Part shown: piece after piece, positions 1-64,000 of the stretch | How the letters are laid out: the number at the start of each line of letters is the position of its first letter | Numbering within the stretch: position 1 is the stretch's first letter | Assembly (NCBI RefSeq): GCF_000443995.1 | Contig: NZ_AUMC01000003.1 | Coordinates: forward strand, 1-64,000 | Source: Bacteriovorax sp. BAL6_X | GTDB taxonomy: Bacteria > Bdellovibrionota > Bacteriovoracia > Bacteriovoracales > Bacteriovoracaceae | Direction of reading: 5' to 3' | DNA: 64,000 nt | Notes under the pieces: generated by a model | What the model saw: the letters and a program-made list of their open reading frames with translations, nothing else | Databases searched by the model: none | What the model was told of the DNA's origin: nothing | Translations under genes and position numbers: made by a program

Positions 1-22
1 ACTAAATTTTTGCTTAAATTTT

Positions 23-50
23 GGGGGTGATTTATCAATCACCCCTTTTT
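23..50 (+). terminator. Intrinsic terminator of a gene left of the window
   Basis: A perfect 9-bp stem (24-32 with 37-45, GGGGTGATT/AATCACCCC) has a 4-base loop and is followed directly by five T. It closes a plus-strand transcript whose gene lies outside the window, and it insulates the ribosomal operon. Confidence 0.88.
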
Positions 51-106
51 GTGCTCAATACATTAAATTGACGCGTAAAAAATATATGGCCTAGCGTAAA
101 AATAAT

Positions 107-136
107 TTGACAATAGGCCCAAAAAAACAGTAAAAG
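107..136 (+). promoter_or_regulatory. Candidate promoter of the S10 ribosomal operon
   Basis: TTGACA (107-112) lies 18 bases upstream of TAAAAG (131-136), about 30 bases before rpsJ. A second -35-like TTGACG occurs at 68-73 without a convincing -10. The inverted repeat GGCCTA (88-93)/TAGGCC (114-119) brackets the -35 box. The promoter is inferred from motif and position only. Confidence 0.4.
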
Positions 137-172
137 TCAGGTTCAACTTTTAAAATTGATAATAGGATGAGT

Positions 173-481
173 ATGAAAGCTTCTAAGTTAAGAATTAAAT
201 TACGCGCATATGATCACAAGCTTCTAGATAGCTCAGTTGATGAGATCGTACAAACAGCTAAAGAGACAGGCGCAAGAGTAGCGGGTCCAATCCCATTACC
301 AACTGAAATTAACAAGTTTACAGTTCTTAGAGGGCCTCACAAAGATAAAAAATCTCGTGAGCAGTTCGAAATGAGAACACACAAAAGACTAATTGATATT
401 GTAGATCCAACTCAGCAAACTGTTGATAGCCTAATGAAGTTAGATCTATCAGCTGGTGTTGACGTAGAGATCAAGTACTAG
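173..481 (+). CDS. rpsJ: 30S ribosomal protein uS10
   Basis: Small-subunit protein uS10 (102 aa) of the 30S head, which in many bacteria also acts as NusE in antitermination. The sequence has the typical [14 protein letters not shown]-like start, the central GPIPLPTE segment and the [11 protein letters not shown] loop. Two in-frame ATGs occur, at 167 and 173. I chose 173 because AGGA at 164-167 sits five bases before it, whereas it abuts the first ATG. It is the first gene of the S10 operon, immediately before rplC, as in most bacteria. No anomaly is seen. Confidence 0.96.
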
Positions 482-517
482 TATAAACGAAAAAAATTTT
501 TATTATTAACCATGCAT

Positions 518-541
518 GCATCTCTTGGAGAAGAGTGATGC
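518..541 (+). other. Hairpin in the rpsJ-rplC leader
   Basis: GCATC (518-522) pairs with GATGC (537-541), and the stem continues past one mismatch into CTT/GAG. It ends just before the GGAGG ribosome-binding site of rplC. It could tune translation of rplC, but no T-run follows, so it is not a terminator. Confidence 0.35.
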
Positions 542-553
542 TGTGGAGGCAAA

Positions 554-1228
554 ATGACAGAAGAAACTCAAGCAGTTGAGACTACTGCTACTGTATCGCT
601 TAACACTATCTATGGTGTAAAAGCTGGTATGACAAGAATCTTTGATGAAGCTGGGAACCACGTTCCAGTAACAGTTATCAAACTAATCCCTAACAAAGTT
701 ACACAAGTTAAAACTTTAGACAAAGACGGTTACGAAGCTTACCAAGTAGGTTACTACGAAAAAAGAGAGAAGCTTGTTAATAAGCCAACTCAAGGTCACC
801 TAAAAGCTGCTAACGTTGAAAATAACTTTGTAAAATTTGCAGAAGTTAGAACAGAAGGCGTTGATGCTGCTAACTTAGGTAAAGATCTATCTCTAGAGTC
901 ATTTGAAGCTTCTACATATGTTGATGTAACAGGAACATCTAAAGGTAAAGGTTTCCAAGGTCAGATGAAGCGTCACAACTTCAAAGGTGGACCTGCTACT
1001 CACGGTTCGAAATTCCACAGACGTGGTGGTTCGATCGGTAACAGAGCTACTCCTGGTAAAGTTTGGAAGAACAAAAGAATGCCTGGTCACATGGGTTGTG
1101 ACACAAAAACAATCCAAAACATCAAGGTTGTTGAAGTTAATCAAGATAAAGGATACATGCTACTTAAGGGATCAGTTCCTGGTTCAAAAAATGGTTTTGT
1201 AAGAATCGCAAAAGCACTTAAGAAGTAA
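554..1228 (+). CDS. rplC: 50S ribosomal protein uL3
   Basis: Large-subunit protein uL3 (224 aa), which binds 23S rRNA near the peptidyl-transferase centre and is needed early in 50S assembly. The diagnostic segments are GVKAGMTRIFDEAG near residue 21, VDVTGTSKGKGFQG, and the HGSKFHRRGGSIG and KRMPGHMG blocks of the central extension. A strong GTGGAGG site lies six bases before the ATG. The first 20 or so residues (Thr/Glu rich) extend beyond the usual uL3 N-terminus, which commonly begins close to the GVKAGMT segment. The gene lies in the S10 operon between rpsJ and rplD. Confidence 0.97.
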   Translation: MTEETQAVETTATVSLNTIYGVKAGMTRIFDEAGNHVPVTVIKLIPNKVTQVKTLDKDGYEAYQVGYYEKREKLVNKPTQGHLKAANVENNFVKFAEVRTEGVDAANLGKDLSLESFEASTYVDVTGTSKGKGFQGQMKRHNFKGGPATHGSKFHRRGGSIGNRATPGKVWKNKRMPGHMGCDTKTIQNIKVVEVNQDKGYMLLKGSVPGSKNGFVRIAKALKK

Positions 1229-1249
1229 TAGTAGACTGAGGTAATAGTT

Positions 1250-1867
1250 ATGAGTGATGTAACAGTATTAAATGCAAAATTAGAAGAAGCAGGAAAGCTT
1301 ACTACAAACGTAAGTCTTACTGCTGAAGATATTAACGTAGCGGCTGTACACCAAGTTGTTAAGGCTACTCTAGCGGGAAGAAGACAAGGTAATGCTTGTG
1401 TTAAAGGTCGTTCAGATGTTAGCGGTGGTGGAGCTAAGCCTTTTAAGCAAAAAGGTACAGGTAGAGCTAGACAAGGTTCAATTAGATCGTCTCTTATGGT
1501 AGGCGGGGGAACTGTTCACGGTCCAAGCCCTAGAAGCTATGTTCAAAAAGTTAACAAGAAAATGGCAAAGGTTGCAATTCAATCTGTACTTGCTGACAAA
1601 CTCCAAGCTGGAAAGTTGACAGTAGTAGATACAATTGAATCAACTGGAAAAACTAAAGATATGTACGCTCTATTAAATGGTAAGGGTTTACTTCCTGCTT
1701 TAGTAGTAACTGCTGATAAAAACTCACCAGCTCTTAGAGCAGTGAAGAACTTACAGTGGGGTAAAGGGATGGCCGTAGAAGGTTTCTCTGTATACGAAGC
1801 AGTAAAATTTGAAAACCTAGTTATCGAAAAGAGTGCATTAGAAACCCTATTAAGTAAGTTGGTGTAG
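1250..1867 (+). CDS. rplD: 50S ribosomal protein uL4
   Basis: Large-subunit protein uL4 (205 aa). Its long loop lines the exit tunnel, and in E. coli it represses its own S10 operon. The conserved loop GGGAKPFKQKGTGRARQGSI and the GGGTVHGP motif are present at about residues 61-90. The gene is spaced 21 bases after rplC and only three bases before rplW, so these genes are probably translationally coupled. No obvious E. coli-type S10 leader attenuator is visible upstream of rpsJ, so autoregulation cannot be assumed. Confidence 0.97.
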   Translation: MSDVTVLNAKLEEAGKLTTNVSLTAEDINVAAVHQVVKATLAGRRQGNACVKGRSDVSGGGAKPFKQKGTGRARQGSIRSSLMVGGGTVHGPSPRSYVQKVNKKMAKVAIQSVLADKLQAGKLTVVDTIESTGKTKDMYALLNGKGLLPALVVTADKNSPALRAVKNLQWGKGMAVEGFSVYEAVKFENLVIEKSALETLLSKLV

Positions 1868-1870
1868 ATT

Positions 1871-2161
1871 ATGGCGACGTTAGAAAATGTATTAAAGAAA
1901 CCACTTATCACTGAAAAGACTTCTGTTGCTACAGATAACGAAAACCGTTTTGGTTTCGTTGTAGATCTTAAGGCAAACAAGCATCAAATTAAGAATGCAG
2001 TTGAAGCTCTATATGATGTGAAAGTTTTAAATGTAAAGACAAACATTACTCCAGGTAAAGTTAAAAGAGCTGGTAAGGGTGTTAAAAAGACTAGTAAATT
2101 CAAGAAAGCTTTCGTTCAATTAGCGGAAGGTCAAAAGATTGAATTTTTTAAAGGTGTTTAA
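1871..2161 (+). CDS. rplW: 50S ribosomal protein uL23
   Basis: Large-subunit protein uL23 (96 aa) located at the tunnel exit, where it serves as docking site for trigger factor and SRP. It begins with the family hallmark KKPLITEKTS and carries the VDLKANKHQIKNAVEALYDVKV block. The C-terminal GKGVKKTSKFKKAFVQL matches the family end. It follows rplD with a three-base gap and precedes rplB by 19 bases, the standard S10 order. Length is normal. Confidence 0.97.
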   Translation: MATLENVLKKPLITEKTSVATDNENRFGFVVDLKANKHQIKNAVEALYDVKVLNVKTNITPGKVKRAGKGVKKTSKFKKAFVQLAEGQKIEFFKGV

Positions 2162-2180
2162 CTAGTTAGCTGAGGAAATT

Positions 2181-3005
2181 ATGGGTATTAAAAGATTTAA
2201 ACCAACAACTCCTTCACTAAGAAAGATGCAAGTCGTAAATAGTGATGAGTTAACAAAAGGTGTAAAGCCAGTTAAAGGCCTTACAGCTGTTAAGAAAAAT
2301 TTTGCAGGTAGAAATAACGCTGGTCGCATCACTGTTAGACACAGAGGTGGCGGTGTTAAGAGAAGATACAGAATTATCGATTTCAAAAGAAATAAAACAG
2401 ATATCCCTGCAACTGTTCAAGCGATCTCTTATGATCCAAACAGAACTTGTAATATTGCACTTATCGCATACCTAGATGGTGAGAAAAGCTACATTTTAGC
2501 TCCTCTTGGTCTAAAGGTTGGAGATAAGGTAATCGCGTCTGCAGATGCAGATATTAAAGTAGGAAATGCTAAGAAGCTTAAGGACATTCCAGTAGGTACT
2601 CTTGTACACAATGTTGAAATGTATCCTGGAGCTGGTGGTCAGCTAGCACGTTCTGCAGGTTCTTACGTTCAAATTATGGCAAAAGAGGGTAAATTCGCAC
2701 TTCTTAGAATGCCATCAGGTGAACTTAGAAAAGTTGAAGTTAGTTGTGTAGCTACAATTGGTCAGGTTGGTAATCTTGATCATGAGAAACGTAACATTGG
2801 TAAAGCTGGTCGTAAAAGAAAGCTTGGTTTTAGACCAACTGTTCGTGGTGTTGCTATGAACCCAGTTGATCACCCACACGGTGGTGGTGAAGGTAGAACT
2901 TCAGGTGGACGTCATCCAGTTTCACCATGGGGAACACCAGCTAAGGGTTACAAGACAAGAACTAATAAGAGAACTGATAAGTTCATCGTTAAGAGAAGAA
3001 AGTAG
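2181..3005 (+). CDS. rplB: 50S ribosomal protein uL2
   Basis: Large-subunit protein uL2 (274 aa), required for subunit association and peptidyl-transferase activity. It starts with the typical [11 protein letters not shown] motif, contains [17 protein letters not shown], and has the conserved HPHGGGEGR loop from about residue 231, whose histidine is the functionally important one in E. coli. The C-terminus [13 protein letters not shown] is canonical. The ribosome-binding site GAGGAAATT is just upstream. Length and order in the S10 operon are normal. Confidence 0.98.
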
Positions 3006-3017
3006 TAGGAGATTAAT

Positions 3018-3302
3018 ATGGCCCGTTCATTAAAAAAAGGTCCATTTGTTGATATTAGCTTAATGAAAAAAGCTCTACAAATGCAAGAAGAAGGTAACAA
3101 AGGTAACAAAGTGATCAAGACATGGTCTAGAAGATCGACAATTGTTCCTGAGTTCATCGGACTTACTTTTGCCGTTCACAACGGTAAGAAATTCATACCG
3201 GTTTATGTAACTGATAATATGATTGGACATAAATTAGGTGAATTTGCACTAACTAGAACATACTTTGGTCACGGTGCAGATAAAAAAGCTAAGAAAAGAT
3301 AG
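3018..3302 (+). CDS. rpsS: 30S ribosomal protein uS19
   Basis: Small-subunit head protein uS19 (94 aa), which works with uS13 at the A-site finger region. It begins [11 protein letters not shown], and has [14 protein letters not shown] and the C-terminal [15 protein letters not shown], all family hallmarks. A TAGGAG ribosome-binding site precedes the ATG. It lies between rplB and rplV as usual. Confidence 0.98.
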
Positions 3303-3333
3303 TTAAGTTAGAGTTGAATAAGGAGAAGGTCAG

Positions 3334-3669
3334 ATGGCCATTACAGTTAGAAACAGTAGAGTTGGTATCGCACCAAGAAAAGTAAGACAGGTTTGCGATC
3401 TAATCAGAAAGAAGAAAGCTTCTGAGGCGCTTAGAATCTTACGCTTCCAAGAGAAGAAAGAAATTGCACTTGTTTTAACAAAATTAATTAATAGTGGATT
3501 AGCTATCGCAGCTGATTCTGAAAAGTATGACTTAGATAACCTAGTTATCGGTACGATTAAAGCTGACGAAGGTCCAACTTTAAAACGTATTCAGCCAAGA
3601 GCTCAAGGTCGTGCGTTCAGAATTAGAAAAAGAACTAGTCACATAACAGTAGAACTAAAAGAAGCATAG
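3334..3669 (+). CDS. rplV: 50S ribosomal protein uL22
   Basis: Large-subunit protein uL22 (111 aa), whose beta-hairpin reaches into the exit tunnel beside uL4 and is a known site of macrolide resistance changes. The SPRKVR-like motif is present as APRKVRQVCDLIR, and the tunnel hairpin as LKRIQPRAQGRAFRIRKRTS. A strong AAGGAGAAGG site lies upstream. The gene is spaced eight bases from rpsC. No loop deletion is apparent. Confidence 0.97.
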   Translation: MAITVRNSRVGIAPRKVRQVCDLIRKKKASEALRILRFQEKKEIALVLTKLINSGLAIAADSEKYDLDNLVIGTIKADEGPTLKRIQPRAQGRAFRIRKRTSHITVELKEA

Positions 3670-3677
3670 GATAAATT

Positions 3678-4307
3678 ATGGGACAAAAAGTACATCCATA
3701 CGGTTTTAGATTAGGTTATATTAAGTCATGGCATTCAAACTGGTTTGCTAACGATAGAGAATACGGTGAGACTCTTCACGAAGATCTAGCGATTAGAAAC
3801 TATATTGAAAAGAACATGAAAAATGCTTCTGTAGCTAATATCGAATTATCAAGAACTTCAAACCAGGTTAAGGTTACTGTTTATACAGCTAAGCCAGGTG
3901 TTGCTATTGGTAAAAAAGGTGCAGGAATTGAGAAAATTAGAAACGACCTTAAGAAACTAACTAAAGGTACACTAATCTTCAATATCGCAGAAGTTAAGAG
4001 ACCAGATGCAGAAGCTAAGTTAATTGCGGAAAACATTGCAGGTCAGCTTGAAAAACGTGTAGCTTTCAGAAGAGCAATGAAGAAAGTTATGCAGTCAGCA
4101 TTCAGAGCTGGTGTTAAAGGTATCCGTGTTAGAACAGCAGGACGTCTTGGCGGAGCTGAGATGGCAAGAGCTGAAGGTTATACAGAAAGAAAAGTTCCAC
4201 TACATACTCTTAGAGCAGACATTGATTACAATACTGCTGAAGCTCACACTACATACGGTGTTATCGGTGTAAAAGTTTGGGTTTACAAAGGTGAGATCTA
4301 TAAGTAG
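3678..4307 (+). CDS. rpsC: 30S ribosomal protein uS3
   Basis: Small-subunit protein uS3 (209 aa) at the mRNA entry channel. The N-terminal GQKVHPYGFRLGYIKSWHSNWFA signature is followed by a KH domain with its GKKGAG loop (near residues 79-84) and by the C-terminal GAEMARAEGYTERKVPLHTLRADIDY block. The protein is slightly shorter than E. coli uS3 (233 aa) because the basic C-terminal tail is absent, as in many other phyla. It is part of the S10 operon. Confidence 0.98.
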   Translation: MGQKVHPYGFRLGYIKSWHSNWFANDREYGETLHEDLAIRNYIEKNMKNASVANIELSRTSNQVKVTVYTAKPGVAIGKKGAGIEKIRNDLKKLTKGTLIFNIAEVKRPDAEAKLIAENIAGQLEKRVAFRRAMKKVMQSAFRAGVKGIRVRTAGRLGGAEMARAEGYTERKVPLHTLRADIDYNTAEAHTTYGVIGVKVWVYKGEIYK

Positions 4308-4346
4308 TCGGAAATTCATTAGTGAATTTATTTTATTGAGGTAAAT

Positions 4347-4766
4347 ATGTTAAGTCCAAAGAAAGTAAAGTGGCGTAAGCAGCAGAAAGGAAGAATGAAG
4401 GGTAAGGCGAACCGTGGAAATACTATCACGTTCGGTGAATTTGCTATACAAGCCCTATCATGTGGGTATATAACTAACCGTCAAATTGAAGCTGCCCGTA
4501 TTGCAATGACAAGAAAGATCAAAAGAGGTGGTAATGTTTGGATCAAAATCTTCCCAGATAAGGTCCTTACTAAGAAGCCGGCTGAAGTTCGTATGGGGAA
4601 AGGTAAAGGTTCTCCAGATTCTTGGGTTGCAGTAGTAAAACCAGGAAGAGTAATGTTTGAAATCAAGCACATCGATCCTGAGCTAAGTAAACAAGCACTT
4701 AAGCTTGCAATGTATAAACTACCTGTAAAGACTAGAATTATTTCTAGAGAGCAGCAGGAACTTTAA
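4347..4766 (+). CDS. rplP: 50S ribosomal protein uL16
   Basis: Large-subunit protein uL16 (139 aa), which contacts A- and P-site tRNA and is added late in assembly. It carries the initial [11 protein letters not shown] segment, [14 protein letters not shown], the [29 protein letters not shown] region and the GRVMFEI strand. A TTGAGG site lies upstream. The 39-base gap after rpsC contains a small AT-rich inverted repeat (AATTCATTAGTGAATT), which may be a weak hairpin. Confidence 0.97.
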
Positions 4767-4783
4767 ATCGTTAAGAGGAAGTT

Positions 4784-4981
4784 ATGCAAAAGTTAGAGTA
4801 CAAAGATATAAGCGGTTTAAGCGGTAAAGAAATTGATGCAAAAGTAGTTGAAATGAGAAGAGCTATCTTTGATATCAACATGTCAAAAACGACAAGTGGA
4901 ATCGAGAAGCCTCATGAGCTAAAACTTGCAAAAAAGAATATTGCTAAATTATTAACAGCAAAAAATGCTAAAGGTGAGTAA
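4784..4981 (+). CDS. rpmC: 50S ribosomal protein uL29
   Basis: Large-subunit protein uL29 (65 aa), a two-helix protein next to uL23 at the tunnel exit. The family pattern is visible as a short acidic first helix (LSGKEIDAKVVEMRRAIFDI) and the second helix KPHEL-like stretch ending KNIAKLLTAKNAK. An AAGAGGAAG site precedes the ATG. It is separated by two bases from rpsQ. Confidence 0.95.
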   Translation: MQKLEYKDISGLSGKEIDAKVVEMRRAIFDINMSKTTSGIEKPHELKLAKKNIAKLLTAKNAKGE

Positions 4982-4983
4982 CC

Positions 4984-5232
4984 ATGAGTACAAATACGTT
5001 TAAGAGAAAGCTAGATGGTGTAGTTGTTTCTGTAAAGAATGAAAACACAGTTGTTGTGAATGTTGCTAGACGTTTCAAGCACCCTGTTTACAGCAAATTC
5101 GTTACAAAAACTAAAAAGTACCACGCTCATAACGTAAGTTTAGAAGCGAATCTAGGTGACAATGTAACAATTATTGAAAGTAAACCTTATTCAAAACTCA
5201 AAAAGTGGGAACTGTTAAAGGTAAATAAGTAG
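4984..5232 (+). CDS. rpsQ: 30S ribosomal protein uS17
   Basis: Small-subunit protein uS17 (82 aa), an OB-fold primary 16S rRNA binder. It has the RKLDGVVVSVKNENTVVV start, the RRFKHPVYSKFVTKTKKYHAHN block and the NLGDNVTIIESKPYSKLKKWEL end. It is the last gene of the S10 group in E. coli order. Its stop codon is the first base triplet of the terminator-like hairpin at 5230-5251. Confidence 0.97.
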   Translation: MSTNTFKRKLDGVVVSVKNENTVVVNVARRFKHPVYSKFVTKTKKYHAHNVSLEANLGDNVTIIESKPYSKLKKWELLKVNK

Positions 5233-5251
5233 GGCTTGATAAGCCTATTTT
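5230..5251 (+). terminator. Terminator-like hairpin at the S10/spc operon boundary
   Basis: The stem TAGG-CTT (5230-5237, one bulged G) pairs with AAGCCTA (5241-5247) around a GAT loop, and four T follow. It overlaps the rpsQ stop codon and ends 11 bases before the rplN start. It is probably a partial terminator or attenuator, since spc genes follow directly without an obvious strong promoter. Confidence 0.55.
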
Positions 5252-5262
5252 AGGAGTTAGTA

Positions 5263-5631
5263 ATGATCCAAATGCAAACTAAGTTAGAAGTTGCTGATAA
5301 CTCTGGAGCTAAAGAAGTAAAGTGTATCAAGGTTCTTGGTGGTTCAAAAAGAATGAACGCGAATCTTGGTGACATTATTGTTGTAGCAGTTCAGCAAGCA
5401 CTACCAGGTGGAAAAATTAAAAAGGGTGATGTTAAAAAAGCGGTTATCGTTAGAACAAAATACCCTATTAGAAGAGACGATGGTTCATACATCAGATTTG
5501 ATAAGAACAGCGTTGTAATACTAAATAATAACAATGAACCAGTAGGGACACGTATTTTTGGTCCTGTTGCGAGAGAGTTAAGAAACAAGAGCTTTACGAA
5601 GATCTGTTCTTTAGCGCCAGAAGTTCTTTAA
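5263..5631 (+). CDS. rplN: 50S ribosomal protein uL14
   Basis: Large-subunit protein uL14 (122 aa), which forms inter-subunit bridges and is the docking site of RsfS. It begins [17 protein letters not shown], contains the IKVLGGS strand, GGKIKKGDV and the [20 protein letters not shown] block, and ends with [19 protein letters not shown], all canonical. A TAGGAG site lies upstream. It is the first gene of the spc group in the classical E. coli order. Confidence 0.98.
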
Positions 5632-5653
5632 TCAAAGGTTCAGTGAGGAAGTT

Positions 5654-5965
5654 ATGCAAAAGCTAAAAGTTAATGATAATGTTGTAGTTTTAACAGGTAA
5701 AGACAGAGGCAAAACTGGTGAAGTTAAGAAAATTAACTTCAAGACCAAAGTTGTTTATGTTGGTGGTGTTAATCTAGTAAAAAAAGCAATTAAACCAACT
5801 CAAGAGAACCCAGCTGGTGGTATCGTAGACATCGAAGCACCTCTTAACATCTCAAATGTTGCTGTTGTTAGCCCAAAAACAAAAAAGGCTACAAGAGTAA
5901 GGATTGAAGAAAAAGATGGTAAGAAGGTTAGAGTCGCTGTGTCTTGTGGATCAGTACTGAGTTAA
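5654..5965 (+). CDS. rplX: 50S ribosomal protein uL24
   Basis: Large-subunit protein uL24 (103 aa), an assembly initiator that binds the 5' end of 23S rRNA. The KOW motif is visible as [20 protein letters not shown], followed by [33 protein letters not shown]. An AGTGAGGAAG site precedes the ATG. The stop codon is 14 bases before the rplE start. Confidence 0.97.
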
Positions 5966-5979
5966 GGATAGAGGCAAAA

Positions 5980-6519
5980 ATGAGCAGATTCAGAAAACTA
6001 TATAATGACGAAATTAAAAATAAAATGACTGAGAAGTTTGGTTATAAGAATGTTAACCAAATTCCTAAGCTAGAAAAGATAGTAGTTAACTGTTGTACAA
6101 GAGACGCAGTAACTAACTCTAAAGTTGTTCAGTCGATTGTTAACGATCTTGGTACTATTACTGGTCAAAAGCCAGTTGTAGCTAAAGCTAGAAAATCTGT
6201 TGCTGGTTTCAAGGTAAGAGAAGGTATGGCCTTAGGTGCTAATGTTACTCTTCGTGGTGATAGAATGTACGAATTCCTTGATAGACTTGTTAACATCACT
6301 CTTCCAAGAGTTCGTGACTTTAGAGGTGTTTCTTCTAAAGGATTTGATGGAAAAGGTAACTATACTTTAGGTTTAAAAGAGCAGATTATTTTCCCTGAAA
6401 TTTCTTACGATCAAATTGATAAAGTAAGAGGTCTAGGAATCTCAATCGTAACTACTGCTGGAAACAACGAAGAAGGTAGAGAACTACTAAACCTTTTTGG
6501 TATGCCTTTTAACAAGTAA
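5980..6519 (+). CDS. rplE: 50S ribosomal protein uL5
   Basis: Large-subunit protein uL5 (179 aa), which binds 5S rRNA and contacts the P-site tRNA. The diagnostic blocks are [46 protein letters not shown] and the closing [12 protein letters not shown]. The open frame extends upstream to 5944, but ATG 5980 follows a GAGG site and yields the exact family length and start ([10 protein letters not shown]), so I chose it. The long version would overlap rplX. Confidence 0.97.
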
Positions 6520-6533
6520 TTGAGGATAATGTA

Positions 6534-6839
6534 ATGGCTAGAAAAGCGAAAATTGAAAGTAACAAGAAAAGAGCTAAGCTTGCTGAAAAATACGGTACTT
6601 TAAGAAAAGAACTTAAAGCTGCTATTATCAACGAGAATCTATCTGATGAAGAAAGATTTGAAGCGATGATTAAGCTACAGAAGCTACCAAGAAATTCAGC
6701 TGCAATTAGAGTTAGAAATAGATGTGAATTAACTGGGCGTCCACGTGCTTTCTACAGAAAGTTCAGACTATCAAGAATTCAATTTAGAGAGTTAGCACTT
6801 AGAGGAATGATCCCTGGTGTAACTAAGTCAAGCTGGTAA
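6534..6839 (+). CDS. rpsN: 30S ribosomal protein uS14, zinc-free long form
   Basis: Small-subunit head protein uS14 (101 aa). It is the long, zinc-independent type: the position of the usual CXXC ribbon reads [16 protein letters not shown] with a single cysteine. The C-terminal [23 protein letters not shown] is canonical. It lies between rplE and rpsH as in most bacteria. Only this single copy is in the window, so zinc-regulated paralogue switching cannot be judged. Confidence 0.97.
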
Positions 6840-6858
6840 TGGTTGAGGAGACGAAATT

Positions 6859-7242
6859 ATGATGACTGATCCTATTGCAGATATGTTAACAAGAATTAGA
6901 AATGCAATTAATGCTGGACACGATAGAGTGGAATTTCCAGCTTCAAAAATGAAAGCAGGTGTTTGTAAAGTTATGAAAGACGAAGGTTATATTCGTTCAT
7001 TCAAAATTATTGCAAAGAGCCAATCAGATATTAGAATCAAAGTATTACTTAAAGACGACGCTATCGTAGGTCTTGAGAGAGTATCTAAACCAGGTCTTAG
7101 ACAGTACCGTGGTTATAAGGACATCTCTAGAGTTATTAGTGGTCTTGGTACTTCAATCCTATCAACTTCTAAAGGAATTATTTCTGATAGAGAAGCGAGA
7201 GCGACTAAAGTTGGTGGTGAAGTAATCTGTAATATTTGGTAG
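6859..7242 (+). CDS. rpsH: 30S ribosomal protein uS8
   Basis: Small-subunit protein uS8 (127 aa), a central-domain 16S rRNA binder that represses the spc operon in E. coli. It begins MTDPIADMLTRIRNA and ends with GLGTSILSTSKGIISDREARATKVGGEVICNIW, both hallmarks. Two adjacent ATG codons (6859, 6862) are possible. TTGAGGAGA upstream suits either. Order and length are normal. Confidence 0.97.
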   Translation: MMTDPIADMLTRIRNAINAGHDRVEFPASKMKAGVCKVMKDEGYIRSFKIIAKSQSDIRIKVLLKDDAIVGLERVSKPGLRQYRGYKDISRVISGLGTSILSTSKGIISDREARATKVGGEVICNIW

Positions 7243-7255
7243 TAGGGAGCGAGTA

Positions 7256-7792
7256 ATGTCACGTGTAGGAAAAAACCCGGTAGTAGTTCCTGAGAAAGTT
7301 CAGGTTACAATAAATGGTACAAATGTATCAGTTAAAGGACCTAAAGGTGAGCTAGAGTACACTTTCAATGATAGAGTGACTTTTGCACAAGAAGGTAATG
7401 AGATTAAAGTAAATCCAGTTGATGAGTCTAAAAAGTCTCGTGCAATGTGGGGAACAGCAAGACAAATCGTTTTCAATATGGTAACTGGTGTTACTGATGG
7501 ATTTGTTAGAAAGCTAGAGTTCAACGGTGTTGGTTATAAGGCAGCTGTTAGTGGGAATACACTAACTCTTAACCTTGGTTATTCTCACCCGATTGACTAT
7601 GTTCTTCCTGAAGGTGTAGCAGCTAAAGTTGCTGGTAAAGAAATCGAACTTACTGGTTCGAACAAAGAACTAGTTGGATTTGCTGCTGCAAAGATCCGTT
7701 CATTCAGACCACCTGAACCATACAAAGGTAAAGGTGTTAAATACGCTGAAGAGACAATCGTAAGAAAAGCTGGTAAATCTGGCGGTAAGTAA
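7256..7792 (+). CDS. rplF: 50S ribosomal protein uL6
   Basis: Large-subunit protein uL6 (178 aa), located near the factor-binding stalk. It starts MSRVGKNPVVVPEKVQV and shows the duplicated fold, with NMVTGVTDGFVRKLEFNGVGYKAAV in the middle and the end block FAAAKIRSFRPPEPYKGKGVKY. TAGGGAG precedes the ATG. It is followed by a 54-base gap that contains the hairpin at 7812-7828. Confidence 0.98.
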   Translation: MSRVGKNPVVVPEKVQVTINGTNVSVKGPKGELEYTFNDRVTFAQEGNEIKVNPVDESKKSRAMWGTARQIVFNMVTGVTDGFVRKLEFNGVGYKAAVSGNTLTLNLGYSHPIDYVLPEGVAAKVAGKEIELTGSNKELVGFAAAKIRSFRPPEPYKGKGVKYAEETIVRKAGKSGGK

Positions 7793-7811
7793 TAAATAGT
7801 AGCCTGAGAAT

Positions 7812-7828
7812 GGCCCGCAGTGAGGGCC
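7812..7828 (+). other. Hairpin between rplF and rplR
   Basis: GGCCC (7812-7816) pairs with GGGCC (7824-7828) around a 7-base loop in the unusually long rplF-rplR gap. No T-run follows, so it is not a terminator. It ends shortly before the GTGAGGAG ribosome-binding site of rplR, where it could affect translation or mRNA processing. Confidence 0.4.
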
Positions 7829-7846
7829 TAGGGTGAGGAGTTAAAA

Positions 7847-8224
7847 ATGATTAGAAAGCCTTATGGTAAAGCTGGTAAAGCAAGTACAGCTAGAAAAATT
7901 AGAAGAAAACTTGCTATCCGTAAGAAAGTTAACGGAACTGCTGAGAGACCTCGTCTATCAGTTAACCGCACAAACAAGCACATCACTGTTCAAGTAATTG
8001 ACGATGTTGCTAATAAGACACTTTTTAGTGTTCAAACTTATGGTAAAAATGCTGTTGAAGGAAAAAGCAATGTTGCTGGTGCAACGCTAGTTGGGACAAA
8101 ACTTGCTGAAAACCTAAAGTCTAACAATATTTCAACTGCTGTATTCGACAGAAACGGACTTAGATACCATGGTGTAATCAAGGCTGTTGTTGAAGCTGCT
8201 AGAGAAAATGGAATTCAAATTTAG
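7847..8224 (+). CDS. rplR: 50S ribosomal protein uL18
   Basis: Large-subunit protein uL18 (125 aa), one of the three 5S rRNA-binding proteins. It carries the basic N-terminal tail, then RRKLAIRKKVNGTAERPRLSVNRTNKHITVQVIDD, and the closing VFDRNGLRYHGVIKAVVEAARENGI. A GTGAGGAG site lies upstream. It follows rplF and precedes rpsE by nine bases. Confidence 0.97.
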   Translation: MIRKPYGKAGKASTARKIRRKLAIRKKVNGTAERPRLSVNRTNKHITVQVIDDVANKTLFSVQTYGKNAVEGKSNVAGATLVGTKLAENLKSNNISTAVFDRNGLRYHGVIKAVVEAARENGIQI

Positions 8225-8233
8225 GAGTAAGTG

Positions 8234-8824
8234 ATGACTGAAGAAAATAAAAGCGTTGAAAAAACAGTAAAAGCAGAACCAAAGAAAAGACAAGCTTCTA
8301 AAAAAGCTCCAGCGAAAAAGCGTCAAGCAAACTCTATGGATGTTGAATTAGAAGAAAGAGTTGTTGCTGTAAATAGAGTTGCTAAGGTTATGAAGGGTGG
8401 TAGAAGATTTTCTTTTAGTGCACTAATGATCGTTGGTGATAAAAATGGTCGTGTAGGTTATGGACTTGGTAAAGCTAAAGAAGTACCTGAAGCAATCAGA
8501 AAAGCTACACAAGCTGCTCAAAAAAGCATGATCTCTGTACCAGTTGATGCAGGAACTATTCCTCACACAGTACTTGGTGAATTTGATGCTGGTAAGATTC
8601 TATTTAAGCCTGCTGCGGAAGGTACAGGGGTTAAGGCTGCTGGTGCATGTCGTTCAATCCTAGAACTTGCAGGTGTTAAAGACGTACTTACTAAGTCTCT
8701 TAGAGGTAACAACCCACATAACATCGTTAAAGCAACTTTTGACGCTCTTAAACAACTAAGATCAGTAGAAGAAGTAGCTAAAGTACGTGGAAAAGAAGCT
8801 AAAGGCTTAAGAATTAAAGGTTAA
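8234..8824 (+). CDS. rpsE: 30S ribosomal protein uS5
   Basis: Small-subunit protein uS5 (196 aa), which shapes the mRNA entrance and influences decoding accuracy. The S5 signature [27 protein letters not shown] is followed by [21 protein letters not shown] (8231) and an ATG (8234) are adjacent. AGGAG at 8223-8227 is ideally spaced for the ATG. The first 40 or so residues form a Lys/Ala-rich extension ([16 protein letters not shown]) absent from E. coli uS5 (167 aa), probably disordered and RNA-binding. Confidence 0.97.
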
Positions 8825-8835
8825 TTGAGGTTGAT

Positions 8836-9018
8836 ATGACAGCGAAAACAATTACAGTAACATTAAAGAAAAGTACTATTAAATGTACTGAAAAGCAGAA
8901 AGCTACAGTAAGAGGACTTGGTCTAAGAAAAACTGGAACTTCAAAAACTTTAGAAAACACTTCTGCTGTTAGAGGAATGATCAAAAAGGTAATTCACCTT
9001 TTAGACATTCAAGAATAA
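8836..9018 (+). CDS. rpmD: 50S ribosomal protein uL30
   Basis: Large-subunit protein uL30 (60 aa). The short ferredoxin-like protein shows ITVTLKKSTIKCTEKQKATVRGLGLRK followed by a VRGMIKKVIHLLDIQE end, as expected for the family. TTGAGG lies upstream. Some bacterial lineages lack this gene; here it is present in its usual place between rpsE and rplO. Confidence 0.95.
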   Translation: MTAKTITVTLKKSTIKCTEKQKATVRGLGLRKTGTSKTLENTSAVRGMIKKVIHLLDIQE

Positions 9019-9045
9019 GCAGAATTAGTTGATTAAGAGGTAAAT

Positions 9046-9501
9046 ATGTTAACTTTAAATAACTTAAAAAGTCCAAAAGGTGCACATAAGAATATTAAGA
9101 GAATTGGTCGTGGACAAGGTTCAGGTCAAGGTACTCAAGCTGGTAAAGGGCACAAGGGTCAAAAGGCTCGTGCTGGTGGCGGTGTAAGAACTGGTTTCGA
9201 AGGTGGAGCTATGCCACTTTACATGCGTCTTCCAAAAAGAGGTTTCTCTAACGCACCATTTAAAACTGTGTATGCTGAGGTTTCTCTATCTACACTTGAA
9301 GCTAAATTTGATAACGGAGACGTTACAAAAGAAGCTCTTATTGAGAAAGGTATCCTTAAGGGTGCAGACAAAAGACGTCCAGTGAAAATTCTTGCTAACG
9401 GAGAGCTTTCAAAATCGTTAAATTTTGTTAATATTGAAAAGTTTTCTAAGGGTGCTCAAGAGGCAATCGAGAAAGCTGGTGGAAAAATAGCAACAAAATA
9501 G
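9046..9501 (+). CDS. rplO: 50S ribosomal protein uL15
   Basis: Large-subunit protein uL15 (151 aa). The N-terminal glycine-rich region RIGRGQGSGQGTQAGKGHKGQKARAGG and the GFEGGAMPLYMRLPKRGF block are diagnostic. The C-terminal half carries VKILANGELSKSLNF and AQEAIEKAGG. It directly precedes secY, the classical arrangement. The ribosome-binding site is AAGAGG. Confidence 0.97.
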   Translation: MLTLNNLKSPKGAHKNIKRIGRGQGSGQGTQAGKGHKGQKARAGGGVRTGFEGGAMPLYMRLPKRGFSNAPFKTVYAEVSLSTLEAKFDNGDVTKEALIEKGILKGADKRRPVKILANGELSKSLNFVNIEKFSKGAQEAIEKAGGKIATK

Positions 9502-9517
9502 ATAAAAGGATCGTCTG

Positions 9518-10831
9518 ATGTCAAACGCTCAAGGAAAACTTGAAGAGCTTAAGAAAAAAGTCTTTTTTACTTTTTTATTATTGGTAGTATATAGATTGGT
9601 TGCGCAAATTCCTGTTCCAGGAGTTGATGCGCAGGCAATCTCTTCTTATTTTGCGGAAGCCGGTGGAGGAAGTCTTTTTGACCTAATCAACACTTTCAGT
9701 GGTGGTGCCTTCAAACGTTTCTCGGTTTTAGCACTGGGGATTATGCCGTATATCACTACTTCAATTATCTTTTCTCTTTTGGGAGAGGTTATCCCTCAAA
9801 TCCAAGAGCTACAAGAAGACTCAGAAGGTAGCAAAAAAATTCAAAAGTGGACTAGGTATGCAACAGTAATTCTCTGTTGCATACAAGGTTACTCGATGGC
9901 CGCTGTATTTGAAACATTTGTTTCACCAGGTGGAGCAAGAGTTATCCCTGAGCCAGGTATGCTTTTTAGAATTGTAACTATGATCACTCTAGCGGCAGGT
10001 ACAATGTTCCTTCTTTGGCTTGGTGAGAGAATTACTGAATTTGGTTTAGAGAATGGTGTTTCTCTGATTATCTTTGCTGGTATTGCCGTAGAGCTGCCGT
10101 CAGAGGTTATTCAAAAAATTACACTATTTAGAAACGGTGAAATGGGAGGTTTAGAACTTCTTACTTTTGTGGCCGTTATTATTGTTGCATTTTTTGTTGT
10201 TGCATTTATTGAAAGAGCGTTTAGAGCTGTTCCGGTTCAATATGCAAAGCGTGTTGTTAATAATAGAGTTTATGGTGGTAATCAAACTCTTCCAATGAGA
10301 GTTGATACAGGTGGAGTTATGCCTCCAATCTTAGCATCTTCTTTATTAGCAGCTCCTGCAACTTTTGCTACATTTGTACCTGCAGATAGTGCTTTTAAGC
10401 CATACTTTGATACAATTCAACAAAGTTTAGCTCCAGGACAATTATTATTTAATATTCTATTTGCAACTCTTATTGTGTATATGACATATTTTTATGCACC
10501 GATCCAATTTAAAACAAAGAAGATCACAGAGATGTTACAGAAAAATAATGCTTTTATTCCAGGTATTAGACCGGGTGATAAAACTAAAGAGTATTTAGAT
10601 ACATTGTTGAATCGTTTATCATTCTTTGGTGCTCTATTCTTAATTGTAGTTTGTATTGTTCCTTCGTTAATTACAGGTGCTCAAACTAGATTTGGTGGTA
10701 CATCGATGCTAATTTTAGTTTCTGTATCAGTTAGAGTTATGATGAATGTTCAATCGTTTATGTTTGCTGATAAGTATGAAATGTCGTACAAGTCTAAAGG
10801 CAAATATAACGGTAACAATAGAAGGTTCTAG
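9518..10831 (+). CDS. secY: Preprotein translocase channel subunit SecY
   Basis: SecY (437 aa) is the inner-membrane pore of the Sec translocon, where it works with SecE and SecG and is driven by SecA or the ribosome. Ten hydrophobic segments are recognisable. Family motifs include YRLVAQIPVPGVD near the start, the PYITTSII segment, and RFGGTSMLILVSV near the end. The plug region (SSYFAEAGGGSLFDLINTFSGGAF) is intact. It is embedded in the spc operon between rplO and adk and starts after an AAAGGA site. The protein ends in a basic tail. Confidence 0.97.
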   Translation: MSNAQGKLEELKKKVFFTFLLLVVYRLVAQIPVPGVDAQAISSYFAEAGGGSLFDLINTFSGGAFKRFSVLALGIMPYITTSIIFSLLGEVIPQIQELQEDSEGSKKIQKWTRYATVILCCIQGYSMAAVFETFVSPGGARVIPEPGMLFRIVTMITLAAGTMFLLWLGERITEFGLENGVSLIIFAGIAVELPSEVIQKITLFRNGEMGGLELLTFVAVIIVAFFVVAFIERAFRAVPVQYAKRVVNNRVYGGNQTLPMRVDTGGVMPPILASSLLAAPATFATFVPADSAFKPYFDTIQQSLAPGQLLFNILFATLIVYMTYFYAPIQFKTKKITEMLQKNNAFIPGIRPGDKTKEYLDTLLNRLSFFGALFLIVVCIVPSLITGAQTRFGGTSMLILVSVSVRVMMNVQSFMFADKYEMSYKSKGKYNGNNRRF

Positions 10832-10834
10832 TCC

Positions 10835-11470
10835 ATGGCACCACAACTAATTTTAATTGGAGCTCCTGGATCGGGAAAAGGTACTCAAGCTAAGAATATC
10901 GTTTCTGAGCTTGGCTACAAACATGTTTCTACTGGTGACTTACTAAGAGCTGAAGTCGCAAAGGGTTCAGATCTTGGTCGTAAAATCAAGGCCGTTATGG
11001 ATTCTGGTGAACTAGTAAGTGACGAGTTAGTACTAGATCTTCTCAAGGCAAACTGTGCAGTAGAGAAGTCGACATATATTTTTGATGGTTATCCAAGAAA
11101 CTTAGTTCAAGCAAAGGATTTAGATAGTGCGCTACTTGGTGGTGTTAAATCTAAAGCGATTTACTTTGATATTGCGCTTGATACTTTAGTTGATAGAATT
11201 GTTAACAGACGTGTGGCTCCTGGAAGTGGAGAGATTTACAATCTGAAAACAAAGCCACCTAAGGTTGAAGGTAAATGTGATGTTTCAGGTGAAGACCTTG
11301 TGCATCGTAAGGATGACAATGAAGACACTGTAAGAACAAGAATGAAGGTCTTTACAGATAATATTGAGCCTGTTCTTGAGTACTATGAAGCTCAAGGACG
11401 ACTTGTTAGAGTTGATGCAACTAACGGGCTTGATGAGATTTTTGAAGAAATAAAAAAAGTAGTTAAATAA
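10835..11470 (+). CDS. adk: Adenylate kinase
   Basis: Adenylate kinase (211 aa) interconverts ATP + AMP and 2 ADP in the cytoplasm. The P-loop GAPGSGKGTQAK is at residues 9-20, the AMP-binding STGDLLRAEVA follows, then FDGYPRNLVQA. The LID is the long type but lacks the four-cysteine zinc site (only one Cys, in KCDVSGEDL). It begins three bases after the secY stop, the usual secY-adk linkage, and is followed by the infA leader. Confidence 0.95.
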   Translation: MAPQLILIGAPGSGKGTQAKNIVSELGYKHVSTGDLLRAEVAKGSDLGRKIKAVMDSGELVSDELVLDLLKANCAVEKSTYIFDGYPRNLVQAKDLDSALLGGVKSKAIYFDIALDTLVDRIVNRRVAPGSGEIYNLKTKPPKVEGKCDVSGEDLVHRKDDNEDTVRTRMKVFTDNIEPVLEYYEAQGRLVRVDATNGLDEIFEEIKKVVK

Positions 11471-11480
11471 TTTAATATAT

Positions 11481-11530
11481 AAGTAATTCGCCTTGCAATA
11501 TGGCCCTGAGTCATATATAAGCAATTACTT
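11481..11530 (+). other. Long-loop inverted repeat in the adk-infA leader
   Basis: AAGTAATT (11481-11488) and AATTACTT (11523-11530) are perfect 8-base inverted repeats that enclose a 34-base segment with a further GCC/GGC pairing possibility. A T-rich stretch (TAGGTTTTTAA) follows before infA. It may be an attenuator or a regulatory leader for the infA-rpmJ-alpha group. Confidence 0.35.
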
Positions 11531-11544
11531 TAGGTTTTTAATAT

Positions 11545-11769
11545 ATGAGTAATCAGGAAACGATTGAAGTTGAAGGTGAAGTTACTGAACTTTTACCAAA
11601 CACAAAATTTAAGGTTAAATTACCGAATGGACATTCTGTTATTGCCCACATTAGTGGAAAAATGAGAATGCACTTTATTAAAATTTTACCTGGAGATAAA
11701 GTACTTGTTGAGATTAGCAAGTATGACTTAACGAAGGGCCGAATTACATATAGAAGTAAAAAACGCTAG
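11545..11769 (+). CDS. infA: Translation initiation factor IF-1
   Basis: IF-1 (74 aa), the OB-fold factor that occupies the A site during initiation. The motif pattern [33 protein letters not shown] followed by [25 protein letters not shown] is canonical. The upstream region TTTAGG supplies a modest ribosome-binding site. The location before rpmJ and rpsM is the usual one in many phyla. Confidence 0.96.
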
Positions 11770-11790
11770 TGTAGAATTTACGAGGTTGTT

Positions 11791-11904
11791 ATGAAAGTTA
11801 GAGCATCTGTAAAGCCGATGTGCAAAGATTGTAAAGTTATTAAAAGAAGAGGCGTACTTAGAGTTGTATGTAAGCAACCTAAGCACAAGCAAAGACAAGG
11901 TTAA
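11791..11904 (+). CDS. rpmJ: 50S ribosomal protein bL36
   Basis: A 37-residue protein beginning [20 protein letters not shown]. The zinc-ribbon ligands of the C+ type are present: Cys11, Cys14, Cys27 and His32, followed by a basic KQRQG end. CGAGG lies upstream. The gene is too short for a typical ORF cutoff, but its sequence, its position between infA and rpsM, and the intact metal ligands make the identification firm. Confidence 0.97.
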
Positions 11905-11925
11905 TCATAGGAAAGGAGTGTAGCT

Positions 11926-12309
11926 ATGGCGAGAATTCTTGGTGTTGATATTCCTAGAAATAAGGTAATGAAAATTGCCCTGCAATCAATTTACGGTGTA
12001 GGACCGAAGGTTGCTAAGGAAGTATTAGAAAAAACAAACATCGATTTAAACAAAAATTCAAACGAACTAACTGAAGAAGAAGCAAACGAAATCAGACTTC
12101 TTCTTGAAAGTGAGTACACTGTTGAAGGTGACTTACGTAGAGAAGTTGGTCTTAACATTAAACGACTAAAAGACTTAGGTTGTTACAGAGGGATCAGACA
12201 TAGAAAAGGTCTTCCTGTAAGAGGTCAAAGAACTTCTACAAATGCTCGTACTCGTAAGGGACCAGCTGTTGCAATCGCAGGTAAGAAGTCTATTAAGTCA
12301 ATGAAGTAA
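11926..12309 (+). CDS. rpsM: 30S ribosomal protein uS13
   Basis: Small-subunit head protein uS13 (127 aa), which contacts the P-site tRNA and forms bridges to the 50S. It begins [29 protein letters not shown] and ends in the basic [22 protein letters not shown] tail. A GGAAAGGAG site lies upstream. It opens the alpha operon (rpsM, rpsK, rpoA, rplQ); rpsD, often next, is absent here. Confidence 0.97.
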
Positions 12310-12325
12310 TTGTTAGGAGTTAATG

Positions 12326-12712
12326 ATGGTTAAGAAAACAGCTTCAAAGAAAAAAGTTAAAAAGAATATTTCGAGAGGTATTGCACATATTCAATGCTCT
12401 TTCAATAATACAATCGTTACGTTTACTGACATGAACGGTAACGCTATTTCATGGGCATCTGCTGGTCAATTAGGATTCAGAGGGTCTAAGAAATCGACTC
12501 CATTCGCGGCACAGATGGCTTCTATGGAAGCAGCTAAAAAGGCTATGGAGCACGGACTATCTACTGTTGAAGTTAGAGTTAAAGGTCCGGGTGCAGGTAG
12601 AGAAAATGCTGTTAGAGCATTCATCGCTGCAGGCCTTAAAATCACTTCTGTTGCTGATAGGTCACCAATTCCACATAATGGATGTCGTGCACCGAAAAGA
12701 AGAAGAGTATAA
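12326..12712 (+). CDS. rpsK: 30S ribosomal protein uS11
   Basis: Small-subunit platform protein uS11 (128 aa). Hallmarks are [40 protein letters not shown] and the C-terminal [14 protein letters not shown]. Two ATGs lie in a row at 12323 and 12326. The AGGAG at 12315-12319 favours the second. The N-terminus is Lys-rich, as usual. Confidence 0.97.
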
Positions 12713-12741
12713 TTTTATAGATTTATATTAAGGAGTTGTCT

Positions 12742-13752
12742 GTGGAAACATTTACAGCAAAAAATTGGACAGGAATGATAAGACCAGTAGCTTTGGAAAT
12801 GGATAACGATAAGCTAACTAATACTTATGGTAAGTTCGTTGCTAAGCCACTAGAAAGAGGTTATGGACAAACTCTTGGAAACTCTTTACGTCGTGTACTT
12901 CTGTCTTCACTTCAGGGTGCAGCTATTGTTGCAATCAGAATTGATGGTGTTGAGCATGAGTTTGGTACAATCAACAACGTAAAAGAAGAAGTTTCTGAGA
13001 TTATTCTTAACCTTAAAGAAGTTCACTTTAAGATTAAAGATAAAGAGCAAGTGACTCTTACTCTTGAGAAATCTGTAGAGGGTGTTGTTACTGCTGGTGA
13101 CATTTCTGAGTCTGCAAATGTTGAAGTTTTAAATCCAGAGCACGCTATCTGTAACCTATCAACTGGTGGATCTATTAAAATGGAACTACTTGTTGCTAGA
13201 GGTAAAGGATACGTAACAGCTCTTGATAATAAAGAGTCTTTTGATCTTCCTATCGGTTGGATTTATCTTGATTCTCTCTTCTCACCTGTTGCACGTGTTA
13301 ACTATACAGTTACAAATTCACGTGTTGGTAAGAGAACTGATTTTGATAAACTTACTCTTGAAGTTTGGACTAACGCAGGTGTTGAACCTTCGGATGCAGT
13401 AGCTTATTCTGCGAAGATCCTAAGAGACCAACTTGCTGTATTCCTTAGCTTCGAAGATGAAGAAGAAATCACAAGAATGGAAACTAAGCCTAAGAAACAA
13501 CAAAATACTGCTAATGCAGCTCTTTTAAAGCCTGTTTCTGAGCTTGAGCTGTCTGTAAGATCTGCAAACTGCTTGCAGAACGCAGATATTAAGTATATCT
13601 ATGAGCTAGTTTCTAAGACTGAAGGTGAGATGCTAAGAACTAAGAACTTTGGACGTAAGTCACTAAATGAGATTAAAGAAGTACTTTCTCAAATGGGACT
13701 AGGTCTAGGAATGAAAGTTGATAGCATCATGCAAGATCTAAAAGAAGAATAA
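12742..13752 (+). CDS. rpoA: RNA polymerase subunit alpha
   Basis: The alpha subunit (336 aa) that nucleates RNA polymerase assembly and contacts UP elements and activators. The N-terminal domain has the PLERGYGQTLGNSLRRVLLSSLQGAA signature. The C-terminal domain (about 255-325) has ELSVRSANCLQNADIKYIYELVSKTEGEMLRTKNFGRKSLNEIKE. I chose GTG 12742, six bases after AGGAG at 12731-12735. The upstream TTG at 12736 abuts that site and is unlikely. The uS4 gene (rpsD), often upstream of rpoA, is not here. Confidence 0.97.
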   Translation: METFTAKNWTGMIRPVALEMDNDKLTNTYGKFVAKPLERGYGQTLGNSLRRVLLSSLQGAAIVAIRIDGVEHEFGTINNVKEEVSEIILNLKEVHFKIKDKEQVTLTLEKSVEGVVTAGDISESANVEVLNPEHAICNLSTGGSIKMELLVARGKGYVTALDNKESFDLPIGWIYLDSLFSPVARVNYTVTNSRVGKRTDFDKLTLEVWTNAGVEPSDAVAYSAKILRDQLAVFLSFEDEEEITRMETKPKKQQNTANAALLKPVSELELSVRSANCLQNADIKYIYELVSKTEGEMLRTKNFGRKSLNEIKEVLSQMGLGLGMKVDSIMQDLKEE

Positions 13753-13778
13753 AAGTTGTTATAAGTTGAGGTAGAGAT

Positions 13779-14135
13779 ATGAGACATCAAAAACATAAGT
13801 ATAAACTAGGTGTAAGTCCTTCACATAGAGTTGCAATGGTTAAAAACCTTGCTTCTGAAGTTATCGATCATGGTATGATTAAAACTACTCTTACAAGAGC
13901 TAAAGCAATCAAGCCAGTTGTTGAAAAATTAGTAACTCTTTCAAAAAATGATACTGTTGCTAATAGAAGACTTGCATTCAAAAAACTTAATGATAAGAAT
14001 GCTGTAAACAAGCTATTTACTGAGCTTGGGCCTAAATTCAAAGAAAGAAATGGTGGTTACACTAGAATCATGAGACTTTCTGAGAACAGAGTTGGTGACA
14101 ATTCAAAAATGGCATACATTGCATTTGTTGATTAA
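13779..14135 (+). CDS. rplQ: 50S ribosomal protein bL17
   Basis: Large-subunit protein bL17 (118 aa). It starts MRHQKHKYKLGVSPSHRVAMVKNLASEVIDHG, a clear family signature, and ends KERNGGYTRIMRLSENRVGDNSKMAYIAFVD. TTGAGG precedes the ATG. It closes the alpha operon and is followed after 27 bases by a strong terminator. Confidence 0.97.
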   Translation: MRHQKHKYKLGVSPSHRVAMVKNLASEVIDHGMIKTTLTRAKAIKPVVEKLVTLSKNDTVANRRLAFKKLNDKNAVNKLFTELGPKFKERNGGYTRIMRLSENRVGDNSKMAYIAFVD

Positions 14136-14162
14136 TTTTTAATTCGAATGAGATAGTATAAG

Positions 14163-14193
14163 CCCATCATATTAACGTATGATGGGTTTTTTT
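14163..14193 (+). terminator. Intrinsic terminator of the ribosomal operon cluster
   Basis: CCCATCATA (14163-14171) pairs perfectly with TATGATGGG (14178-14186) around a 6-base loop and is followed by seven T. It ends the S10-spc-alpha transcript. Confidence 0.93.
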
Positions 14194-14216
14194 ATTTAAA
14201 CTTTTCCAATATATCT

Positions 14217-14774
14217 ATGAGTACATCATCTAAAGTTTCTATTATTTTTATTATTGTTGCTATTACGCTGGGATATTCTATTTACCATAAGAGTAAAGTA
14301 GACTCTTATGTGGATGAAAGTCGTGATTATATTCTCAAATCACTACCTAGTGTTAAACTTGATAATTTTGCTGACAACTCCGAAGTTGAGCTTCAGGACT
14401 TAGCACGAAACTCTAATGGTTTAGTTGTTCATTTCTGGGGAACTTGGTGCGCTCCTTGTGAAGCCGAATTTCCAGAATTTGTTGAATTTGCGCGCAAGTT
14501 GGAAGAGAAAAACGTAAAAGTTGTTTTCATGGCCGTTAAAGATGATGACATGAAGATTAAAAAATTTCTAAAAAGATTCAATAACTTACCATCTAATTCA
14601 CTTGTGATACATGATCAAGCAGGTATCTCTATGAGTAAGTTAGGTGTTGTAAAGGTTCCGGAGACTTTTGTCTTCAATTCTAAACTAGAGCATAGAATTA
14701 TGTTTAAAGGTCCACAAGATTGGAAAATGGATTCATATTTCATACGTGTTCTTAGCTACTTAGGCGTAAAGTAA
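14217..14774 (+). CDS. Membrane-anchored TlpA/ResA-like thioredoxin-fold protein
   Basis: Predicted thiol-disulfide oxidoreductase (185 aa) facing the periplasm. An uncleaved N-terminal membrane anchor (about residues 7-23) is followed by a thioredoxin domain with the redox motif WCAPC at 77-81 and the cis-proline loop KVPETF. The helical insert around VKDDDMKIKKFLKRF is typical of TlpA/ResA proteins, which reduce apocytochrome c or other periplasmic thiols. No Shine-Dalgarno sequence is visible before the ATG, which lies only 23 bases after the preceding terminator's T-run. It is a single gene, and no cytochrome biogenesis genes adjoin it, so the substrate is unknown. Confidence 0.85.
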   Translation: MSTSSKVSIIFIIVAITLGYSIYHKSKVDSYVDESRDYILKSLPSVKLDNFADNSEVELQDLARNSNGLVVHFWGTWCAPCEAEFPEFVEFARKLEEKNVKVVFMAVKDDDMKIKKFLKRFNNLPSNSLVIHDQAGISMSKLGVVKVPETFVFNSKLEHRIMFKGPQDWKMDSYFIRVLSYLGVK

Positions 14775-14912
14775 ATTAATAATATTTCTTTGAATTCGTC
14801 TATTTTTTTATCATTCATAGTTAAGTTTTATTAAATTCTGCCGAAAAGTTTTACAGACTTTGCTTTGGCCTATCATTTTTTGTGCCAAAGAATTAAACAT
14901 CGGAGAATAAAA

Positions 14913-16484
14913 ATGATCAACTGGAATGAATTAAAAGGACTTCATGTTATTTCTAAGCTCGAAGAAGTAATTCATAAGTGGTTTGGTGTAGAAGTTTTCT
15001 ATGCTGATAATCATTTTAAGATTAGAAGTTCACATACAGATAAGGATTATAATTTTAAAAACCTTTTCTTTGAGACTCAAATGTCACTTCCACACGGTTA
15101 TGATTTTGTAACGGCCGATGTAGAACGATTTAGTGATGAACTAAGCCAATCAGGTGAAGTTGTGATGATCTTTGATTCATATTTCCCAGGTGTTAAAATG
15201 ATGGGTACTAAGATTGAAATTGAAGGTGAGTACCACGGAACCGTATTTGCTTTTCCATTCTTAAAAAGTACATTTACAGAAGCTGAAGAAAAAGATCTTG
15301 TAACAGCACTAGTTGAGCATGGTGCTTCTCCAGAAGCAGCACAAGAATGTGTAAATGAGACAAGAAGATTATTCCCGAGAGAAATTGAATATTTAAAAGA
15401 ATTAGTTGAACTAGTGGCCGGTGAAATTTCAACATTTCATCATGAAATATCTAAGCGTGAAGAAAGAATTCATATGCTTAATTCAGAGCTAGGTGAGAAA
15501 TTTCGCTATCACAATATGATTGGTAAATCTAAGCAAATGCAAAGGATTTACTCGCTACTAGAACGTATTTCTACGAGTGAATCATCAGTTCTTATTCAAG
15601 GTGAAAACGGTACTGGTAAGGAACTTGTTGCTAAGGCAGTGCACTTTGCTTCTCCACGTAAAGACTCTCAGTTCTTGGCTGTGAACTGTTCTGCATTCAA
15701 CGAAAACCTTCTTGATTCAGAATTATTTGGTCACGTTAAAGGATCATTTACAGGAGCACATAAAGAGAAATCTGGTTTATTTGAACTTGCAAATGGTGGA
15801 ACACTATTTCTTGATGAAATTGGGGATACTTCACTTTCAATGCAGGTAAAACTTCTGCGTGTTCTTCAAGAAGGTACTTACCTTCCAGTAGGTGCAGATT
15901 CACCTAGAAGAACAGATGTTCGTATTATTGCGGCGACAAATAAAGACCTTAAAACAATGATGGCAAAAGGTGAGTTTAGAGAAGATCTTTACTATAGAAT
16001 TAATGTTCTAAACGTAAACCTTCCACCTCTAAGAGATAGAAAAGAGGATATTCCTGTATTAATGGAGCACTTTCTTAAAAAGAAATGTGATGAGTCGGGT
16101 ATGCCAATGAAATCATATTCTAAGAAGTGTATGGAGAAAATGCTAGACTATCCTTGGCCAGGTAACGTACGTCAACTTGAAAACGAAGTTGAGAGACTTG
16201 TAGTTCTTGCTGGTGATGATAAATCAATTACTCCAGATAACTTAAGCCCTCAAATCCTTGATCATGGTGCAGCTCCAGTTGAGTCAACTAGAGGTGTTAA
16301 TACATCAGGAAAGCTTAAGGATGCACTAATGGAATTAGAGATTATTATGATTCGTGAAGGTCTTAAGAGATGTAACTTCAACAAGTCAAAACTTGCTAAA
16401 GAACTTGGGATGTCTAGGGCCAGCCTTATTATGAAAGTTGATAAGTATGGACTAGATAAGCGTGCGAAAGCAGGTAATGAATAG
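14913..16484 (+). CDS. Sigma-54-dependent transcriptional activator
   Basis: Enhancer-binding activator of sigma-54 RNA polymerase (523 aa). Residues 1-165 form a sensor region with no receiver signature that I can assign, followed by a predicted coiled linker at about 155-195. The AAA+ domain has Walker A GENGTGKE at 230-237 and the sigma-54 contact loop GSFTGA at 277-282 (Ser in place of the more common Ala), then LFLDEIGD and RLPPLR-like segments. A C-terminal Fis-type helix-turn-helix contains [18 protein letters not shown] 14913 follows CGGAG; the frame also opens at 14865 without a site. It is monocistronic with its own terminator. I see no consensus -24/-12 promoter beside it. Confidence 0.93.
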
Positions 16485-16519
16485 ATAAATCACATCAAAA
16501 TAAAAAGATAGACACTTTT

Positions 16520-16544
16520 AGGCCCTCTTCGAGGGCCTTTTTAT
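16520..16544 (+). terminator. Intrinsic terminator after the sigma-54 activator
   Basis: AGGCCCTC (16520-16527) pairs perfectly with GAGGGCCT (16531-16538) around TTC, with a T-rich tail. It separates the activator gene from the carboxylase operon. Confidence 0.92.
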
Positions 16545-16681
16545 TTATATTTCCATAATTTCAAATACTTAACCCCTCGAAAATAACGCAACGTGAATGG
16601 GCAAATTGTCTTTTAAGGGTGTAATATGCTCGGACAATTAATTACATAGAATCTCGAAAGAGAAATTGGTGGAGGGGATGT

Positions 16682-18256
16682 ATGTCAACAACCAGTGAAA
16701 ATATATTAGAGCAAAAAAGAGCTCTTTTAGTAGACAGAAGAATGCAGGCCGAGCTTGGTGGTGGTGAAGCGAGAATCGCTAAGCAACATGAGCAAGGTAA
16801 GTATACTGCAAGAGAAAGAATTGAAAGACTTGTTGATCCGGGTACTTTCATAGAGTTTGATAAGTTTGTTACACATCGTTGTGTGAACTTCGGAATGGAA
16901 AATAAGAAGTTTTACGGAGATGGTGTTGTTACAGGTATCGCAGAAATTAACGGACAGAAAATTGCGGTTTACTCTCAAGACTTTACTTGTTGGGGTGGAG
17001 CACTTGGTGAAGCTCATGCAAGAAAGATCTGTAAGATTATGGACTTCGCACTTGATAACAGAATTCCTGTAATTGGTATTCAAGATTCAGGTGGAGCTCG
17101 TATTCAAGAAGGTGTTGATGCACTTGGTGGATACGCTGAAATTTTCTACAGAAACGTAAAGGCTTCAGGTGTAATTCCTCAGATCTCATTAATCATGGGT
17201 CCTTCAGCAGGTGGAGCTGTTTATTCTCCAGCTGTAACTGACTTTATCTTCATGGTTGATAAGTCATCATACATGTTTGTTACGGGTCCAGATGTTATCA
17301 AGACTGTAACTCATGAAGAAGTAACAAAAGAAGACCTTGGTGGTGCAACAGCTCACTCAGAAAAGTCAGGTGTATGTCAGTTTAAGTGTAAAGACGAAGA
17401 CGAAACATTTGAAAGAGTAAGAGAGTTAATGAGCTATATCCCGGCTTCTAACTTTAAAAAGCAAGCGCCTAAATATACTTCGGATCCAGTTTATAGAGAT
17501 AACTCTAAACTAAAAGAAGTTGTACCAGGTAACCCTAAGAAGCCATACGATATGAAAGAAGTAATTCTTGATATCGTTGATGATGGGCACTTCTTAGAAG
17601 TACATAAAGATTATGCAAGAAATATCATCGTTGGTTTCGCATCAATTGGTGGAATTAAAATTGGTATCGTAGCAAATCAACCAGAAGTTCTAGCTGGTGT
17701 TCTTGATATCGATTCATCTTGTAAGGCTGCTCGTTTCATCAGATTCTGTGATGCTTTTGATATTCCTATTGTTTCACTTGTAGACGTTCCAGGTTTCTTA
17801 CCAGGTACAGTTCAAGAGTACGGTGGGATCATTAAGCACGGATCTAAACTTCTATATGCATACGCAGAAGCGACAGTTCCTCTAATTACTTTAATTACAA
17901 GAAAGTCTTACGGTGGAGCTTATGACGTTATGGCATCTAAGCACATTCGTTCAGACGTAAACCTTGCTTATCCAACTGGTGAAATTGCAGTTATGGGAGC
18001 AGAAGGTGCAGTTAATATTGTATTTAGAAAAGAACTTCAAGGCCTTGAAGGTGAAGCTTATGATAAGAAGAAAGCTGAGCTAGTTGCAAATTATGAGAAT
18101 AACTTTGCTAATCCATATGTTGCAGCTGAAAGAGGATATATTGATGCTGTTATTCTTCCTGAAGAAACAAGAAAGCGTCTATATGAATACCTAGTAGTTC
18201 TTAAAGATAAGAACGTTGACCGTCCAAAACGTAAACACGGGAATATTCAATTATGA
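16682..18256 (+). CDS. pccB: Acyl-CoA (propionyl-CoA) carboxylase beta subunit
   Basis: Carboxyltransferase subunit (524 aa) that moves CO2 from biotin to an acyl-CoA. It shows the PccB/MmdA family features GKYTARERIERLVDPGTFIE, the oxyanion-forming GGARIQEGVDALGGYAEIF and the second-domain block VDVPGFLPGTVQEYGGIIKHGSKLLYAYAEATVP. The family prefers propionyl-CoA. That choice is supported by the nearby methylmalonyl-CoA mutase, but acetyl-CoA use cannot be excluded. A GGAGGGG site precedes ATG 16682. The stop overlaps the next start by four bases (ATGA), so the subunits are co-translated. Confidence 0.92.
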   Translation: MSTTSENILEQKRALLVDRRMQAELGGGEARIAKQHEQGKYTARERIERLVDPGTFIEFDKFVTHRCVNFGMENKKFYGDGVVTGIAEINGQKIAVYSQDFTCWGGALGEAHARKICKIMDFALDNRIPVIGIQDSGGARIQEGVDALGGYAEIFYRNVKASGVIPQISLIMGPSAGGAVYSPAVTDFIFMVDKSSYMFVTGPDVIKTVTHEEVTKEDLGGATAHSEKSGVCQFKCKDEDETFERVRELMSYIPASNFKKQAPKYTSDPVYRDNSKLKEVVPGNPKKPYDMKEVILDIVDDGHFLEVHKDYARNIIVGFASIGGIKIGIVANQPEVLAGVLDIDSSCKAARFIRFCDAFDIPIVSLVDVPGFLPGTVQEYGGIIKHGSKLLYAYAEATVPLITLITRKSYGGAYDVMASKHIRSDVNLAYPTGEIAVMGAEGAVNIVFRKELQGLEGEAYDKKKAELVANYENNFANPYVAAERGYIDAVILPEETRKRLYEYLVVLKDKNVDRPKRKHGNIQL

Positions 18257-19704
18257 TGATCAGACAGCCAAAGAACATGGAAAGAAGAGTACTAATTGCT
18301 AACCGTGGAGAAATTGCTTCACGTGTTGCAAAAGCTTGTCGTGAGCTTGGGCATACTGCGATTGGTATTTACACAGATAATGAACCACAAGGGACTCACT
18401 TACAATTTTGTGATGAATGGGTATACCTTCCAGGAAATACAAACGCTGAGACATACCTTAATGTTGAAAAGCTTGTAGCTCTTGCAAAAGAAGTAAAAGC
18501 CGATGGTGTACACCCAGGTTACGGTTTTCTTTCTGAAAATAGAGATTTTGCAAATGCTCTATCTGATGCAGGTATTACTTTTATTGGTCCACACGTTGAG
18601 GCCATTAGAGTTATGGGTGATAAGGCAACATCTAAGAAGCTAGCAAATGATGCTGGTGTTCCTACTGTTCCAGGTACAGATCACGCTGTTCCAACTGTTG
18701 ATGAAGCGGTTGAGATTGCAAGTAGAATTGGTTATCCAGTTCTACTAAAAGCTGTTGCCGGTGGTGGTGGACGTGGTATGCGTGCATGTAAAGATGAAGC
18801 TGAAGTACGTGCTCAGTTTGAAGCCGTAGGACGTGAGTCTATGGCAGCTTTCAATAACGGAGATCTTTTAGTTGAGAAACTAATTGTTAACCCTCGTCAC
18901 ATTGAAGTTCAGATTCTTGCAGATAAGAAAGGTAATACTTTCCACTTTTTTGAAAGAGAGTGTTCGGTACAAAGAAGACACCAGAAGATTATTGAAGAAG
19001 CACCATCTCCATTTATTGGAACTGATGAAGAACTTCGTCAAAGTGTTTGTGAAACGGCAGTTAAGCTTGCTAAGGCAGTAAACTATGACTCAGCAGGAAC
19101 AGTTGAATTCATCATGGGTGAAGATAAGCAATTTTACTTCCTAGAAATGAATACACGTATTCAAGTTGAACACCCAATCACTGAAGAAATCACAGGAATG
19201 GATCTTATTGTTTGTATGATCCAAGCTGCTTTTGGTGATGAGTTAGGTATTCCTTCTCAAGAATTCATCAGAAGGTCAGGACATGCAATTGAGTGTCGTA
19301 TTTGTGCCGAAGATCCAATTACAATGCTTCCAGCTCCAGGTCTTGTTACAGGTTTTGAAACAAACTTCCCACAAGGAACACGTTTTGATCACTGTCTATA
19401 CAAAGGACTTGAGGTAACACCTGATTTCGACCCAATGGTTGGAAAGTTAGTTTGTAAGGGAATTGTTCGTGATGTTGCTGTTAGAAAAATGAATGCAGCT
19501 CTTGATGGATTATTCATTGAAGGACTTAAGACAAACCTTCCTCTGCTAAAAGAAATTATGACAGAGAAGAACTTTGTTGAAGGTCACTACTCAACAGCTT
19601 ATATTGGTGAAATAGCACCTCAGAACAACGTGAAGACAGACCTAGATCATATTAAACTTTATACGATCATTGCTGGTTCTGAAGCACGTAGGATGGGTAT
19701 CTAA
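18253..19704 (+). CDS. Biotin carboxylase subunit of the acyl-CoA carboxylase
   Basis: ATP-grasp biotin carboxylase (483 aa) that carboxylates the biotin of the partner carrier protein. Key segments are RVLIANRGEIASRVAKACRELG, the glycine-rich ATP loop KAVAGGGGRGMR, the FFERECSVQRRHQKIIEEAPSP block and the catalytic EMNTRIQVEHPITE region. It is a stand-alone subunit, not fused to the carrier domain as in PccA, and is about 30 residues longer than E. coli AccC. ATG 18253 overlaps the pccB stop; an in-frame ATG at 18277 (MERRVLIANRG) matches the family start better. Neither has a strong ribosome-binding site. Confidence 0.93.
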   Translation: MMIRQPKNMERRVLIANRGEIASRVAKACRELGHTAIGIYTDNEPQGTHLQFCDEWVYLPGNTNAETYLNVEKLVALAKEVKADGVHPGYGFLSENRDFANALSDAGITFIGPHVEAIRVMGDKATSKKLANDAGVPTVPGTDHAVPTVDEAVEIASRIGYPVLLKAVAGGGGRGMRACKDEAEVRAQFEAVGRESMAAFNNGDLLVEKLIVNPRHIEVQILADKKGNTFHFFERECSVQRRHQKIIEEAPSPFIGTDEELRQSVCETAVKLAKAVNYDSAGTVEFIMGEDKQFYFLEMNTRIQVEHPITEEITGMDLIVCMIQAAFGDELGIPSQEFIRRSGHAIECRICAEDPITMLPAPGLVTGFETNFPQGTRFDHCLYKGLEVTPDFDPMVGKLVCKGIVRDVAVRKMNAALDGLFIEGLKTNLPLLKEIMTEKNFVEGHYSTAYIGEIAPQNNVKTDLDHIKLYTIIAGSEARRMGI

Positions 19705-19705
19705 G

Positions 19706-20212
19706 ATGAGAACATATTTAATTAATGATAATGAAGAAGTAATCGTTGATTTAACAAGAACTAAAGTTCACGATCACAGCTTAGTTGAGTTTGATTTTTC
19801 TACATTAAAAGAAGGCGAAAGAAACCTTCATGAAACGATGTGGTTAAGAAAGCTCTGTGGCCAATACTTTATCTCTAAGGATAATAAAACTTGGAAAAAG
19901 ATCCCAAGACAAGATCTTCCATCAAGAGTTGTGAATGTTGATAAGGTATACTCTTTATTTAGAGGATATAAGCCTTCTGGCTTAGGTGGAGCTGACGCTG
20001 GTGAGCTTCTTACTAAAATGCCAGGTAAAGTTGTTAAGATCAATGTTGAAGTTGGTCAACCTGTTAAGGCCGGTGAAACTCTAATTATTCTTGAGGCCAT
20101 GAAAATGGAGAATGAGATTAAGAGTGGAATTGATGGTACAGTTAAAGCAATTCACGTTAAAGAAGGGGACGCATTAGAAGAAAACGTCCTCATGTTAGAA
20201 GTAGAAGCATAG
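19706..20212 (+). CDS. Biotin carboxyl carrier protein
   Basis: Carrier subunit (168 aa). The C-terminal 70 residues form a biotinyl domain with the motif EAMKMEN, in which Lys133 is the expected biotinylation site. The N-terminal 80 residues are a separate domain (RTYLINDNEEVIVDLTR) like the beta-rich linker that follows biotin carboxylase in PccA-type enzymes. ATG 19706 directly follows the previous stop; the frame opens earlier at 19670 inside the carboxylase gene. BirA, which would attach biotin, is encoded at 52079-52735. This gene completes a three-subunit enzyme. Confidence 0.93.
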   Translation: MRTYLINDNEEVIVDLTRTKVHDHSLVEFDFSTLKEGERNLHETMWLRKLCGQYFISKDNKTWKKIPRQDLPSRVVNVDKVYSLFRGYKPSGLGGADAGELLTKMPGKVVKINVEVGQPVKAGETLIILEAMKMENEIKSGIDGTVKAIHVKEGDALEENVLMLEVEA

Positions 20213-20233
20213 GACGCAAGTCAAGGAGAGCAA

Positions 20234-21226
20234 ATGTCTTTTAATAATGGACAAGCACCAAGGAATGACTTCGAAAAAATGAAACAAGATTTAGATAAGG
20301 GGCTCAAGTTACTTGGCCCCTTTTTTGTATTTATTGTTTTAGTAATTTTCGGATACACATCTTTTTATACTGTTGAGCCTGACGAAGAGGCCGTGGTAAT
20401 TCGTCTGGGGAAGTATATTAATACTAATACTCCAGGTCTTCATTTTAAAATTCCATTTGGAATAGATGAAGTTATCAAGGTTAAGGTTAAAACAGTTCTT
20501 CAAGAAGAATTTGGATTTAGAACAAAGAGCACAAGATCTCGTCGTTCGTCTTACTCAGGTGACAATTTTGATAATGAATCTCTCATGTTAACGGGGGATT
20601 TAAATGTTGCCTCAGTTGAGTGGGCAGTACAATATCAAGTAAGAGATCCATTTAAGTTTATTTTTCAAACAAGTGAACCAGTTAGAAATATTCGTGACAT
20701 TTCAGAATCAATTATGAGGAGAGTTGTCGGGGATAGATCTGTAACAGATGTATTAACTGTTGGAAAGGTTGAAATTGAAGCTGATGCAAAGGTTTTAATG
20801 CAAGAAGTGATTGATAAATATGATATGGGAGTTTCAATTATTTCGGTAAAACTTCAAGATGTTAATCCACCTCAAGTTGTTAAGGCTTCATTTAATGAAG
20901 TTAACGAAGCAAAACAAGAACAAGAAAAGGCCATTAACGAAGCAGAGGGTGCTTATAATAAGGTTATTCCTGAAGCACGTGGTAAGGCCGAGAAAATGGT
21001 TTCTGAAGCCGAAGGTTATGCTGCTGCACTTGTGAACCGTGCAGAAGGGGATGTTGCGAAATTTAAGGAAATTCTTAAAGAATATCGTCGCGCTCCAAAA
21101 ATTACAAAGAAACGCCTTTATATTGAAGCAATGGAAGGGCTTTATAAGAAGTACGATAATCTTACGATTATTGATCCAAAGGTTAAGGGACTTCTGCCGA
21201 TTTACAACCAAGGAGCTAAGAAATGA
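20234..21226 (+). CDS. hflK: HflK-like SPFH/band 7 membrane protein
   Basis: HflK-type protein (330 aa). In other bacteria HflK and HflC form a large periplasm-facing cage around the FtsH protease. One N-terminal transmembrane segment (about 30-48) is followed by the SPFH domain (EEAVVIRLGKYINTNTPGLHFKIPFG) and a coiled-coil region rich in Glu/Ala (KQEQEKAINEAEGAYNKVIPEARG). It starts after AAGGAG, 21 bases behind the carrier-protein gene, and overlaps hflC by four bases. Unusually, codons 22-31 contain a terminator-like hairpin (20299-20326). ftsH is not in the window. Confidence 0.92.
   Translation: MSFNNGQAPRNDFEKMKQDLDKGLKLLGPFFVFIVLVIFGYTSFYTVEPDEEAVVIRLGKYINTNTPGLHFKIPFGIDEVIKVKVKTVLQEEFGFRTKSTRSRRSSYSGDNFDNESLMLTGDLNVASVEWAVQYQVRDPFKFIFQTSEPVRNIRDISESIMRRVVGDRSVTDVLTVGKVEIEADAKVLMQEVIDKYDMGVSIISVKLQDVNPPQVVKASFNEVNEAKQEQEKAINEAEGAYNKVIPEARGKAEKMVSEAEGYAAALVNRAEGDVAKFKEILKEYRRAPKITKKRLYIEAMEGLYKKYDNLTIIDPKVKGLLPIYNQGAKK
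20299..20326 (+). terminator. Terminator-like hairpin inside the 5' end of hflK
   Basis: GGGGC-CAAG (20299-20308 with T20304 bulged) pairs with CTTGGCCCC (20312-20320) around TTA, followed at once by six T. The structure is as strong as the genuine terminators in this window, but it lies 65 bases inside the hflK frame. Confidence 0.7.
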
Positions 21227-22164
21227 ATAAAGTTGTAACTCTGATTGTTGTTGTTTTTATCGGTTTAATTTTAGGAAAGCAGTCACTTTTTATTGTTAGT
21301 GAAGGTCGACAAGCAATTATCACTGAATTTGGTAAACCCGTTGGTAAGCCGATAACAGATGCAGGTCTTCATTATAAGAAACCTTTTGTTCAAGATGTAC
21401 GCTTTGTTGATAAGCGAATTCTTAGCTGGGATGGTTTTCCAAATCAGATACCTACAAAAGATAAGAAATTCATTAAAGTAGATACAACGGCAAGATTTAA
21501 AATTATCGATGCTCTTAAATTTATCCAAACTGTACGTAATACTGAAGGTGCAAAAAAGAGAATTGATACGATCTTAGACTCAGCAACAAGAAATGTAATT
21601 TCATCTCATGATCTTGTTGAGGCCGTACGTAATTCTAATGCAATTATTGAAAAGTTAAATACTACTAAAGTTGATGTTAACGAAATTGAAGAAGAAATAA
21701 CTGGTGATATTGAAGATGTAAACGTTGGTAGAGAAAAATTATCTCAACTAATTGTAAGTAAAGCCGATGGAGAGTTAGAACAATTTGGTATTCAACTTAT
21801 TGATGTACAATTAAGACGCATTTCTTATGAAAAGTCAGTAGAACGTAAAGTATACGAAAGAATGATTTCAGAACGTCAGAGAATTGCACAAAAGATTAGA
21901 TCAATCGGAGAAGGTGAAAAGGCCAAGATTGAAGGACGTTTAGTAAAAGATTTACAAACAATTCAATCAGAAGGTTATAAGAAGTCACAATTGATTAAAG
22001 GTCGTGCGGAAGCAAAGGCTTCAGCAGTTTATGCGAAGGCTTTCTCTCAAGATCCTAGCTTTTTTGAGTTTGTAAGATCTCTTGAGGCATATAAGACTTC
22101 AATTAAAGGTAAGACTAAGTTTATAATTTCTAATGATAACGAATTTTTAAAATATTTGAGGTAA
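21223..22164 (+). CDS. hflC: HflC-like SPFH/band 7 membrane protein
   Basis: HflC-type partner of HflK (313 aa). An N-terminal membrane segment (about 3-21) is followed by FIVSEGRQAIITEFGKPVGKPITDAGLHYKKPF, characteristic of HflC, and a coiled-coil tail with RAEAKASAVYAKAFSQDPSFFEFVRSLEAYK, the canonical HflC end. AAGGAG lies within the end of hflK and the reading frames overlap as ATGA. The pair is complete, so a regulatory cage for FtsH is likely, although ftsH itself must be elsewhere. Confidence 0.93.
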   Translation: MNKVVTLIVVVFIGLILGKQSLFIVSEGRQAIITEFGKPVGKPITDAGLHYKKPFVQDVRFVDKRILSWDGFPNQIPTKDKKFIKVDTTARFKIIDALKFIQTVRNTEGAKKRIDTILDSATRNVISSHDLVEAVRNSNAIIEKLNTTKVDVNEIEEEITGDIEDVNVGREKLSQLIVSKADGELEQFGIQLIDVQLRRISYEKSVERKVYERMISERQRIAQKIRSIGEGEKAKIEGRLVKDLQTIQSEGYKKSQLIKGRAEAKASAVYAKAFSQDPSFFEFVRSLEAYKTSIKGKTKFIISNDNEFLKYLR

Positions 22165-22167
22165 GCA

Positions 22168-22791
22168 TTGATTGAATATGTAATTGCTGAAAATCCAGAT
22201 GATCGCGTATTACAAAAAGTTTCACAGGCTCTTAATAATGGAGAGCTTGTGTGCTTACCAACTGATACGAGTTGGGTCGTTATCGCATCTCCTTTTAGTA
22301 AAAAAGGAATTGAAAGAATTTATAAATATAAGAATGCTCCAAAATTAAAAGCATTTTCACTCTTATGTGATTCTATATCGATGGCCTCTGATGTGGCCAA
22401 TATTGATGATGGTGTTTTTCGCTATATTAAGCGAATTATTCCAGGTCACTATACGTTTATATTTAATGCCAATAAGAAAATTACTAAGGCCGTTGCTGCA
22501 AACAAAACTGATCACGAAGTAGGGATCCGCTTTGTTCCATCTACTCTTATTAGTCGACTACTTGATATACATGGAGAGCCAGTTTTATCGAGCAATATTG
22601 ATTTAGATAAGTTTACGCCATCTCTCTCTTCTTATGATGATTTATACTCATATATGATTGAAGAATCATTGGCCGGAATTATTTCACTCATTGTTGACCC
22701 AGGAGAGCATGAGTTTGTAGGCTCATCAACAATTGTAGACTTCACTAATGGTGAAGCGGATGTCATTAGACAAGGCGCAGGCATCCTTTAA
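22168..22791 (+). CDS. YciO/YrdC/Sua5-family protein
   Basis: A 207-residue protein of the YrdC-like fold, whose best-known members make threonylcarbamoyl-AMP for tRNA t6A37. LPTDTSW near residue 31, KLKAFSLLC, the PGHYTFIF segment and the late GSSTIVDF strand fit the family. The length matches YciO rather than the longer Sua5. A TTG start at 22168 is supported by GAGG overlapping the hflC stop. It probably forms the last gene of this operon. Whether it is the essential t6A enzyme or a paralogue is undecided. Confidence 0.82.
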   Translation: MIEYVIAENPDDRVLQKVSQALNNGELVCLPTDTSWVVIASPFSKKGIERIYKYKNAPKLKAFSLLCDSISMASDVANIDDGVFRYIKRIIPGHYTFIFNANKKITKAVAANKTDHEVGIRFVPSTLISRLLDIHGEPVLSSNIDLDKFTPSLSSYDDLYSYMIEESLAGIISLIVDPGEHEFVGSSTIVDFTNGEADVIRQGAGIL

Positions 22792-22840
22792 GTTACATAA
22801 ATATTTATAGTTAAACTTTGGAAATCAAAAAGTTAGTTTA

Positions 22841-23800
22841 TTATTTGCTAAATAAGATTTGAATTAATTTATTTGCAGCACTAAGAGGTGTTTCAACTTC
22901 ATTTAAGATATTGTCATTTAGCTTTGTCCATTCTGACTGAAGAGATGGGTTGGCCCTAACCTTATTTTCAAGTAATTCATTAAATAGTTTCTTAAGCCAG
23001 TCTTGATTCTGTCTTTTACGTTTTAGCTGAATTTTTTCTTGGTTTTCTTGGTAGATTTTTTCAATTAATTCCCAATATTCTGTTACGCCTTTATTCTCTA
23101 AGGCGGAGGACATCATTACATTTGCGCCGATTTTTTGCTCTGTTTTAATCACGCCAAGAGCTGACTTATATTGAACCATTGTATCGTGTGCTTTTTGTTT
23201 ATTATCACCATCTGCTTTATTGATAACGATATTGTCACAGAGTTCAATAATACCCTTTTTTATTCCTTGAAGTTCATCACCTCCACCTGGAAGTAGAAGT
23301 ACTGTGAATAAGTCCACAATATTTGCAACATCATACTCGGACTGACCGACACCAACTGTCTCAATAAGTACAACATCATAGCCTGCAGCTTCACAGGCAA
23401 GCATGACTTCTCTCGTCTTTAGAGCTACTCCACCAAGGTTTCCAGATGAAGGAGTAGGGCGAATAAAAGCATTTTTTTCTTGGGCCAGCTTCTCCATTCG
23501 AGTTTTGTCACCTAGAAGGCTTCCTCCACTTAGGGGAGAGCTAGGGTCAATGGCCAGGACTGCAACCTTTAGCCCCTTGTCAATTAAATGAAGTCCCAGG
23601 GATTCGATAAATGTCGACTTACCAACCCCTGGTGTTCCAGAAATACCAATACGAATAGAATCTCCAGTTAATGGAAGAATCTCGTTTAATAATGATTGAG
23701 CTTCTTTTTGATGCTCGCTCTTCTTACTTTCGATTAGAGTGATGAATTTAGAAAGTGATCTAATATTTCCACTTTTTAATTTCTGGATATCTATTTGCAT
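22841..23800 (-). CDS. meaB: MeaB-type G3E GTPase, chaperone of methylmalonyl-CoA mutase
   Basis: GTPase (319 aa) that protects, and gates cofactor loading into, methylmalonyl-CoA mutase. The Walker A motif GTPGVGKS is at residues 55-62, followed by AIDPSSPLSGGSLLGDKTRM, the ETVGVGQSEYDVANIVD switch region and NKAD for guanine specificity. It starts in a one-base overlap (TAATG) with the mutase stop, after a GAGG site, which fits the usual operon pairing. It is also called ArgK in older annotations. Confidence 0.95.
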   Translation of the reverse strand: MQIDIQKLKSGNIRSLSKFITLIESKKSEHQKEAQSLLNEILPLTGDSIRIGISGTPGVGKSTFIESLGLHLIDKGLKVAVLAIDPSSPLSGGSLLGDKTRMEKLAQEKNAFIRPTPSSGNLGGVALKTREVMLACEAAGYDVVLIETVGVGQSEYDVANIVDLFTVLLLPGGGDELQGIKKGIIELCDNIVINKADGDNKQKAHDTMVQYKSALGVIKTEQKIGANVMMSSALENKGVTEYWELIEKIYQENQEKIQLKRKRQNQDWLKKLFNELLENKVRANPSLQSEWTKLNDNILNEVETPLSAANKLIQILFSK

Positions 23801-25923
23801 TACTTTTGGGCCTCTTTGATTTTAGTAATTACATCTTTTGCGGCTTCAGCAATCGTAGTTCCTGGCCCATAGATACCTTTAACACCAGCTTCATATAAGA
23901 AGTCGTAGTCTTTTCTAGGGATTACTCCTCCAGCAACAACGATGATATCTTCAGCATCAAGTTTTTTAAGCTCTGCAATTAGTTCTGGAATAAGAGTCTT
24001 ATGTCCGGCCGCAAGTGAAGATGCTCCAACGACGTGTACATCATTTTCTACTGCTTGCTTTGCGACTTCTTCAGGAGTTGAGAAAAGTGGAGAAAGGTCA
24101 ACATCAAAACCTACATCGGCATAAGCTGTTGCGACAACTTTTGCTCCTCGGTCATGTCCATCTTGTCCCATTTTTGCAACTAAGATTCTCGGACGACGTC
24201 CAAAATCTTTTTCGAATTGGTCAATATCATTCTTAATACTCATCCATTCCTCATCACTTTCAAATGATTTACCGTAAACACCTGAAACAGTTTTAGTATT
24301 TGCATTGTAGCGTCCCCACTCTTTCTCGAGAGCGTAAGTTATTTCCCCAACACTACAGCGGGCTTCCATTGCTTCAACCGCAAGCTCTAGGCCGTTTCCA
24401 TTACCAGTTTTAGCATAGTACTCAAGCTTGGCCATGCATTCACTAACTTTTGCTTCATCTCGTGATTCACGAATTTCTTCAAGTCTCTTGATTTGCTCGT
24501 TAAGCACTTGAACATTATCGATTTCAAGAACTTCAACATGGTCTTCTTTTGTAGGTTTGTATTTATTAACCCCTACAATTACATCTTCGCCGCGATCAAT
24601 ACGTGCTTGCTTTAGTGCTGCAGATTCTTCAATCTTAAGTTTTGGAAGTCCCGTTTCGATTGCTTTGGCCATGCCACCAGCTTCTTGAATTTCCTTGATT
24701 AGGTCACGTGCTTTATCAGCAATCTCTTTTGTTAGAGTCTCCATCATATATGAACCACCCCAAGGATCAACTGTATTGGTAATACCAGTTTCTTCTTGGA
24801 GGATGATTTGAGTATTTCTTGCAATACGAGCTGAGAATTCTGTCGGAAGCGCTATTGCTTCATCAAAAGAGTTTGTGTGAAGAGATTGAGTTCCACCGAA
24901 TACAGCGGCCATTGCTTCAATTGTTGTACGAATAATATTATTATATGGATCTTGTTCCGTTAGAGACCAACCAGAAGTCTGACAGTGAGTACGTAACATC
25001 TTAGATTTAATATTCTTTGGTTCATACTCTTCTACGATTTCTGACCATAGAAGTCTTGCGGCACGAAGCTTTGCAATTTCCATATAGAAGTTCATCCCAA
25101 TACCAAAGAAGAATGAAAGTCTTGGAGCAAATTGATCAATCTGCATCCCTGCCTTAATTGCAGTATCAATATATTCTTTTCCATCTGCAAGTGTATAGGC
25201 AAGCTCTAGGGCGGCGTCAGCACCAGCTTCTTGAATGTGGTAACCAGAAATCGAGATTGAGTTAAACTTTGGCATATTATTCGAAGTATATTCAAAAATA
25301 TCTGCGATAACTTTCATTGAAGGGGCCGGAGGGAAGATATAAGTATTTCTTACCATAAACTCTTTTAGAATATCGTTTTGAATAGTTCCTGAAAGTTGGT
25401 CAAGAGATACACCTTGTTCCTTTGCTGCAACGATATATCCTGCTAGTACTGGAAGAACGGCACCGTTCATTGTCATCGATACCGATACCTTATCTAGTGG
25501 AATGCCATCAAAGAGAACTTTCATATCTTCAACAGTATCAATGGCCACACCAGCTTTACCAACATCACCTTTTACTCGCGGGTGATCTGAGTCATAACCT
25601 CTGTGTGTTGCAAGATCGAAGGCAACTGAGACACCTTGTCCACCTGCGGCCAGTGCTTTCTTATAAAAATCATTCGATTCTTTAGCTGTTGAAAATCCAG
25701 CGTATTGACGAATCGTCCACGGACGACCTGTATACATCGTTGCTCTAGGCCCTCTGATAAATGGGTCCATTCCAGGCATCGTGTCTGTAAGGTTATTATT
25801 TTCAATATCTGCTTTCGTATAAAGGGCCTTCATCTCAATTCCTTCCGGAGTTTGAGTTACTTTAATCCCTTTTCCTCTTGATTCTTTTTCTGCTAGTTCT
25901 TTCCAAGTATCTAACTTACTCAT
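23800..25923 (-). CDS. scpA: Methylmalonyl-CoA mutase, single-chain
   Basis: B12-dependent isomerase (707 aa) that converts (R)-methylmalonyl-CoA to succinyl-CoA. The N-terminal TIM barrel holds [19 protein letters not shown] and [20 protein letters not shown]. The C-terminal cobalamin domain has DGHDRG at 588-593, with His590 the lower axial cobalt ligand, and the [17 protein letters not shown] end. It is the complete catalytic chain of the MutB/ScpA type, so a homodimer is possible without a MutA partner, which is not nearby. A GGAG site precedes the ATG, and the upstream HAD gene ends right at it (TAAATG). Together with pccB it forms the propionate-to-succinyl-CoA route. Confidence 0.96.
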
Positions 25924-26571
25924 TTATTCTCCTTCAAACCATTTTACTACAACGTGATCAATGCCTGCTCTTTGGGCAGCTTCGATTCCTGTAGGTGAGT
26001 CTTCAAAAATTAGACATTCATGTGTTTGAGCTTTAAAAAATTCCTGGGCCAATAAATATGGAGCAGGATTAGGCTTTGAATAATCTACTTCTCTATCTGT
26101 AATAATTTTTTCAAAGTAACTATCTAATTCACAATGTTTTAAGATTGGATGAGTCACTTCATATTGACTTGCTGTCACAAGTGCAAGTCGAGCACCACTA
26201 TCTCTTAAGCGTTTTAGTAGCTCCTGAATATTTCTATGTCTTATATTACTTGCGTCGGACTGGCCAATGAGTTCAACCAATGCTTCATTTTTCCTTATGA
26301 GATATTCTTCTAGGCTATTAAGGGCCAGTGCTTCTTGAATCATTGGAAAAACCTCGCCATCAGACATGCCATAGGTTTCTTCCATTGTTGGTATTTTCTT
26401 TCCATTACACAGAGATTTAACAACTTCATAGTGAAGAGGCTCACTATTTAGGATTGTTCCATCCATATCAAAGAAGATATAAGGTCTTGTTTTTGCAATG
26501 GCCAAAATTTCATCAATAACAGTGCTATCTAAAACACTGAAATTACTAAGCTTATTTCCGATCGAATTCAT
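25924..26571 (-). CDS. HAD-superfamily phosphatase, beta-phosphoglucomutase-like
   Basis: HAD hydrolase (215 aa). The nucleophile motif DMDGT spans 35-39 (Asp35, Asp37) and is followed by the alpha-helical cap. The acid motif IFEDSPTGIEAA is near the C-terminus. The family hydrolyses or isomerises small phosphorylated compounds, and the substrate cannot be read from sequence. It is the first gene of the mutase operon and its stop abuts the mutase ATG, so translation is coupled. A repair or detoxification role beside the mutase is possible but unproven. About 30 residues precede the catalytic motif, more than usual. Confidence 0.88.
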   Translation of the reverse strand: MNSIGNKLSNFSVLDSTVIDEILAIAKTRPYIFFDMDGTILNSEPLHYEVVKSLCNGKKIPTMEETYGMSDGEVFPMIQEALALNSLEEYLIRKNEALVELIGQSDASNIRHRNIQELLKRLRDSGARLALVTASQYEVTHPILKHCELDSYFEKIITDREVDYSKPNPAPYLLAQEFFKAQTHECLIFEDSPTGIEAAQRAGIDHVVVKWFEGE

Positions 26572-26612
26572 TCCAACTTTATACCATAAAAACCTAGGAA
26601 TTTGTTTCGTTG

Positions 26613-26642
26613 TTGTTTTGCGTCATGAGATTAAGTTATAAT
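26613..26642 (+). promoter_or_regulatory. Promoter of the 176-residue unknown gene
   Basis: TTGTTT (26613-26618) lies 18 bases before a perfect TATAAT (26637-26642). The predicted start of transcription falls just upstream of the GGAGGAG site of the gene at 26663. Confidence 0.6.
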
Positions 26643-26662
26643 TTATAGATACGGAGGAGATT

Positions 26663-27193
26663 GTGAAGAAACATACGACCAACATTTCTCTTGAACCTTC
26701 ACTGCAGGCTTATTTCTATGATGAACTGCATCGTATAAATCTTAAAAGGCAAAACCCTTTACCTCAGTTATCTATCTTTTATTCTTCCTTAGTGATGGAT
26801 AAGTTTGGACTTTCTCAACACTATTTCGAAGAACAAAAAGATGGAAGATTAAAAGAGAAGACGCTTGGGCTAAAGCTCTTACAAACTGAGCACTTAAGTG
26901 AACGTGAAAAGAAAAGAGAATTACGCGATATTGCAGATACAGCATTATTTCTATGTGGATATTTTTCTAATTCAGTTAATGAGAAGATTATTGATTTAGG
27001 ATACTACTGTGAAATTGGTAAAACTGCATATCAAAAACTCGACTGTTATCAACATACGTTTTACGACTTTGATGGTTTCTTCAAGGAGCTCGCTTCGCAG
27101 TTTTATGACATCACAAATTTGATGAGTTTACTGCAAAGCGATTGCTACTTAAATGAAGAACAATACTTGCTCTTTACTAAGGATGTATCGTAG
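26663..27193 (+). CDS. Uncharacterised cytoplasmic protein
   Basis: I do not recognise this 176-residue protein. It starts at GTG 26663 behind an excellent GGAGGAG site and its own consensus-like promoter. No signal peptide or membrane segment is seen. It is soluble and probably alpha-helical, with a charged central stretch (HLSEREKKRELRDIADTALFLCGYF) and a Tyr/Phe-rich C-terminal half containing DLGYYCEIGKTAYQKL. The end overlaps the convergent M16 peptidase gene by 17 bases. The family may be lineage-specific. Confidence 0.8.
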   Translation: MKKHTTNISLEPSLQAYFYDELHRINLKRQNPLPQLSIFYSSLVMDKFGLSQHYFEEQKDGRLKEKTLGLKLLQTEHLSEREKKRELRDIADTALFLCGYFSNSVNEKIIDLGYYCEIGKTAYQKLDCYQHTFYDFDGFFKELASQFYDITNLMSLLQSDCYLNEEQYLLFTKDVS

Positions 27194-29762
27194 TTGGGAT
27201 ACTATTATCGATAGTTTTTCCAACAGTAATTGTTATCCAATTTTGTTTTAAAACTTTCTTGATGATTTTTTGAAAGTCTTCATATTTAAAGTTTCTAATT
27301 TCTTCATTTGATTTATAGAAGTAATCAACGCCAAGGCCATGAAGAGCAGGAACAGAGTAGACATTTGCGTAGTCATCATTAACTTGTAGATTAAGTTGAT
27401 TTTGTCCATCAATCATCATCTTGATGCGATCAAAGTCCGATTTAGAAAGACCTTCTTTTTGGAGTTTAGATAAGATGGAATTGATAGCAGTGATTGCTTC
27501 AACTGTTTTATCATGACCGCTGGCCATGTAAATTCCCCAGTATCCAGCTTCGAGGGCATTCATATGAATTGGCTGAGCAACATAACAAAGTCCTTTACGA
27601 TCTCTAACATCCACAAAGAGTTCTGATGATTGGCCAGATAGGTGAGTTGTTAACATCTTGAAAACAACGTTTTCTTTGGCAGTAAGTTTTTTTGTTTGAG
27701 TCGCAATTAGAATTTGAGTTTGTTCACGATCAAAATCAATATGTTTTTCAACCGTCTTAATAGGAACAACTTTCTTCGCTTCCTTCTTCTTTCCTTTCCT
27801 TGGCCTTAGCCCTTCAAAGTAGAATTCTACTTTCTCTTTTACTTCATCTAGTGGAAGGTCTCCACAGAAAGTGACAAGCATCTCTTTCGTTTTTAAGTTC
27901 TTTTCATGAAGCTTTGCAAGGTCTTCTTTTTTTATTGATTTTACTGATTTTTCAGTACCGATAGTAGAAAAGGCATAAGGGTGACCTTTAAATAATAAAT
28001 TTGTTGCCTCGTTAAAGCAGTGTCTTGTTGGATCTGACTTATTTGCCTCAATCGTTCTAAATATTAATTTCTTTTCATGAGCAAGGAATTTAGCTTGAAA
28101 TGAAGGAGAAATTAGTGACTTGAAAAAGTGTTTTGAGAGGTCAGAAAAGTATTCACTTTGACCATGCATCGTCATTCCGTATGCGTTCTTTCCTGAAAAG
28201 TTATTGAACATTGTCGACTTATTGTCGAGATCTAGCTTTAGCTTCTCATAGCTAAGGCCTTTGTATCCCTTTGTCAGTTGAGAGCTCATTAGACTATAGA
28301 TACCATTTGTTTTAGTGGATTCATCAGCAAGCCCACCTTTTAAGTAAGCGTGCATCACAAATGTAGGTGTAATAGCGTTATAGCGATAAAGTAGCTTGAT
28401 TCCCGGTTTGATTTCAACAATTTGAGTAGCCGGGTCATACTTGGATTTTGTCGCTTTTATTGTTTGTTCTTTTTGGTTCTTCTTAAGCTTTGCAATTTTG
28501 TTCTTAAACTCCACTAGCTTTGGTTTAAAGTCTTGTGGCCTTAAGTCATTTGGAATTTGTAAACTTAAGTGAAGTGAGCGTCCAAAAATATCTGAGTACT
28601 TTTTATTAACCTCTTTAAGGCTAGTTTTTTTAATCTTGTTTATGAACTCTTGCTCTATTTCAAGGTCCTTAGCTCCTGCGTAGCTACTTCCTAGAGAGAA
28701 GGCATAGGACTCTAAAGATTCTTTCTCATAAATTTTAGCCGCCACATATTGGTTTTTAATTTTTTTAATATCATTTTCTTTTAGGCCAACAGTTGTAGCT
28801 TCTGAGATTGTCTTCTCTAGCTCATGCATAACTTTTTGGTAATTCTCTTTTGGGAAGTTGATTCTCAAGAAATGAATTCCTCCATCAGCAAAGAACATCG
28901 ATGAAGAAGTACAGTTATTTGCAATTGTATTATTTAAAACAAGGTTCTTATATAGTGGAGATGTTTCACCATATCCAAGGGCATTGTATGCGAGATCTTC
29001 TCCTGCAGCACCTTCTGACTTCATTGGAGGACATTCAATGGCCATTGTTAGTTGGCACATACGAACGTCTTTTTTATGTATTTCAATTGTAGACTTCTTA
29101 TGGAGTGAAAAAGATGGTCTCTCTGAAAGCTTACCTTTTGGAAGCTCGTAACTTTCGATTGTTTTAATATATTTCTTTTTGTTTTTTAAATCACCAGCGA
29201 CTACTAAGAATGCATTCGCATTATTGTAGTGGTTATTTCTGAACTCAATTAACTGTTTTTGTGTGAAGTTCTTAATTGTTTGTTCATTTCCAAGAATAGG
29301 GTGTGCATAGCCACCATTAAAAGACATTTCTTGTATTCTTTGAAAAGAAAATTGACCAGGATTATCTTGGCTACGACGATACTCTTCAAAAACTACTTCT
29401 CTTTCAGGAATGAGATCTTCTTGATTGAACATAGGGTTAGAAACCATATCCATGATGATATCAATTGATGTATTAAAGTAAGCAATTGGCGAGTTTATAT
29501 AGTAGCAAGTGTAGTCAAAAGAAGTGAAGGCATTGACTTCTCCACCAAATGACTCAACATCGTGAGCGATTTTAGCTCCAGGTCTTTTTTGTGTACCTTT
29601 AAAGAACATATGCTCTAAGAAGTGTGCGATACCAAAATTTGATTCATCTTCTAGGGTTGATCCTGCACGAAACCAAATTTGTACAGATGCACTTGTATTT
29701 CCCGGAACATCAACAAAAATGACTTCCAAACCATTATTTAACTTTTCTATTTCATATTTCAT
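27177..29762 (-). CDS. M16-family zinc metallopeptidase (two-lobe, pitrilysin-like)
   Basis: M16 peptidase (861 aa) made of two homologous halves on one chain. The first half carries the inverted zinc motif HFLEH at 47-51 (His47, Glu50, His51) with GGEVNAFTSFDYTCYY and the distal zinc glutamate region EREVVFEEYRRSQDNP. The second half lacks an HxxEH motif and ends with RDRKGLCYVAQPIHMNALEAGYWGIY. No signal peptide is visible, so it appears to be cytoplasmic or released by another route. AAGG precedes the ATG. Members of the family degrade signal or transit peptides and other small peptides. Confidence 0.93.
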   Translation of the reverse strand: MKYEIEKLNNGLEVIFVDVPGNTSASVQIWFRAGSTLEDESNFGIAHFLEHMFFKGTQKRPGAKIAHDVESFGGEVNAFTSFDYTCYYINSPIAYFNTSIDIIMDMVSNPMFNQEDLIPEREVVFEEYRRSQDNPGQFSFQRIQEMSFNGGYAHPILGNEQTIKNFTQKQLIEFRNNHYNNANAFLVVAGDLKNKKKYIKTIESYELPKGKLSERPSFSLHKKSTIEIHKKDVRMCQLTMAIECPPMKSEGAAGEDLAYNALGYGETSPLYKNLVLNNTIANNCTSSSMFFADGGIHFLRINFPKENYQKVMHELEKTISEATTVGLKENDIKKIKNQYVAAKIYEKESLESYAFSLGSSYAGAKDLEIEQEFINKIKKTSLKEVNKKYSDIFGRSLHLSLQIPNDLRPQDFKPKLVEFKNKIAKLKKNQKEQTIKATKSKYDPATQIVEIKPGIKLLYRYNAITPTFVMHAYLKGGLADESTKTNGIYSLMSSQLTKGYKGLSYEKLKLDLDNKSTMFNNFSGKNAYGMTMHGQSEYFSDLSKHFFKSLISPSFQAKFLAHEKKLIFRTIEANKSDPTRHCFNEATNLLFKGHPYAFSTIGTEKSVKSIKKEDLAKLHEKNLKTKEMLVTFCGDLPLDEVKEKVEFYFEGLRPRKGKKKEAKKVVPIKTVEKHIDFDREQTQILIATQTKKLTAKENVVFKMLTTHLSGQSSELFVDVRDRKGLCYVAQPIHMNALEAGYWGIYMASGHDKTVEAITAINSILSKLQKEGLSKSDFDRIKMMIDGQNQLNLQVNDDYANVYSVPALHGLGVDYFYKSNEEIRNFKYEDFQKIIKKVLKQNWITITVGKTIDNSIPTTIHP

Positions 29763-29822
29763 TTACATTGCCTTTTAATTTTAGGTATTTGTTAATTATA
29801 GTCTGGGTTACAAAAAAATAAT

Positions 29823-30923
29823 ATGGAAGAAATAAAGTCGTTATATATCCATTTCCCGTTCTGTCGTCACCTCTGTAATTATTGTGACTTTTTTAAGTCA
29901 ATTAAAGAGAACGATGGGCAACTCGATGATTTCGAAAGACTCTTTGCAGATATGTCTACAAAGCATAAGTCGATTCTAACTAGTCATGGCGCTACTCTTA
30001 AGGAGTTAGAGTCTCTCTATATTGGTGGAGGAACACCTAGTTTATGGGGAAGTCGTGGAGCATATTTCTTAAGAGATTGGTTGTCTGACAATAAGATTTC
30101 TTTGAATGAAAAATGTGAATTTACTCTTGAGGTAAATCCTGGGGCATGGACGGAAGAAACTTTGAGTAGTTGGCGAAGTATCGGAGCGAATCGCTATTCT
30201 TTAGGTGTTCAATCTCTAAACCCGAATTTCTTAAAAATTATTGACCGCGTCCACAATATTGATGACGTCCACGAAACATTAAAATACTTTAATAAAGGAA
30301 ATTATAATTTCTCTGTGGACTTTATGATTGGCCTTCCATTTTCTAAAAAATTCAATCGCGATATTATAGCTGAGCTAACTGAAATTCTTACGTATAACCC
30401 AAGTCATATAAGTCTTTATATACTGACTGTACCAAAGCATTATAAGCACTATGATGAATTACCAGATGAAGAGTGGATAAGTGATGAATATATTAAAGTC
30501 GCTAACTTCCTTGCTATCAATGGTTTTAAACACTACGAAGTATCAAATTTTGCTAAAGCAGATAAAGCATCTATTCATAATTTAAATTATTGGAAGATGG
30601 AATCTGTGGCAGCAATTGGTCCTTCTGCAACAGGTTATATCAAGAATAATCGATATCGCTATAAGTGGAAAACTAAAGGCGCCGAAGTTGTCGAAGAGAA
30701 TCTTAGTGAAGACGAATTTCAAATAGAACGGCTTTATATGAATTTACGCTCTAGTGTTGGCTTCCCCGTTAGAGATTTTTATTGGGGTGATCTTGATGAG
30801 CTTGTTCAGTCACTAAAGTCGCGTGGATTGGTCATGGCCAGACGTGATTATTTCTATTTAACGTCACGCGGCTTTCTTGTTCTAGACTCAATTATCGATG
30901 AAATATTTAAAATAAATAAGTAA
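29823..30923 (+). CDS. hemW: HemW-like radical SAM protein
   Basis: Radical SAM protein (366 aa) of the HemW family, related to coproporphyrinogen dehydrogenase and, in known cases, acting as a haem chaperone. The iron-sulfur motif CxxxCxxC is at Cys14, Cys18 and Cys21 (HFPFCRHLCNYCDF). The SAM-binding GGGTPSLW and LGVQSLNPNFLKIIDRVH follow, and the YEVSNFAK segment is typical. It lacks the N-terminal extension with the catalytic Tyr of HemN. No ribosome-binding site is visible before the ATG. It is monocistronic, divergent from the M16 gene. Confidence 0.9.
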   Translation: MEEIKSLYIHFPFCRHLCNYCDFFKSIKENDGQLDDFERLFADMSTKHKSILTSHGATLKELESLYIGGGTPSLWGSRGAYFLRDWLSDNKISLNEKCEFTLEVNPGAWTEETLSSWRSIGANRYSLGVQSLNPNFLKIIDRVHNIDDVHETLKYFNKGNYNFSVDFMIGLPFSKKFNRDIIAELTEILTYNPSHISLYILTVPKHYKHYDELPDEEWISDEYIKVANFLAINGFKHYEVSNFAKADKASIHNLNYWKMESVAAIGPSATGYIKNNRYRYKWKTKGAEVVEENLSEDEFQIERLYMNLRSSVGFPVRDFYWGDLDELVQSLKSRGLVMARRDYFYLTSRGFLVLDSIIDEIFKINK

Positions 30924-31030
30924 TTTCGGGGATTTGTGAAGTAAATTGAAAAAAAGTCATTGTGCAACGTTGACACTGGGCCAAAGAATACCATCTTTAG
31001 GATAGAGATAAATTTAAAGAGGTAGTTGAA

Positions 31031-31588
31031 ATGTCTGAAACTCACGTTAATGAAGAAAATGAAAAAGAACTAGGGCCTGAAACTAATGCAGAAACTCAGG
31101 AAACTTCTCAAGTAGAAGATACGGAAACTGAAAATGAAGTTTCAGAAGAAATGAAAGAGTTAATGGAATTTAAAGACAAATTCTATTATGTAGCAGCTGA
31201 GATGGAAAATCTTAAAAGACGTCATGAAAAACAGCTTCAAGATCAAATTAAATTTGGGACTGAAAAAGTAATGATGGGCCTTTTAGATGTTGTTGATAAC
31301 TTAGAAAGAACTCTTCAGGCGATTGAAAGTGATGAAGATGATAAGGTTAAAAATATTTACACTGGTGTAGATATGGTTAAAAACCAGTTTCTTGAAACAC
31401 TTAAGTCAAATGGTTTAGAAAAAATTGAAACAGAAGGTAAGGTTTTTGATCCACACTTTCATGAAGCAATGGCCCAGATGCCAGCAGAAGGAAAAGAAGA
31501 TCAAGAGATCGTGCAAACATATCAAAACGGTTACTCACTAAACGGTAGAGTGATTAGAGCAGCAAAAGTAGTAGTAGCAAAAAACTAA
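31031..31588 (+). CDS. grpE: Nucleotide exchange factor GrpE
   Basis: GrpE (185 aa) releases ADP from DnaK. The first 35 residues are acidic and disordered (Glu/Thr rich), followed by a long helix [23 protein letters not shown] and the C-terminal wing [43 protein letters not shown], the clear GrpE signature. AGAGG precedes the ATG. It heads grpE-dnaK-dnaJ. No CIRCE element (TTAGCACTC-N9-GAGTGCTAA) and no hrcA gene lie upstream. A TTGACA at 30970-30975 has no good -10 at normal spacing. Confidence 0.96.
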
Positions 31589-31607
31589 TTATATAAAGGA
31601 GATTATA

Positions 31608-33524
31608 ATGGGAAAAATTATTGGAATCGACTTAGGTACAACTAATTCATGTGTTGCCGTTCTTGAAAACGGTAAGTACAAAATCGTAGCAAACGCAGAA
31701 GGGCACAATACAACTCCATCTGTTATTGGTTTCGCCAACAACGGTGAAACTCTTGTAGGTCAAGTTGCAAAAAGACAAGCTGTAACAAATCCTTCAAAAA
31801 CACTTTATGGTATTAAGAGACTTATTGGTCGTAAATTTAATACACCAGAAGCAAAGTCATTTGCTGACGTTGCTCCATTTGAAATTTTTGCAAATGACAA
31901 TGGTGATGCATGGGTAAAGGTTGATGGGAAGGCAATGTCTCCTCAAGAGATCTCTGCAAAAGTTCTTCAAAAGCTTAAGAAAGCTGCAGAAGATTACTTA
32001 GGTGAAACAGTTACTGAAGCTGTAATTACAGTTCCAGCATATTTTAATGACTCTCAAAGACAAGCAACTAAAGATGCAGGTAAGATTGCAGGTCTTGAAG
32101 TAAAAAGAATTATCAACGAACCAACTGCTGCGGCACTTGCTTACGGACTAGAGTCTAAGCAAGATAAAAACATTGCAGTATTTGACCTTGGTGGTGGTAC
32201 TTTTGATATCTCAATTCTTGAGATCACTTCAGATGGTGTATTCGAAGTAAAAGCAACTAACGGTGATACATTCCTTGGTGGTGAGAACTTTGATGAAAAA
32301 ATCATTAACTTCCTTGCTGAAGAGTTCCTAAAATCAGACGGAATCGATTTAAGAAAAGACCAAATGGCACTTCAACGACTTAAAGAAGCTGCTGAAAAAG
32401 CTAAGCATGAGCTATCGAATGTTAACTCAACAGATGTTAACCTTCCATTCATCACTGCAGATGCTTCAGGTCCAAAACACTTAAACGTAAACCTTTCAAG
32501 AGCTAAGTTTGAATCTCTAATCGGTGATCACTTAACTGCACTTGCTAAGCCATGTCTAACTTGTCTTGAAGACTCTGGCCTTGAGAAGAGCGAAATCGAT
32601 GAGGTAATTCTTGTTGGTGGTTCAACTCGTATTCCAGCTGTTCAAGAAAGAGTAAAAGAAATCTTTGGTAAAGAAGCTTCTAAAGGTGTTAACCCTGACG
32701 AAGTTGTAGCTGCAGGTGCTGCAATTCAAGGTGGTGTTTTAGCTGGTGACGTTAAAGACGTTCTACTACTAGACGTAACTCCACTAACTCTAGGGATCGA
32801 AACTCTAGGTGGTGTTATGACTCCACTAATTGAGAAAAACACAACTATTCCATCGAAGAAGTCACAAACTTTCTCAACTGCTGTTGATAACCAACCAGCT
32901 GTTACAATTCACGTATGCCAAGGTGAGCGTGAATTTGCTAAAGATAATAAGTCACTAGGACGTTTTGATCTAAGTGGTATTGCACCAGCTCCAAGAGGAG
33001 TGCCACAAATCGAAGTTACTTTTGATATTGATGCTAACGGTATCGTACATGTTTCGGCTGTAGACAAAGCAACTGGTAAATCTCAAGAGATTAAGATTAC
33101 TGCTGGTTCAGGTCTTTCAGATGAAGAAATCGAAAGAATGGTACAAGAAGCAGAAGCTAACAAAGAAGCAGATAAGAAAGCACGTGAGATCGTTGATACT
33201 AGAAACAATCTAGATGCACTTATCCTAAGCTGTGAAAAAATGATCAAAGACAGTGCTGATAAAATCTCTGAAGACGATAAGTCTAAGTTAGAAGCAGCAA
33301 TCAATGAAGCTAAAGGTAAGCTTCAGTCTGAGAACCTTGATGAATTAAAAGCAGCTCAAGAAGCTCTAACGAACGCTTCTCATGCAATCGCTCAGCAAAT
33401 GTACCAACAGCCAGGTGCTGAAGCTGGTGCTCAGCAAGCTGGTCCAGAAGCAGATGCAGGTGCAAATGCGGGATCAAATAAGCAAGACGACGATGTTGTT
33501 GATGCTGACTTTAAAGAAGTTTAA
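31608..33524 (+). CDS. dnaK: Hsp70 chaperone DnaK
   Basis: DnaK (638 aa), the main cytoplasmic Hsp70. The nucleotide domain starts [13 protein letters not shown] and contains [11 protein letters not shown] and [12 protein letters not shown]. The interdomain linker [10 protein letters not shown] leads into the substrate domain. The C-terminal tail is Gly/Ala/Gln rich and ends [11 protein letters not shown], the usual co-chaperone-binding acidic end. AAGGAG precedes the ATG. Length matches the family. Confidence 0.98.
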
Positions 33525-33543
33525 TTAAAAATATAGAATTGAA

Positions 33544-33566
33544 GGGAGCCCTGTGCTCCCTTTGTT
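33544..33566 (+). terminator. Weak hairpin between dnaK and dnaJ
   Basis: GGGAGC (33544-33549) pairs with GCTCCC (33555-33560) around a 5-base loop and is followed by TTTGTT. The short, imperfect T-run suggests partial termination or a processing/stability element that would lower dnaJ relative to dnaK. Confidence 0.5.
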
Positions 33567-33587
33567 CGTTAATAGAGAATTAAAAAT

Positions 33588-34730
33588 ATGAGTGATAAAA
33601 GAGATTATTACGATATTCTAGGTGTCGCAAAAGGTGCTGATAAAGCTGAAATTAAGAAGGCTTATCGCAAGATGGCCATGAAGTATCACCCTGACCGTAA
33701 CCCTGATAACAAAGAAGCTGAGGCAAAGTTTAAAGAGGCTTCTGAAGCAGCAGAGATTTTACTAGATGATGGAAAACGTCAGCGCTATGACCAATTTGGA
33801 CACGCTGGTGTAAATGGTCAAGCTGGTGGCTTTGGTGGCGGTGGCTTCCAAGGTGGATTTGGTGACTTCGGTGATTTAGGTGATATTTTTGGAGATATCT
33901 TTGGTGACATGATGGGCGGTGGTGGCCGTGGCCGTCGTGGAAGACGTCGCACAGGTGTTCCTGGTAATGACCTACAAATGACTGTTAGTGTTTCATTTGA
34001 AGAAGCAGCATTTGGTGCTAAAAAGAAAGTTTCAATTAACAAAGAAACAACTTGTGAACCATGCTCGGGCTCAGGTGCGAAGGCAGGGTCTGAACCAACG
34101 ACATGTGATATGTGTCACGGAGCTGGTGAAGTTCGTCGCCAACAAGGTTTCTTCACTGTTGCTTCAACTTGTCCAAAATGTCAGGGTTCAGGAACAATGA
34201 TCAAGGATCCATGTGGAACTTGTCATGGCCAAGGACGTAAGAAGAAAAAAGTTGAATTAGAGGTAACGATTCCTGCTGGAATTGACCATGGACAGCGTTT
34301 AAAACTTACTGGTGAAGGTGATGCTGGAGCACAAGGTGGACCTAATGGAGACCTTTATATTGTTGTGGATGTTAAGGAGCACGAAATCTTTAAGCGTGAA
34401 GGTTTCAATGTTCTCTATACTGTACCAATTAGCTTTTCACAAGCTGCCCTAGGTGCTGAGGTAGAAGTCCCAACTCTTGATGGTAAGGTTGTTGTAGATC
34501 TTCCTCCTGGTACTCAGTCTGGAAAGAAAATGAGACTTAAGGGGAAAGGGATTCAAAAGCTTGGTGGTTATGGAACAGGTGATGCAATTCTAACTGTTCA
34601 TGTTGAGACACCGACTAAACTGTCTAAGGAGCACAAGGAATTACTTGAGCAACTTGCTAAGCTAGAAGGAAAGCAGTGTCATCCAATGAGTACTGGTTTT
34701 ATCGATAAAGTTAAAGAATTATTTAGTTAA
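33588..34730 (+). CDS. dnaJ: Hsp40 co-chaperone DnaJ
   Basis: Type I DnaJ (380 aa), which stimulates the DnaK ATPase. The J domain (about 5-70) has YHPDRN. A Gly/Phe region (75-120) includes a run of arginines and glycines (GGGGRGRRGRRRTG). The zinc domain has four repeats: CEPCSGSG, CDMCHGAG, CPKCQGSG and CGTCHGQG. The C-terminal substrate domains are complete. It follows dnaK after 63 bases with the hairpin in between. Confidence 0.97.
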   Translation: MSDKRDYYDILGVAKGADKAEIKKAYRKMAMKYHPDRNPDNKEAEAKFKEASEAAEILLDDGKRQRYDQFGHAGVNGQAGGFGGGGFQGGFGDFGDLGDIFGDIFGDMMGGGGRGRRGRRRTGVPGNDLQMTVSVSFEEAAFGAKKKVSINKETTCEPCSGSGAKAGSEPTTCDMCHGAGEVRRQQGFFTVASTCPKCQGSGTMIKDPCGTCHGQGRKKKKVELEVTIPAGIDHGQRLKLTGEGDAGAQGGPNGDLYIVVDVKEHEIFKREGFNVLYTVPISFSQAALGAEVEVPTLDGKVVVDLPPGTQSGKKMRLKGKGIQKLGGYGTGDAILTVHVETPTKLSKEHKELLEQLAKLEGKQCHPMSTGFIDKVKELFS

Positions 34731-34745
34731 TTCAATATATACGCG

Positions 34746-34775
34746 GGAGACTGAGTGAATCAGTCTCCTATGTTT
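34746..34775 (+). terminator. Probable terminator of the grpE-dnaK-dnaJ operon
   Basis: GGAGACTGA (34746-34754) pairs perfectly with TCAGTCTCC (34760-34768) around GTGAA. The tail TATGTTTAT is only moderately T-rich, so termination may be incomplete. Confidence 0.7.
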
Positions 34776-34856
34776 ATAAAATCCTAATATTTCTCCTATT
34801 TTCATCTATCTATATTTCAAATAAAATAGACCATACAAAACTAAAAAAGGTCGACT

Positions 34857-36860
34857 ATGTTTAAGTATATTTCTCTAATTTTAATCACACTTCTTGTGAG
34901 TTGCGGTGGTATTCAAATGATCAACCGAGATACTTCACATCTTTATACTGAAAAGTTTTTAAAAGACTTTGATGTCGCTAAAAAGAGCTTTGTTGATGGA
35001 AATAAGGAATTGGCACTTGGTCAACTAAATGCAATTCAAGATGCTAAGTTAAGGCCAGCTGAGCTTGCCACTAAGACAAATTTAATTGGTGTTATAAATT
35101 ATTCAAACCAAAACTATGAACAAGCAATTTTTCAATTTAATCTAGCTTTAAATAGCTCAGGTGAAGATGGCCAACTAAATGCTCAGATTAAACTTAATCT
35201 TGCGAGCAGTTATTATAAACTTGGTGATTTAGAAAATACTTTTAAAATTCTTGATGGAACTGACTCTAGATGGCTTTTGAATCGTGACTTAGAGAATTTC
35301 CATAAATTACGCTACCGCGTTTCAAAAGAACTGGACTTCCAATCAGTGGCACTTGATTCATTGCTTTGGTTAAACTCTGGTGCCAATACTGTTGAAGAAT
35401 TAAAAGTGAAGAAATTTTACGGTCAACTTGTTACTCAGTACTTCATTGTTGATCAAGCGGAACGTGTACGTTTAGTGCAAGATTTTAAAGAAGGAAAAGA
35501 TTTTGCTTGTGCCTATCTTTCATACTTAGAAATAGAACAATTAATTAATCAGGGAAATAAAGGAAAGGCCCAAGAGGTTGGGGACTGGGTTAAGTCTCAG
35601 TATAGTATGTACCCTGAGGTTGTTGGCCTAGTTACAGCACGTTTTGAAAATTTAAAGAAATATAGCAAAATTAATCTACGATCAATCGGAGTAGTTCTTC
35701 CACTAACTGGTGATAAAAGCAAGTTTGGAAAGAGAGCTCTTGCTGGTATTGATCACGCTGTTCGTAAGTATAATGAACAGAATTCAACGAAGCCAAATTT
35801 TCAACCAATTCAAATTAAGATATTTGATAGTATGGGAAGTGCAATTGTTGGAAAAGAAAAAGTTCGTGAAATGATTGAAAGAGAGAACTCTTCAATTATT
35901 ATAGGTGGACTCTTAAAAGATGAAGCAAAGGCACAATATGAGGCAGCAAGAAAATACGGTGCATTCTTTATTTCTCTATCACAAATTTATACAAGCAAGG
36001 ATGATAAAGGACACTTACTAATTGAGGTACCTGGTTCAGTTGAGTCTCAAGTGTCATTATTATTTTCTGAGAAATATCTTTCAAAATTTGGAAATAAAGT
36101 ATCAATTATCTATCCAAATACAGATACTGGTTATTCATATGTTGACTCTGCATGGAAGATGGCCGAGAAGGCCGGTGCGGAAATTGTTAGTATTCAATCA
36201 TTTGATACTAATCAGACAGACCACAGATCAACTGTTGCTAAGATCTTAGGCCTATACTTTACCCGCGAAAGACAAGAAGAATTTGAACTTCTAAAATCAG
36301 TTCATAAATTAGAAGGTAACACTTCAATTAGACGTGTACAGACTTTAGGGCCAATTGTGGACTTTGATTGGGTTCTGTTACCAGCAGCTCCTAATGATGC
36401 CCTACAATTGATTCCATCTTTTAACTATTACGATGCATTTAATGTAAATTTAGTAGGTGGCCCAAACTGGAGATCAAGAAGAATTTCAAGAGAGACTTCT
36501 AAACTAGGCAAGCTGTTCTTTGTGGATTCTGAGGTACCTCAGGGGGATTCAGGATTCGTTTCTAGTTATCAGTCTCGCTATGGACAACGTCCTGGTGTCG
36601 TCGAAATTCTAGGCTTTGAGGGGATGGCCCTGGCAGCTAATGTATTATCGTTAGGAGATTTTACAAGTCGCGATGAACTTGAAAGAACGCTGGTCAATGC
36701 GAAGAAAGTTGCAGGAATTACAGGATCTTGGAGACTGGAAGATGACGTGTGGATGAAGGACATGAATCTCATGAGCTTATATCGCGGTCGTTTGAATAAA
36801 GTAAATTTGACTATTGAAAAATCTGTTGAAAAACCAATTGAAGAGGAAGTAAGTAACTGA
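34857..36860 (+). CDS. LpoA-like lipoprotein with TPR and periplasmic-binding-protein domains
   Basis: Lipoprotein (667 aa) with lipobox LVSC and acylated Cys16 expected. Residues about 20-260 are helical and TPR-like (PAELATKTNLIGVINYSNQNYEQAIFQFNLAL). From about 275 a type I periplasmic-binding fold begins (SIGVVLPLTGDKSKFGKRALAGIDHAVRKYNEQ), as in LpoA/YraM, the outer-membrane activator of penicillin-binding protein 1A, and in branched-chain amino acid receptors. The TPR plus binding-fold arrangement favours an LpoA-type role in murein synthesis, which is inference. AAAGG precedes the ATG. Confidence 0.85.
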   Translation: MFKYISLILITLLVSCGGIQMINRDTSHLYTEKFLKDFDVAKKSFVDGNKELALGQLNAIQDAKLRPAELATKTNLIGVINYSNQNYEQAIFQFNLALNSSGEDGQLNAQIKLNLASSYYKLGDLENTFKILDGTDSRWLLNRDLENFHKLRYRVSKELDFQSVALDSLLWLNSGANTVEELKVKKFYGQLVTQYFIVDQAERVRLVQDFKEGKDFACAYLSYLEIEQLINQGNKGKAQEVGDWVKSQYSMYPEVVGLVTARFENLKKYSKINLRSIGVVLPLTGDKSKFGKRALAGIDHAVRKYNEQNSTKPNFQPIQIKIFDSMGSAIVGKEKVREMIERENSSIIIGGLLKDEAKAQYEAARKYGAFFISLSQIYTSKDDKGHLLIEVPGSVESQVSLLFSEKYLSKFGNKVSIIYPNTDTGYSYVDSAWKMAEKAGAEIVSIQSFDTNQTDHRSTVAKILGLYFTRERQEEFELLKSVHKLEGNTSIRRVQTLGPIVDFDWVLLPAAPNDALQLIPSFNYYDAFNVNLVGGPNWRSRRISRETSKLGKLFFVDSEVPQGDSGFVSSYQSRYGQRPGVVEILGFEGMALAANVLSLGDFTSRDELERTLVNAKKVAGITGSWRLEDDVWMKDMNLMSLYRGRLNKVNLTIEKSVEKPIEEEVSN

Positions 36861-36879
36861 CGCTAATGCGCCAGTTATA

Positions 36880-36984
36880 TTACTTCTTAGCAGCGTTGAT
36901 TCTGCGTAAAATTCTTGCTTTTTTCTTAAGTTGAGCTTTTTTCTTGCTCATTTTAGCAATAGTTTTCTTTCTACCTGCACCCAT
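36880..36984 (-). CDS. Very basic 34-residue protein, possibly ribosome-associated
   Basis: A short gene encoding MGAGRKKTIAKMSKKKAQL and a further 15 residues (34 in all), with 15 Lys/Arg. It has an excellent AAAGGAAAG site six bases before the ATG and a TATAAC -10-like box (37021-37026) upstream on the same strand. The KMSKKK core and RILRR tail recall very small ribosomal proteins (the bS22/COX24-like group), but the match is only impressionistic. It lies convergent to the LpoA-like gene, with the stop 20 bases from its end. The strong ribosome-binding site and composition argue against chance. Confidence 0.72.
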   Translation of the reverse strand: MGAGRKKTIAKMSKKKAQLKKKARILRRINAAKK

Positions 36985-37045
36985 AATCTTTCCTTTTGCG
37001 TAGTGTTAGAAAATAGTCTGGTTATACTAAAAAAAAATATCGATT

Positions 37046-37073
37046 TTGACAAGGGCCAAGTCATTTTTATAGG
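37046..37073 (+). promoter_or_regulatory. Candidate promoter of the AMP nucleosidase-mreB operon
   Basis: A perfect TTGACA (37046-37051) lies 16 bases upstream of TATAGG (37068-37073). Transcription would start about 100 bases before the gene at 37179, leaving a long leader. It is divergent from the small basic gene's -10 box at 37021-37026. Confidence 0.45.
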
Positions 37074-37178
37074 TATGCGCGGTGCTAAATTTATTATTAA
37101 TGGTTGTCAATAAAATGACCTAAATGGTACATTTTACATATATAAGCAAACGGATTGCTAATCAAAAGGTATAACGGA

Positions 37179-38237
37179 ATGTGCGCTGCAAAGAAAAAAG
37201 TGGCAGCTAAGAAAAAAGCTGCGAGCAAAACGACTAAAAAATCATCAAAAAAAGTTGCTAAAAAGAAAGTAACTAAGAAAGCTACAAAGAAAAAATCTGT
37301 AAAGAAAACTTCTTCACGTAAAGCAAGTTCTCCTACACAAGCTAGTTTATCAACTGCATTTGTTGATGAACTTTCTCTTAATACAAAATCAAAGTCTCCA
37401 GAATTAGGTGCTAACCTAGAAATGAAAAAAGCTGCTCTTAGAGCACGTCGTATTCACTGGAATGAAGATAAGCGTAAGATCGCAATTGATATGCTTGAGC
37501 GCTACACAGGTCACGACTTTAGAGACTTTCAACAACAAATTATTTTAACTAACTTTCACTACTACGTAGAAAGATTTAATGCCCTTCTAGATGACCATGT
37601 TTATACACAAGGATCGGCTTTTAAAGCTTCAAGTTCTAAGAAGGCTAAAGTAACAATTATTGAATTTGGTGTTGGTGCTGCAATGGCCGCTCTTATTGGT
37701 GAGCTTATTTCAGTTATCCATCCAAAGGCCGTTCTATTCTTAGGTCTTGCAGGTGCTGTTCACCCTTCTCTTAAAGTTGGTGATTTCGTACTGCCTATTG
37801 CTTCAATTAGAGCTGAAGGTGTTACTGAGCACTTTCTTCCTAGGGAAGTTCCTGCCCTTCCAACATTTAAAGTACAAAAATTCGTTTCTCAAATATTATT
37901 AGAACATGGGCATGATTACCGTACTGGAACGATCCACTCTACAGATTATCGATTCTGGGAGTTTGATGATCGCTTTAAGGAACGCTTAATTGAGCAAAGA
38001 GTTTTAGCTGTGGAAATGGAAACAGCCGCTCTTTTTGTATCGTGTTTTGTAAGTAAGGTTAATATCGGAGCATTACTTTTAATCTCTGATTGTCCAATGA
38101 CTAAGGATGGTATTAAAACGAAGAAGTCTGCTAAGTCGGTCTTCAAGAAATATACAGATATTCACATCGAGCTAGGTATTGAAGCAATGGCAGACATTGC
38201 TGACCGCGGTGAGAATATCAGACACTATCATTGGTAA
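37179..38237 (+). CDS. AMP nucleosidase with a lysine-rich N-terminal tail
   Basis: Nucleoside-phosphorylase-fold protein (352 aa) most like the compact AMP nucleosidases, which hydrolyse AMP to adenine and ribose 5-phosphate. WNEDKRKIAIDMLERYTG and IILTNFHYYVERFNAL start the enzyme core at about residue 93. GVGAAMAALIGEL, LFLGLAGAVHPSLKVGDFV, the active-site VEMETAALF and LLISDCPM follow. Residues 1-50 are a histone H1-like tail with 22 lysines in the first 48 positions. ATG 37179 follows ACGGA; the frame also opens at 37155. mreB follows after 21 bases. Confidence 0.85.
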   Translation: MCAAKKKVAAKKKAASKTTKKSSKKVAKKKVTKKATKKKSVKKTSSRKASSPTQASLSTAFVDELSLNTKSKSPELGANLEMKKAALRARRIHWNEDKRKIAIDMLERYTGHDFRDFQQQIILTNFHYYVERFNALLDDHVYTQGSAFKASSSKKAKVTIIEFGVGAAMAALIGELISVIHPKAVLFLGLAGAVHPSLKVGDFVLPIASIRAEGVTEHFLPREVPALPTFKVQKFVSQILLEHGHDYRTGTIHSTDYRFWEFDDRFKERLIEQRVLAVEMETAALFVSCFVSKVNIGALLLISDCPMTKDGIKTKKSAKSVFKKYTDIHIELGIEAMADIADRGENIRHYHW

Positions 38238-39299
<1,062 letters not shown>

Positions 39300-39318
39300 G
39301 TCGAAGACAGGTTTACAA

Positions 39319-40110
39319 TTGAATTCTAAAAATCTTTTTATCGAATTAGAGCTCTCTGATATAAAACTAAAAATCAGGGAGCTCATTGCCACTAAGAGTA
39401 AATTAAAAATTTGGACGAACTCACAGCAAGTTGCTTCTGTTGAGATTTTTGCCATTGAAGAAGATACTCTAATTATTGATGATAATCATTCTCTTGATGG
39501 TGTTGTGATGGCGAACTTTAGTCTTCGCTATATGAGCTATTTTTTTAAGGGTATTATTAATAGAGGTAAATTAAAAATTGATGGTAAGGTATATCGAAGT
39601 GAAAGAAGAGCAGATATGAGATTTAATGTTTCATATATGACGTCTTCATACCTCTACTTTGATGCAATTGAAGAAGATCTGCCATCAGCACAAAACGTTC
39701 TTCACTTTAATAAATCGAAAAATAAAGAAGACTCATTCATTAAAGATTTCACTACATCAATGAGTGACTTTCCTGAATTAAGAGGTGCTAAGTTAATTGA
39801 TATCTCTACAAATGGTGCTTCATTTGTTATGTCTCTTCAGGACTTCAAAAACTTTTCAAATAAGAAGTTCTCAATGGGGACTTTAGTTTTAGAAAAGAAC
39901 TCGTATGATGTCTCAAATATCCAAAAAGTTTACGATATCGATTATGTGAACTTTAGACTTGATAATATTCCAATGAAAAAAATTGGTATTAAGTTTGAGA
40001 GTAATAGTGAACTAGAATCGTACCTACAAGAGCTTGATGACAAATCAATAATTTTAACTTCACTTGATGAGGAATTTAATAAGTATATTAATCAAAAAAT
40101 AGAGGAGTAG
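39319..40110 (+). CDS. PilZ-domain protein, likely c-di-GMP receptor
   Basis: Cytoplasmic protein (263 aa). The C-terminal half shows PilZ hallmarks: an RxxxR-type stretch RSERRADMRF (about 92-101) and, further on, the D/NxSxxG motif as DISTNGASF. Together these normally bind cyclic di-GMP. The N-terminal 90 residues resemble the YcgR-N/flagellar-brake layout, but that is uncertain. It starts at TTG 39319 behind ACAGG, with a 12-bp hairpin just inside the frame (39349-39384). The position after mreB suggests c-di-GMP input into envelope growth. An HD-GYP phosphodiesterase is encoded at 55385-56518. Confidence 0.75.
   Translation: MNSKNLFIELELSDIKLKIRELIATKSKLKIWTNSQQVASVEIFAIEEDTLIIDDNHSLDGVVMANFSLRYMSYFFKGIINRGKLKIDGKVYRSERRADMRFNVSYMTSSYLYFDAIEEDLPSAQNVLHFNKSKNKEDSFIKDFTTSMSDFPELRGAKLIDISTNGASFVMSLQDFKNFSNKKFSMGTLVLEKNSYDVSNIQKVYDIDYVNFRLDNIPMKKIGIKFESNSELESYLQELDDKSIILTSLDEEFNKYINQKIEE
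39349..39384 (+). other. Strong hairpin inside the 5' end of the PilZ gene
   Basis: GAGCTCTCTGAT (39349-39360) and ATCAGGGAGCTC (39373-39384) form a 12-pair stem with one G-U pair and a 12-base A-rich loop. It begins 30 bases after the TTG start. No T-run follows, so it is not a terminator; it may slow translation or protect mRNA. Confidence 0.6.
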
Positions 40111-40113
40111 TTT

Positions 40114-40869
40114 ATGTTGCGACCTCTTGGTGTGCTTTTTCTATTCTTAGTTGTTTCATGTAGTGTTCTAGACGAGGATCTGAACGATCATCTAACGGCA
40201 TCTACTAACCAATATAAGCAATTAGAAGTAAGTGGCGAATACCTTGTTGATACGATGTCTGGTTTTAATAAGGATCGCGAATACGTACGTAAAACACAGA
40301 TTATTTCTCCTGTTAATAAGTCTCAAATCTATGAAAAGACAATCGTCATTTCGAAGCGAAAGAAAATTGCTAAAAAATTATTCTTCTTAGTACCAATAAA
40401 GTATGAATCAACATTTTATTTGAATAACGATATCTACACCGTAAGTGGAGAGATTGACTTAAAAAGAAGAAAGATTCTCTATAATTTAAACTCACCCGAA
40501 TATAAATGGCTGGGACAACGTGAATACGACGTCCCTCAGGAAGTAAAAGCAATTTGTTTTTACTCATCGATCATTGAATGTGCAAAAGTATCAGGGTTTA
40601 TTAAGAAGGCCATAGAGAAAAAAAATGGTGATATGAATTTTCATATTCTTTGGGAGAGTTTTCCTTATTTTCAAGAACAATACTTAAATATTCCTAAAGA
40701 AATCCTTTCAGAAGCAAGATTGAGTTTTGATGATTTTGATAAAAAAGGAAATTATCGCTTTCTTTTAGCCGCTGGCGGCCAGGAACAAGTGTATATATTA
40801 AATAAAAACTTAGATGTTGTGGGACACTACTGGGCATCCCAGGGCCTATCAAAAGAGTTGGTTAAATGA
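40114..40869 (+). CDS. Lipoprotein of unknown function
   Basis: Lipoprotein (251 aa) with lipobox VVSC (Cys16 acylated). The residue after the Cys is Ser and no Asp at +2 is seen, so outer-membrane sorting is possible. The mature part is beta-rich, with no domain I recognise. YLVDTMSGFNKDREYVRKTQIISPVNKSQIYEKTIV and a late Trp/Tyr segment (VVGHYWASQG) stand out. It is preceded by the PilZ gene (three-base gap) and overlaps the dppB-like start by four bases. It is not a typical solute-binding protein, being far too short for the oligopeptide type. Confidence 0.85.
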   Translation: MLRPLGVLFLFLVVSCSVLDEDLNDHLTASTNQYKQLEVSGEYLVDTMSGFNKDREYVRKTQIISPVNKSQIYEKTIVISKRKKIAKKLFFLVPIKYESTFYLNNDIYTVSGEIDLKRRKILYNLNSPEYKWLGQREYDVPQEVKAICFYSSIIECAKVSGFIKKAIEKKNGDMNFHILWESFPYFQEQYLNIPKEILSEARLSFDDFDKKGNYRFLLAAGGQEQVYILNKNLDVVGHYWASQGLSKELVK

Positions 40870-41762
40870 AGTTATTCTTAAAATCATTTTTTACATTATT
40901 TTTTGCAATCACAACGATATTTTTTGCCTTGAGACTTACTCCTGGTGATCCAGTGGAAAGATTACTTGGGCCTGAGGCCAAGGTCGAAGAGATTCAAAAG
41001 TATCGTGCTGAGCTTGGACTTGATAAGGGACTGGTTGAGCAGTACTTTGATTTTGCAAAAGGAATTATCACTCTTGACCTTGGAATGTCTTTTTTTAAAA
41101 AAGAGTCAGTAGTTACTCTAATAAAACAAAATTTGCCACCAACACTTGTATTGGCCTTAATTTCAATTTTAATATCGACTCCAATTGGAATTGGAATCGG
41201 TGTTGTTTCTGCTATCAAGAAGTCGCAATTACCAGACACTACCATACGTGTGATTACATTGACCTTGTTGTCATTTCCAATTTTCTCATTGGCGCCGCTG
41301 CTTGTTTTAGTTTTCTCAATTAAACTTGGGATTTTTCCAGTTTCTCAGTGGGAATCTGTCATGCACATGGTGATCCCTGTGACGACATTAGTTCTTCCTC
41401 TATCATCTGTTATCGTAAGAGTAATGAGGAATAAGTATCTTGAAGAAGAATCCCAATTATGGGTTTTGGTTTTAAATGCAAAAGGACTTACGAATTCGGC
41501 CATTATTTATCGTCTTGTTAAAATTTGTATGCCAACTATTTTAAATGTTGTTGCTATTCAACTTTCTGTAGTTCTGGCCGGTACTGTTATTACTGAAACT
41601 ATTTTTGATATTCCGGGACTTGGCTCTCTTTTATTTGAGGCGATTAATAATCGTGACTACCCACTCGTTCAAGGAATTATCGCTTACTCAACAGTTATAT
41701 ATATGCTTGTTTATGTATTAGTTGATTACTTAAATGAAAAAATTGATCCAAGGATAGGTTAG
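40866..41762 (+). CDS. Peptide-type ABC transporter permease (DppB/OppB family)
   Basis: Inner-membrane permease (298 aa) with about six transmembrane segments. The family start RLTPGDPVERLLG is followed by the EAA-like cytoplasmic loop and the conserved FDIPGLGSLLFEAINNRDYPLVQG near the C-terminus. It belongs to the oligopeptide/dipeptide/nickel group. It overlaps the upstream lipoprotein gene and the downstream permease (TAGTG). Neither the binding protein nor the ATPase genes are adjacent, so the transporter is incomplete here. Confidence 0.92.
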   Translation: MKLFLKSFFTLFFAITTIFFALRLTPGDPVERLLGPEAKVEEIQKYRAELGLDKGLVEQYFDFAKGIITLDLGMSFFKKESVVTLIKQNLPPTLVLALISILISTPIGIGIGVVSAIKKSQLPDTTIRVITLTLLSFPIFSLAPLLVLVFSIKLGIFPVSQWESVMHMVIPVTTLVLPLSSVIVRVMRNKYLEEESQLWVLVLNAKGLTNSAIIYRLVKICMPTILNVVAIQLSVVLAGTVITETIFDIPGLGSLLFEAINNRDYPLVQGIIAYSTVIYMLVYVLVDYLNEKIDPRIG

Positions 41763-42589
41763 TGAGAAAGAAGAAAATAAATAATGAAATGATCTTCGGT
41801 GGCGTTATCCTTTCAATTTATATTGTATGGGCCTTGCTTTGGTTGTTTGCGAATGGTTTCAACTATACACCTTCAAGTATTATCTCTCATGAATTGTTTG
41901 CTCCTTTTTCGCAGAACTATTTTTTAGGTACGGACATCAATGGAAGGAGTCTATTTAAAGTTCTAAGCGTTGGTCTTATTTATACAGTTGGAATTTCACT
42001 CTTAATTAGTTGTAGTGCGTGTGTAATTGGTATTGTAATAGGTTACTTATCTGCAATCAAAATTAAATTTGTTTCTGAAATAATGGATATGTTTACTAAC
42101 TTAATCTTTATTTTCCCTAGTATTTTACTAGCAATTTTAGTCATGTCATTTTCGGGACAATCTTTTACTGGATTAGTACTGTGTCTAATTTTTACATCTT
42201 GGCCTGGCTACGCTCGTATTGCTCGGGGAGAGACAATGCGAGTCCTAAACTTAGGCTACGTTGAAAGTGCTAGAGCAATTGGTGTAAGTGAATTTCGTTT
42301 ATTTTATAAGTCAATTTTACCAAGTATTGTGCCAGTTATTTCCATTCACTTTGTTCTTGGAATAAGTGGAGTTATAATTAGTGAGGCTAGTTTAGGATTC
42401 CTTGGATTGGGGGCGAGTGAATACTCATGGGGAGCAATCCTTGCAATGGCAAAACTAGTTCTTTTAGAAGCACCACATGTTGTTATTGTGACTAGCTTAC
42501 TAATGACTGGTTTGATTATTTCACTAAATCTCTTCGGTGATGGCCTAAGAGATTATTTAGATCCAAAACTCAAAGGTAAAGGCAAATAG
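41762..42589 (+). CDS. Peptide-type ABC transporter permease (DppC/OppC family)
   Basis: Second permease (275 aa), a GTG start overlapping the previous stop by one base. Family features are FLGTDINGRSLFKVLSVG, the EAA loop ARIARGETMRVLNLGYVESARAIGVSEFRLF and the SLGFLGLGASEYSWGAILAMAK segment. It pairs with the upstream DppB-type permease and is followed at once by nagZ. A muropeptide-uptake role is therefore plausible (inference), with the ATPases supplied from elsewhere. Confidence 0.92.
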   Translation: MRKKKINNEMIFGGVILSIYIVWALLWLFANGFNYTPSSIISHELFAPFSQNYFLGTDINGRSLFKVLSVGLIYTVGISLLISCSACVIGIVIGYLSAIKIKFVSEIMDMFTNLIFIFPSILLAILVMSFSGQSFTGLVLCLIFTSWPGYARIARGETMRVLNLGYVESARAIGVSEFRLFYKSILPSIVPVISIHFVLGISGVIISEASLGFLGLGASEYSWGAILAMAKLVLLEAPHVVIVTSLLMTGLIISLNLFGDGLRDYLDPKLKGKGK

Positions 42590-43651
42590 ATGAATAATAT
42601 ATTGGGGCAATTGTTTATTACAGGTATTAGTGGTACGCAATTAACAGCAGAAGAAGAAAACTTTATTCAAAAAGAAAATATTGGTGGAGTTATTCTGTTC
42701 AAACAAAACTATGAGTCACCTGCCCAACTAGCAGAGTTAATTAATAATATTCAATCTTTAAGAGATAATTACCCGCTTTTTATTGCTACTGACCATGAGG
42801 GTGGAAGAGTACAAAGATTTCGTGAAGGCTTTACAATTATTCCTCCGATGTTAGATGTTGCAAAGACTGATTCTCCAAAGCTATGCTTTGAAATATCGCA
42901 ATTGATGTCTAATGAGCTTTTAAGTTGTGGTGTAAATATAAATCTTGGCCCAGTTTGTGATATTTTTACAAATCCGAAAAATACAGTAATTGGAGATCGT
43001 GCTTTTGGTGATAATGCGGATGATGTAACGAAATTTGTTTCAGCTATAATTCGAGGCCAACAAACTAGTGGGATTATGTCATGTGCGAAGCACTTTCCTG
43101 GACATGGGGATACATTAGAAGATTCTCACTTTAAGCTTCCAGTCGTAAATAAGTCTCTTGAAGAGCTCAGAGCAAATGAATTTATACCATTTGTAAAAGC
43201 GGTTAAAGCTAGAGTCGACTTTGTTATGATGGCCCATTTAAAAGTGGATGCGATTGATCCAGATAATATTTGTACATTTTCAAAAAAAGCTTATGAAATA
43301 ATTCGTGAGGAACTGCGCTTTAAGAAAGTAATTATATCTGATGATATGGAAATGAAGGCCATCTCTGATGAAATTTCAATTGGTGAAGCAGCTACTAAAG
43401 CTCTTAGTGCCGGTGCAGATATTATCGAATACCGTTCATTTGCTGCATGTCGAGAAGCATATAATTATGTGAAACAGGCCCTTGAGGCCGGTGATATTGA
43501 TAAAGTGGATATCTCACAAAAATACGAACGTGTTCTAGAGCTTAAGAAAAAATACCTTTCAAATTACTCACCTACTTATATTCCAGACGTCGCTGGTAAG
43601 GTGGGAACCAAAGAGAACTTATCTATTGTTGAGCAGGTTAATCAAGGTTAG
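42590..43651 (+). CDS. nagZ: Beta-N-acetylhexosaminidase NagZ
   Basis: GH3 glycosidase (353 aa) that removes N-acetylglucosamine from recycled murein fragments in the cytoplasm. The diagnostic KHFPGHGDTLEDSH motif (about 167-180, with the catalytic His/Asp dyad) and the nucleophile region VIISDDMEMKAIS are present, along with TDHEGGRVQRF near the start. No signal peptide is seen. AAGG precedes the ATG and the gene abuts the permease stop. It is probably the last gene of the mreB operon. Confidence 0.95.
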   Translation: MNNILGQLFITGISGTQLTAEEENFIQKENIGGVILFKQNYESPAQLAELINNIQSLRDNYPLFIATDHEGGRVQRFREGFTIIPPMLDVAKTDSPKLCFEISQLMSNELLSCGVNINLGPVCDIFTNPKNTVIGDRAFGDNADDVTKFVSAIIRGQQTSGIMSCAKHFPGHGDTLEDSHFKLPVVNKSLEELRANEFIPFVKAVKARVDFVMMAHLKVDAIDPDNICTFSKKAYEIIREELRFKKVIISDDMEMKAISDEISIGEAATKALSAGADIIEYRSFAACREAYNYVKQALEAGDIDKVDISQKYERVLELKKKYLSNYSPTYIPDVAGKVGTKENLSIVEQVNQG

Positions 43652-43712
43652 CACATAGGGCCAATATTGCCTCTAACTGCTTGAAATCAATTATTTTTGA
43701 TATTCTTATGTT

Positions 43713-44933
43713 ATGACTAAAGGTCTCATAACTTCTTTATTGTTTTACATGTTTACGTTGCTCGTTGCATTCGATGCAAATGCGCAGAGCTATGCAAATT
43801 ATTCAAAGCGTGACCATGCAAACTTACTTGATGAATCTTGTAAAAAAGGAAATCAATCAAGCTGTTTTGAGCAAGGACTTCTTTATCAAACGTTTACTGA
43901 TAAGAGCTTTAAACAGGATGGTATAAACTACGCCTCAGAAGGAAAGAAATTAATTATTAGTGCCTGTGATAATGGTGAGCAAAATGCTTGTGACTATAGA
44001 AAAGGTGCTGAGTTATTTGAAAGTTCGCAACTTCTCATGTGGGCCGGAATTATCCTTATTGGAATTGCCGTCTACATTGTGACGCAAATGATGTTTCAAG
44101 ATAACGAATCATTTCAAGCGGCACAAAAACTAGAGGAAGGCGGCTCTAAAAAAACTGATAACGTTAAGAAACACGGTTTTGTTCTCCAATACTCAAGGCC
44201 TTTCTTTAAACGCTATATTTCTCCAATTGTTTCCTCGATGAAGAGTAAGAAGAAAATTAAAGAGAAGTATAAAAGAAAGTTAGCAAGTGCTGGGTTAACA
44301 GAGGACATGTCACCTGAAGATTTCTTTGCCTTTAAGTTATTTCTTATCATTGGTTTCCCAATAATGTTTTTAGCAGTAAGAGAATTTACTGAAGCAGATT
44401 GGAAGCTATCATTAATACCAGTCATGGCACTTGTGGGATTCTTATATCCTGATATTTGGATTAAAGGAAAGATTGAACAACGCCAAAAAGATATTATTAA
44501 TGGTATGCCATTTTCTGTTGATATGTTGGCCCTTTCTGTAGAAGCAGGATTAGATTTTATTGCTGCTATGACAAAAGTTGTGGATAAGGCGAAACCAGGT
44601 CCACTAACTCAAGAATTTGAAATTCTTCTTAAGGAAATTAAAATTGGTGCAAGTCGTGCTGAGGCTTTAAGAAATATGGCCTGGCGTGTGGATTTAATTC
44701 AAATATCTTCATTTTGTGCAACTCTAATTGCTGCTGATTCAGTTGGTGCTTCAATTGGACCAATTCTAAAAGCGTTATCAATTGAAATCAGACAAAAGAA
44801 GTCAGCACAGATTGAAAAAGAAGGTGCGACTGCTGCTACTAAAATTTTATTTCCGATGATGGCCTTTATTGTTCCTTCTGTCTTACTAATGATTTTTGCT
44901 CCTCTAGTTGTTGAGCTTGTGGGTGGGAAATAA
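43713..44933 (+). CDS. tadC: TadC-like type II secretion F-domain protein with extra N-terminal domain
   Basis: Inner-membrane protein (406 aa). The C-terminal two-thirds is a GspF/TadC domain (VDMLALSVEAGLDFIAAMTKV, then LIAADSVGASIGPILKALS) of the kind used in Tad pilus platforms. Uniquely, it is preceded by a signal peptide (about 1-25, ending ANAQ) and by an approximately 75-residue secreted segment with two Cys-containing repeats, SCKKGNQSSCFEQGLLYQ and ACDNGEQNACDYRKGAELF, similar to Sel1-like repeats. A transmembrane helix follows at about 105-127. No ribosome-binding site is visible. It heads the DUF192-FHA-PP2C operon; tadA and tadB are not in the window. Confidence 0.85.
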   Translation: MTKGLITSLLFYMFTLLVAFDANAQSYANYSKRDHANLLDESCKKGNQSSCFEQGLLYQTFTDKSFKQDGINYASEGKKLIISACDNGEQNACDYRKGAELFESSQLLMWAGIILIGIAVYIVTQMMFQDNESFQAAQKLEEGGSKKTDNVKKHGFVLQYSRPFFKRYISPIVSSMKSKKKIKEKYKRKLASAGLTEDMSPEDFFAFKLFLIIGFPIMFLAVREFTEADWKLSLIPVMALVGFLYPDIWIKGKIEQRQKDIINGMPFSVDMLALSVEAGLDFIAAMTKVVDKAKPGPLTQEFEILLKEIKIGASRAEALRNMAWRVDLIQISSFCATLIAADSVGASIGPILKALSIEIRQKKSAQIEKEGATAATKILFPMMAFIVPSVLLMIFAPLVVELVGGK

Positions 44934-45271
44934 TGAAAATAACTTGTAATGGAATTGATATCTGTAAACAAGCTATTGTTGCAGACTCTTTTTACAAGAA
45001 GTTAAAAGGTTTAATGTTTTCGAAAGGCATGGATGGATTTGATGGAATGATTTTTTATGGAACTAATGCGATTCACACTTGCTTTATGAATTATAAAATC
45101 GACGTTGTGTTCTTTAACAGTAAGAACCAAATAAAGAAAATATACCGTGGATTAAAACCGTGGAGACATACGCAAATTGTTTTTAGTGCCAGTCGTGTAC
45201 TAGAGTTAGCAGAGGGACAGTTGCCTCAAGAGATTAAGGAAGGGGATACTCTAGAGTTATGTATAAATTAG
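44933..45271 (+). CDS. DUF192 family protein
   Basis: Small protein (112 aa) of the DUF192 family, recognised by KLKGLMFSKGM, the MIFYGTNAIHTCFMNYKIDVVFF strand pair and the VLELAEGQ segment. No signal peptide is seen, whereas many DUF192 proteins are exported. Its function is unknown. It overlaps tadC by one base (TAATG) and overlaps the following FHA gene by 13 bases, so all three are coupled. Genes of this family are repeatedly found near Tad-type loci, but I cannot verify that here. Confidence 0.85.
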   Translation: MKITCNGIDICKQAIVADSFYKKLKGLMFSKGMDGFDGMIFYGTNAIHTCFMNYKIDVVFFNSKNQIKKIYRGLKPWRHTQIVFSASRVLELAEGQLPQEIKEGDTLELCIN

Positions 45272-46830
45272 TTGTTGTAGCTGGTAAGCTACGTGGACAA
45301 GAATATATTTTAGAGGAAGGGGAAAACACCCTAGGACGCTCAGAAGAATGTAGTGTTCACTTTCCTGTAAATGGTGTTTCAAAAAAACACTTATCAGTAA
45401 CCGTCACGCAAGATGTTGCTTTTGTTAAAGACCTTGGTAGTTCAAATGGTACTTTTGTTAATGGTAAAGCTGTAAAGAGGGCCACTGTTAAAAATGGTGA
45501 TAAAATTGCGCTTCCGGACTCTATTCTTCAAGTTGTCTTTGTTAAAGAGAAAAAGAAAATCATTAAGAAAAGAATTGAGGCCGTAGAGGAAGATGATGAG
45601 CCAACATATATCACTGGTGGTGAAATGCCAGAGAATATTTTTGGAAAAATTATCTGGCTTTTTAAATATCGTTTAATGCCACTTGTTCATGGTATCAATG
45701 AAGAGTATGAGTGGCGTGTTCTAACTGGTATTTTACTGGCAATCTTTGTAGTTGTTACGGTAACACTTACTATTTTTCCCGTTATGAAGACTTCACAAAG
45801 TTTACTTCTTTTAGAAGTTGCTAAGCGTGGAGCTCATTATGCTGATGAAATTAAGAGACAAAATAGAGGCGCTCTTGCCAGAAAAGATCTAGATCGAGTT
45901 GATACGAAGTTTATGGAACAAGGAAATAACGGCGTTGTTTCTTATGATCTATTTGACATTGATGGACGAATTGTAAGACCTCTTACAAAACTTAATATGT
46001 ATATTGATGATCCCTTTTCTGTTCAAGTTAGAGAGTGGGCCGAAAGGACTATGAAAAGTGCTGATGATCTCCCAATGGTAAGTCGTTTATCAAATGGTGA
46101 AATTGGAATTGGTCAAAAGATTAAGGCAACTAATGTTAAAACAGGACAGCTCGATGTTGTAGGTGTAATTGCGATTAGATTTAAGCCTTCGTCAATTGCT
46201 GATGAAGCGTCGAAGAGTCGTGTTGCTTATCTAGAGGCACTTATTACTTCCTTTATTGCTTCCATAGTCTTCTTTGCAATTGTCTACTATATGACAATTA
46301 GGCACTTAGATGAAATGAAGTTTCAGATTGAAGAAGCTTTGAGAGGGAATCGTAAGAGTGTTGATAGTGAATATCTTTGGTCTGAGATAGATCCTTTAAG
46401 GTCGTCGATTAACTCAATGATTCAACGAATTAGAGAACTACAAAAAACTGATGATGAAATGAGCTTTGATGAAATGGAAAGTGATGAATCCTATGTTTCG
46501 AGCTTATATGAGTTCATGCAGGGAGCGCAGGGGGCAGTGCTTGTTCTAGATTCTCAAAAGAATCTGTCTCATATTAATACACTCGCAGAGGATATAACGG
46601 CGATACGAGGGAGTTCTTCTGAAGGAATGAGCCTCCTAGATGTGGCACGTGAAAAAGGATTTGCGGCAACTATTATTGAATTATGTGATGCCTCTGCTGA
46701 CAATGGAGGAACGTCTCAGAAGGGTGAATATGAACTTTCTGGGCACTTTTATAATATTTTTGTTACGAGTTTAATAGGGCGAGATAATTTTGCTAAAGCG
46801 TTCTATGTTACACTAATTAAAGAGGACTAA
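45259..46830 (+). CDS. Membrane FHA sensor protein with PAS-like domain
   Basis: A 523-residue protein. An intact N-terminal FHA domain has Gly26-Arg27, Ser41/His44 and Asn63-Gly64, the residues that read phosphothreonine. A Lys-rich linker leads to transmembrane helix 1 (154-175), an extracytoplasmic region of about 150 residues, helix 2 (about 325-347) and a cytoplasmic C-terminal part with a PAS-like segment (QGAQGAVLVLDSQKNLSHINTLAEDI). This is the layout of a sensor kinase, but no kinase domain follows. The start overlaps the DUF192 gene by 13 bases. Confidence 0.83.
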   Translation: MYKLVVVAGKLRGQEYILEEGENTLGRSEECSVHFPVNGVSKKHLSVTVTQDVAFVKDLGSSNGTFVNGKAVKRATVKNGDKIALPDSILQVVFVKEKKKIIKKRIEAVEEDDEPTYITGGEMPENIFGKIIWLFKYRLMPLVHGINEEYEWRVLTGILLAIFVVVTVTLTIFPVMKTSQSLLLLEVAKRGAHYADEIKRQNRGALARKDLDRVDTKFMEQGNNGVVSYDLFDIDGRIVRPLTKLNMYIDDPFSVQVREWAERTMKSADDLPMVSRLSNGEIGIGQKIKATNVKTGQLDVVGVIAIRFKPSSIADEASKSRVAYLEALITSFIASIVFFAIVYYMTIRHLDEMKFQIEEALRGNRKSVDSEYLWSEIDPLRSSINSMIQRIRELQKTDDEMSFDEMESDESYVSSLYEFMQGAQGAVLVLDSQKNLSHINTLAEDITAIRGSSSEGMSLLDVAREKGFAATIIELCDASADNGGTSQKGEYELSGHFYNIFVTSLIGRDNFAKAFYVTLIKED

Positions 46831-46836
46831 ATATAA

Positions 46837-47835
46837 ATGGTTGCCGCAATTAGAATGACAAAGAATTTATCTTCCCCAGAGTCTTCTGGGCAATACCACC
46901 GTATTATTTGTATGACTGGTAAGAATAAAGGTATTTGTTATTACCTAAATGGTAACCGAGTAGTTCTTGGTCGTTTAAGCTCAAATGACATTCAAATTCT
47001 TGATACTCAAGCTTCACGTGAACATATTGAATTAACACGTGTAAATAATGAATACACATTAACAGATCTTAAATCTCAAAATGGTGTGATGGTAAATGAC
47101 CTTAAGGTTACTCAACACAAGCTAAAGTCTGGTGATAAAATTATAGTTGGCTCGACTGTTTTCAAATATTCTTTTATTGAAGTGAAAGAAGAGAAGGCCC
47201 TCGTTGAATATGAAGATCCAGAAGAGGATGAAGAGGACGAGGAAGAAGAGGAAGAAGTAAAAAAGAAGGCCAAACCTAAGAAAAAGAAAGGCCCTGCTAC
47301 TCCAGAAGAGAAACGAAAAAAAATGATCTATATAGCAGTTGCTGTCATGGGTTTATTCTTTTTTATGGATGGAGACGAGACTAAGACAAAGAAGGCCAGT
47401 GTAAAAAAAGAAGGTAGTACGATTATTGACTCTTCTAATAGTAATACTGGTCGTAAGTATGTAGAGGACTTTGAAACACAAGAGAAAGTTGAAGCCTATG
47501 TTCATCGTGGTAGACGTGAGGCACGAGAAGGTAACTATTTTAGAGCTATGCAAGAGTTTAACTTGGCTTTAACTCTCGATCCAAATGATGGTAATGCTGC
47601 TTATCACTTAAATATTGCAAAGCAAAGGCTTGATGAAAAAATCAAAGATATGTTTGATCAAGCAACTAAGAATAAAGATTCGTTGAAGTACAATAGAGCA
47701 TTGGGAACGTATTGTGCAATCTATAAGCTTTTAATTGAATATAAGACAGATGAACGCTTTATCGAAGCTAAGAAAAACGTTGAAGATATGGCCGAAAAAT
47801 TAGGGATGAAAAAGAGTGATAATTACTGTTTCTAA
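46837..47835 (+). CDS. FHA protein with single membrane helix and TPR-like tail
   Basis: A 332-residue protein with an intact FHA domain (Gly45-Arg46, Ser60/His63, Asn81-Gly82), an acidic run at 123-139, a Lys-rich stretch, one short membrane helix (162-176), and a C-terminal TPR-like region of about 100 residues (GRREAREGNYFRAMQEFNLALTLDPNDG). With the FHA domain in the cytoplasm, the TPR tail would be periplasmic. The 20 or so residues around the membrane helix resemble those of the next FHA protein (KRKK, then helix, then an acidic DG motif), indicating a duplicated module. It is followed by a 20-base overlap. Confidence 0.83.
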   Translation: MVAAIRMTKNLSSPESSGQYHRIICMTGKNKGICYYLNGNRVVLGRLSSNDIQILDTQASREHIELTRVNNEYTLTDLKSQNGVMVNDLKVTQHKLKSGDKIIVGSTVFKYSFIEVKEEKALVEYEDPEEDEEDEEEEEEVKKKAKPKKKKGPATPEEKRKKMIYIAVAVMGLFFFMDGDETKTKKASVKKEGSTIIDSSNSNTGRKYVEDFETQEKVEAYVHRGRREAREGNYFRAMQEFNLALTLDPNDGNAAYHLNIAKQRLDEKIKDMFDQATKNKDSLKYNRALGTYCAIYKLLIEYKTDERFIEAKKNVEDMAEKLGMKKSDNYCF

Positions 47836-50059
47836 ACATGGAACGATTCTTAATCGTATTGAGATTAATGATCAAGTGATCATGGGGCAGAGCTCTAGTT
47901 TCCTAATTGGTCGATCTGATGAGGCCCATGTTCATTTGGATGATCCTCAAATTTCACGAAGACTCGCTAGCTTAAATTTTAACGGTGTAAGTTGGACACT
48001 TAATAAATTATCAACTTATGATACTGTCTTAGTTAATAATGCTCCTATGTTTCTTGAAGAGATTTCTGTCTCAAGTGGCCACTATCTTGTTTGTAATGAC
48101 TATAAGGTTTTATTTGAAAGCCTTGAAGTCGAAGAGCAGGATGCTCAAGAAAGTATTGAACCAGAATTGCCGGAAGATGTTTTTGAAGATGTGGAACCAG
48201 AAGATTCACTAGAAGAGGAAGAGACGGCCATTATTGATGGCCCGGTCGAGAACTCATCTGATTTTGAAGAAGAGACTCAGGCTTTTGATGATCCTACACA
48301 AGACTCTACTCATGAAGAAGAAGGTGAATTCGGAGCTTCTGAAAATATAGAAGCTCAAGAAGGCGACTTTGATGAATTCGGTCAGCAAGAAGATGGTTTT
48401 TCTGATGGGTTCGATGAAAACTATGATGAGAATTACGATGGTGACTATGACGACAACTATGGTGATGAATCATACGATATTGATACATTAGACGATGATG
48501 TAGGCGATAAAACTCAAGTTTTCTCAGGCTTTGCTAATTTTGTTCTTGAGCTTTTTGGTGAAGATGTTCCTTATGACCATTTTAACCTTGATTTACCAGA
48601 GACTTATATAGGGCGTGATCCAAGTAAGTGTCAGATTGTTTTAACGGACCCTGAAGTATCTTCTGTTCATGCTGTCATTAGAAAAAATAAAATTACGTGT
48701 ATTTTAGAAGATTTACAATCTGCTAATGGGACGATTTTAAACGGTAAGAGGATTAATCAGAAAGAAATCACAAATGGTGATGAGTTCATTATAGGTTCAA
48801 CGACATTTACAGTTAAAATTGCAAGTGACTTTATCAAGAGTCAGCAAGATATGCTGATGCCTGTAGAAGATAACCAGGTTATTGAAGTAGAAGAAGTAGT
48901 CGAAGTATCGGATGATGATGAAGATTTTGATGATCTTGAACTATCTGGTATTCCTACGGCAAGTGAAGAAAAATCTATCATTAAGAGAATTCTTAATGAC
49001 CCAGAAAAACGTAAGAAAGTTTTAATTTATACTGTCGTACTTCTTGGTGTCTATATGTTCCTATTTCCAGATAGTGGAGAGAAACCAAAAGCAACAGCTA
49101 AAGATAAACAAGCAAAGGAACAAAAGAAGAAACAGGTTGTCACCTCTGTCGATAAGAAGCTTACAAAAGAACAACAGGAGAAAGCTGAGGCCCTCTATCA
49201 GTTAGCAACTCGTTATGCTAATGAAGGAAATGTAGCAGAGGCAATCACTGAATTTGAAAGATTATTCCTAATTACTAAAGATTATAAACAGGCCCAGACT
49301 TTTTATCAGTTGGCCAAAGATAAGTATGCAGAGCTTGAAAAGGCAGAGCTTGAAAGACGTGCAGAAGAAAAGCGAAAGCTCATTCAAGCTAAAGTTAAGG
49401 ATCTACTTGATAAAGCAACAGAAGCTGTAAAAGAGCGTAATGTCACTTTATCACGTGGTTTATTTCAACAAATAAAAGAACTTGATCCAAATAACTATGA
49501 CGTTGCTAATCTTGAATTAGAATTAGACTCTTATATTAAAGAAAAGAATAGAAAAGAGCTCGAAGAAGCTCAGAAGAAAGCGGAAAGACAGCGTATGGTT
49601 GATGCACTAAAGCCTGGAGAAACGCTGTTTCTTCAAGAGGAGTGGTTTAAGGCCATTGGTGCTTTGGAGTTATTCATAAGTGAAAAGTCGATGGATGAAG
49701 ATCTTATGAAGAAAGCAATCGATATGTTGAAGAAGTCTCGGCAGAATCTAAAAAATATTACTGGGCCATTACTTGGTAAGGCCCGTTCTTTAAAAGAGGC
49801 GGAAGATCTTAAGGCTTCTTATGAAGTTTTTAAAGAGGTTTTGCGCTATAATCCTAATGAACTGGATGCCCAAAGTGAACTAGATGATATTAATGATATA
49901 TTAACGAGAAGGGCAAGAAAGGTATATCGGCAGGGCCTAATCTCTGAGTCGCTTGGCTCTTTTGAAGATGCTCGAGAGAAGTTTCAAGAGGTACAACAAA
50001 TTTCACCAATTGATAACGAATACTACCTAAAGGCCAGTGAAAGGCTGAAAAACTTATGA
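47816..50059 (+). CDS. Double-FHA membrane protein with long TPR/coiled-coil tail
   Basis: A 747-residue protein starting at GTG 47816. The first FHA domain has Gly32-Arg33 but Leu50 in place of the His, and no Asn-Gly, so it looks degenerate. A 125-residue Asp/Glu/Tyr-rich linker (105-230, with repeated NYD/DYD) follows. The second FHA domain is intact (Gly266-Arg267, Ser282/His285, Asn304-Gly305). A membrane helix lies at 402-417. The rest (430-747) is TPR-like and coiled coil, predicted periplasmic. It is probably a phosphoprotein-binding scaffold. It overlaps both neighbours. Confidence 0.83.
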   Translation: MIITVSKHGTILNRIEINDQVIMGQSSSFLIGRSDEAHVHLDDPQISRRLASLNFNGVSWTLNKLSTYDTVLVNNAPMFLEEISVSSGHYLVCNDYKVLFESLEVEEQDAQESIEPELPEDVFEDVEPEDSLEEEETAIIDGPVENSSDFEEETQAFDDPTQDSTHEEEGEFGASENIEAQEGDFDEFGQQEDGFSDGFDENYDENYDGDYDDNYGDESYDIDTLDDDVGDKTQVFSGFANFVLELFGEDVPYDHFNLDLPETYIGRDPSKCQIVLTDPEVSSVHAVIRKNKITCILEDLQSANGTILNGKRINQKEITNGDEFIIGSTTFTVKIASDFIKSQQDMLMPVEDNQVIEVEEVVEVSDDDEDFDDLELSGIPTASEEKSIIKRILNDPEKRKKVLIYTVVLLGVYMFLFPDSGEKPKATAKDKQAKEQKKKQVVTSVDKKLTKEQQEKAEALYQLATRYANEGNVAEAITEFERLFLITKDYKQAQTFYQLAKDKYAELEKAELERRAEEKRKLIQAKVKDLLDKATEAVKERNVTLSRGLFQQIKELDPNNYDVANLELELDSYIKEKNRKELEEAQKKAERQRMVDALKPGETLFLQEEWFKAIGALELFISEKSMDEDLMKKAIDMLKKSRQNLKNITGPLLGKARSLKEAEDLKASYEVFKEVLRYNPNELDAQSELDDINDILTRRARKVYRQGLISESLGSFEDAREKFQEVQQISPIDNEYYLKASERLKNL

Positions 50060-50799
50060 GAGAAATTCAAAGTTTCTTTGCAAGAACACATCAGGGTCCT
50101 TATTTAAATCTAAATGAGGACAATACTTTCATTAATCTTAAACAAAAAATTTTTGGTATTTTCGATGGCTTTGGTGGGTCTGGTATTTCTGATCGAAACT
50201 TAGAAAGTGCTAAGAAATCAATTGATACATATTTCTCAAAATTATCTGGTGATCCAAATGCGACAATGCCGTATTTCTATTCACCGCAATATGTGTTAGA
50301 GACTAATGCCTTAGTGAACGCAATTTTTATTGCACATAAGAACCTTCTCGATATCAATAAGACTAAACCTCTCAAGGATAAGGGAGGCGTTTCGGCTGCA
50401 TTAACTATGTTGTCTGAAAATATTCTATCAATCGTTTCATGTGGCAACTGCCTCGTTCTCATGTACCGTGATGGGGATCTGTCACTAGTTAATACTCCTG
50501 ATTGTGTTACGCAAATTTCGATTTCAGATAATTCACATCAAAAAAGTACCTTCCCTTTAGTGGCTTTGGGTTTATATGATGATATTGCTCCTAAGATTTG
50601 GGAATTAAATGTTGAACCAAATGACCGCATTATTGTTTTGAGTGATGGTGTATACGGGAGCCTGAGCCTTCATGATATTAAGAGAATCATTCAAGAGTCA
50701 TCTCAAGATGAAGTTATTCAGATCGATAATCTATTTGATGGGGCCAATCGTCGAGGTAATCTAGATAATCAGTCAGCTATTATCTATTCAATCATCTAG
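50056..50799 (+). CDS. PP2C-family protein phosphatase
   Basis: Metal-dependent Ser/Thr phosphatase (247 aa). Motifs in order are NEDN at 20-23 (the usual EDR/QDN position), FDGFGGSG with Asp37-Gly38, ALTMLSENILSIVSCGNC, the late DRIIVLSDGVYGSL and the final DNQSAII; all metal-binding aspartates are recognisable. It starts in the stop of the double-FHA gene (ATGA). It would reverse the phosphothreonine marks that the upstream FHA domains read. No matching kinase lies in the window. Confidence 0.87.
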   Translation: MREIQSFFARTHQGPYLNLNEDNTFINLKQKIFGIFDGFGGSGISDRNLESAKKSIDTYFSKLSGDPNATMPYFYSPQYVLETNALVNAIFIAHKNLLDINKTKPLKDKGGVSAALTMLSENILSIVSCGNCLVLMYRDGDLSLVNTPDCVTQISISDNSHQKSTFPLVALGLYDDIAPKIWELNVEPNDRIIVLSDGVYGSLSLHDIKRIIQESSQDEVIQIDNLFDGANRRGNLDNQSAIIYSII

Positions 50800-50872
50800 A
50801 AACATACCGTAATCATTAAAACTGTCTCTTGCTTAGCTGGATTTTTTGCGTAACAATATATTGAGGTTTTAT

Positions 50873-52078
50873 ATGAGTAAAAAGGTATTAGTTGCTGACG
50901 ATAGTCAGACAATCCAAAAAGTAATAAATATTACATTCGCAAATCAAGATTTTGAAATTGTTTCAGCTCTTGATGAGTCAGAATTATTTTCTAAAAGTGA
51001 TGACTTCGATCTTATTCTTCTTGATTTTGGCCTATCTGATGATGGCTATAAATTAGGAGAAGAGACTCGTAAGAAATTTCCTACAACACCTGTGTTAGCG
51101 ATGCTTGGTACATTTGATATCGTAGATGAGAATAAGTTACGCGCTAGTGGATATTCAGATAAGGTTGTTAAGCCATTTGAAACGGAGAAATTTATTTCTC
51201 TATGTAATGAGCTAATCGAAAGTGGTGTGCCAGATATGGATACATCAAACGAATCTTTTGAAGATGGTCAAGAAGACTTTGAGAGTAATGATCAAGAAAC
51301 AGAAGATAACTTTTCTGGCTGGGATGTTGATAGCTCAATTGCCCAATCTGAAGAAGATAAAACACAAGAGTTTGATCTTTCAGCAAATAATACATTCGAT
51401 GGTGACTCTGAGGATTTAGATAATAATTTACAGTCTGAATTAGATGGTTGGGGCTTTGATCCTACAAATCTTAAAGGAAGTGATGTAACGAAAGAATTTG
51501 ATTCATTTCCACCTGTTATTGATGGTCTTCCTGAGGATAAACAAGATGATGTTTCTTCTGTGTTGGATGTAAGCAATTACTTTGGAAACTTGGATGATGA
51601 TTTAGGGGATGACTTTGACCTTACAGAACCTGAGCAAGAGGAATCTGAAGAAATAACTTTTGAAGCTTCGGCCGAAGATGATCAAGACTTTGAAGAAATT
51701 TCTGATGAAAACCTATGGGATGCAGATGAAGAGTCTACAGAGATGTTTTCATCTCCTGAAGAAGATGAGCACGAAATCAATCTTTCGTCAGTTACACAAA
51801 TGAATGATGATTTTTCATTTGGTTCGTCGGCGACTGCATCAATCAATACTTCAGCTTCAGCAGCTCCTGCTACTTCGGCACCACCCGTAGACGTTGAAGA
51901 GCTTAAAGCTGAGCTAAGAAACGAAGTTGCACCAATTATTGAAAAATATGCTCGTGAATATTGTGAGCAAAATATTGAAAAAATTATTTGGGAAATCGTT
52001 CCTGATCTTGCGGAAAATCTTATTAAGAAAGAACTTAAAAATATTAGTAAGCAAGTCTTAACTTCAATTTCAGAATAG
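50873..52078 (+). CDS. Response regulator with acidic linker and conserved C-terminal helix
   Basis: A 401-residue protein with a complete receiver domain (1-120): Asp9/Asp10, phosphoacceptor Asp51 in ILLDFGLSDDG, and the DKVVKPF lysine. An approximately 200-residue, strongly acidic, low-complexity region follows, then a helical end (VEELKAELRNEVAPIIEKYAREYCEQNIEKIIWEIVPDLAENLI). The IWEIVPDLAE motif recurs in receiver proteins of Myxococcus-like and other deltaproteobacterial chemosensory systems. No DNA-binding domain is present. ATG 50873 follows TGAGG; the frame also opens at 50846. It may share function with the FHA operon 73 bases upstream. Confidence 0.87.
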   Translation: MSKKVLVADDSQTIQKVINITFANQDFEIVSALDESELFSKSDDFDLILLDFGLSDDGYKLGEETRKKFPTTPVLAMLGTFDIVDENKLRASGYSDKVVKPFETEKFISLCNELIESGVPDMDTSNESFEDGQEDFESNDQETEDNFSGWDVDSSIAQSEEDKTQEFDLSANNTFDGDSEDLDNNLQSELDGWGFDPTNLKGSDVTKEFDSFPPVIDGLPEDKQDDVSSVLDVSNYFGNLDDDLGDDFDLTEPEQEESEEITFEASAEDDQDFEEISDENLWDADEESTEMFSSPEEDEHEINLSSVTQMNDDFSFGSSATASINTSASAAPATSAPPVDVEELKAELRNEVAPIIEKYAREYCEQNIEKIIWEIVPDLAENLIKKELKNISKQVLTSISE

Positions 52079-52735
52079 TTATTTAATAATGAGAGAGCCT
52101 GTATAGGCTTTCTCTATTTGTTCTCGCACTTCGATAAGTGCTTCTCCAAAGCTGCCTATACCTTTGAAAGTACCTTCTATTACTGAGTCTTCGTCAATAA
52201 TTTTCACTTCTTTGTTTAGATGGTAACATCTTTTATTCCATTGATTGATAATCTCTTCTTCTGTAAGCCTATTGTTTAAAATGTAACTATAGATTTCAAG
52301 TGGTATCTCTTTAAAATCGATATCCTTTAGCTCTTTCCCAGGTTTTAATACCCCATACTTTTCATGAGGTAGTCCTCCATAGTTAATTCCTATACCAACG
52401 ATATAGTTATCATCATCTTTATTAACTAAGATCCCCATAATTTTTTGACTATCTTCATTGAAGATATCATTTGGCCATTTAAGAAGTAGCTTGTGATCAT
52501 TAAAATAATTACTAAGTATTACAGCAACTTCTAGTGCTAATAAAGTAGGTTTTCCCTGTGGCTTTAATTTACAAGAGAAGCAAAGGCTATGTTGAAGATC
52601 TTCCCATTTATTGTGCCGACGACCTCTTGCTGAAGTTTGGGATTTCGCGCTGACAAGTAGTTGGTCATAATTGTGCGCTTCTTCAATGGCAATTGATTGA
52701 GTCGATGGAATTTCTTCAAAATGTAGGTGTTTCAT
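52079..52735 (-). CDS. birA: Biotin--[acetyl-CoA-carboxylase] ligase
   Basis: Short biotin protein ligase (218 aa from the ATG at 52735), lacking the DNA-binding domain of E. coli BirA. Family motifs are EEIPSTQSIA, SARGRRHNKW (biotin/ATP loop), LKWPNDIF and GIGINYGG. It would biotinylate Lys133 of the carrier protein at 19706-20212. The frame extends through an ATG at 52747 to a TTG at 52765. The 52735 start fits the family. The CATAAT at 52745-52750 (minus strand) could serve as -10 of a nearly leaderless transcript. It is divergent from rph. Confidence 0.92.
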   Translation of the reverse strand: MKHLHFEEIPSTQSIAIEEAHNYDQLLVSAKSQTSARGRRHNKWEDLQHSLCFSCKLKPQGKPTLLALEVAVILSNYFNDHKLLLKWPNDIFNEDSQKIMGILVNKDDDNYIVGIGINYGGLPHEKYGVLKPGKELKDIDFKEIPLEIYSYILNNRLTEEEIINQWNKRCYHLNKEVKIIDEDSVIEGTFKGIGSFGEALIEVREQIEKAYTGSLIIK

Positions 52736-52791
52736 AGATTTTCTCATTATGTTATTATCGAACAATACTAATAAATTCAGAGGTATTCAAT

Positions 52792-53499
52792 ATGTCACTT
52801 ATCGAACGTTCTACTCCAAGAGAAGTTAAATTTTCTATTAATATTAATCCTTATGCAGCAGGTTCTGTTCTAGCTGAGTTTGGTAATACTAAGGTTCATA
52901 TTACTGCATCAATTGAAGAAAGTGTTCCTAGATGGATGAAAGGAAGTGGAAAAGGATGGGTAACGGCCGAATATTCAATGTTACCAAGTTCAACTCATAC
53001 AAGATCAAGAAGAGAACGTTCTAAAATTGGTGGCCGTACGCAAGAAATTCAACGCCTGATTGGAAGAAGCTTAAGAGCAGTTGTTGATCTTGAAAAATTA
53101 GGTGAGCGCATGATCACTCTTGACTGTGATGTTATGGTTGCAGACGGTGGAACGAGAACAACTTCGATCTCTGGAAGTTTTATTGCACTAGAACTTGCTA
53201 TTCAAAGTTTAATCGCAAATGGTGAGCTTTCAGAGAGCCCTATTATAGAGCCTCTAGCGGCTATCAGCTGTGGTATCAATGATGAAGGTAAAATTATTGC
53301 CGATTTAAATTACGAAGAAGATTCAAGCTGCCACACAGATATGAATATTGTCATGACTGAATCTGGAAAATTCATTGAAGTACAAGGAACAGCTGAAGGG
53401 CAGGCTTTTTCAAGAGAGCAAATGGATGCGCTAATGGATTGTGCGGCGGAGTCTTTAAAGGTTGTTTTTGAAAAACAAAAAGAAGCATTAGGCCAATAA
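52792..53499 (+). CDS. rph: Ribonuclease PH
   Basis: RNase PH (235 aa), the phosphate-dependent exoribonuclease that trims tRNA 3' ends. Hallmarks are RSTPREVKFSIN, EYSMLPSSTHTRSRRE, GGRTQEIQRLIGRSLRAVVDL and DCDVMVADGGTRTTSISGS. AGAGG precedes the ATG. Its stop overlaps the rdgB start by one base, the common rph-rdgB pairing, and a tRNA gene follows shortly after. Confidence 0.97.
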   Translation: MSLIERSTPREVKFSININPYAAGSVLAEFGNTKVHITASIEESVPRWMKGSGKGWVTAEYSMLPSSTHTRSRRERSKIGGRTQEIQRLIGRSLRAVVDLEKLGERMITLDCDVMVADGGTRTTSISGSFIALELAIQSLIANGELSESPIIEPLAAISCGINDEGKIIADLNYEEDSSCHTDMNIVMTESGKFIEVQGTAEGQAFSREQMDALMDCAAESLKVVFEKQKEALGQ

Positions 53500-54074
53500 T
53501 GAAAGAATTTATCTTAGCTACTGGAAACGCCCATAAGGCAGACGAGTTTGCTGTTTTATTTAAAGAAACTAATATTACAATTAAGGCAGCAGCTGCAAAA
53601 TTAGATGTTGTTGAAGATGGAAATACTTTTCAAGAGAATGCTCTCAAGAAAGCACAAGCTTACTATGATGAGTTTAAAATTCCTGTCGTTGCCGATGATT
53701 CAGGGATAACAGTAGAAGCTCTTCCTCAAGAGTTGGGAATCTATTCTGCACGTTTTGGTGGAGAAGACCTGACCGATCGACAAAGGGCCGAGTTATTGCT
53801 TGAGAAATTAAAAGATGAACAAAACCGTAATGCTTACTTTACTTGTGTCTTATGTTTTTATTTATCTCCTGAGGAAATATATTTTTTTGAGGGGCGAATG
53901 GAAGGTGAGATTTCAAATAGTTACATTGGTGAAGGTGGCTTCGGTTATGACCCTGTATTTTGCCCAAAAGCCTTTCCTGATCAAACTGTAGCGCAATTAG
54001 AAAAGTGGAAGAATGAAAACTCTCACAGGGCCAAGGCCGTATCAGCTGCTATAAAGTTTTTTCAAGAACTTTAA
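53499..54074 (+). CDS. rdgB: Non-canonical purine NTP pyrophosphatase (RdgB/HAM1)
   Basis: Inosine/xanthosine triphosphate pyrophosphatase (191 aa) that cleans the nucleotide pool of deaminated purines. ILATGNAHKADEF at the start, VADDSGITVEALPQELGIYSARFGG and GEGGFGYDPVF are diagnostic. It overlaps rph by one base, so the two are co-translated. No terminator is visible before the tRNA promoter. Confidence 0.95.
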   Translation: MKEFILATGNAHKADEFAVLFKETNITIKAAAAKLDVVEDGNTFQENALKKAQAYYDEFKIPVVADDSGITVEALPQELGIYSARFGGEDLTDRQRAELLLEKLKDEQNRNAYFTCVLCFYLSPEEIYFFEGRMEGEISNSYIGEGGFGYDPVFCPKAFPDQTVAQLEKWKNENSHRAKAVSAAIKFFQEL

Positions 54075-54092
54075 AAAGGTTTAATTTCTGGG

Positions 54093-54121
54093 TTGCCAAA
54101 AAGGTTAAGATCACTTATAAA
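54093..54121 (+). promoter_or_regulatory. Promoter of tRNA-Pro
   Basis: TTGCCA (54093-54098) lies exactly 17 bases before TATAAA (54116-54121), about 23 bases upstream of the tRNA. A pyrimidine/GC-containing discriminator (TAGCCTACCC) follows, as at many stable-RNA promoters. Confidence 0.7.
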
Positions 54122-54144
54122 TAGCCTACCCAAAATTTCAATGT

Positions 54145-54221
54145 CGGAGTATAGCGCAGTTTGGTAGCGCACTTGCTTTGGGAGCAAGGGGTCGCAGGTT
54201 CAAATCCTGCTACTCCGACCA
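54145..54221 (+). tRNA. tRNA-Pro (anticodon TGG)
   Basis: A 77-base tRNA with a seven-pair acceptor stem (CGGAGTA/TACTCCG), discriminator A and encoded CCA. The anticodon stem CTTGC/GCAAG surrounds the loop TTTGGGA, giving anticodon TGG at 54179-54181. The T-arm GCAGG-TTCAAAT-CCTGC is perfect. It reads CCN proline codons by wobble. Confidence 0.97.
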
Positions 54222-54237
54222 TTTTAAAAATCCCTTT

Positions 54238-54690
54238 CTATTTTCTTAAATCTTTCGGTGACTCAAGTACAACGTATGTAGATATTGAATTTACTTGTGG
54301 TAGTGTTCCTAGAACTTCTGTGTGAAAGGTCTTATAAGAAACAAGGTCAGTTGTCTCAATTCTTAAAATATATTCAAAGCTTCCTGTTACGTTGTGGCAT
54401 TCGATGACTTCTGGTGATTCAGCAATGGCCATTTCAAAATCTTTTTGTGATTTCTTTGTGTGAACCGAGAGACCAACAGTTATATAGGCAGTAAAGCTTG
54501 TTCCAAGTTTGGCACGGTTAATTCTTGCGCGATAACCCGTGATGATCTTTGACTTCTCAAGCTCTTGCACTCGCCTAAGGCATGCCGAAGGTGAAAGACC
54601 AACAATCTCAGCTAAATCTGAATTACTGATTCTTCCTTCATTTTCTAATACTTGCAATATTCTTTCGTCAATAGTGTCTAGTTTCTTCAT
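54238..54690 (-). CDS. Lrp/AsnC-family transcriptional regulator
   Basis: Feast/famine regulator (150 aa) with an N-terminal winged-helix domain (LDTIDERILQVLENEGRISNSDLAEIVGLSPSACLRRVQ) and a C-terminal RAM ligand-sensing domain (VIECHNVTGSFEYILRIET). ATG 54690 gives the family length; the frame runs to 54798 but would cover the divergent lysE start. No ribosome-binding site lies before the ATG, and a CATAAT box 10 bases upstream predicts an almost leaderless mRNA. It is divergent from a LysE exporter, its likely target. Confidence 0.94.
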   Translation of the reverse strand: MKKLDTIDERILQVLENEGRISNSDLAEIVGLSPSACLRRVQELEKSKIITGYRARINRAKLGTSFTAYITVGLSVHTKKSQKDFEMAIAESPEVIECHNVTGSFEYILRIETTDLVSYKTFHTEVLGTLPQVNSISTYVVLESPKDLRK

Positions 54691-54693
54691 ATG

Positions 54694-54752
54694 TTGCAAA
54701 TTATGTCTTAAATGTATGGTTTTTTGCAATAAATTTATTCTCAAAATAGAGT
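54694..54752. promoter_or_regulatory. Divergent lrp/lysE promoter region with shared palindromic -35
   Basis: TTGCAA at 54724-54729 is its own reverse complement. Toward lysE it is followed after 17 bases by TAGAGT (54747-54752). Toward the regulator it is followed after 18 bases by CATAAT (minus strand, 54700-54705). A second TTGCAA at 54694-54699 lies 30 bases away, nearly three helical turns, suggesting paired Lrp sites. Confidence 0.6.
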
Positions 54753-54764
54753 AAACTGTGCTCC

Positions 54765-55358
54765 ATGAGCACGACAAATCTTTATCCACTTTTAGCATTT
54801 GCCTTTGTTTCCGCTATTACGCCGGGGCCAAATAATATTCTCTTGATGTCTTCTGGGGCCAATCACGGTTTTAGAAAAACCATCCCTCATATGCTTGGGG
54901 TTTATTTTGGTTTTATCTTTATGATCGCGGTCATTGGTTTTGGAGTTGCTGATATTTTTGAAACTTACCCAGGAATTCAAAAAATTATGCAAATGGCATG
55001 TGGGACCTACTTAGCATTATTAGCTTTTAAAATTGCATTTAGTTCTTTTGCTAAAGATGAAGCACAAATAAAAAAACCTATGTCGTTCATTGAAGCGGCA
55101 ATGTTTCAATGGATTAATCCAAAGGCTTGGACGATGGCCCTTTCAGCAGTGGCCATTTATACAAATGGAAATACATTAGGAGTTGTTGCAGTCATTCTTG
55201 CCTATAGCTTTGTTGATATTCCTGCGATCTTTGTTTGGGTATTTGCTGGATTGAGGCTTAAGTCTTTTCTTGAAAAAGGATATCGTTTGGCCATTTTTAA
55301 TATTGTTTTGGCCGTACTTTTACTTGGTTCTCTTTTTCCAGTCTTAGTTTTGAAATAA
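54765..55358 (+). CDS. LysE/RhtB-family amino-acid exporter
   Basis: Membrane exporter (197 aa) with about six transmembrane segments. FVSAITPGPNNILLMSSGANHGFRKTIPHMLGVYFG is the LysE/RhtB signature. FQWINPKAWTMALSAVAIY follows in the middle. The exported substrate (amino acid or small derivative) is unknown. The divergent Lrp-type gene suggests amino-acid-controlled expression. No Shine-Dalgarno is present, and the predicted transcript start lies only about six bases before the ATG. Confidence 0.93.
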   Translation: MSTTNLYPLLAFAFVSAITPGPNNILLMSSGANHGFRKTIPHMLGVYFGFIFMIAVIGFGVADIFETYPGIQKIMQMACGTYLALLAFKIAFSSFAKDEAQIKKPMSFIEAAMFQWINPKAWTMALSAVAIYTNGNTLGVVAVILAYSFVDIPAIFVWVFAGLRLKSFLEKGYRLAIFNIVLAVLLLGSLFPVLVLK

Positions 55359-55359
55359 G

Positions 55360-55390
55360 GTAGAGGAAAGAGCTCCTCTACTTCTTATTT
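55360..55390. terminator. Bidirectional terminator between lysE and the HD-GYP gene
   Basis: GTAGAGGA (55360-55367) pairs with TCCTCTAC (55374-55381). TTCTTATTTT follows on the plus strand, and on the minus strand CTTATTTC follows. It serves the two convergent genes, and its right arm ends four bases before the HD-GYP stop codon. Confidence 0.8.
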
Positions 55391-56518
55391 TGTTATTTTA
55401 TTTGGATTATCTGAAGCTTTGGTAAAGTTTTCACCAAGCTTTTTAGGTTGGACTTTTTGAACAGGTAGCTTAGCATGAGCAACTTCTGTGTTGAAGTCTA
55501 CAGGAAGTTCAATCATTGTTTTACCTGTAAGGAGAACCTTTGAAACTTTCTTTACAAAGAAATCAAAAATATCTGAATCTATCTTTTTTCCAACGGTTCT
55601 TTTCATTATCTCTAGAGCATCTTCAATAGGAAGCGCTTGAGAGTAAGATCGTTTTGTTGTAATTGCATCAAAAAAATCTGCAATAGAAACAACTTTTGAA
55701 AATATATGATGATCTTCTCCCTTGATTCCTTTTGGATATCCTGACCCATCAATATTCTCATGATGTTCGACTATTACTTTTTCAATAGTTTCTTTCTTTA
55801 GGCCTGGAAACTCAGGATTTGCCTCTCTGAATAATTCAACACCAATTTCTGGGTGTTTTTTTATTTCTGCAAATTCTTCATCTGTAAGATTACCTGTCTT
55901 GTTTAAAATTTCTGTGGAAATTTTTGTCTTACCAAGGTCATGCAGAAGTCCACCAAGTCCAATTGCAACAAGGTCTGCTTCGCTGGCATTAGGCTTTAGT
56001 TGTTTGTAAATAAGAACACTGTACATACTGACATTAATTGAGTGGTCGTAAGTGTAGAAGTCGTGAAAAGATAAATCTCCAATAAGTTTTTTTAGACTAT
56101 TGATATCGTAATCTTTAATTACATCGACCATGGCCTTCATTGAGTCATGGCAACCATCTAGTGCTTCTCCAAGAATCTCCGTGTTGAATTCTTTCCCCGG
56201 ATTAAAAATATCGTCTAGGTGTTTGACTGCTGAGTCTTTAATAACAGAAACCTTATCAATAGATTCTATGTTATCATCTTCGGCCAGGGATTTTAGATAG
56301 AGCCCACGCTCTGATTCAAGAACATGGATCCTCTGATATTTTTTAAATCCCTCAATATCTCCATCATTAAGTATTTCTCCGGGGCGCACTATTTTTACGT
56401 AGTGATCCTTTCCTTTGACGGTGGAGGAGTTGATATAGATGTTGTATAGAAGCGGCTTTTCACGTGCTACGAGATGAAAGTCGATCGTAAAATAAACTGT
56501 TTTTGAGTTGGTATCCAT
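55385..56518 (-). CDS. HD-GYP domain protein, c-di-GMP phosphodiesterase
   Basis: Predicted cyclic di-GMP phosphodiesterase (377 aa). The HD signature is HDLGK, followed by KKHPEIGVELF, and the GYP signature HHENIDGSGYPKG with ADFFDAITTKRSYS; all metal-binding residues are recognisable. The N-terminal 110 residues form a separate domain starting TVYFTIDFHLVAREKPLLYNIYI. ATG 56518 precedes this domain; the frame also opens at GTG 56557. Neither has a ribosome-binding site. It may serve the PilZ receptor at 39319. Confidence 0.9.
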   Translation of the reverse strand: MDTNSKTVYFTIDFHLVAREKPLLYNIYINSSTVKGKDHYVKIVRPGEILNDGDIEGFKKYQRIHVLESERGLYLKSLAEDDNIESIDKVSVIKDSAVKHLDDIFNPGKEFNTEILGEALDGCHDSMKAMVDVIKDYDINSLKKLIGDLSFHDFYTYDHSINVSMYSVLIYKQLKPNASEADLVAIGLGGLLHDLGKTKISTEILNKTGNLTDEEFAEIKKHPEIGVELFREANPEFPGLKKETIEKVIVEHHENIDGSGYPKGIKGEDHHIFSKVVSIADFFDAITTKRSYSQALPIEDALEIMKRTVGKKIDSDIFDFFVKKVSKVLLTGKTMIELPVDFNTEVAHAKLPVQKVQPKKLGENFTKASDNPNKITK

Positions 56519-56747
56519 TGCATTTTTATCGGCAAGATTGGTGTTTAGATAAAGCACTAGTATTAAATACGTACAATTAAATATATTGTGTCAGTTCTTG
56601 TTAGAATTTTGCTTTTCTAAGTGGTTGAAAATACATGTCGTATTTAGCTTAACTGAAATTTTAAAAGTGTACGTATAGGTGCTTAAAATGGTACATTAAG
56701 GCCTACACAACACACATTATAGAGATAAATTGACGGAGTGAATCACA

Positions 56748-59700
56748 GTGCAACTGAAAAGACTAATTATCCAGGGCTTTAAATCCTTTAAAGATCGTAC
56801 AATTATTAACTTTGACGATGGTATTACGGGGATTGTTGGGCCAAACGGATGCGGTAAATCGAATATTGTTGATGCCTTATTTTGGATTATGGGTGAGCAG
56901 TCAGCTAAACACCTAAGAGGTAACTCGATGAAGGACCTTATCTTTGCAGGTTCTTCTAAATACAATCCTGCTGCATGGGCCGAAGCAACACTCGTTCTTG
57001 AAAATACAAATGGAAAGCATATTCATATAGGTGGAAAAGTTGCTAACCCTTCTGAGATTCAATTAACAAGAAAATTATATAGAAATGGTGATACAGAATA
57101 TCGTATCAATGGTGAGCCAGCTCGTCTGAAAGATATCCAAGAAGTATTTATGGATACGGGAGCTGGTGCAAAATCATATTCAATTATCGCACAAGGTGAG
57201 ATCAACAGACTTGTTCAAGCGAAGCCAGTTGAGCGTCGTACAATGATTGAAGAGGTTGCAGGTATTACGAAATTTAAAGTTCGTAAGAAAGAATCGATGA
57301 GAAAGATTGAGGCCACAGAACAAAACCTTAATCGTCTAAACGATCTGACAATTGAAATTGAAAAGAATTTAAAGTCTTTACAAAAACAAGCAGAGAAAGC
57401 TGAGAGAGCTCGAACGCTTAAAGATAGAATTAAGCGCACCGAAATCTCTGTTGTTGCACATAAAGTATTTGAAGATCTTCGTGAACTTCGCGATGGAAGT
57501 ACAGAGCTACTTGAAAAGAAATCTAATCTTGAAGAGTGGAGCATGAAGAAAGACTCTCTCGAAATCTCTCTTGAAGAAGAGCGCTTTGAAAGAGAAGAGA
57601 AAACTGCAAGAATCGATGAGTCTCAAAAAGAAAGAAATGAAGTATCAAATAAGTTAGCTGCTGCTGAAGAAAGACTAAATGCACTTTGTAAGTCTTTAAC
57701 TGATAAAGAAGAGCAACTAGAGCAAAGACAGAAAGAAATTGATGAGCTTGCTCAAGAGATCGAAGAGAGACTTCTTAAAAAAGAAGAAATTGAAACTGAG
57801 ATCAACGATGTAATCACTTCTTCAAAAGAAGATTATGACTATGAAGAGGCAAGTGAGAGACTAGAGACGCTTAAGTCTGAGTTAGAAGATAGACAGGCCC
57901 AAATTAGTGAGCTTGAAGAAGAATTATCAATTAAGAAAGAAGAGCTTGTAAAAATGGATCAACAAGCTTTTCAAAATAACTCTAAACTTGAAGAATATGC
58001 TGCAACTCTTCAAGACCTTGCAACGGAAATTGAAGCAATTGAGAAACAATACTCAGGTGTTTCAAGTGAACTTGCAAAGGAAAGAGATGATGTTATGGCC
58101 GCTAAGAATTTAGTGGAAGAATTATCAGAATCTGAATTAACTCTTAAGGAGACTGTAAGCGAGCTCACACAAAAAGATCGTGATCTTGAATCTGAACTTA
58201 AGAACCTAACAAAAGAACAAATCACTAAGCAATCAAGACTTTCTTCTCTAAAAGAAATACGCTCATCTCTTGAAGGTGCTAAAGAAGGTGTTTCTAAATT
58301 TCTAAGTGAAGTAGACTCTGATAAGTACACAGTTCTAGGTAATATTATCAAGTGTGATGACAAGTATACTAAAGCTGTAACAGCTCTTTTAGGAGAGTTT
58401 CTAGAATCTCTTGTTACTTCAGAAAGTGATTTATCACTTCTTAAAAATTGGGTAACTGAAAATGATGAAAATGCTCTTGAAATCTTACTAGCTGATAAGT
58501 CTGCAGATATTATCTCTGCTGAAGCTCGTGAGAGAATTCAAGTTAAGCTTGGTTCAGAGCTAATTACTCTAAGTGATATCATTGAGCTTCCAGAAGAATA
58601 TAAAGCTAAGCTTACTCCATACTTATCGAGTCTATTTATTGTTGAGACTCTTGATGTTGATAAGGTTGTTTCACTAGAGAGCTCAATCTCATTTGGTGGA
58701 ATTTCAGATATTAGTGGAAATATTCAAGTGCGCAATCGTCAAAATGCAACAGTCCTTCATGTAAAAGGATCTGGCGAGCAGGGGCAGAGTGCAATTGAGA
58801 GAAATAATACAATTGAGACACTTGAAAATGAATTAGTAAGCATTAATGAAAAAGTCACAAATCTTGAAGAAGAGGTTGCTGCTTCAAATGAATTACTAAG
58901 AAATAAAATTTCTGAACTTGAAGATTCTCGTCTTTCTCTAAGCGAATCTCGTGCTGATTATGCAGCTAAGAACTCTGCTCTTGAGTCAAAGCTTGCTTCA
59001 ATGGAGTCGGGGAATACGAGACTTGAGATTTTAAAGAATCGTAAAGATGAAACTTCAAAGTTAAGATTGGCCATTTTAGAGAAAGAGGAGTCTTTCAATA
59101 AAGATAAGTCTGAAGTTGAAGAGTTTATTGCTGATATTAGTGAAAGAGTTCAAGACCTACGCGATAGCTATAATGAAATGAATGAAGTTTATGAAGCTGA
59201 TCGTGAAGTATATGTATCAAAACAAGTTGAAGCAAAAACTTTTGAACAACGAGTGACTTCGCTGCGCTCTCAATCTGAAGATATTGAAAAGCAAATTGAA
59301 AAGCAAAACCTTCGTAAAGAATCAAACACTGAGCTTATCACAAAGTTAGAAGGTGAGCTTGAGAATATGCAAGTTGAAATCGAAGAGCTTGAAATTTCAA
59401 ATAATGAAAAAGCTGATATCCTAGCAAGTAAAGATGAAGTTCTAAGTATTATGAAGGATGAGTTCTCTGAGCTTCTACTTGCGATGCAAGAAAGAGAAGA
59501 TCAGGTTAAGGAGCTATCTAAGAATATTAATAAGGCAGATAAAGAAATTGCTGAAAAAGAAGTGCGTCTTGAAAGATGCCTAAACGAAGAAGAAGAAAAC
59601 GTTCGTAATATCTTTGAGAAGTATCGTGTTGATCTTCGAGAATCAATTGGACGCTACCTTGAATACACTGAAGTAGACTTTGAAAAGCTTAATGATGTTT

Positions 59701-60431
59701 CAACAATGTACTTTATGGAAACTGAAAGTGGTCCAAAAGAAGTTGAAAAAGAATCATATGAATTTGTTCGTAAGTATGGGCAAGACCTTAAGGATCAAGG
59801 CTTTAAACTTAAGAATTATAAATCTGAATTCGGCCGTCTCGGTGAAATTAACTGGCAAGCGATTGAAGACTACGATAGACAAAAACTTCGTTATGATTTC
59901 TTAAAGGTTCAAGAAGTAGAACTGAGAAAGTCTTTAGAAGATCTTCAAAATGCAATCAATCACATCGATGAAAAATCTAAAGAAAGATTTAAAGTTGCTT
60001 TTGAAGAAGTTGATACGAGATTTAGAAAAGTTTTTCCAATTATTTTTGGTGGAGGGGAAGCTCGTCTTGAAATCGTTGGTGATATTGATGATGCTGAATG
60101 TGGTGTTGATATTATCGCTAAGCCGCCAGGGAAGAAAATGCAGAATATTAATCTAATGTCTGGTGGTGAAAAGGCCATGACTGCGGTTTCTCTAATCTTC
60201 TCGATTTTCCTCGTTAAACCATCACCATTCTGTTTACTAGATGAGGTTGATGCTCCTCTTGATGATGCCAATGTTGGACGTTTTAATGAACTACTTCGTG
60301 AAATGAGTGCTGAATCACAATTCATTCTTATTACTCACAATAAGAAAACAATGGAGCTAAATGATACACTTTATGGTGTAACAATGCAGGAGCCTGGTGT
60401 TTCGAAGGCAGTTTCGGTACAATTACAGTAA
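56748..60431 (+). CDS. smc: Chromosome segregation ATPase SMC
   Basis: Structural maintenance of chromosomes protein (1227 aa). Walker A GPNGCGKS at 31-38 and the ABC head FKSFKDRTIINFDDGITGIV start the protein. Two long coiled coils flank a hinge near 510-680 (SDKYTVLGNIIKCDDKYTKAVTALLG). The C-terminal head has NLMSGGEKAMTAVSL and Walker B PSPFCLLDEVDAPLDD. GTG 56748 is preceded by CGGAG nine bases upstream. ScpA and ScpB are not nearby. The stop overlaps lolA by one base. Confidence 0.95.
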   Translation: MQLKRLIIQGFKSFKDRTIINFDDGITGIVGPNGCGKSNIVDALFWIMGEQSAKHLRGNSMKDLIFAGSSKYNPAAWAEATLVLENTNGKHIHIGGKVANPSEIQLTRKLYRNGDTEYRINGEPARLKDIQEVFMDTGAGAKSYSIIAQGEINRLVQAKPVERRTMIEEVAGITKFKVRKKESMRKIEATEQNLNRLNDLTIEIEKNLKSLQKQAEKAERARTLKDRIKRTEISVVAHKVFEDLRELRDGSTELLEKKSNLEEWSMKKDSLEISLEEERFEREEKTARIDESQKERNEVSNKLAAAEERLNALCKSLTDKEEQLEQRQKEIDELAQEIEERLLKKEEIETEINDVITSSKEDYDYEEASERLETLKSELEDRQAQISELEEELSIKKEELVKMDQQAFQNNSKLEEYAATLQDLATEIEAIEKQYSGVSSELAKERDDVMAAKNLVEELSESELTLKETVSELTQKDRDLESELKNLTKEQITKQSRLSSLKEIRSSLEGAKEGVSKFLSEVDSDKYTVLGNIIKCDDKYTKAVTALLGEFLESLVTSESDLSLLKNWVTENDENALEILLADKSADIISAEARERIQVKLGSELITLSDIIELPEEYKAKLTPYLSSLFIVETLDVDKVVSLESSISFGGISDISGNIQVRNRQNATVLHVKGSGEQGQSAIERNNTIETLENELVSINEKVTNLEEEVAASNELLRNKISELEDSRLSLSESRADYAAKNSALESKLASMESGNTRLEILKNRKDETSKLRLAILEKEESFNKDKSEVEEFIADISERVQDLRDSYNEMNEVYEADREVYVSKQVEAKTFEQRVTSLRSQSEDIEKQIEKQNLRKESNTELITKLEGELENMQVEIEELEISNNEKADILASKDEVLSIMKDEFSELLLAMQEREDQVKELSKNINKADKEIAEKEVRLERCLNEEEENVRNIFEKYRVDLRESIGRYLEYTEVDFEKLNDVSTMYFMETESGPKEVEKESYEFVRKYGQDLKDQGFKLKNYKSEFGRLGEINWQAIEDYDRQKLRYDFLKVQEVELRKSLEDLQNAINHIDEKSKERFKVAFEEVDTRFRKVFPIIFGGGEARLEIVGDIDDAECGVDIIAKPPGKKMQNINLMSGGEKAMTAVSLIFSIFLVKPSPFCLLDEVDAPLDDANVGRFNELLREMSAESQFILITHNKKTMELNDTLYGVTMQEPGVSKAVSVQLQ

Positions 60432-61021
60432 TGAAAAAACTAATACCACTTTTAATTATTTCTAATATGGCCTTGGGATTTGTCCCAAGGTCTTTTTCGA
60501 CTCAATATAAGCAAATTGTAAAAAACCAGCTGACAGGAACTCCAAAAGAGTCGACAGGGAAGTTTGATTACGAGTATCCTGGTAAGCTTAGGCTTGAACA
60601 AAAAGGATCAGACGCACTTGTTTATGTGACAAATGAGAAAACAACTTGGATCAAAAGAGATGGGTTTATGCCAGGAGATCCAGCAGAAGTAATTATTCAT
60701 AAGGGTAGTGATAAAGGGCTTTCTAACTTCTTTGATCTTTTAAAGAGTGGACTTAAGTCAAATAAGAATTATAAAGTTAAAGATGGTGCAAACTATAGTG
60801 TTCTTATCTTTACGGAGTCTTCAGTAAAGTCGACTGGAGTTGTTGAAACAAAATTAACTTTTAAGGGAAAGAAAGAGTTCTCTAATATAACTTCAATTGA
60901 TATTAATTACGCTGATGGAAAAGTTGTTAAGCTTGTACTTAGCAACGTTAAAAACGAAAGCTTTAAGGCAAAGCACTTCATCCTTAACGTTCCTAAGAAT
61001 GCTAATGTGTCATATCAATAA
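60431..61021 (+). CDS. lolA: LolA-like lipoprotein carrier
   Basis: Periplasmic protein (196 aa) with a short signal peptide and the LolA fold signature STGKFDYEYPGKLRLEQKG, followed by TTWIKRDGFMPGDPAEVII and a beta-rich end. LolA ferries lipoproteins from the inner to the outer membrane, consistent with the lipoproteins in this window. Translation starts inside the smc stop (TAATG). A terminator-like hairpin lies in codons 14-22. The last 20 bases overlap the convergent transglycosylase gene. Confidence 0.85.
   Translation: MKKLIPLLIISNMALGFVPRSFSTQYKQIVKNQLTGTPKESTGKFDYEYPGKLRLEQKGSDALVYVTNEKTTWIKRDGFMPGDPAEVIIHKGSDKGLSNFFDLLKSGLKSNKNYKVKDGANYSVLIFTESSVKSTGVVETKLTFKGKKEFSNITSIDINYADGKVVKLVLSNVKNESFKAKHFILNVPKNANVSYQ
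60471..60497 (+). terminator. Terminator-like hairpin inside the 5' end of lolA
   Basis: CCTTGGGA (60471-60478) pairs perfectly with TCCCAAGG (60483-60490) around TTTG, followed by TCTTTTT. It lies 40 bases downstream of the lolA start. It would terminate smc transcription when lolA is not being translated. Confidence 0.68.
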
Positions 61022-62960
61022 AACCGCCACGGAAGAAATTTTCTTTCAACGTTAATGGCCCATTACTTAGAAGGCGAGAGTAAATGAGGTAGTTTCTAGC
61101 GACTAACTTTACATATTTTCTCGTTTCTTTATATGGAATCTCTTCGATAAACTCTAAGTCTGGAAGGATTATACGACTTCGCCAACGACGTATTGGCGTT
61201 CCCCCTGCATTATAGCTTGCGACAAAATCAATGAAATTATTATCTCTTCTTTTCATTAATTCATTTAATAGAAGACTTGAGAATGTAATGTTGATATTTG
61301 GATTATATAAGTCCTCATATCCTTCATATGGAATTTTGTAGCGACGAGAGAGTCTTTTTCCCTGTTCTGGAATTAATTGAAGAAGCCCAAATGCATCAGC
61401 AGGGGAGCGTGCATATTGGTTAAATGCTGACTCTTGGCGTGCAATACTCATTAATAGTGGAGTGGTTACAGTTTTAGAGCGATTATTTTCTAAGAATTCT
61501 TTTTTAAACGCCAAAGGAAAGGCAAATTGTGGATCTTCATTTAAGATCCTCTCTTGTGTCTTTGAGTCTTCTCTAAAGAATTTAAAAATCATAATATTAT
61601 AGTATTTTGCAGCATAAAGATCACTAAAGCTTACTTTGTCATTACTATCAATAATTTTTTTCGCTAGATCAGTATTTCCAAGGTATACGGCCCAAGCTAG
61701 TTCATCAATTGAGATATCAAATTTCTCACGATAATCGATATGCTTGAGTTTTGTATGATTCATATGAGCAATTTGTCCATAGTATCCAAATTGATCTTCT
61801 TTTTGAATTCTCAGAAGTAGCTTTTGTGCTTCATCAAAGCGATTCAGTTTTTTAAGACCAACAAATTTCCAATAGAGAAAACGGTAATTCGGTTCATCTC
61901 TATTCTTTTCTTCAAAGCGATCAAACCACTGAATCATTTCTTCGTAATTGCCGGCCTTATAATTTGTCCAAGCAAGATTCCATATAATACTTTCTAGATG
62001 TTCATGCTTATCTTCAACTGCTGCATAGGCCTTTTTATAAAACTTAATAGAACGATCATATTTTCTTAGATCTTCAAAAATTCCACCTATCGTATAGTAA
62101 GTTGTGACCACATACTCTGTAGGAACTTCTTTAAATAGTAGAAGATTTCTTAAAACACGTACTGCTCTTTGGAGGTTGTCCTCCGTCCAGTAAATACGAG
62201 CAAGGCGAATTGTGTACTCGGCGTGCTTTTCTTTAAGCTCTTGACTTTCACGATTCTTTTGTAAGTAGAGTACAAGGCTTCTGATATTATCTCTAAAGCT
62301 ATCGTTCTTTCTTTCTCTCTTATATGAGTGAGCAAGTCTAAACCATGCCTCAACCCTATCTTCTTTAAGAGTGTCTTTATCTTGAATAATTTTTTTGTAA
62401 AAGGAACGGGCCTTAACAAATTGACGATCTCGCTCAAAACTTTTTGCAACATCTAAATAGTTCTCACGTTGTGGCTCTTTCATATAACGAGGCGAAATAT
62501 CAATAAGCTTTTCATAGATGCGCTCTTGTAAAGGACTACCATTTTCAAACTTTTTCATGGCATCAAGTAAAAGCCTTTCAACTTCACCTTTTGTGTTAAG
62601 GTAGTCGACCTTATTTAAAACTGCACTGGCATAAACATCAGTGTAATAAGTTTTAGAAATGATCGCATCAATTAGCTCTTCTCTGGCCCAGTAGGGATAG
62701 GCATCAGTATTTTTATACTCTTGGCTTAACTCCTGAATGCTCTTAGTACAATTTTTATGATAATTGGCGTGGAGCCAAGGGCGCAACGGAAATTCTGTAT
62801 TCAAGAACTTTCGATATTCATCACAACTGACAGAGTTATTTTTACTAATTTTAGAAAGTAAGTTAGTTAAAGCACCATCTTGTGGCTTGGTTTTAGGAGG
62901 TCTTGATAAGTTTGTACAAGACAGGGCCAAAATAAATGTAGTTAGTAAGGTAAATCTCAT
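61002..62960 (-). CDS. Slt-type lytic murein transglycosylase lipoprotein
   Basis: Lipoprotein (652 aa; lipobox ALSC, Cys15) with a long helical superhelix of TPR-like repeats and a C-terminal SLT domain. The catalytic Glu is in ARQESAFNQYARSP, followed by AFGLLQLIPEQGKRLS and the FVASYNAGGTPIRRW end. It resembles Slt70 in plan but is membrane-anchored. It cleaves glycan strands with anhydro-muropeptide release, the substrate for NagZ. No ribosome-binding site is seen; TTGAAG-N17-TATCCT puts the transcript start about two bases before the ATG. The 3' end overlaps lolA by 20 bases. Confidence 0.9.
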   Translation of the reverse strand: MRFTLLTTFILALSCTNLSRPPKTKPQDGALTNLLSKISKNNSVSCDEYRKFLNTEFPLRPWLHANYHKNCTKSIQELSQEYKNTDAYPYWAREELIDAIISKTYYTDVYASAVLNKVDYLNTKGEVERLLLDAMKKFENGSPLQERIYEKLIDISPRYMKEPQRENYLDVAKSFERDRQFVKARSFYKKIIQDKDTLKEDRVEAWFRLAHSYKRERKNDSFRDNIRSLVLYLQKNRESQELKEKHAEYTIRLARIYWTEDNLQRAVRVLRNLLLFKEVPTEYVVTTYYTIGGIFEDLRKYDRSIKFYKKAYAAVEDKHEHLESIIWNLAWTNYKAGNYEEMIQWFDRFEEKNRDEPNYRFLYWKFVGLKKLNRFDEAQKLLLRIQKEDQFGYYGQIAHMNHTKLKHIDYREKFDISIDELAWAVYLGNTDLAKKIIDSNDKVSFSDLYAAKYYNIMIFKFFREDSKTQERILNEDPQFAFPLAFKKEFLENNRSKTVTTPLLMSIARQESAFNQYARSPADAFGLLQLIPEQGKRLSRRYKIPYEGYEDLYNPNINITFSSLLLNELMKRRDNNFIDFVASYNAGGTPIRRWRSRIILPDLEFIEEIPYKETRKYVKLVARNYLIYSRLLSNGPLTLKENFFRGGFIDMTH

Positions 62961-62968
62961 TAATTACT

Positions 62969-62997
62969 AGGATAGGCCTTTAAGTAACTTCCTTCAA
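62969..62997 (-). promoter_or_regulatory. Promoter of the lytic transglycosylase gene
   Basis: On the minus strand, TTGAAG (62997-62992) is separated by 17 bases from TATCCT (62974-62969). Transcription would start near 62962, almost at the ATG (62960), predicting a leaderless mRNA. This agrees with the missing Shine-Dalgarno. Confidence 0.5.
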
Positions 62998-63008
62998 GTG
63001 TCTGAAAA

Positions 63009-63026
63009 TAGGAATTTCTGTTCCTA
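63009..63026. promoter_or_regulatory. Palindromic operator candidate between slt and rimO
   Basis: TAGGAA (63009-63014) and TTCCTA (63021-63026) are perfect inverted repeats separated by six bases. The site lies between the two divergent promoters, about 12 bases upstream of the transglycosylase -35. It is a plausible dimeric-regulator site, or a small hairpin. Confidence 0.4.
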
Positions 63027-63044
63027 AAAAAATTACATAAGGCA

Positions 63045-63073
63045 TTGAAAAAACGTCGGTTTAACACTATAAG
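63045..63073 (+). promoter_or_regulatory. Promoter of rimO
   Basis: TTGAAA (63045-63050) lies 17 bases upstream of TATAAG (63068-63073). The predicted transcript start is around 63080, giving a normal leader of about 25 bases that includes GGAG before the rimO ATG. Confidence 0.6.
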
Positions 63074-63103
63074 TACCTACTTTAGCTATACATGGAGAAT
63101 TAT

Positions 63104-64000
63104 ATGTCTGAGATTTCATCTCAAGTTAACCAAAAATTTAATGACCGTACGGTTTATTTTACTTCACTAGGATGTTCAAAGAACCTCGTAGATGCACAGG
63201 TTATGCTCGGGCATATGGGACTTAATGGTTTTAATGTTGTGACTGAGCCTCAAGATTCTGAGGTTATAGTTGTTAATACTTGCTCATTTATTGAAGCTGC
63301 TAAGCAAGAATCTATTGAGATGATTCTTGATCTTGCAGACTATAAAGACGAAGAAGTAGGTAATTGTAAGGCCCTTGTTGTTTCTGGATGTATGGCCCAG
63401 AGATATTCTGATGAGCTAGAAAAAAGTTTACCTGAAGTTGATATGTTTATCGGAACAGGTGAGTACAATAAAATCGTTCCTCTATTAACTGCACTTGAAA
63501 ATAATAAGCTAGAGAAGAAATCATTTGTTGAAGTTCCAAGATTTATTCACACGGAATTTGATCCAAGACTTAACACTTCTCCATTCTATACAGCATGGTT
63601 AAAGATCTCTGAGGGTTGTAATAGAAATTGTACTTTTTGTATTATTCCAACTCTTCGTGGACGCCTTAGATCACGTACTGTTGAATCTCTTGTTGAGGAA
63701 GCGAAGAAGCTTTCAGAAACGGGTGTTAGAGAGCTAAACCTTATTTCACAGGATCTATCTGATTATGGAGTAGACCTGAGTGATGAAAATAACTTATTTG
63801 AACTCCTGTCTGGTCTTGAGACTGTTGATGGGGTTGATTGGGTACGTCTGTTTTACTTCTACCCAGATGAACTTACTGATGAAGTTATTGAAAAAATGGC
63901 GACTTCTTCAAAAGTTTGTAAGTATCTTGATATGCCTGTTCAGCACTTTTCTGACTACGTTCTAAAGCGTATGAATAGAAAGATTACTGGTGAAAAAATT
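63104..64000 (+). CDS. rimO: Ribosomal protein uS12 methylthiotransferase RimO (5' part)
   Basis: The first 299 codons of a radical SAM methylthiotransferase that runs past the right edge of the window. The N-terminal UPF0004 cysteines are in FTSLGCSKNLVD, VVNTCSF and VVSGCMAQRY. The radical SAM cluster CNRNCTFC follows, then IIPTLRGRLRSR. The SLGCSKN and IIPTLRGRLRSR details fit RimO (uS12 Asp modification) rather than MiaB. ATG 63104 is preceded by GGAG. It reads away from the transglycosylase gene and has its own promoter. Confidence 0.93.
   Translation, partial: MSEISSQVNQKFNDRTVYFTSLGCSKNLVDAQVMLGHMGLNGFNVVTEPQDSEVIVVNTCSFIEAAKQESIEMILDLADYKDEEVGNCKALVVSGCMAQRYSDELEKSLPEVDMFIGTGEYNKIVPLLTALENNKLEKKSFVEVPRFIHTEFDPRLNTSPFYTAWLKISEGCNRNCTFCIIPTLRGRLRSRTVESLVEEAKKLSETGVRELNLISQDLSDYGVDLSDENNLFELLSGLETVDGVDWVRLFYFYPDELTDEVIEKMATSSKVCKYLDMPVQHFSDYVLKRMNRKITGEKI

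Follow-up and report, generated by a model that had tools for sequence, protein, structure and literature searches.

The window, meaning the whole 64,000-nucleotide stretch of DNA analysed here, belongs to a Bacteriovorax genome of 3.23 Mb in 10 contigs (G000), the closest named relatives of which are Bacteriovorax sp. MedPE-SWde and DB6_IX. Six genes lie back-to-back on its plus strand between 43713 and 50799, in the order tadC-DUF192-FHA-1-FHA-2-FHA-3-PP2C. The genes and their spacing are as an earlier note on this DNA described them, with overlaps of 1, 13, 20 and 4 bases and a 6-base gap between FHA-1 and FHA-2, and Pfam recognizes T2SSF and DUF192 in the first two products, FHA in three proteins, and TPR in FHA-2 and FHA-3. 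The features of the block and of its downstream neighbour are the following.

43713..44933, + strand: tadC, inner-membrane platform protein of the Tad (type IVb/c) pilus machine (Pfam T2SSF, 4.6e-16)
44933..45271, + strand: DUF192 protein, 112 aa (Pfam PF02643, 2.5e-16), kept between tadC and FHA-1
45259..46830, + strand: FHA-1, 523 aa (Pfam FHA, 1.9e-15; AlphaFold2 pLDDT 84.2)
45328..45513, + strand: FHA domain of FHA-1 (Pfam)
45784..46230, + strand: predicted periplasmic sensor domain of FHA-1, Cache/extracytoplasmic PAS fold (AlphaFold2 pLDDT 89.6, pTM 0.82)
46486..46821, + strand: C-terminal PAS-like domain of FHA-1 (weak Pfam PAS, 0.036; model residues 410-521)
46837..47835, + strand: FHA-2, with FHA domain, charged linker, single short membrane helix and TPR-like tail (Pfam FHA, 1.4e-16; TPR_2, 3.1e-4)
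47816..50059, + strand: FHA-3, with two FHA domains, single membrane helix (402-420) and TPR tail (Pfam FHA, 5.9e-25 in two stretches; TPR_2, 6.1e-8)
48512..48514, + strand: codon of Thr233 of FHA-3, proposed phospho-acceptor (from conservation)
48605..48796, + strand: second FHA domain of FHA-3 (in the order, Arg267 and Ser282 in 81/84, Asn304 in 80/84)
50056..50799, + strand: predicted PP2C-type phosphatase with intact metal ligands, orthologue of Bd0475
50846..52078, + strand: response-regulator protein with a long acidic linker (Pfam Response_reg, 4.6e-10)

Among sampled loci the block is conserved throughout a phylum made up mainly of predators. Sampling of 136 loci yielded 108 with more than 8 kb of room downstream of tadC, which served as the denominator for synteny. 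The full six-gene order is present in 100 of the 108, from the order Bacteriovoracales (hereafter the order), from other orders and from Bdellovibrio, and a further seven have the first five genes only; these counts are not independent, because some genomes enter by more than one sampling route. The sole exception is a Bacteriovoracaceae locus (L158) with tadC at 491-1378 and unrelated genes downstream. Median intergenic gaps within the order are -1, -13, 3, -20 and 2 bases. In light of the conserved order and the near-zero gaps, it was concluded that the arrangement goes far beyond chance; the six families are clustered across the phylum, and the scattering among related genomes that the earlier note would have taken as refutation did not appear. 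Scans of the operon gave uninformative numbers, close to expectation, of promoter-like sites (26 versus 23.1 expected) and of terminators (3 versus 3.9 expected). The block also lies at about 440 kb in a single-contig genome of 3,782,950 bases (G132, locus L238) that we take to be B. bacteriovorus HD100; there the first five genes were identified by profile and the sixth by profile-profile comparison. The response-regulator gene adjoins the block in most loci of the order and was not found in the sampled loci outside it; it is a linked neighbour, outside the core block.

The lead gene is a secretion/pilus platform component, as had been proposed, with a T2SSF match and no other TadC-like gene in the genome. 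Of 129 genomes of the order, 123 have a match to it, among them all 73 of good quality, and its N-terminal extension is not common to all orthologues. Besides TadC, the T2SSF family is represented in G000 by TadB and by a pair of two-domain proteins, each of about 405 aa and of the kind seen in type II secretion or type IVa pili. By Pfam, contig C9 holds TadB, a TadZ-TadA fusion, a secretin and RcpC, without TadC, and a Flp-like pilin ORF and a prepilin-peptidase-like ORF were recognized there from reading of the ORFs only. In the fusion, ParA-like and T2SSE domains are joined in one 748-aa protein (L057 6673-8919, on C9). The Tad component set of the genome thus comprises TadA ATPase, TadB, TadC, secretin, RcpC, and a putative pilin and prepilin peptidase. 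The earlier note had suggested looking for tadA/tadB and a Ser/Thr kinase in the same organism, and TadB, the TadZ-TadA fusion and three Hanks kinases were indeed found. No single Tad gene cluster was found in G000, tadC lying on C3 and the remaining Tad genes on C9. Tad genes usually form one cluster, an arrangement that is not strictly defining. The split does not exclude a Tad system, because a split is also reported for the Kil apparatus (PMC8460266).

The FHA proteins and an invariant threonine

In the AlphaFold2 model of FHA-1, an FHA domain is followed by a long membrane helix, a periplasmic domain of alpha-beta fold and another membrane helix, after which come a coiled coil and a PAS-like domain. 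The pocket residues of its FHA domain are kept within the order (Arg27 in 91/93, Ser41 and Asn63 in 93/93), and all three are present in 39 of 39 sequences outside it. The FHA-1 profile matches 350 of 369 phylum genomes, some of the weak matches outside the order possibly reflecting the FHA domain alone. No Pfam family over the cut-off matches the sensor domain. Because the isolated domain has no Foldseek match under E 0.001, its assignment to the Cache fold depends on a second aligner, which places it close to the extracellular domain of WalK (7dud; Z 12.1, rmsd 3.0, 130 residues) and to PctD (Z 12.2, rmsd 3.0, 129 residues). From the first membrane helix onward, the best Foldseek match of FHA-1 is a WalK model (9a5d, E 1.2e-12). 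Neither Pfam nor the model gives a HisKA or HATPase match in FHA-1, a protein of 523 aa that stops after its PAS-like domain. As modelled, the protein looks like a WalK-like receptor without its histidine kinase.

FHA-2 and FHA-3 have the topology claimed for them earlier, a single membrane helix followed by a TPR tail, whereas the picture of FHA-1 has been refined to two helices, a periplasmic domain and a PAS-like end. The membrane helix of FHA-2 falls, in the window sequence, under the 1.5 hydropathy threshold of the scan. In the FHA-2 pocket Arg46 and Ser60 are present in 89/89 sequences of the order and Asn82 in 88/89; outside the order Asn82 is found in 29/37. FHA-3, the orthologue of Bd0474, has two FHA domains, so the block has four. 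The earlier note had counted three intact phosphothreonine-reading FHA domains: three FHA proteins and three complete Arg/Ser/Asn pockets were found, but the domains number four, and the first FHA domain of FHA-3 retains the phosphate-binding Arg and Ser and lacks the canonical SxNG loop.

The two FHA domains of FHA-3 are separated by an acidic linker of about 150 residues, within which Thr233 is a threonine in 82 of 82 sequences of the order and in 31 of 34 others; no other conserved Ser or Thr was found in the linker across these same sequences. It lies in the motif acidic-(K/S)-T-x-(V/I)-hydrophobic, the Bd0474 version being DEKTMIGVA. The tail peptide of DgcB that was crystallised with its FHA domain reads EKpTSIVA (PMC6733907), a likeness that is suggestive as a match between short motifs and is not proof. 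In GarA and OdhI the acceptor threonine likewise precedes the protein's own FHA domain (PMC6733907), and FHA-3 has this feature of GarA/OdhI/DgcB-type switches, a conserved candidate acceptor in a flexible stretch ahead of an FHA domain.

Candidate eraser and writer

The earlier note ended the operon with a phosphatase, and comparison of sequences favours that assignment. The Pfam match from the single sequence is weak (0.0025), and the family profile can be aligned over its whole length with bacterial PP2C phosphatases of known structure (best 8.7e-14). All four metal-ligand aspartates are present in the window; within the order Asp22 and Asp37 are found in 81/81 sequences, and Asp197 and Asp237 in 75/81. 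Two of the four are changed in the sixth gene of two order members (L066 and L069). In Bdellovibrionia-type loci the metal ligands are lost. The sixth gene there is homologous to the window PP2C (hhalign probability 97.8, E 9.7e-13), and its product is, to judge from these residues, probably a PP2C-derived, inactive protein; an eraser step is therefore not universal. Elsewhere in G000 a small kinase gene is followed directly by a second PP2C gene (L025 1429-2938, near C3:481729).

No Hanks kinase is encoded in the window, as had been stated, and three elsewhere in G000 exceed the Pfam cut-off. The family has a match in all 54 sampled genomes, over the cut-off in 53; G197, which is 93% complete, has the block and no kinase over the cut-off. 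In 14 of 14 fetched loci a kinase of about 610-760 aa could be aligned with the one at C3:346452-348371 of G000, and this conserved kinase is the only family match in G004, G039, G303, G316 and G320. The single kinase over the cut-off in G132 is 41% identical to it over 403 residues. The alignments point to one transmembrane Hanks kinase common to the phylum, which may serve other substrates only. In Bdellovibrio, Bd3148 has been named as a possible DgcB kinase; it is expressed in attack phase, and its interruption affects predation (PMC6733907). The conserved kinase of G132, at 3,060,256, is presumably Bd3148. Close upstream of the conserved kinase of G000 lies a gene for a GYF and PilZ domain protein (L262 354-1145; C3:344353-345144).

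Predatory counterparts and a proposed switch

In B. bacteriovorus this operon has been described as Bd0470-Bd0475 (PMC12034629; also PMC6561027), and the six genes are its counterpart in Bacteriovoracaceae. Insertion mutants of Bd0470 (tadC) and Bd0474 neither kill nor round prey, killing is restored by complementation, and the Bd0474 mutant retains prey attachment (PMC6561027). Bd0075 is a partner of Bd0474 confirmed by two-hybrid (PMC12034629). In G000 the best match to Bd0075 is weak (22% identity over 312 residues) and no orthologue is clearly recognizable over the full length, so this partner is not claimed for G000. Like the GYF and PilZ protein near the conserved kinase, Bd0075 starts with a GYF-like domain. 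The statement in the earlier note that no named system has this composition fails on the Bdellovibrio operon, and FHA proteins are also part of the Kil system of Myxococcus (PMC8460266). The match to Bd0470-Bd0475 accordingly led us to drop the view that this is a novel system lacking named relatives; the operon, known from the literature, is not itself new.

The Kil Tad apparatus of M. xanthus is split over gene clusters and includes FHA proteins (PMC8460266, PMC12075869). One of these, KilD, is essential for killing (PMC8460266, PMC10433427) and gathers into foci where prey is contacted in the absence of Tad parts (PMC8460266). No kinase work on KilD turned up in a search of the literature.

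The block may be a phosphothreonine switch module that gates a split, Kil-like predatory Tad machine, a reading to which we give an even chance. A periplasmic signal, perhaps from prey contact, would be sensed by FHA-1 and would reach a transmembrane Hanks kinase as well, separately from or together with FHA-1. The kinase, encoded elsewhere, would phosphorylate Thr233 of FHA-3, and at least one of the module's FHA domains (those of FHA-3 itself, FHA-1 or FHA-2) would bind the phosphothreonine, thereby rearranging the complex around TadC. FHA-2 and FHA-3 could then relay the change to envelope parts through their periplasmic TPR tails, and PP2C would reset the switch by removing the phosphate from Thr233. 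We infer these steps from the protein families present and from the mutant phenotypes in Bdellovibrio, the need for prey killing being drawn from B. bacteriovorus. Of the phosphothreonine-gated membrane scaffold pictured in the earlier note, a phosphothreonine-reading module tied to a Tad machine stands, and the word scaffold undersells the receptor-like FHA-1. More tentatively, and with some doubt on our part, one phylum-wide transmembrane Hanks kinase might mark both the FHA-3 threonine and the similar DgcB tail on prey contact, so that a single phosphothreonine signal would arm the Tad machine via TadC and start c-di-GMP signalling, with PP2C resetting the system where it is active.

A first alternative does without any phosphate switching: the FHA proteins would be permanent structural components of the Tad basal body, in the manner of the FHA-like domain of YscD in type III secretion. 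All three FHA proteins also match the Pfam model of the YscD cytoplasmic domain, the combination of a single helix and a periplasmic tail resembles YscD-type topology, and the degenerate PP2C of Bdellovibrio implies that dephosphorylation by PP2C is dispensable there. We nevertheless consider a purely structural role unlikely, given that each of the four FHA domains keeps its phosphate-binding Arg and Ser nearly without exception, that one linker threonine of FHA-3 is invariant and that PP2C retains its metal ligands in 75 of 81 order members. A low probability likewise attaches to the proposal that the phosphothreonine recognized by the FHA module is carried by proteins encoded elsewhere, such as those of gliding or polarity, and that the module places the Tad machine at the pole or contact site: the invariant acceptor-like threonine within FHA-3 offers a nearer ligand, even though KilD foci in M. 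xanthus arise at prey contact without Tad parts (PMC8460266) and another FHA gene of G000 clusters with TPR and ExbD-like genes (L060 5708-7594, on C10) that are possibly gliding-related.

Least probable, and in our view distinctly so, is that the module feeds or shares the DgcB pathway of c-di-GMP signalling, with TadC in the operon for joint expression only. The phylum-wide coupling of tadC to the FHA genes argues for a joint machine, as does the need for both Bd0470 and Bd0474 in killing; on the side of c-di-GMP are the DgcB-like FHA-GGDEF gene of G000, the GYF-PilZ gene near the conserved kinase, and DgcB itself, which has a similar phospho-tail and governs invasion (PMC6733907). The DgcB-like gene of G000 lies at about C3:412631-413537 (L058 7632-8537) and encodes the N-terminal tail MSDDATLVLTD.

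Relation to known systems

The comparison bears on how, in Bdellovibrio and Myxococcus, prey contact is converted into the assembly or firing of the pilus that kills. The authors of the Kil work point to FHA proteins, with no kinase, acceptor site or sensor named (PMC8460266). The present comparison offers candidates: FHA-1 (Bd0472) as sensor, Thr233 and its equivalent in Bd0474 as acceptor, the conserved kinase as writer and PP2C, degenerate in Bdellovibrio, as eraser. No description of these proposed parts was found in the literature searched. Whereas the operon was known in Bdellovibrio, the additions made here are all computational, namely the receptor-like character of FHA-1, the invariance of Thr233, the shared kinase and a PP2C that is intact here and degenerate in Bdellovibrio. 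Together, they suggest that a signalling switch with a sensor, phosphate readers and an eraser is coupled to a pilus machine needed for prey killing.

Several known systems share parts of this design. The stretch of FHA-1 that starts with the first membrane helix and runs through the PAS-like domain resembles the WalK/YycG sensor kinases, but FHA-1 lacks the histidine kinase and has an N-terminal FHA domain instead. GarA and OdhI of Actinobacteria are among the closest solved FHA folds and have their acceptor threonine ahead of the FHA domain; unlike the proteins of the block, they are soluble metabolic regulators without a membrane helix or TPR. The Bdellovibrio FHA-GGDEF protein DgcB (PMC6733907; 6hc1) shares a tail with a conserved threonine in a similar motif before the FHA domain, and a link to prey invasion, but is a soluble diguanylate cyclase encoded outside any Tad operon.

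The closest relationship is to Bd0470-Bd0475, with the same six genes in identical order, of which tadC and the two-FHA/TPR gene are needed for killing in Bdellovibrio. The sequences are distant (profile scores of 257 bits for TadC and 150 bits for FHA-1), and the sixth gene lacks metal ligands in Bdellovibrio, whereas it encodes an intact PP2C in Bacteriovorax. With Kil of Myxococcus xanthus, which is needed for contact-dependent prey killing, the shared features are split Tad clusters and several FHA proteins, and both are present in the Bacteriovorax genome.
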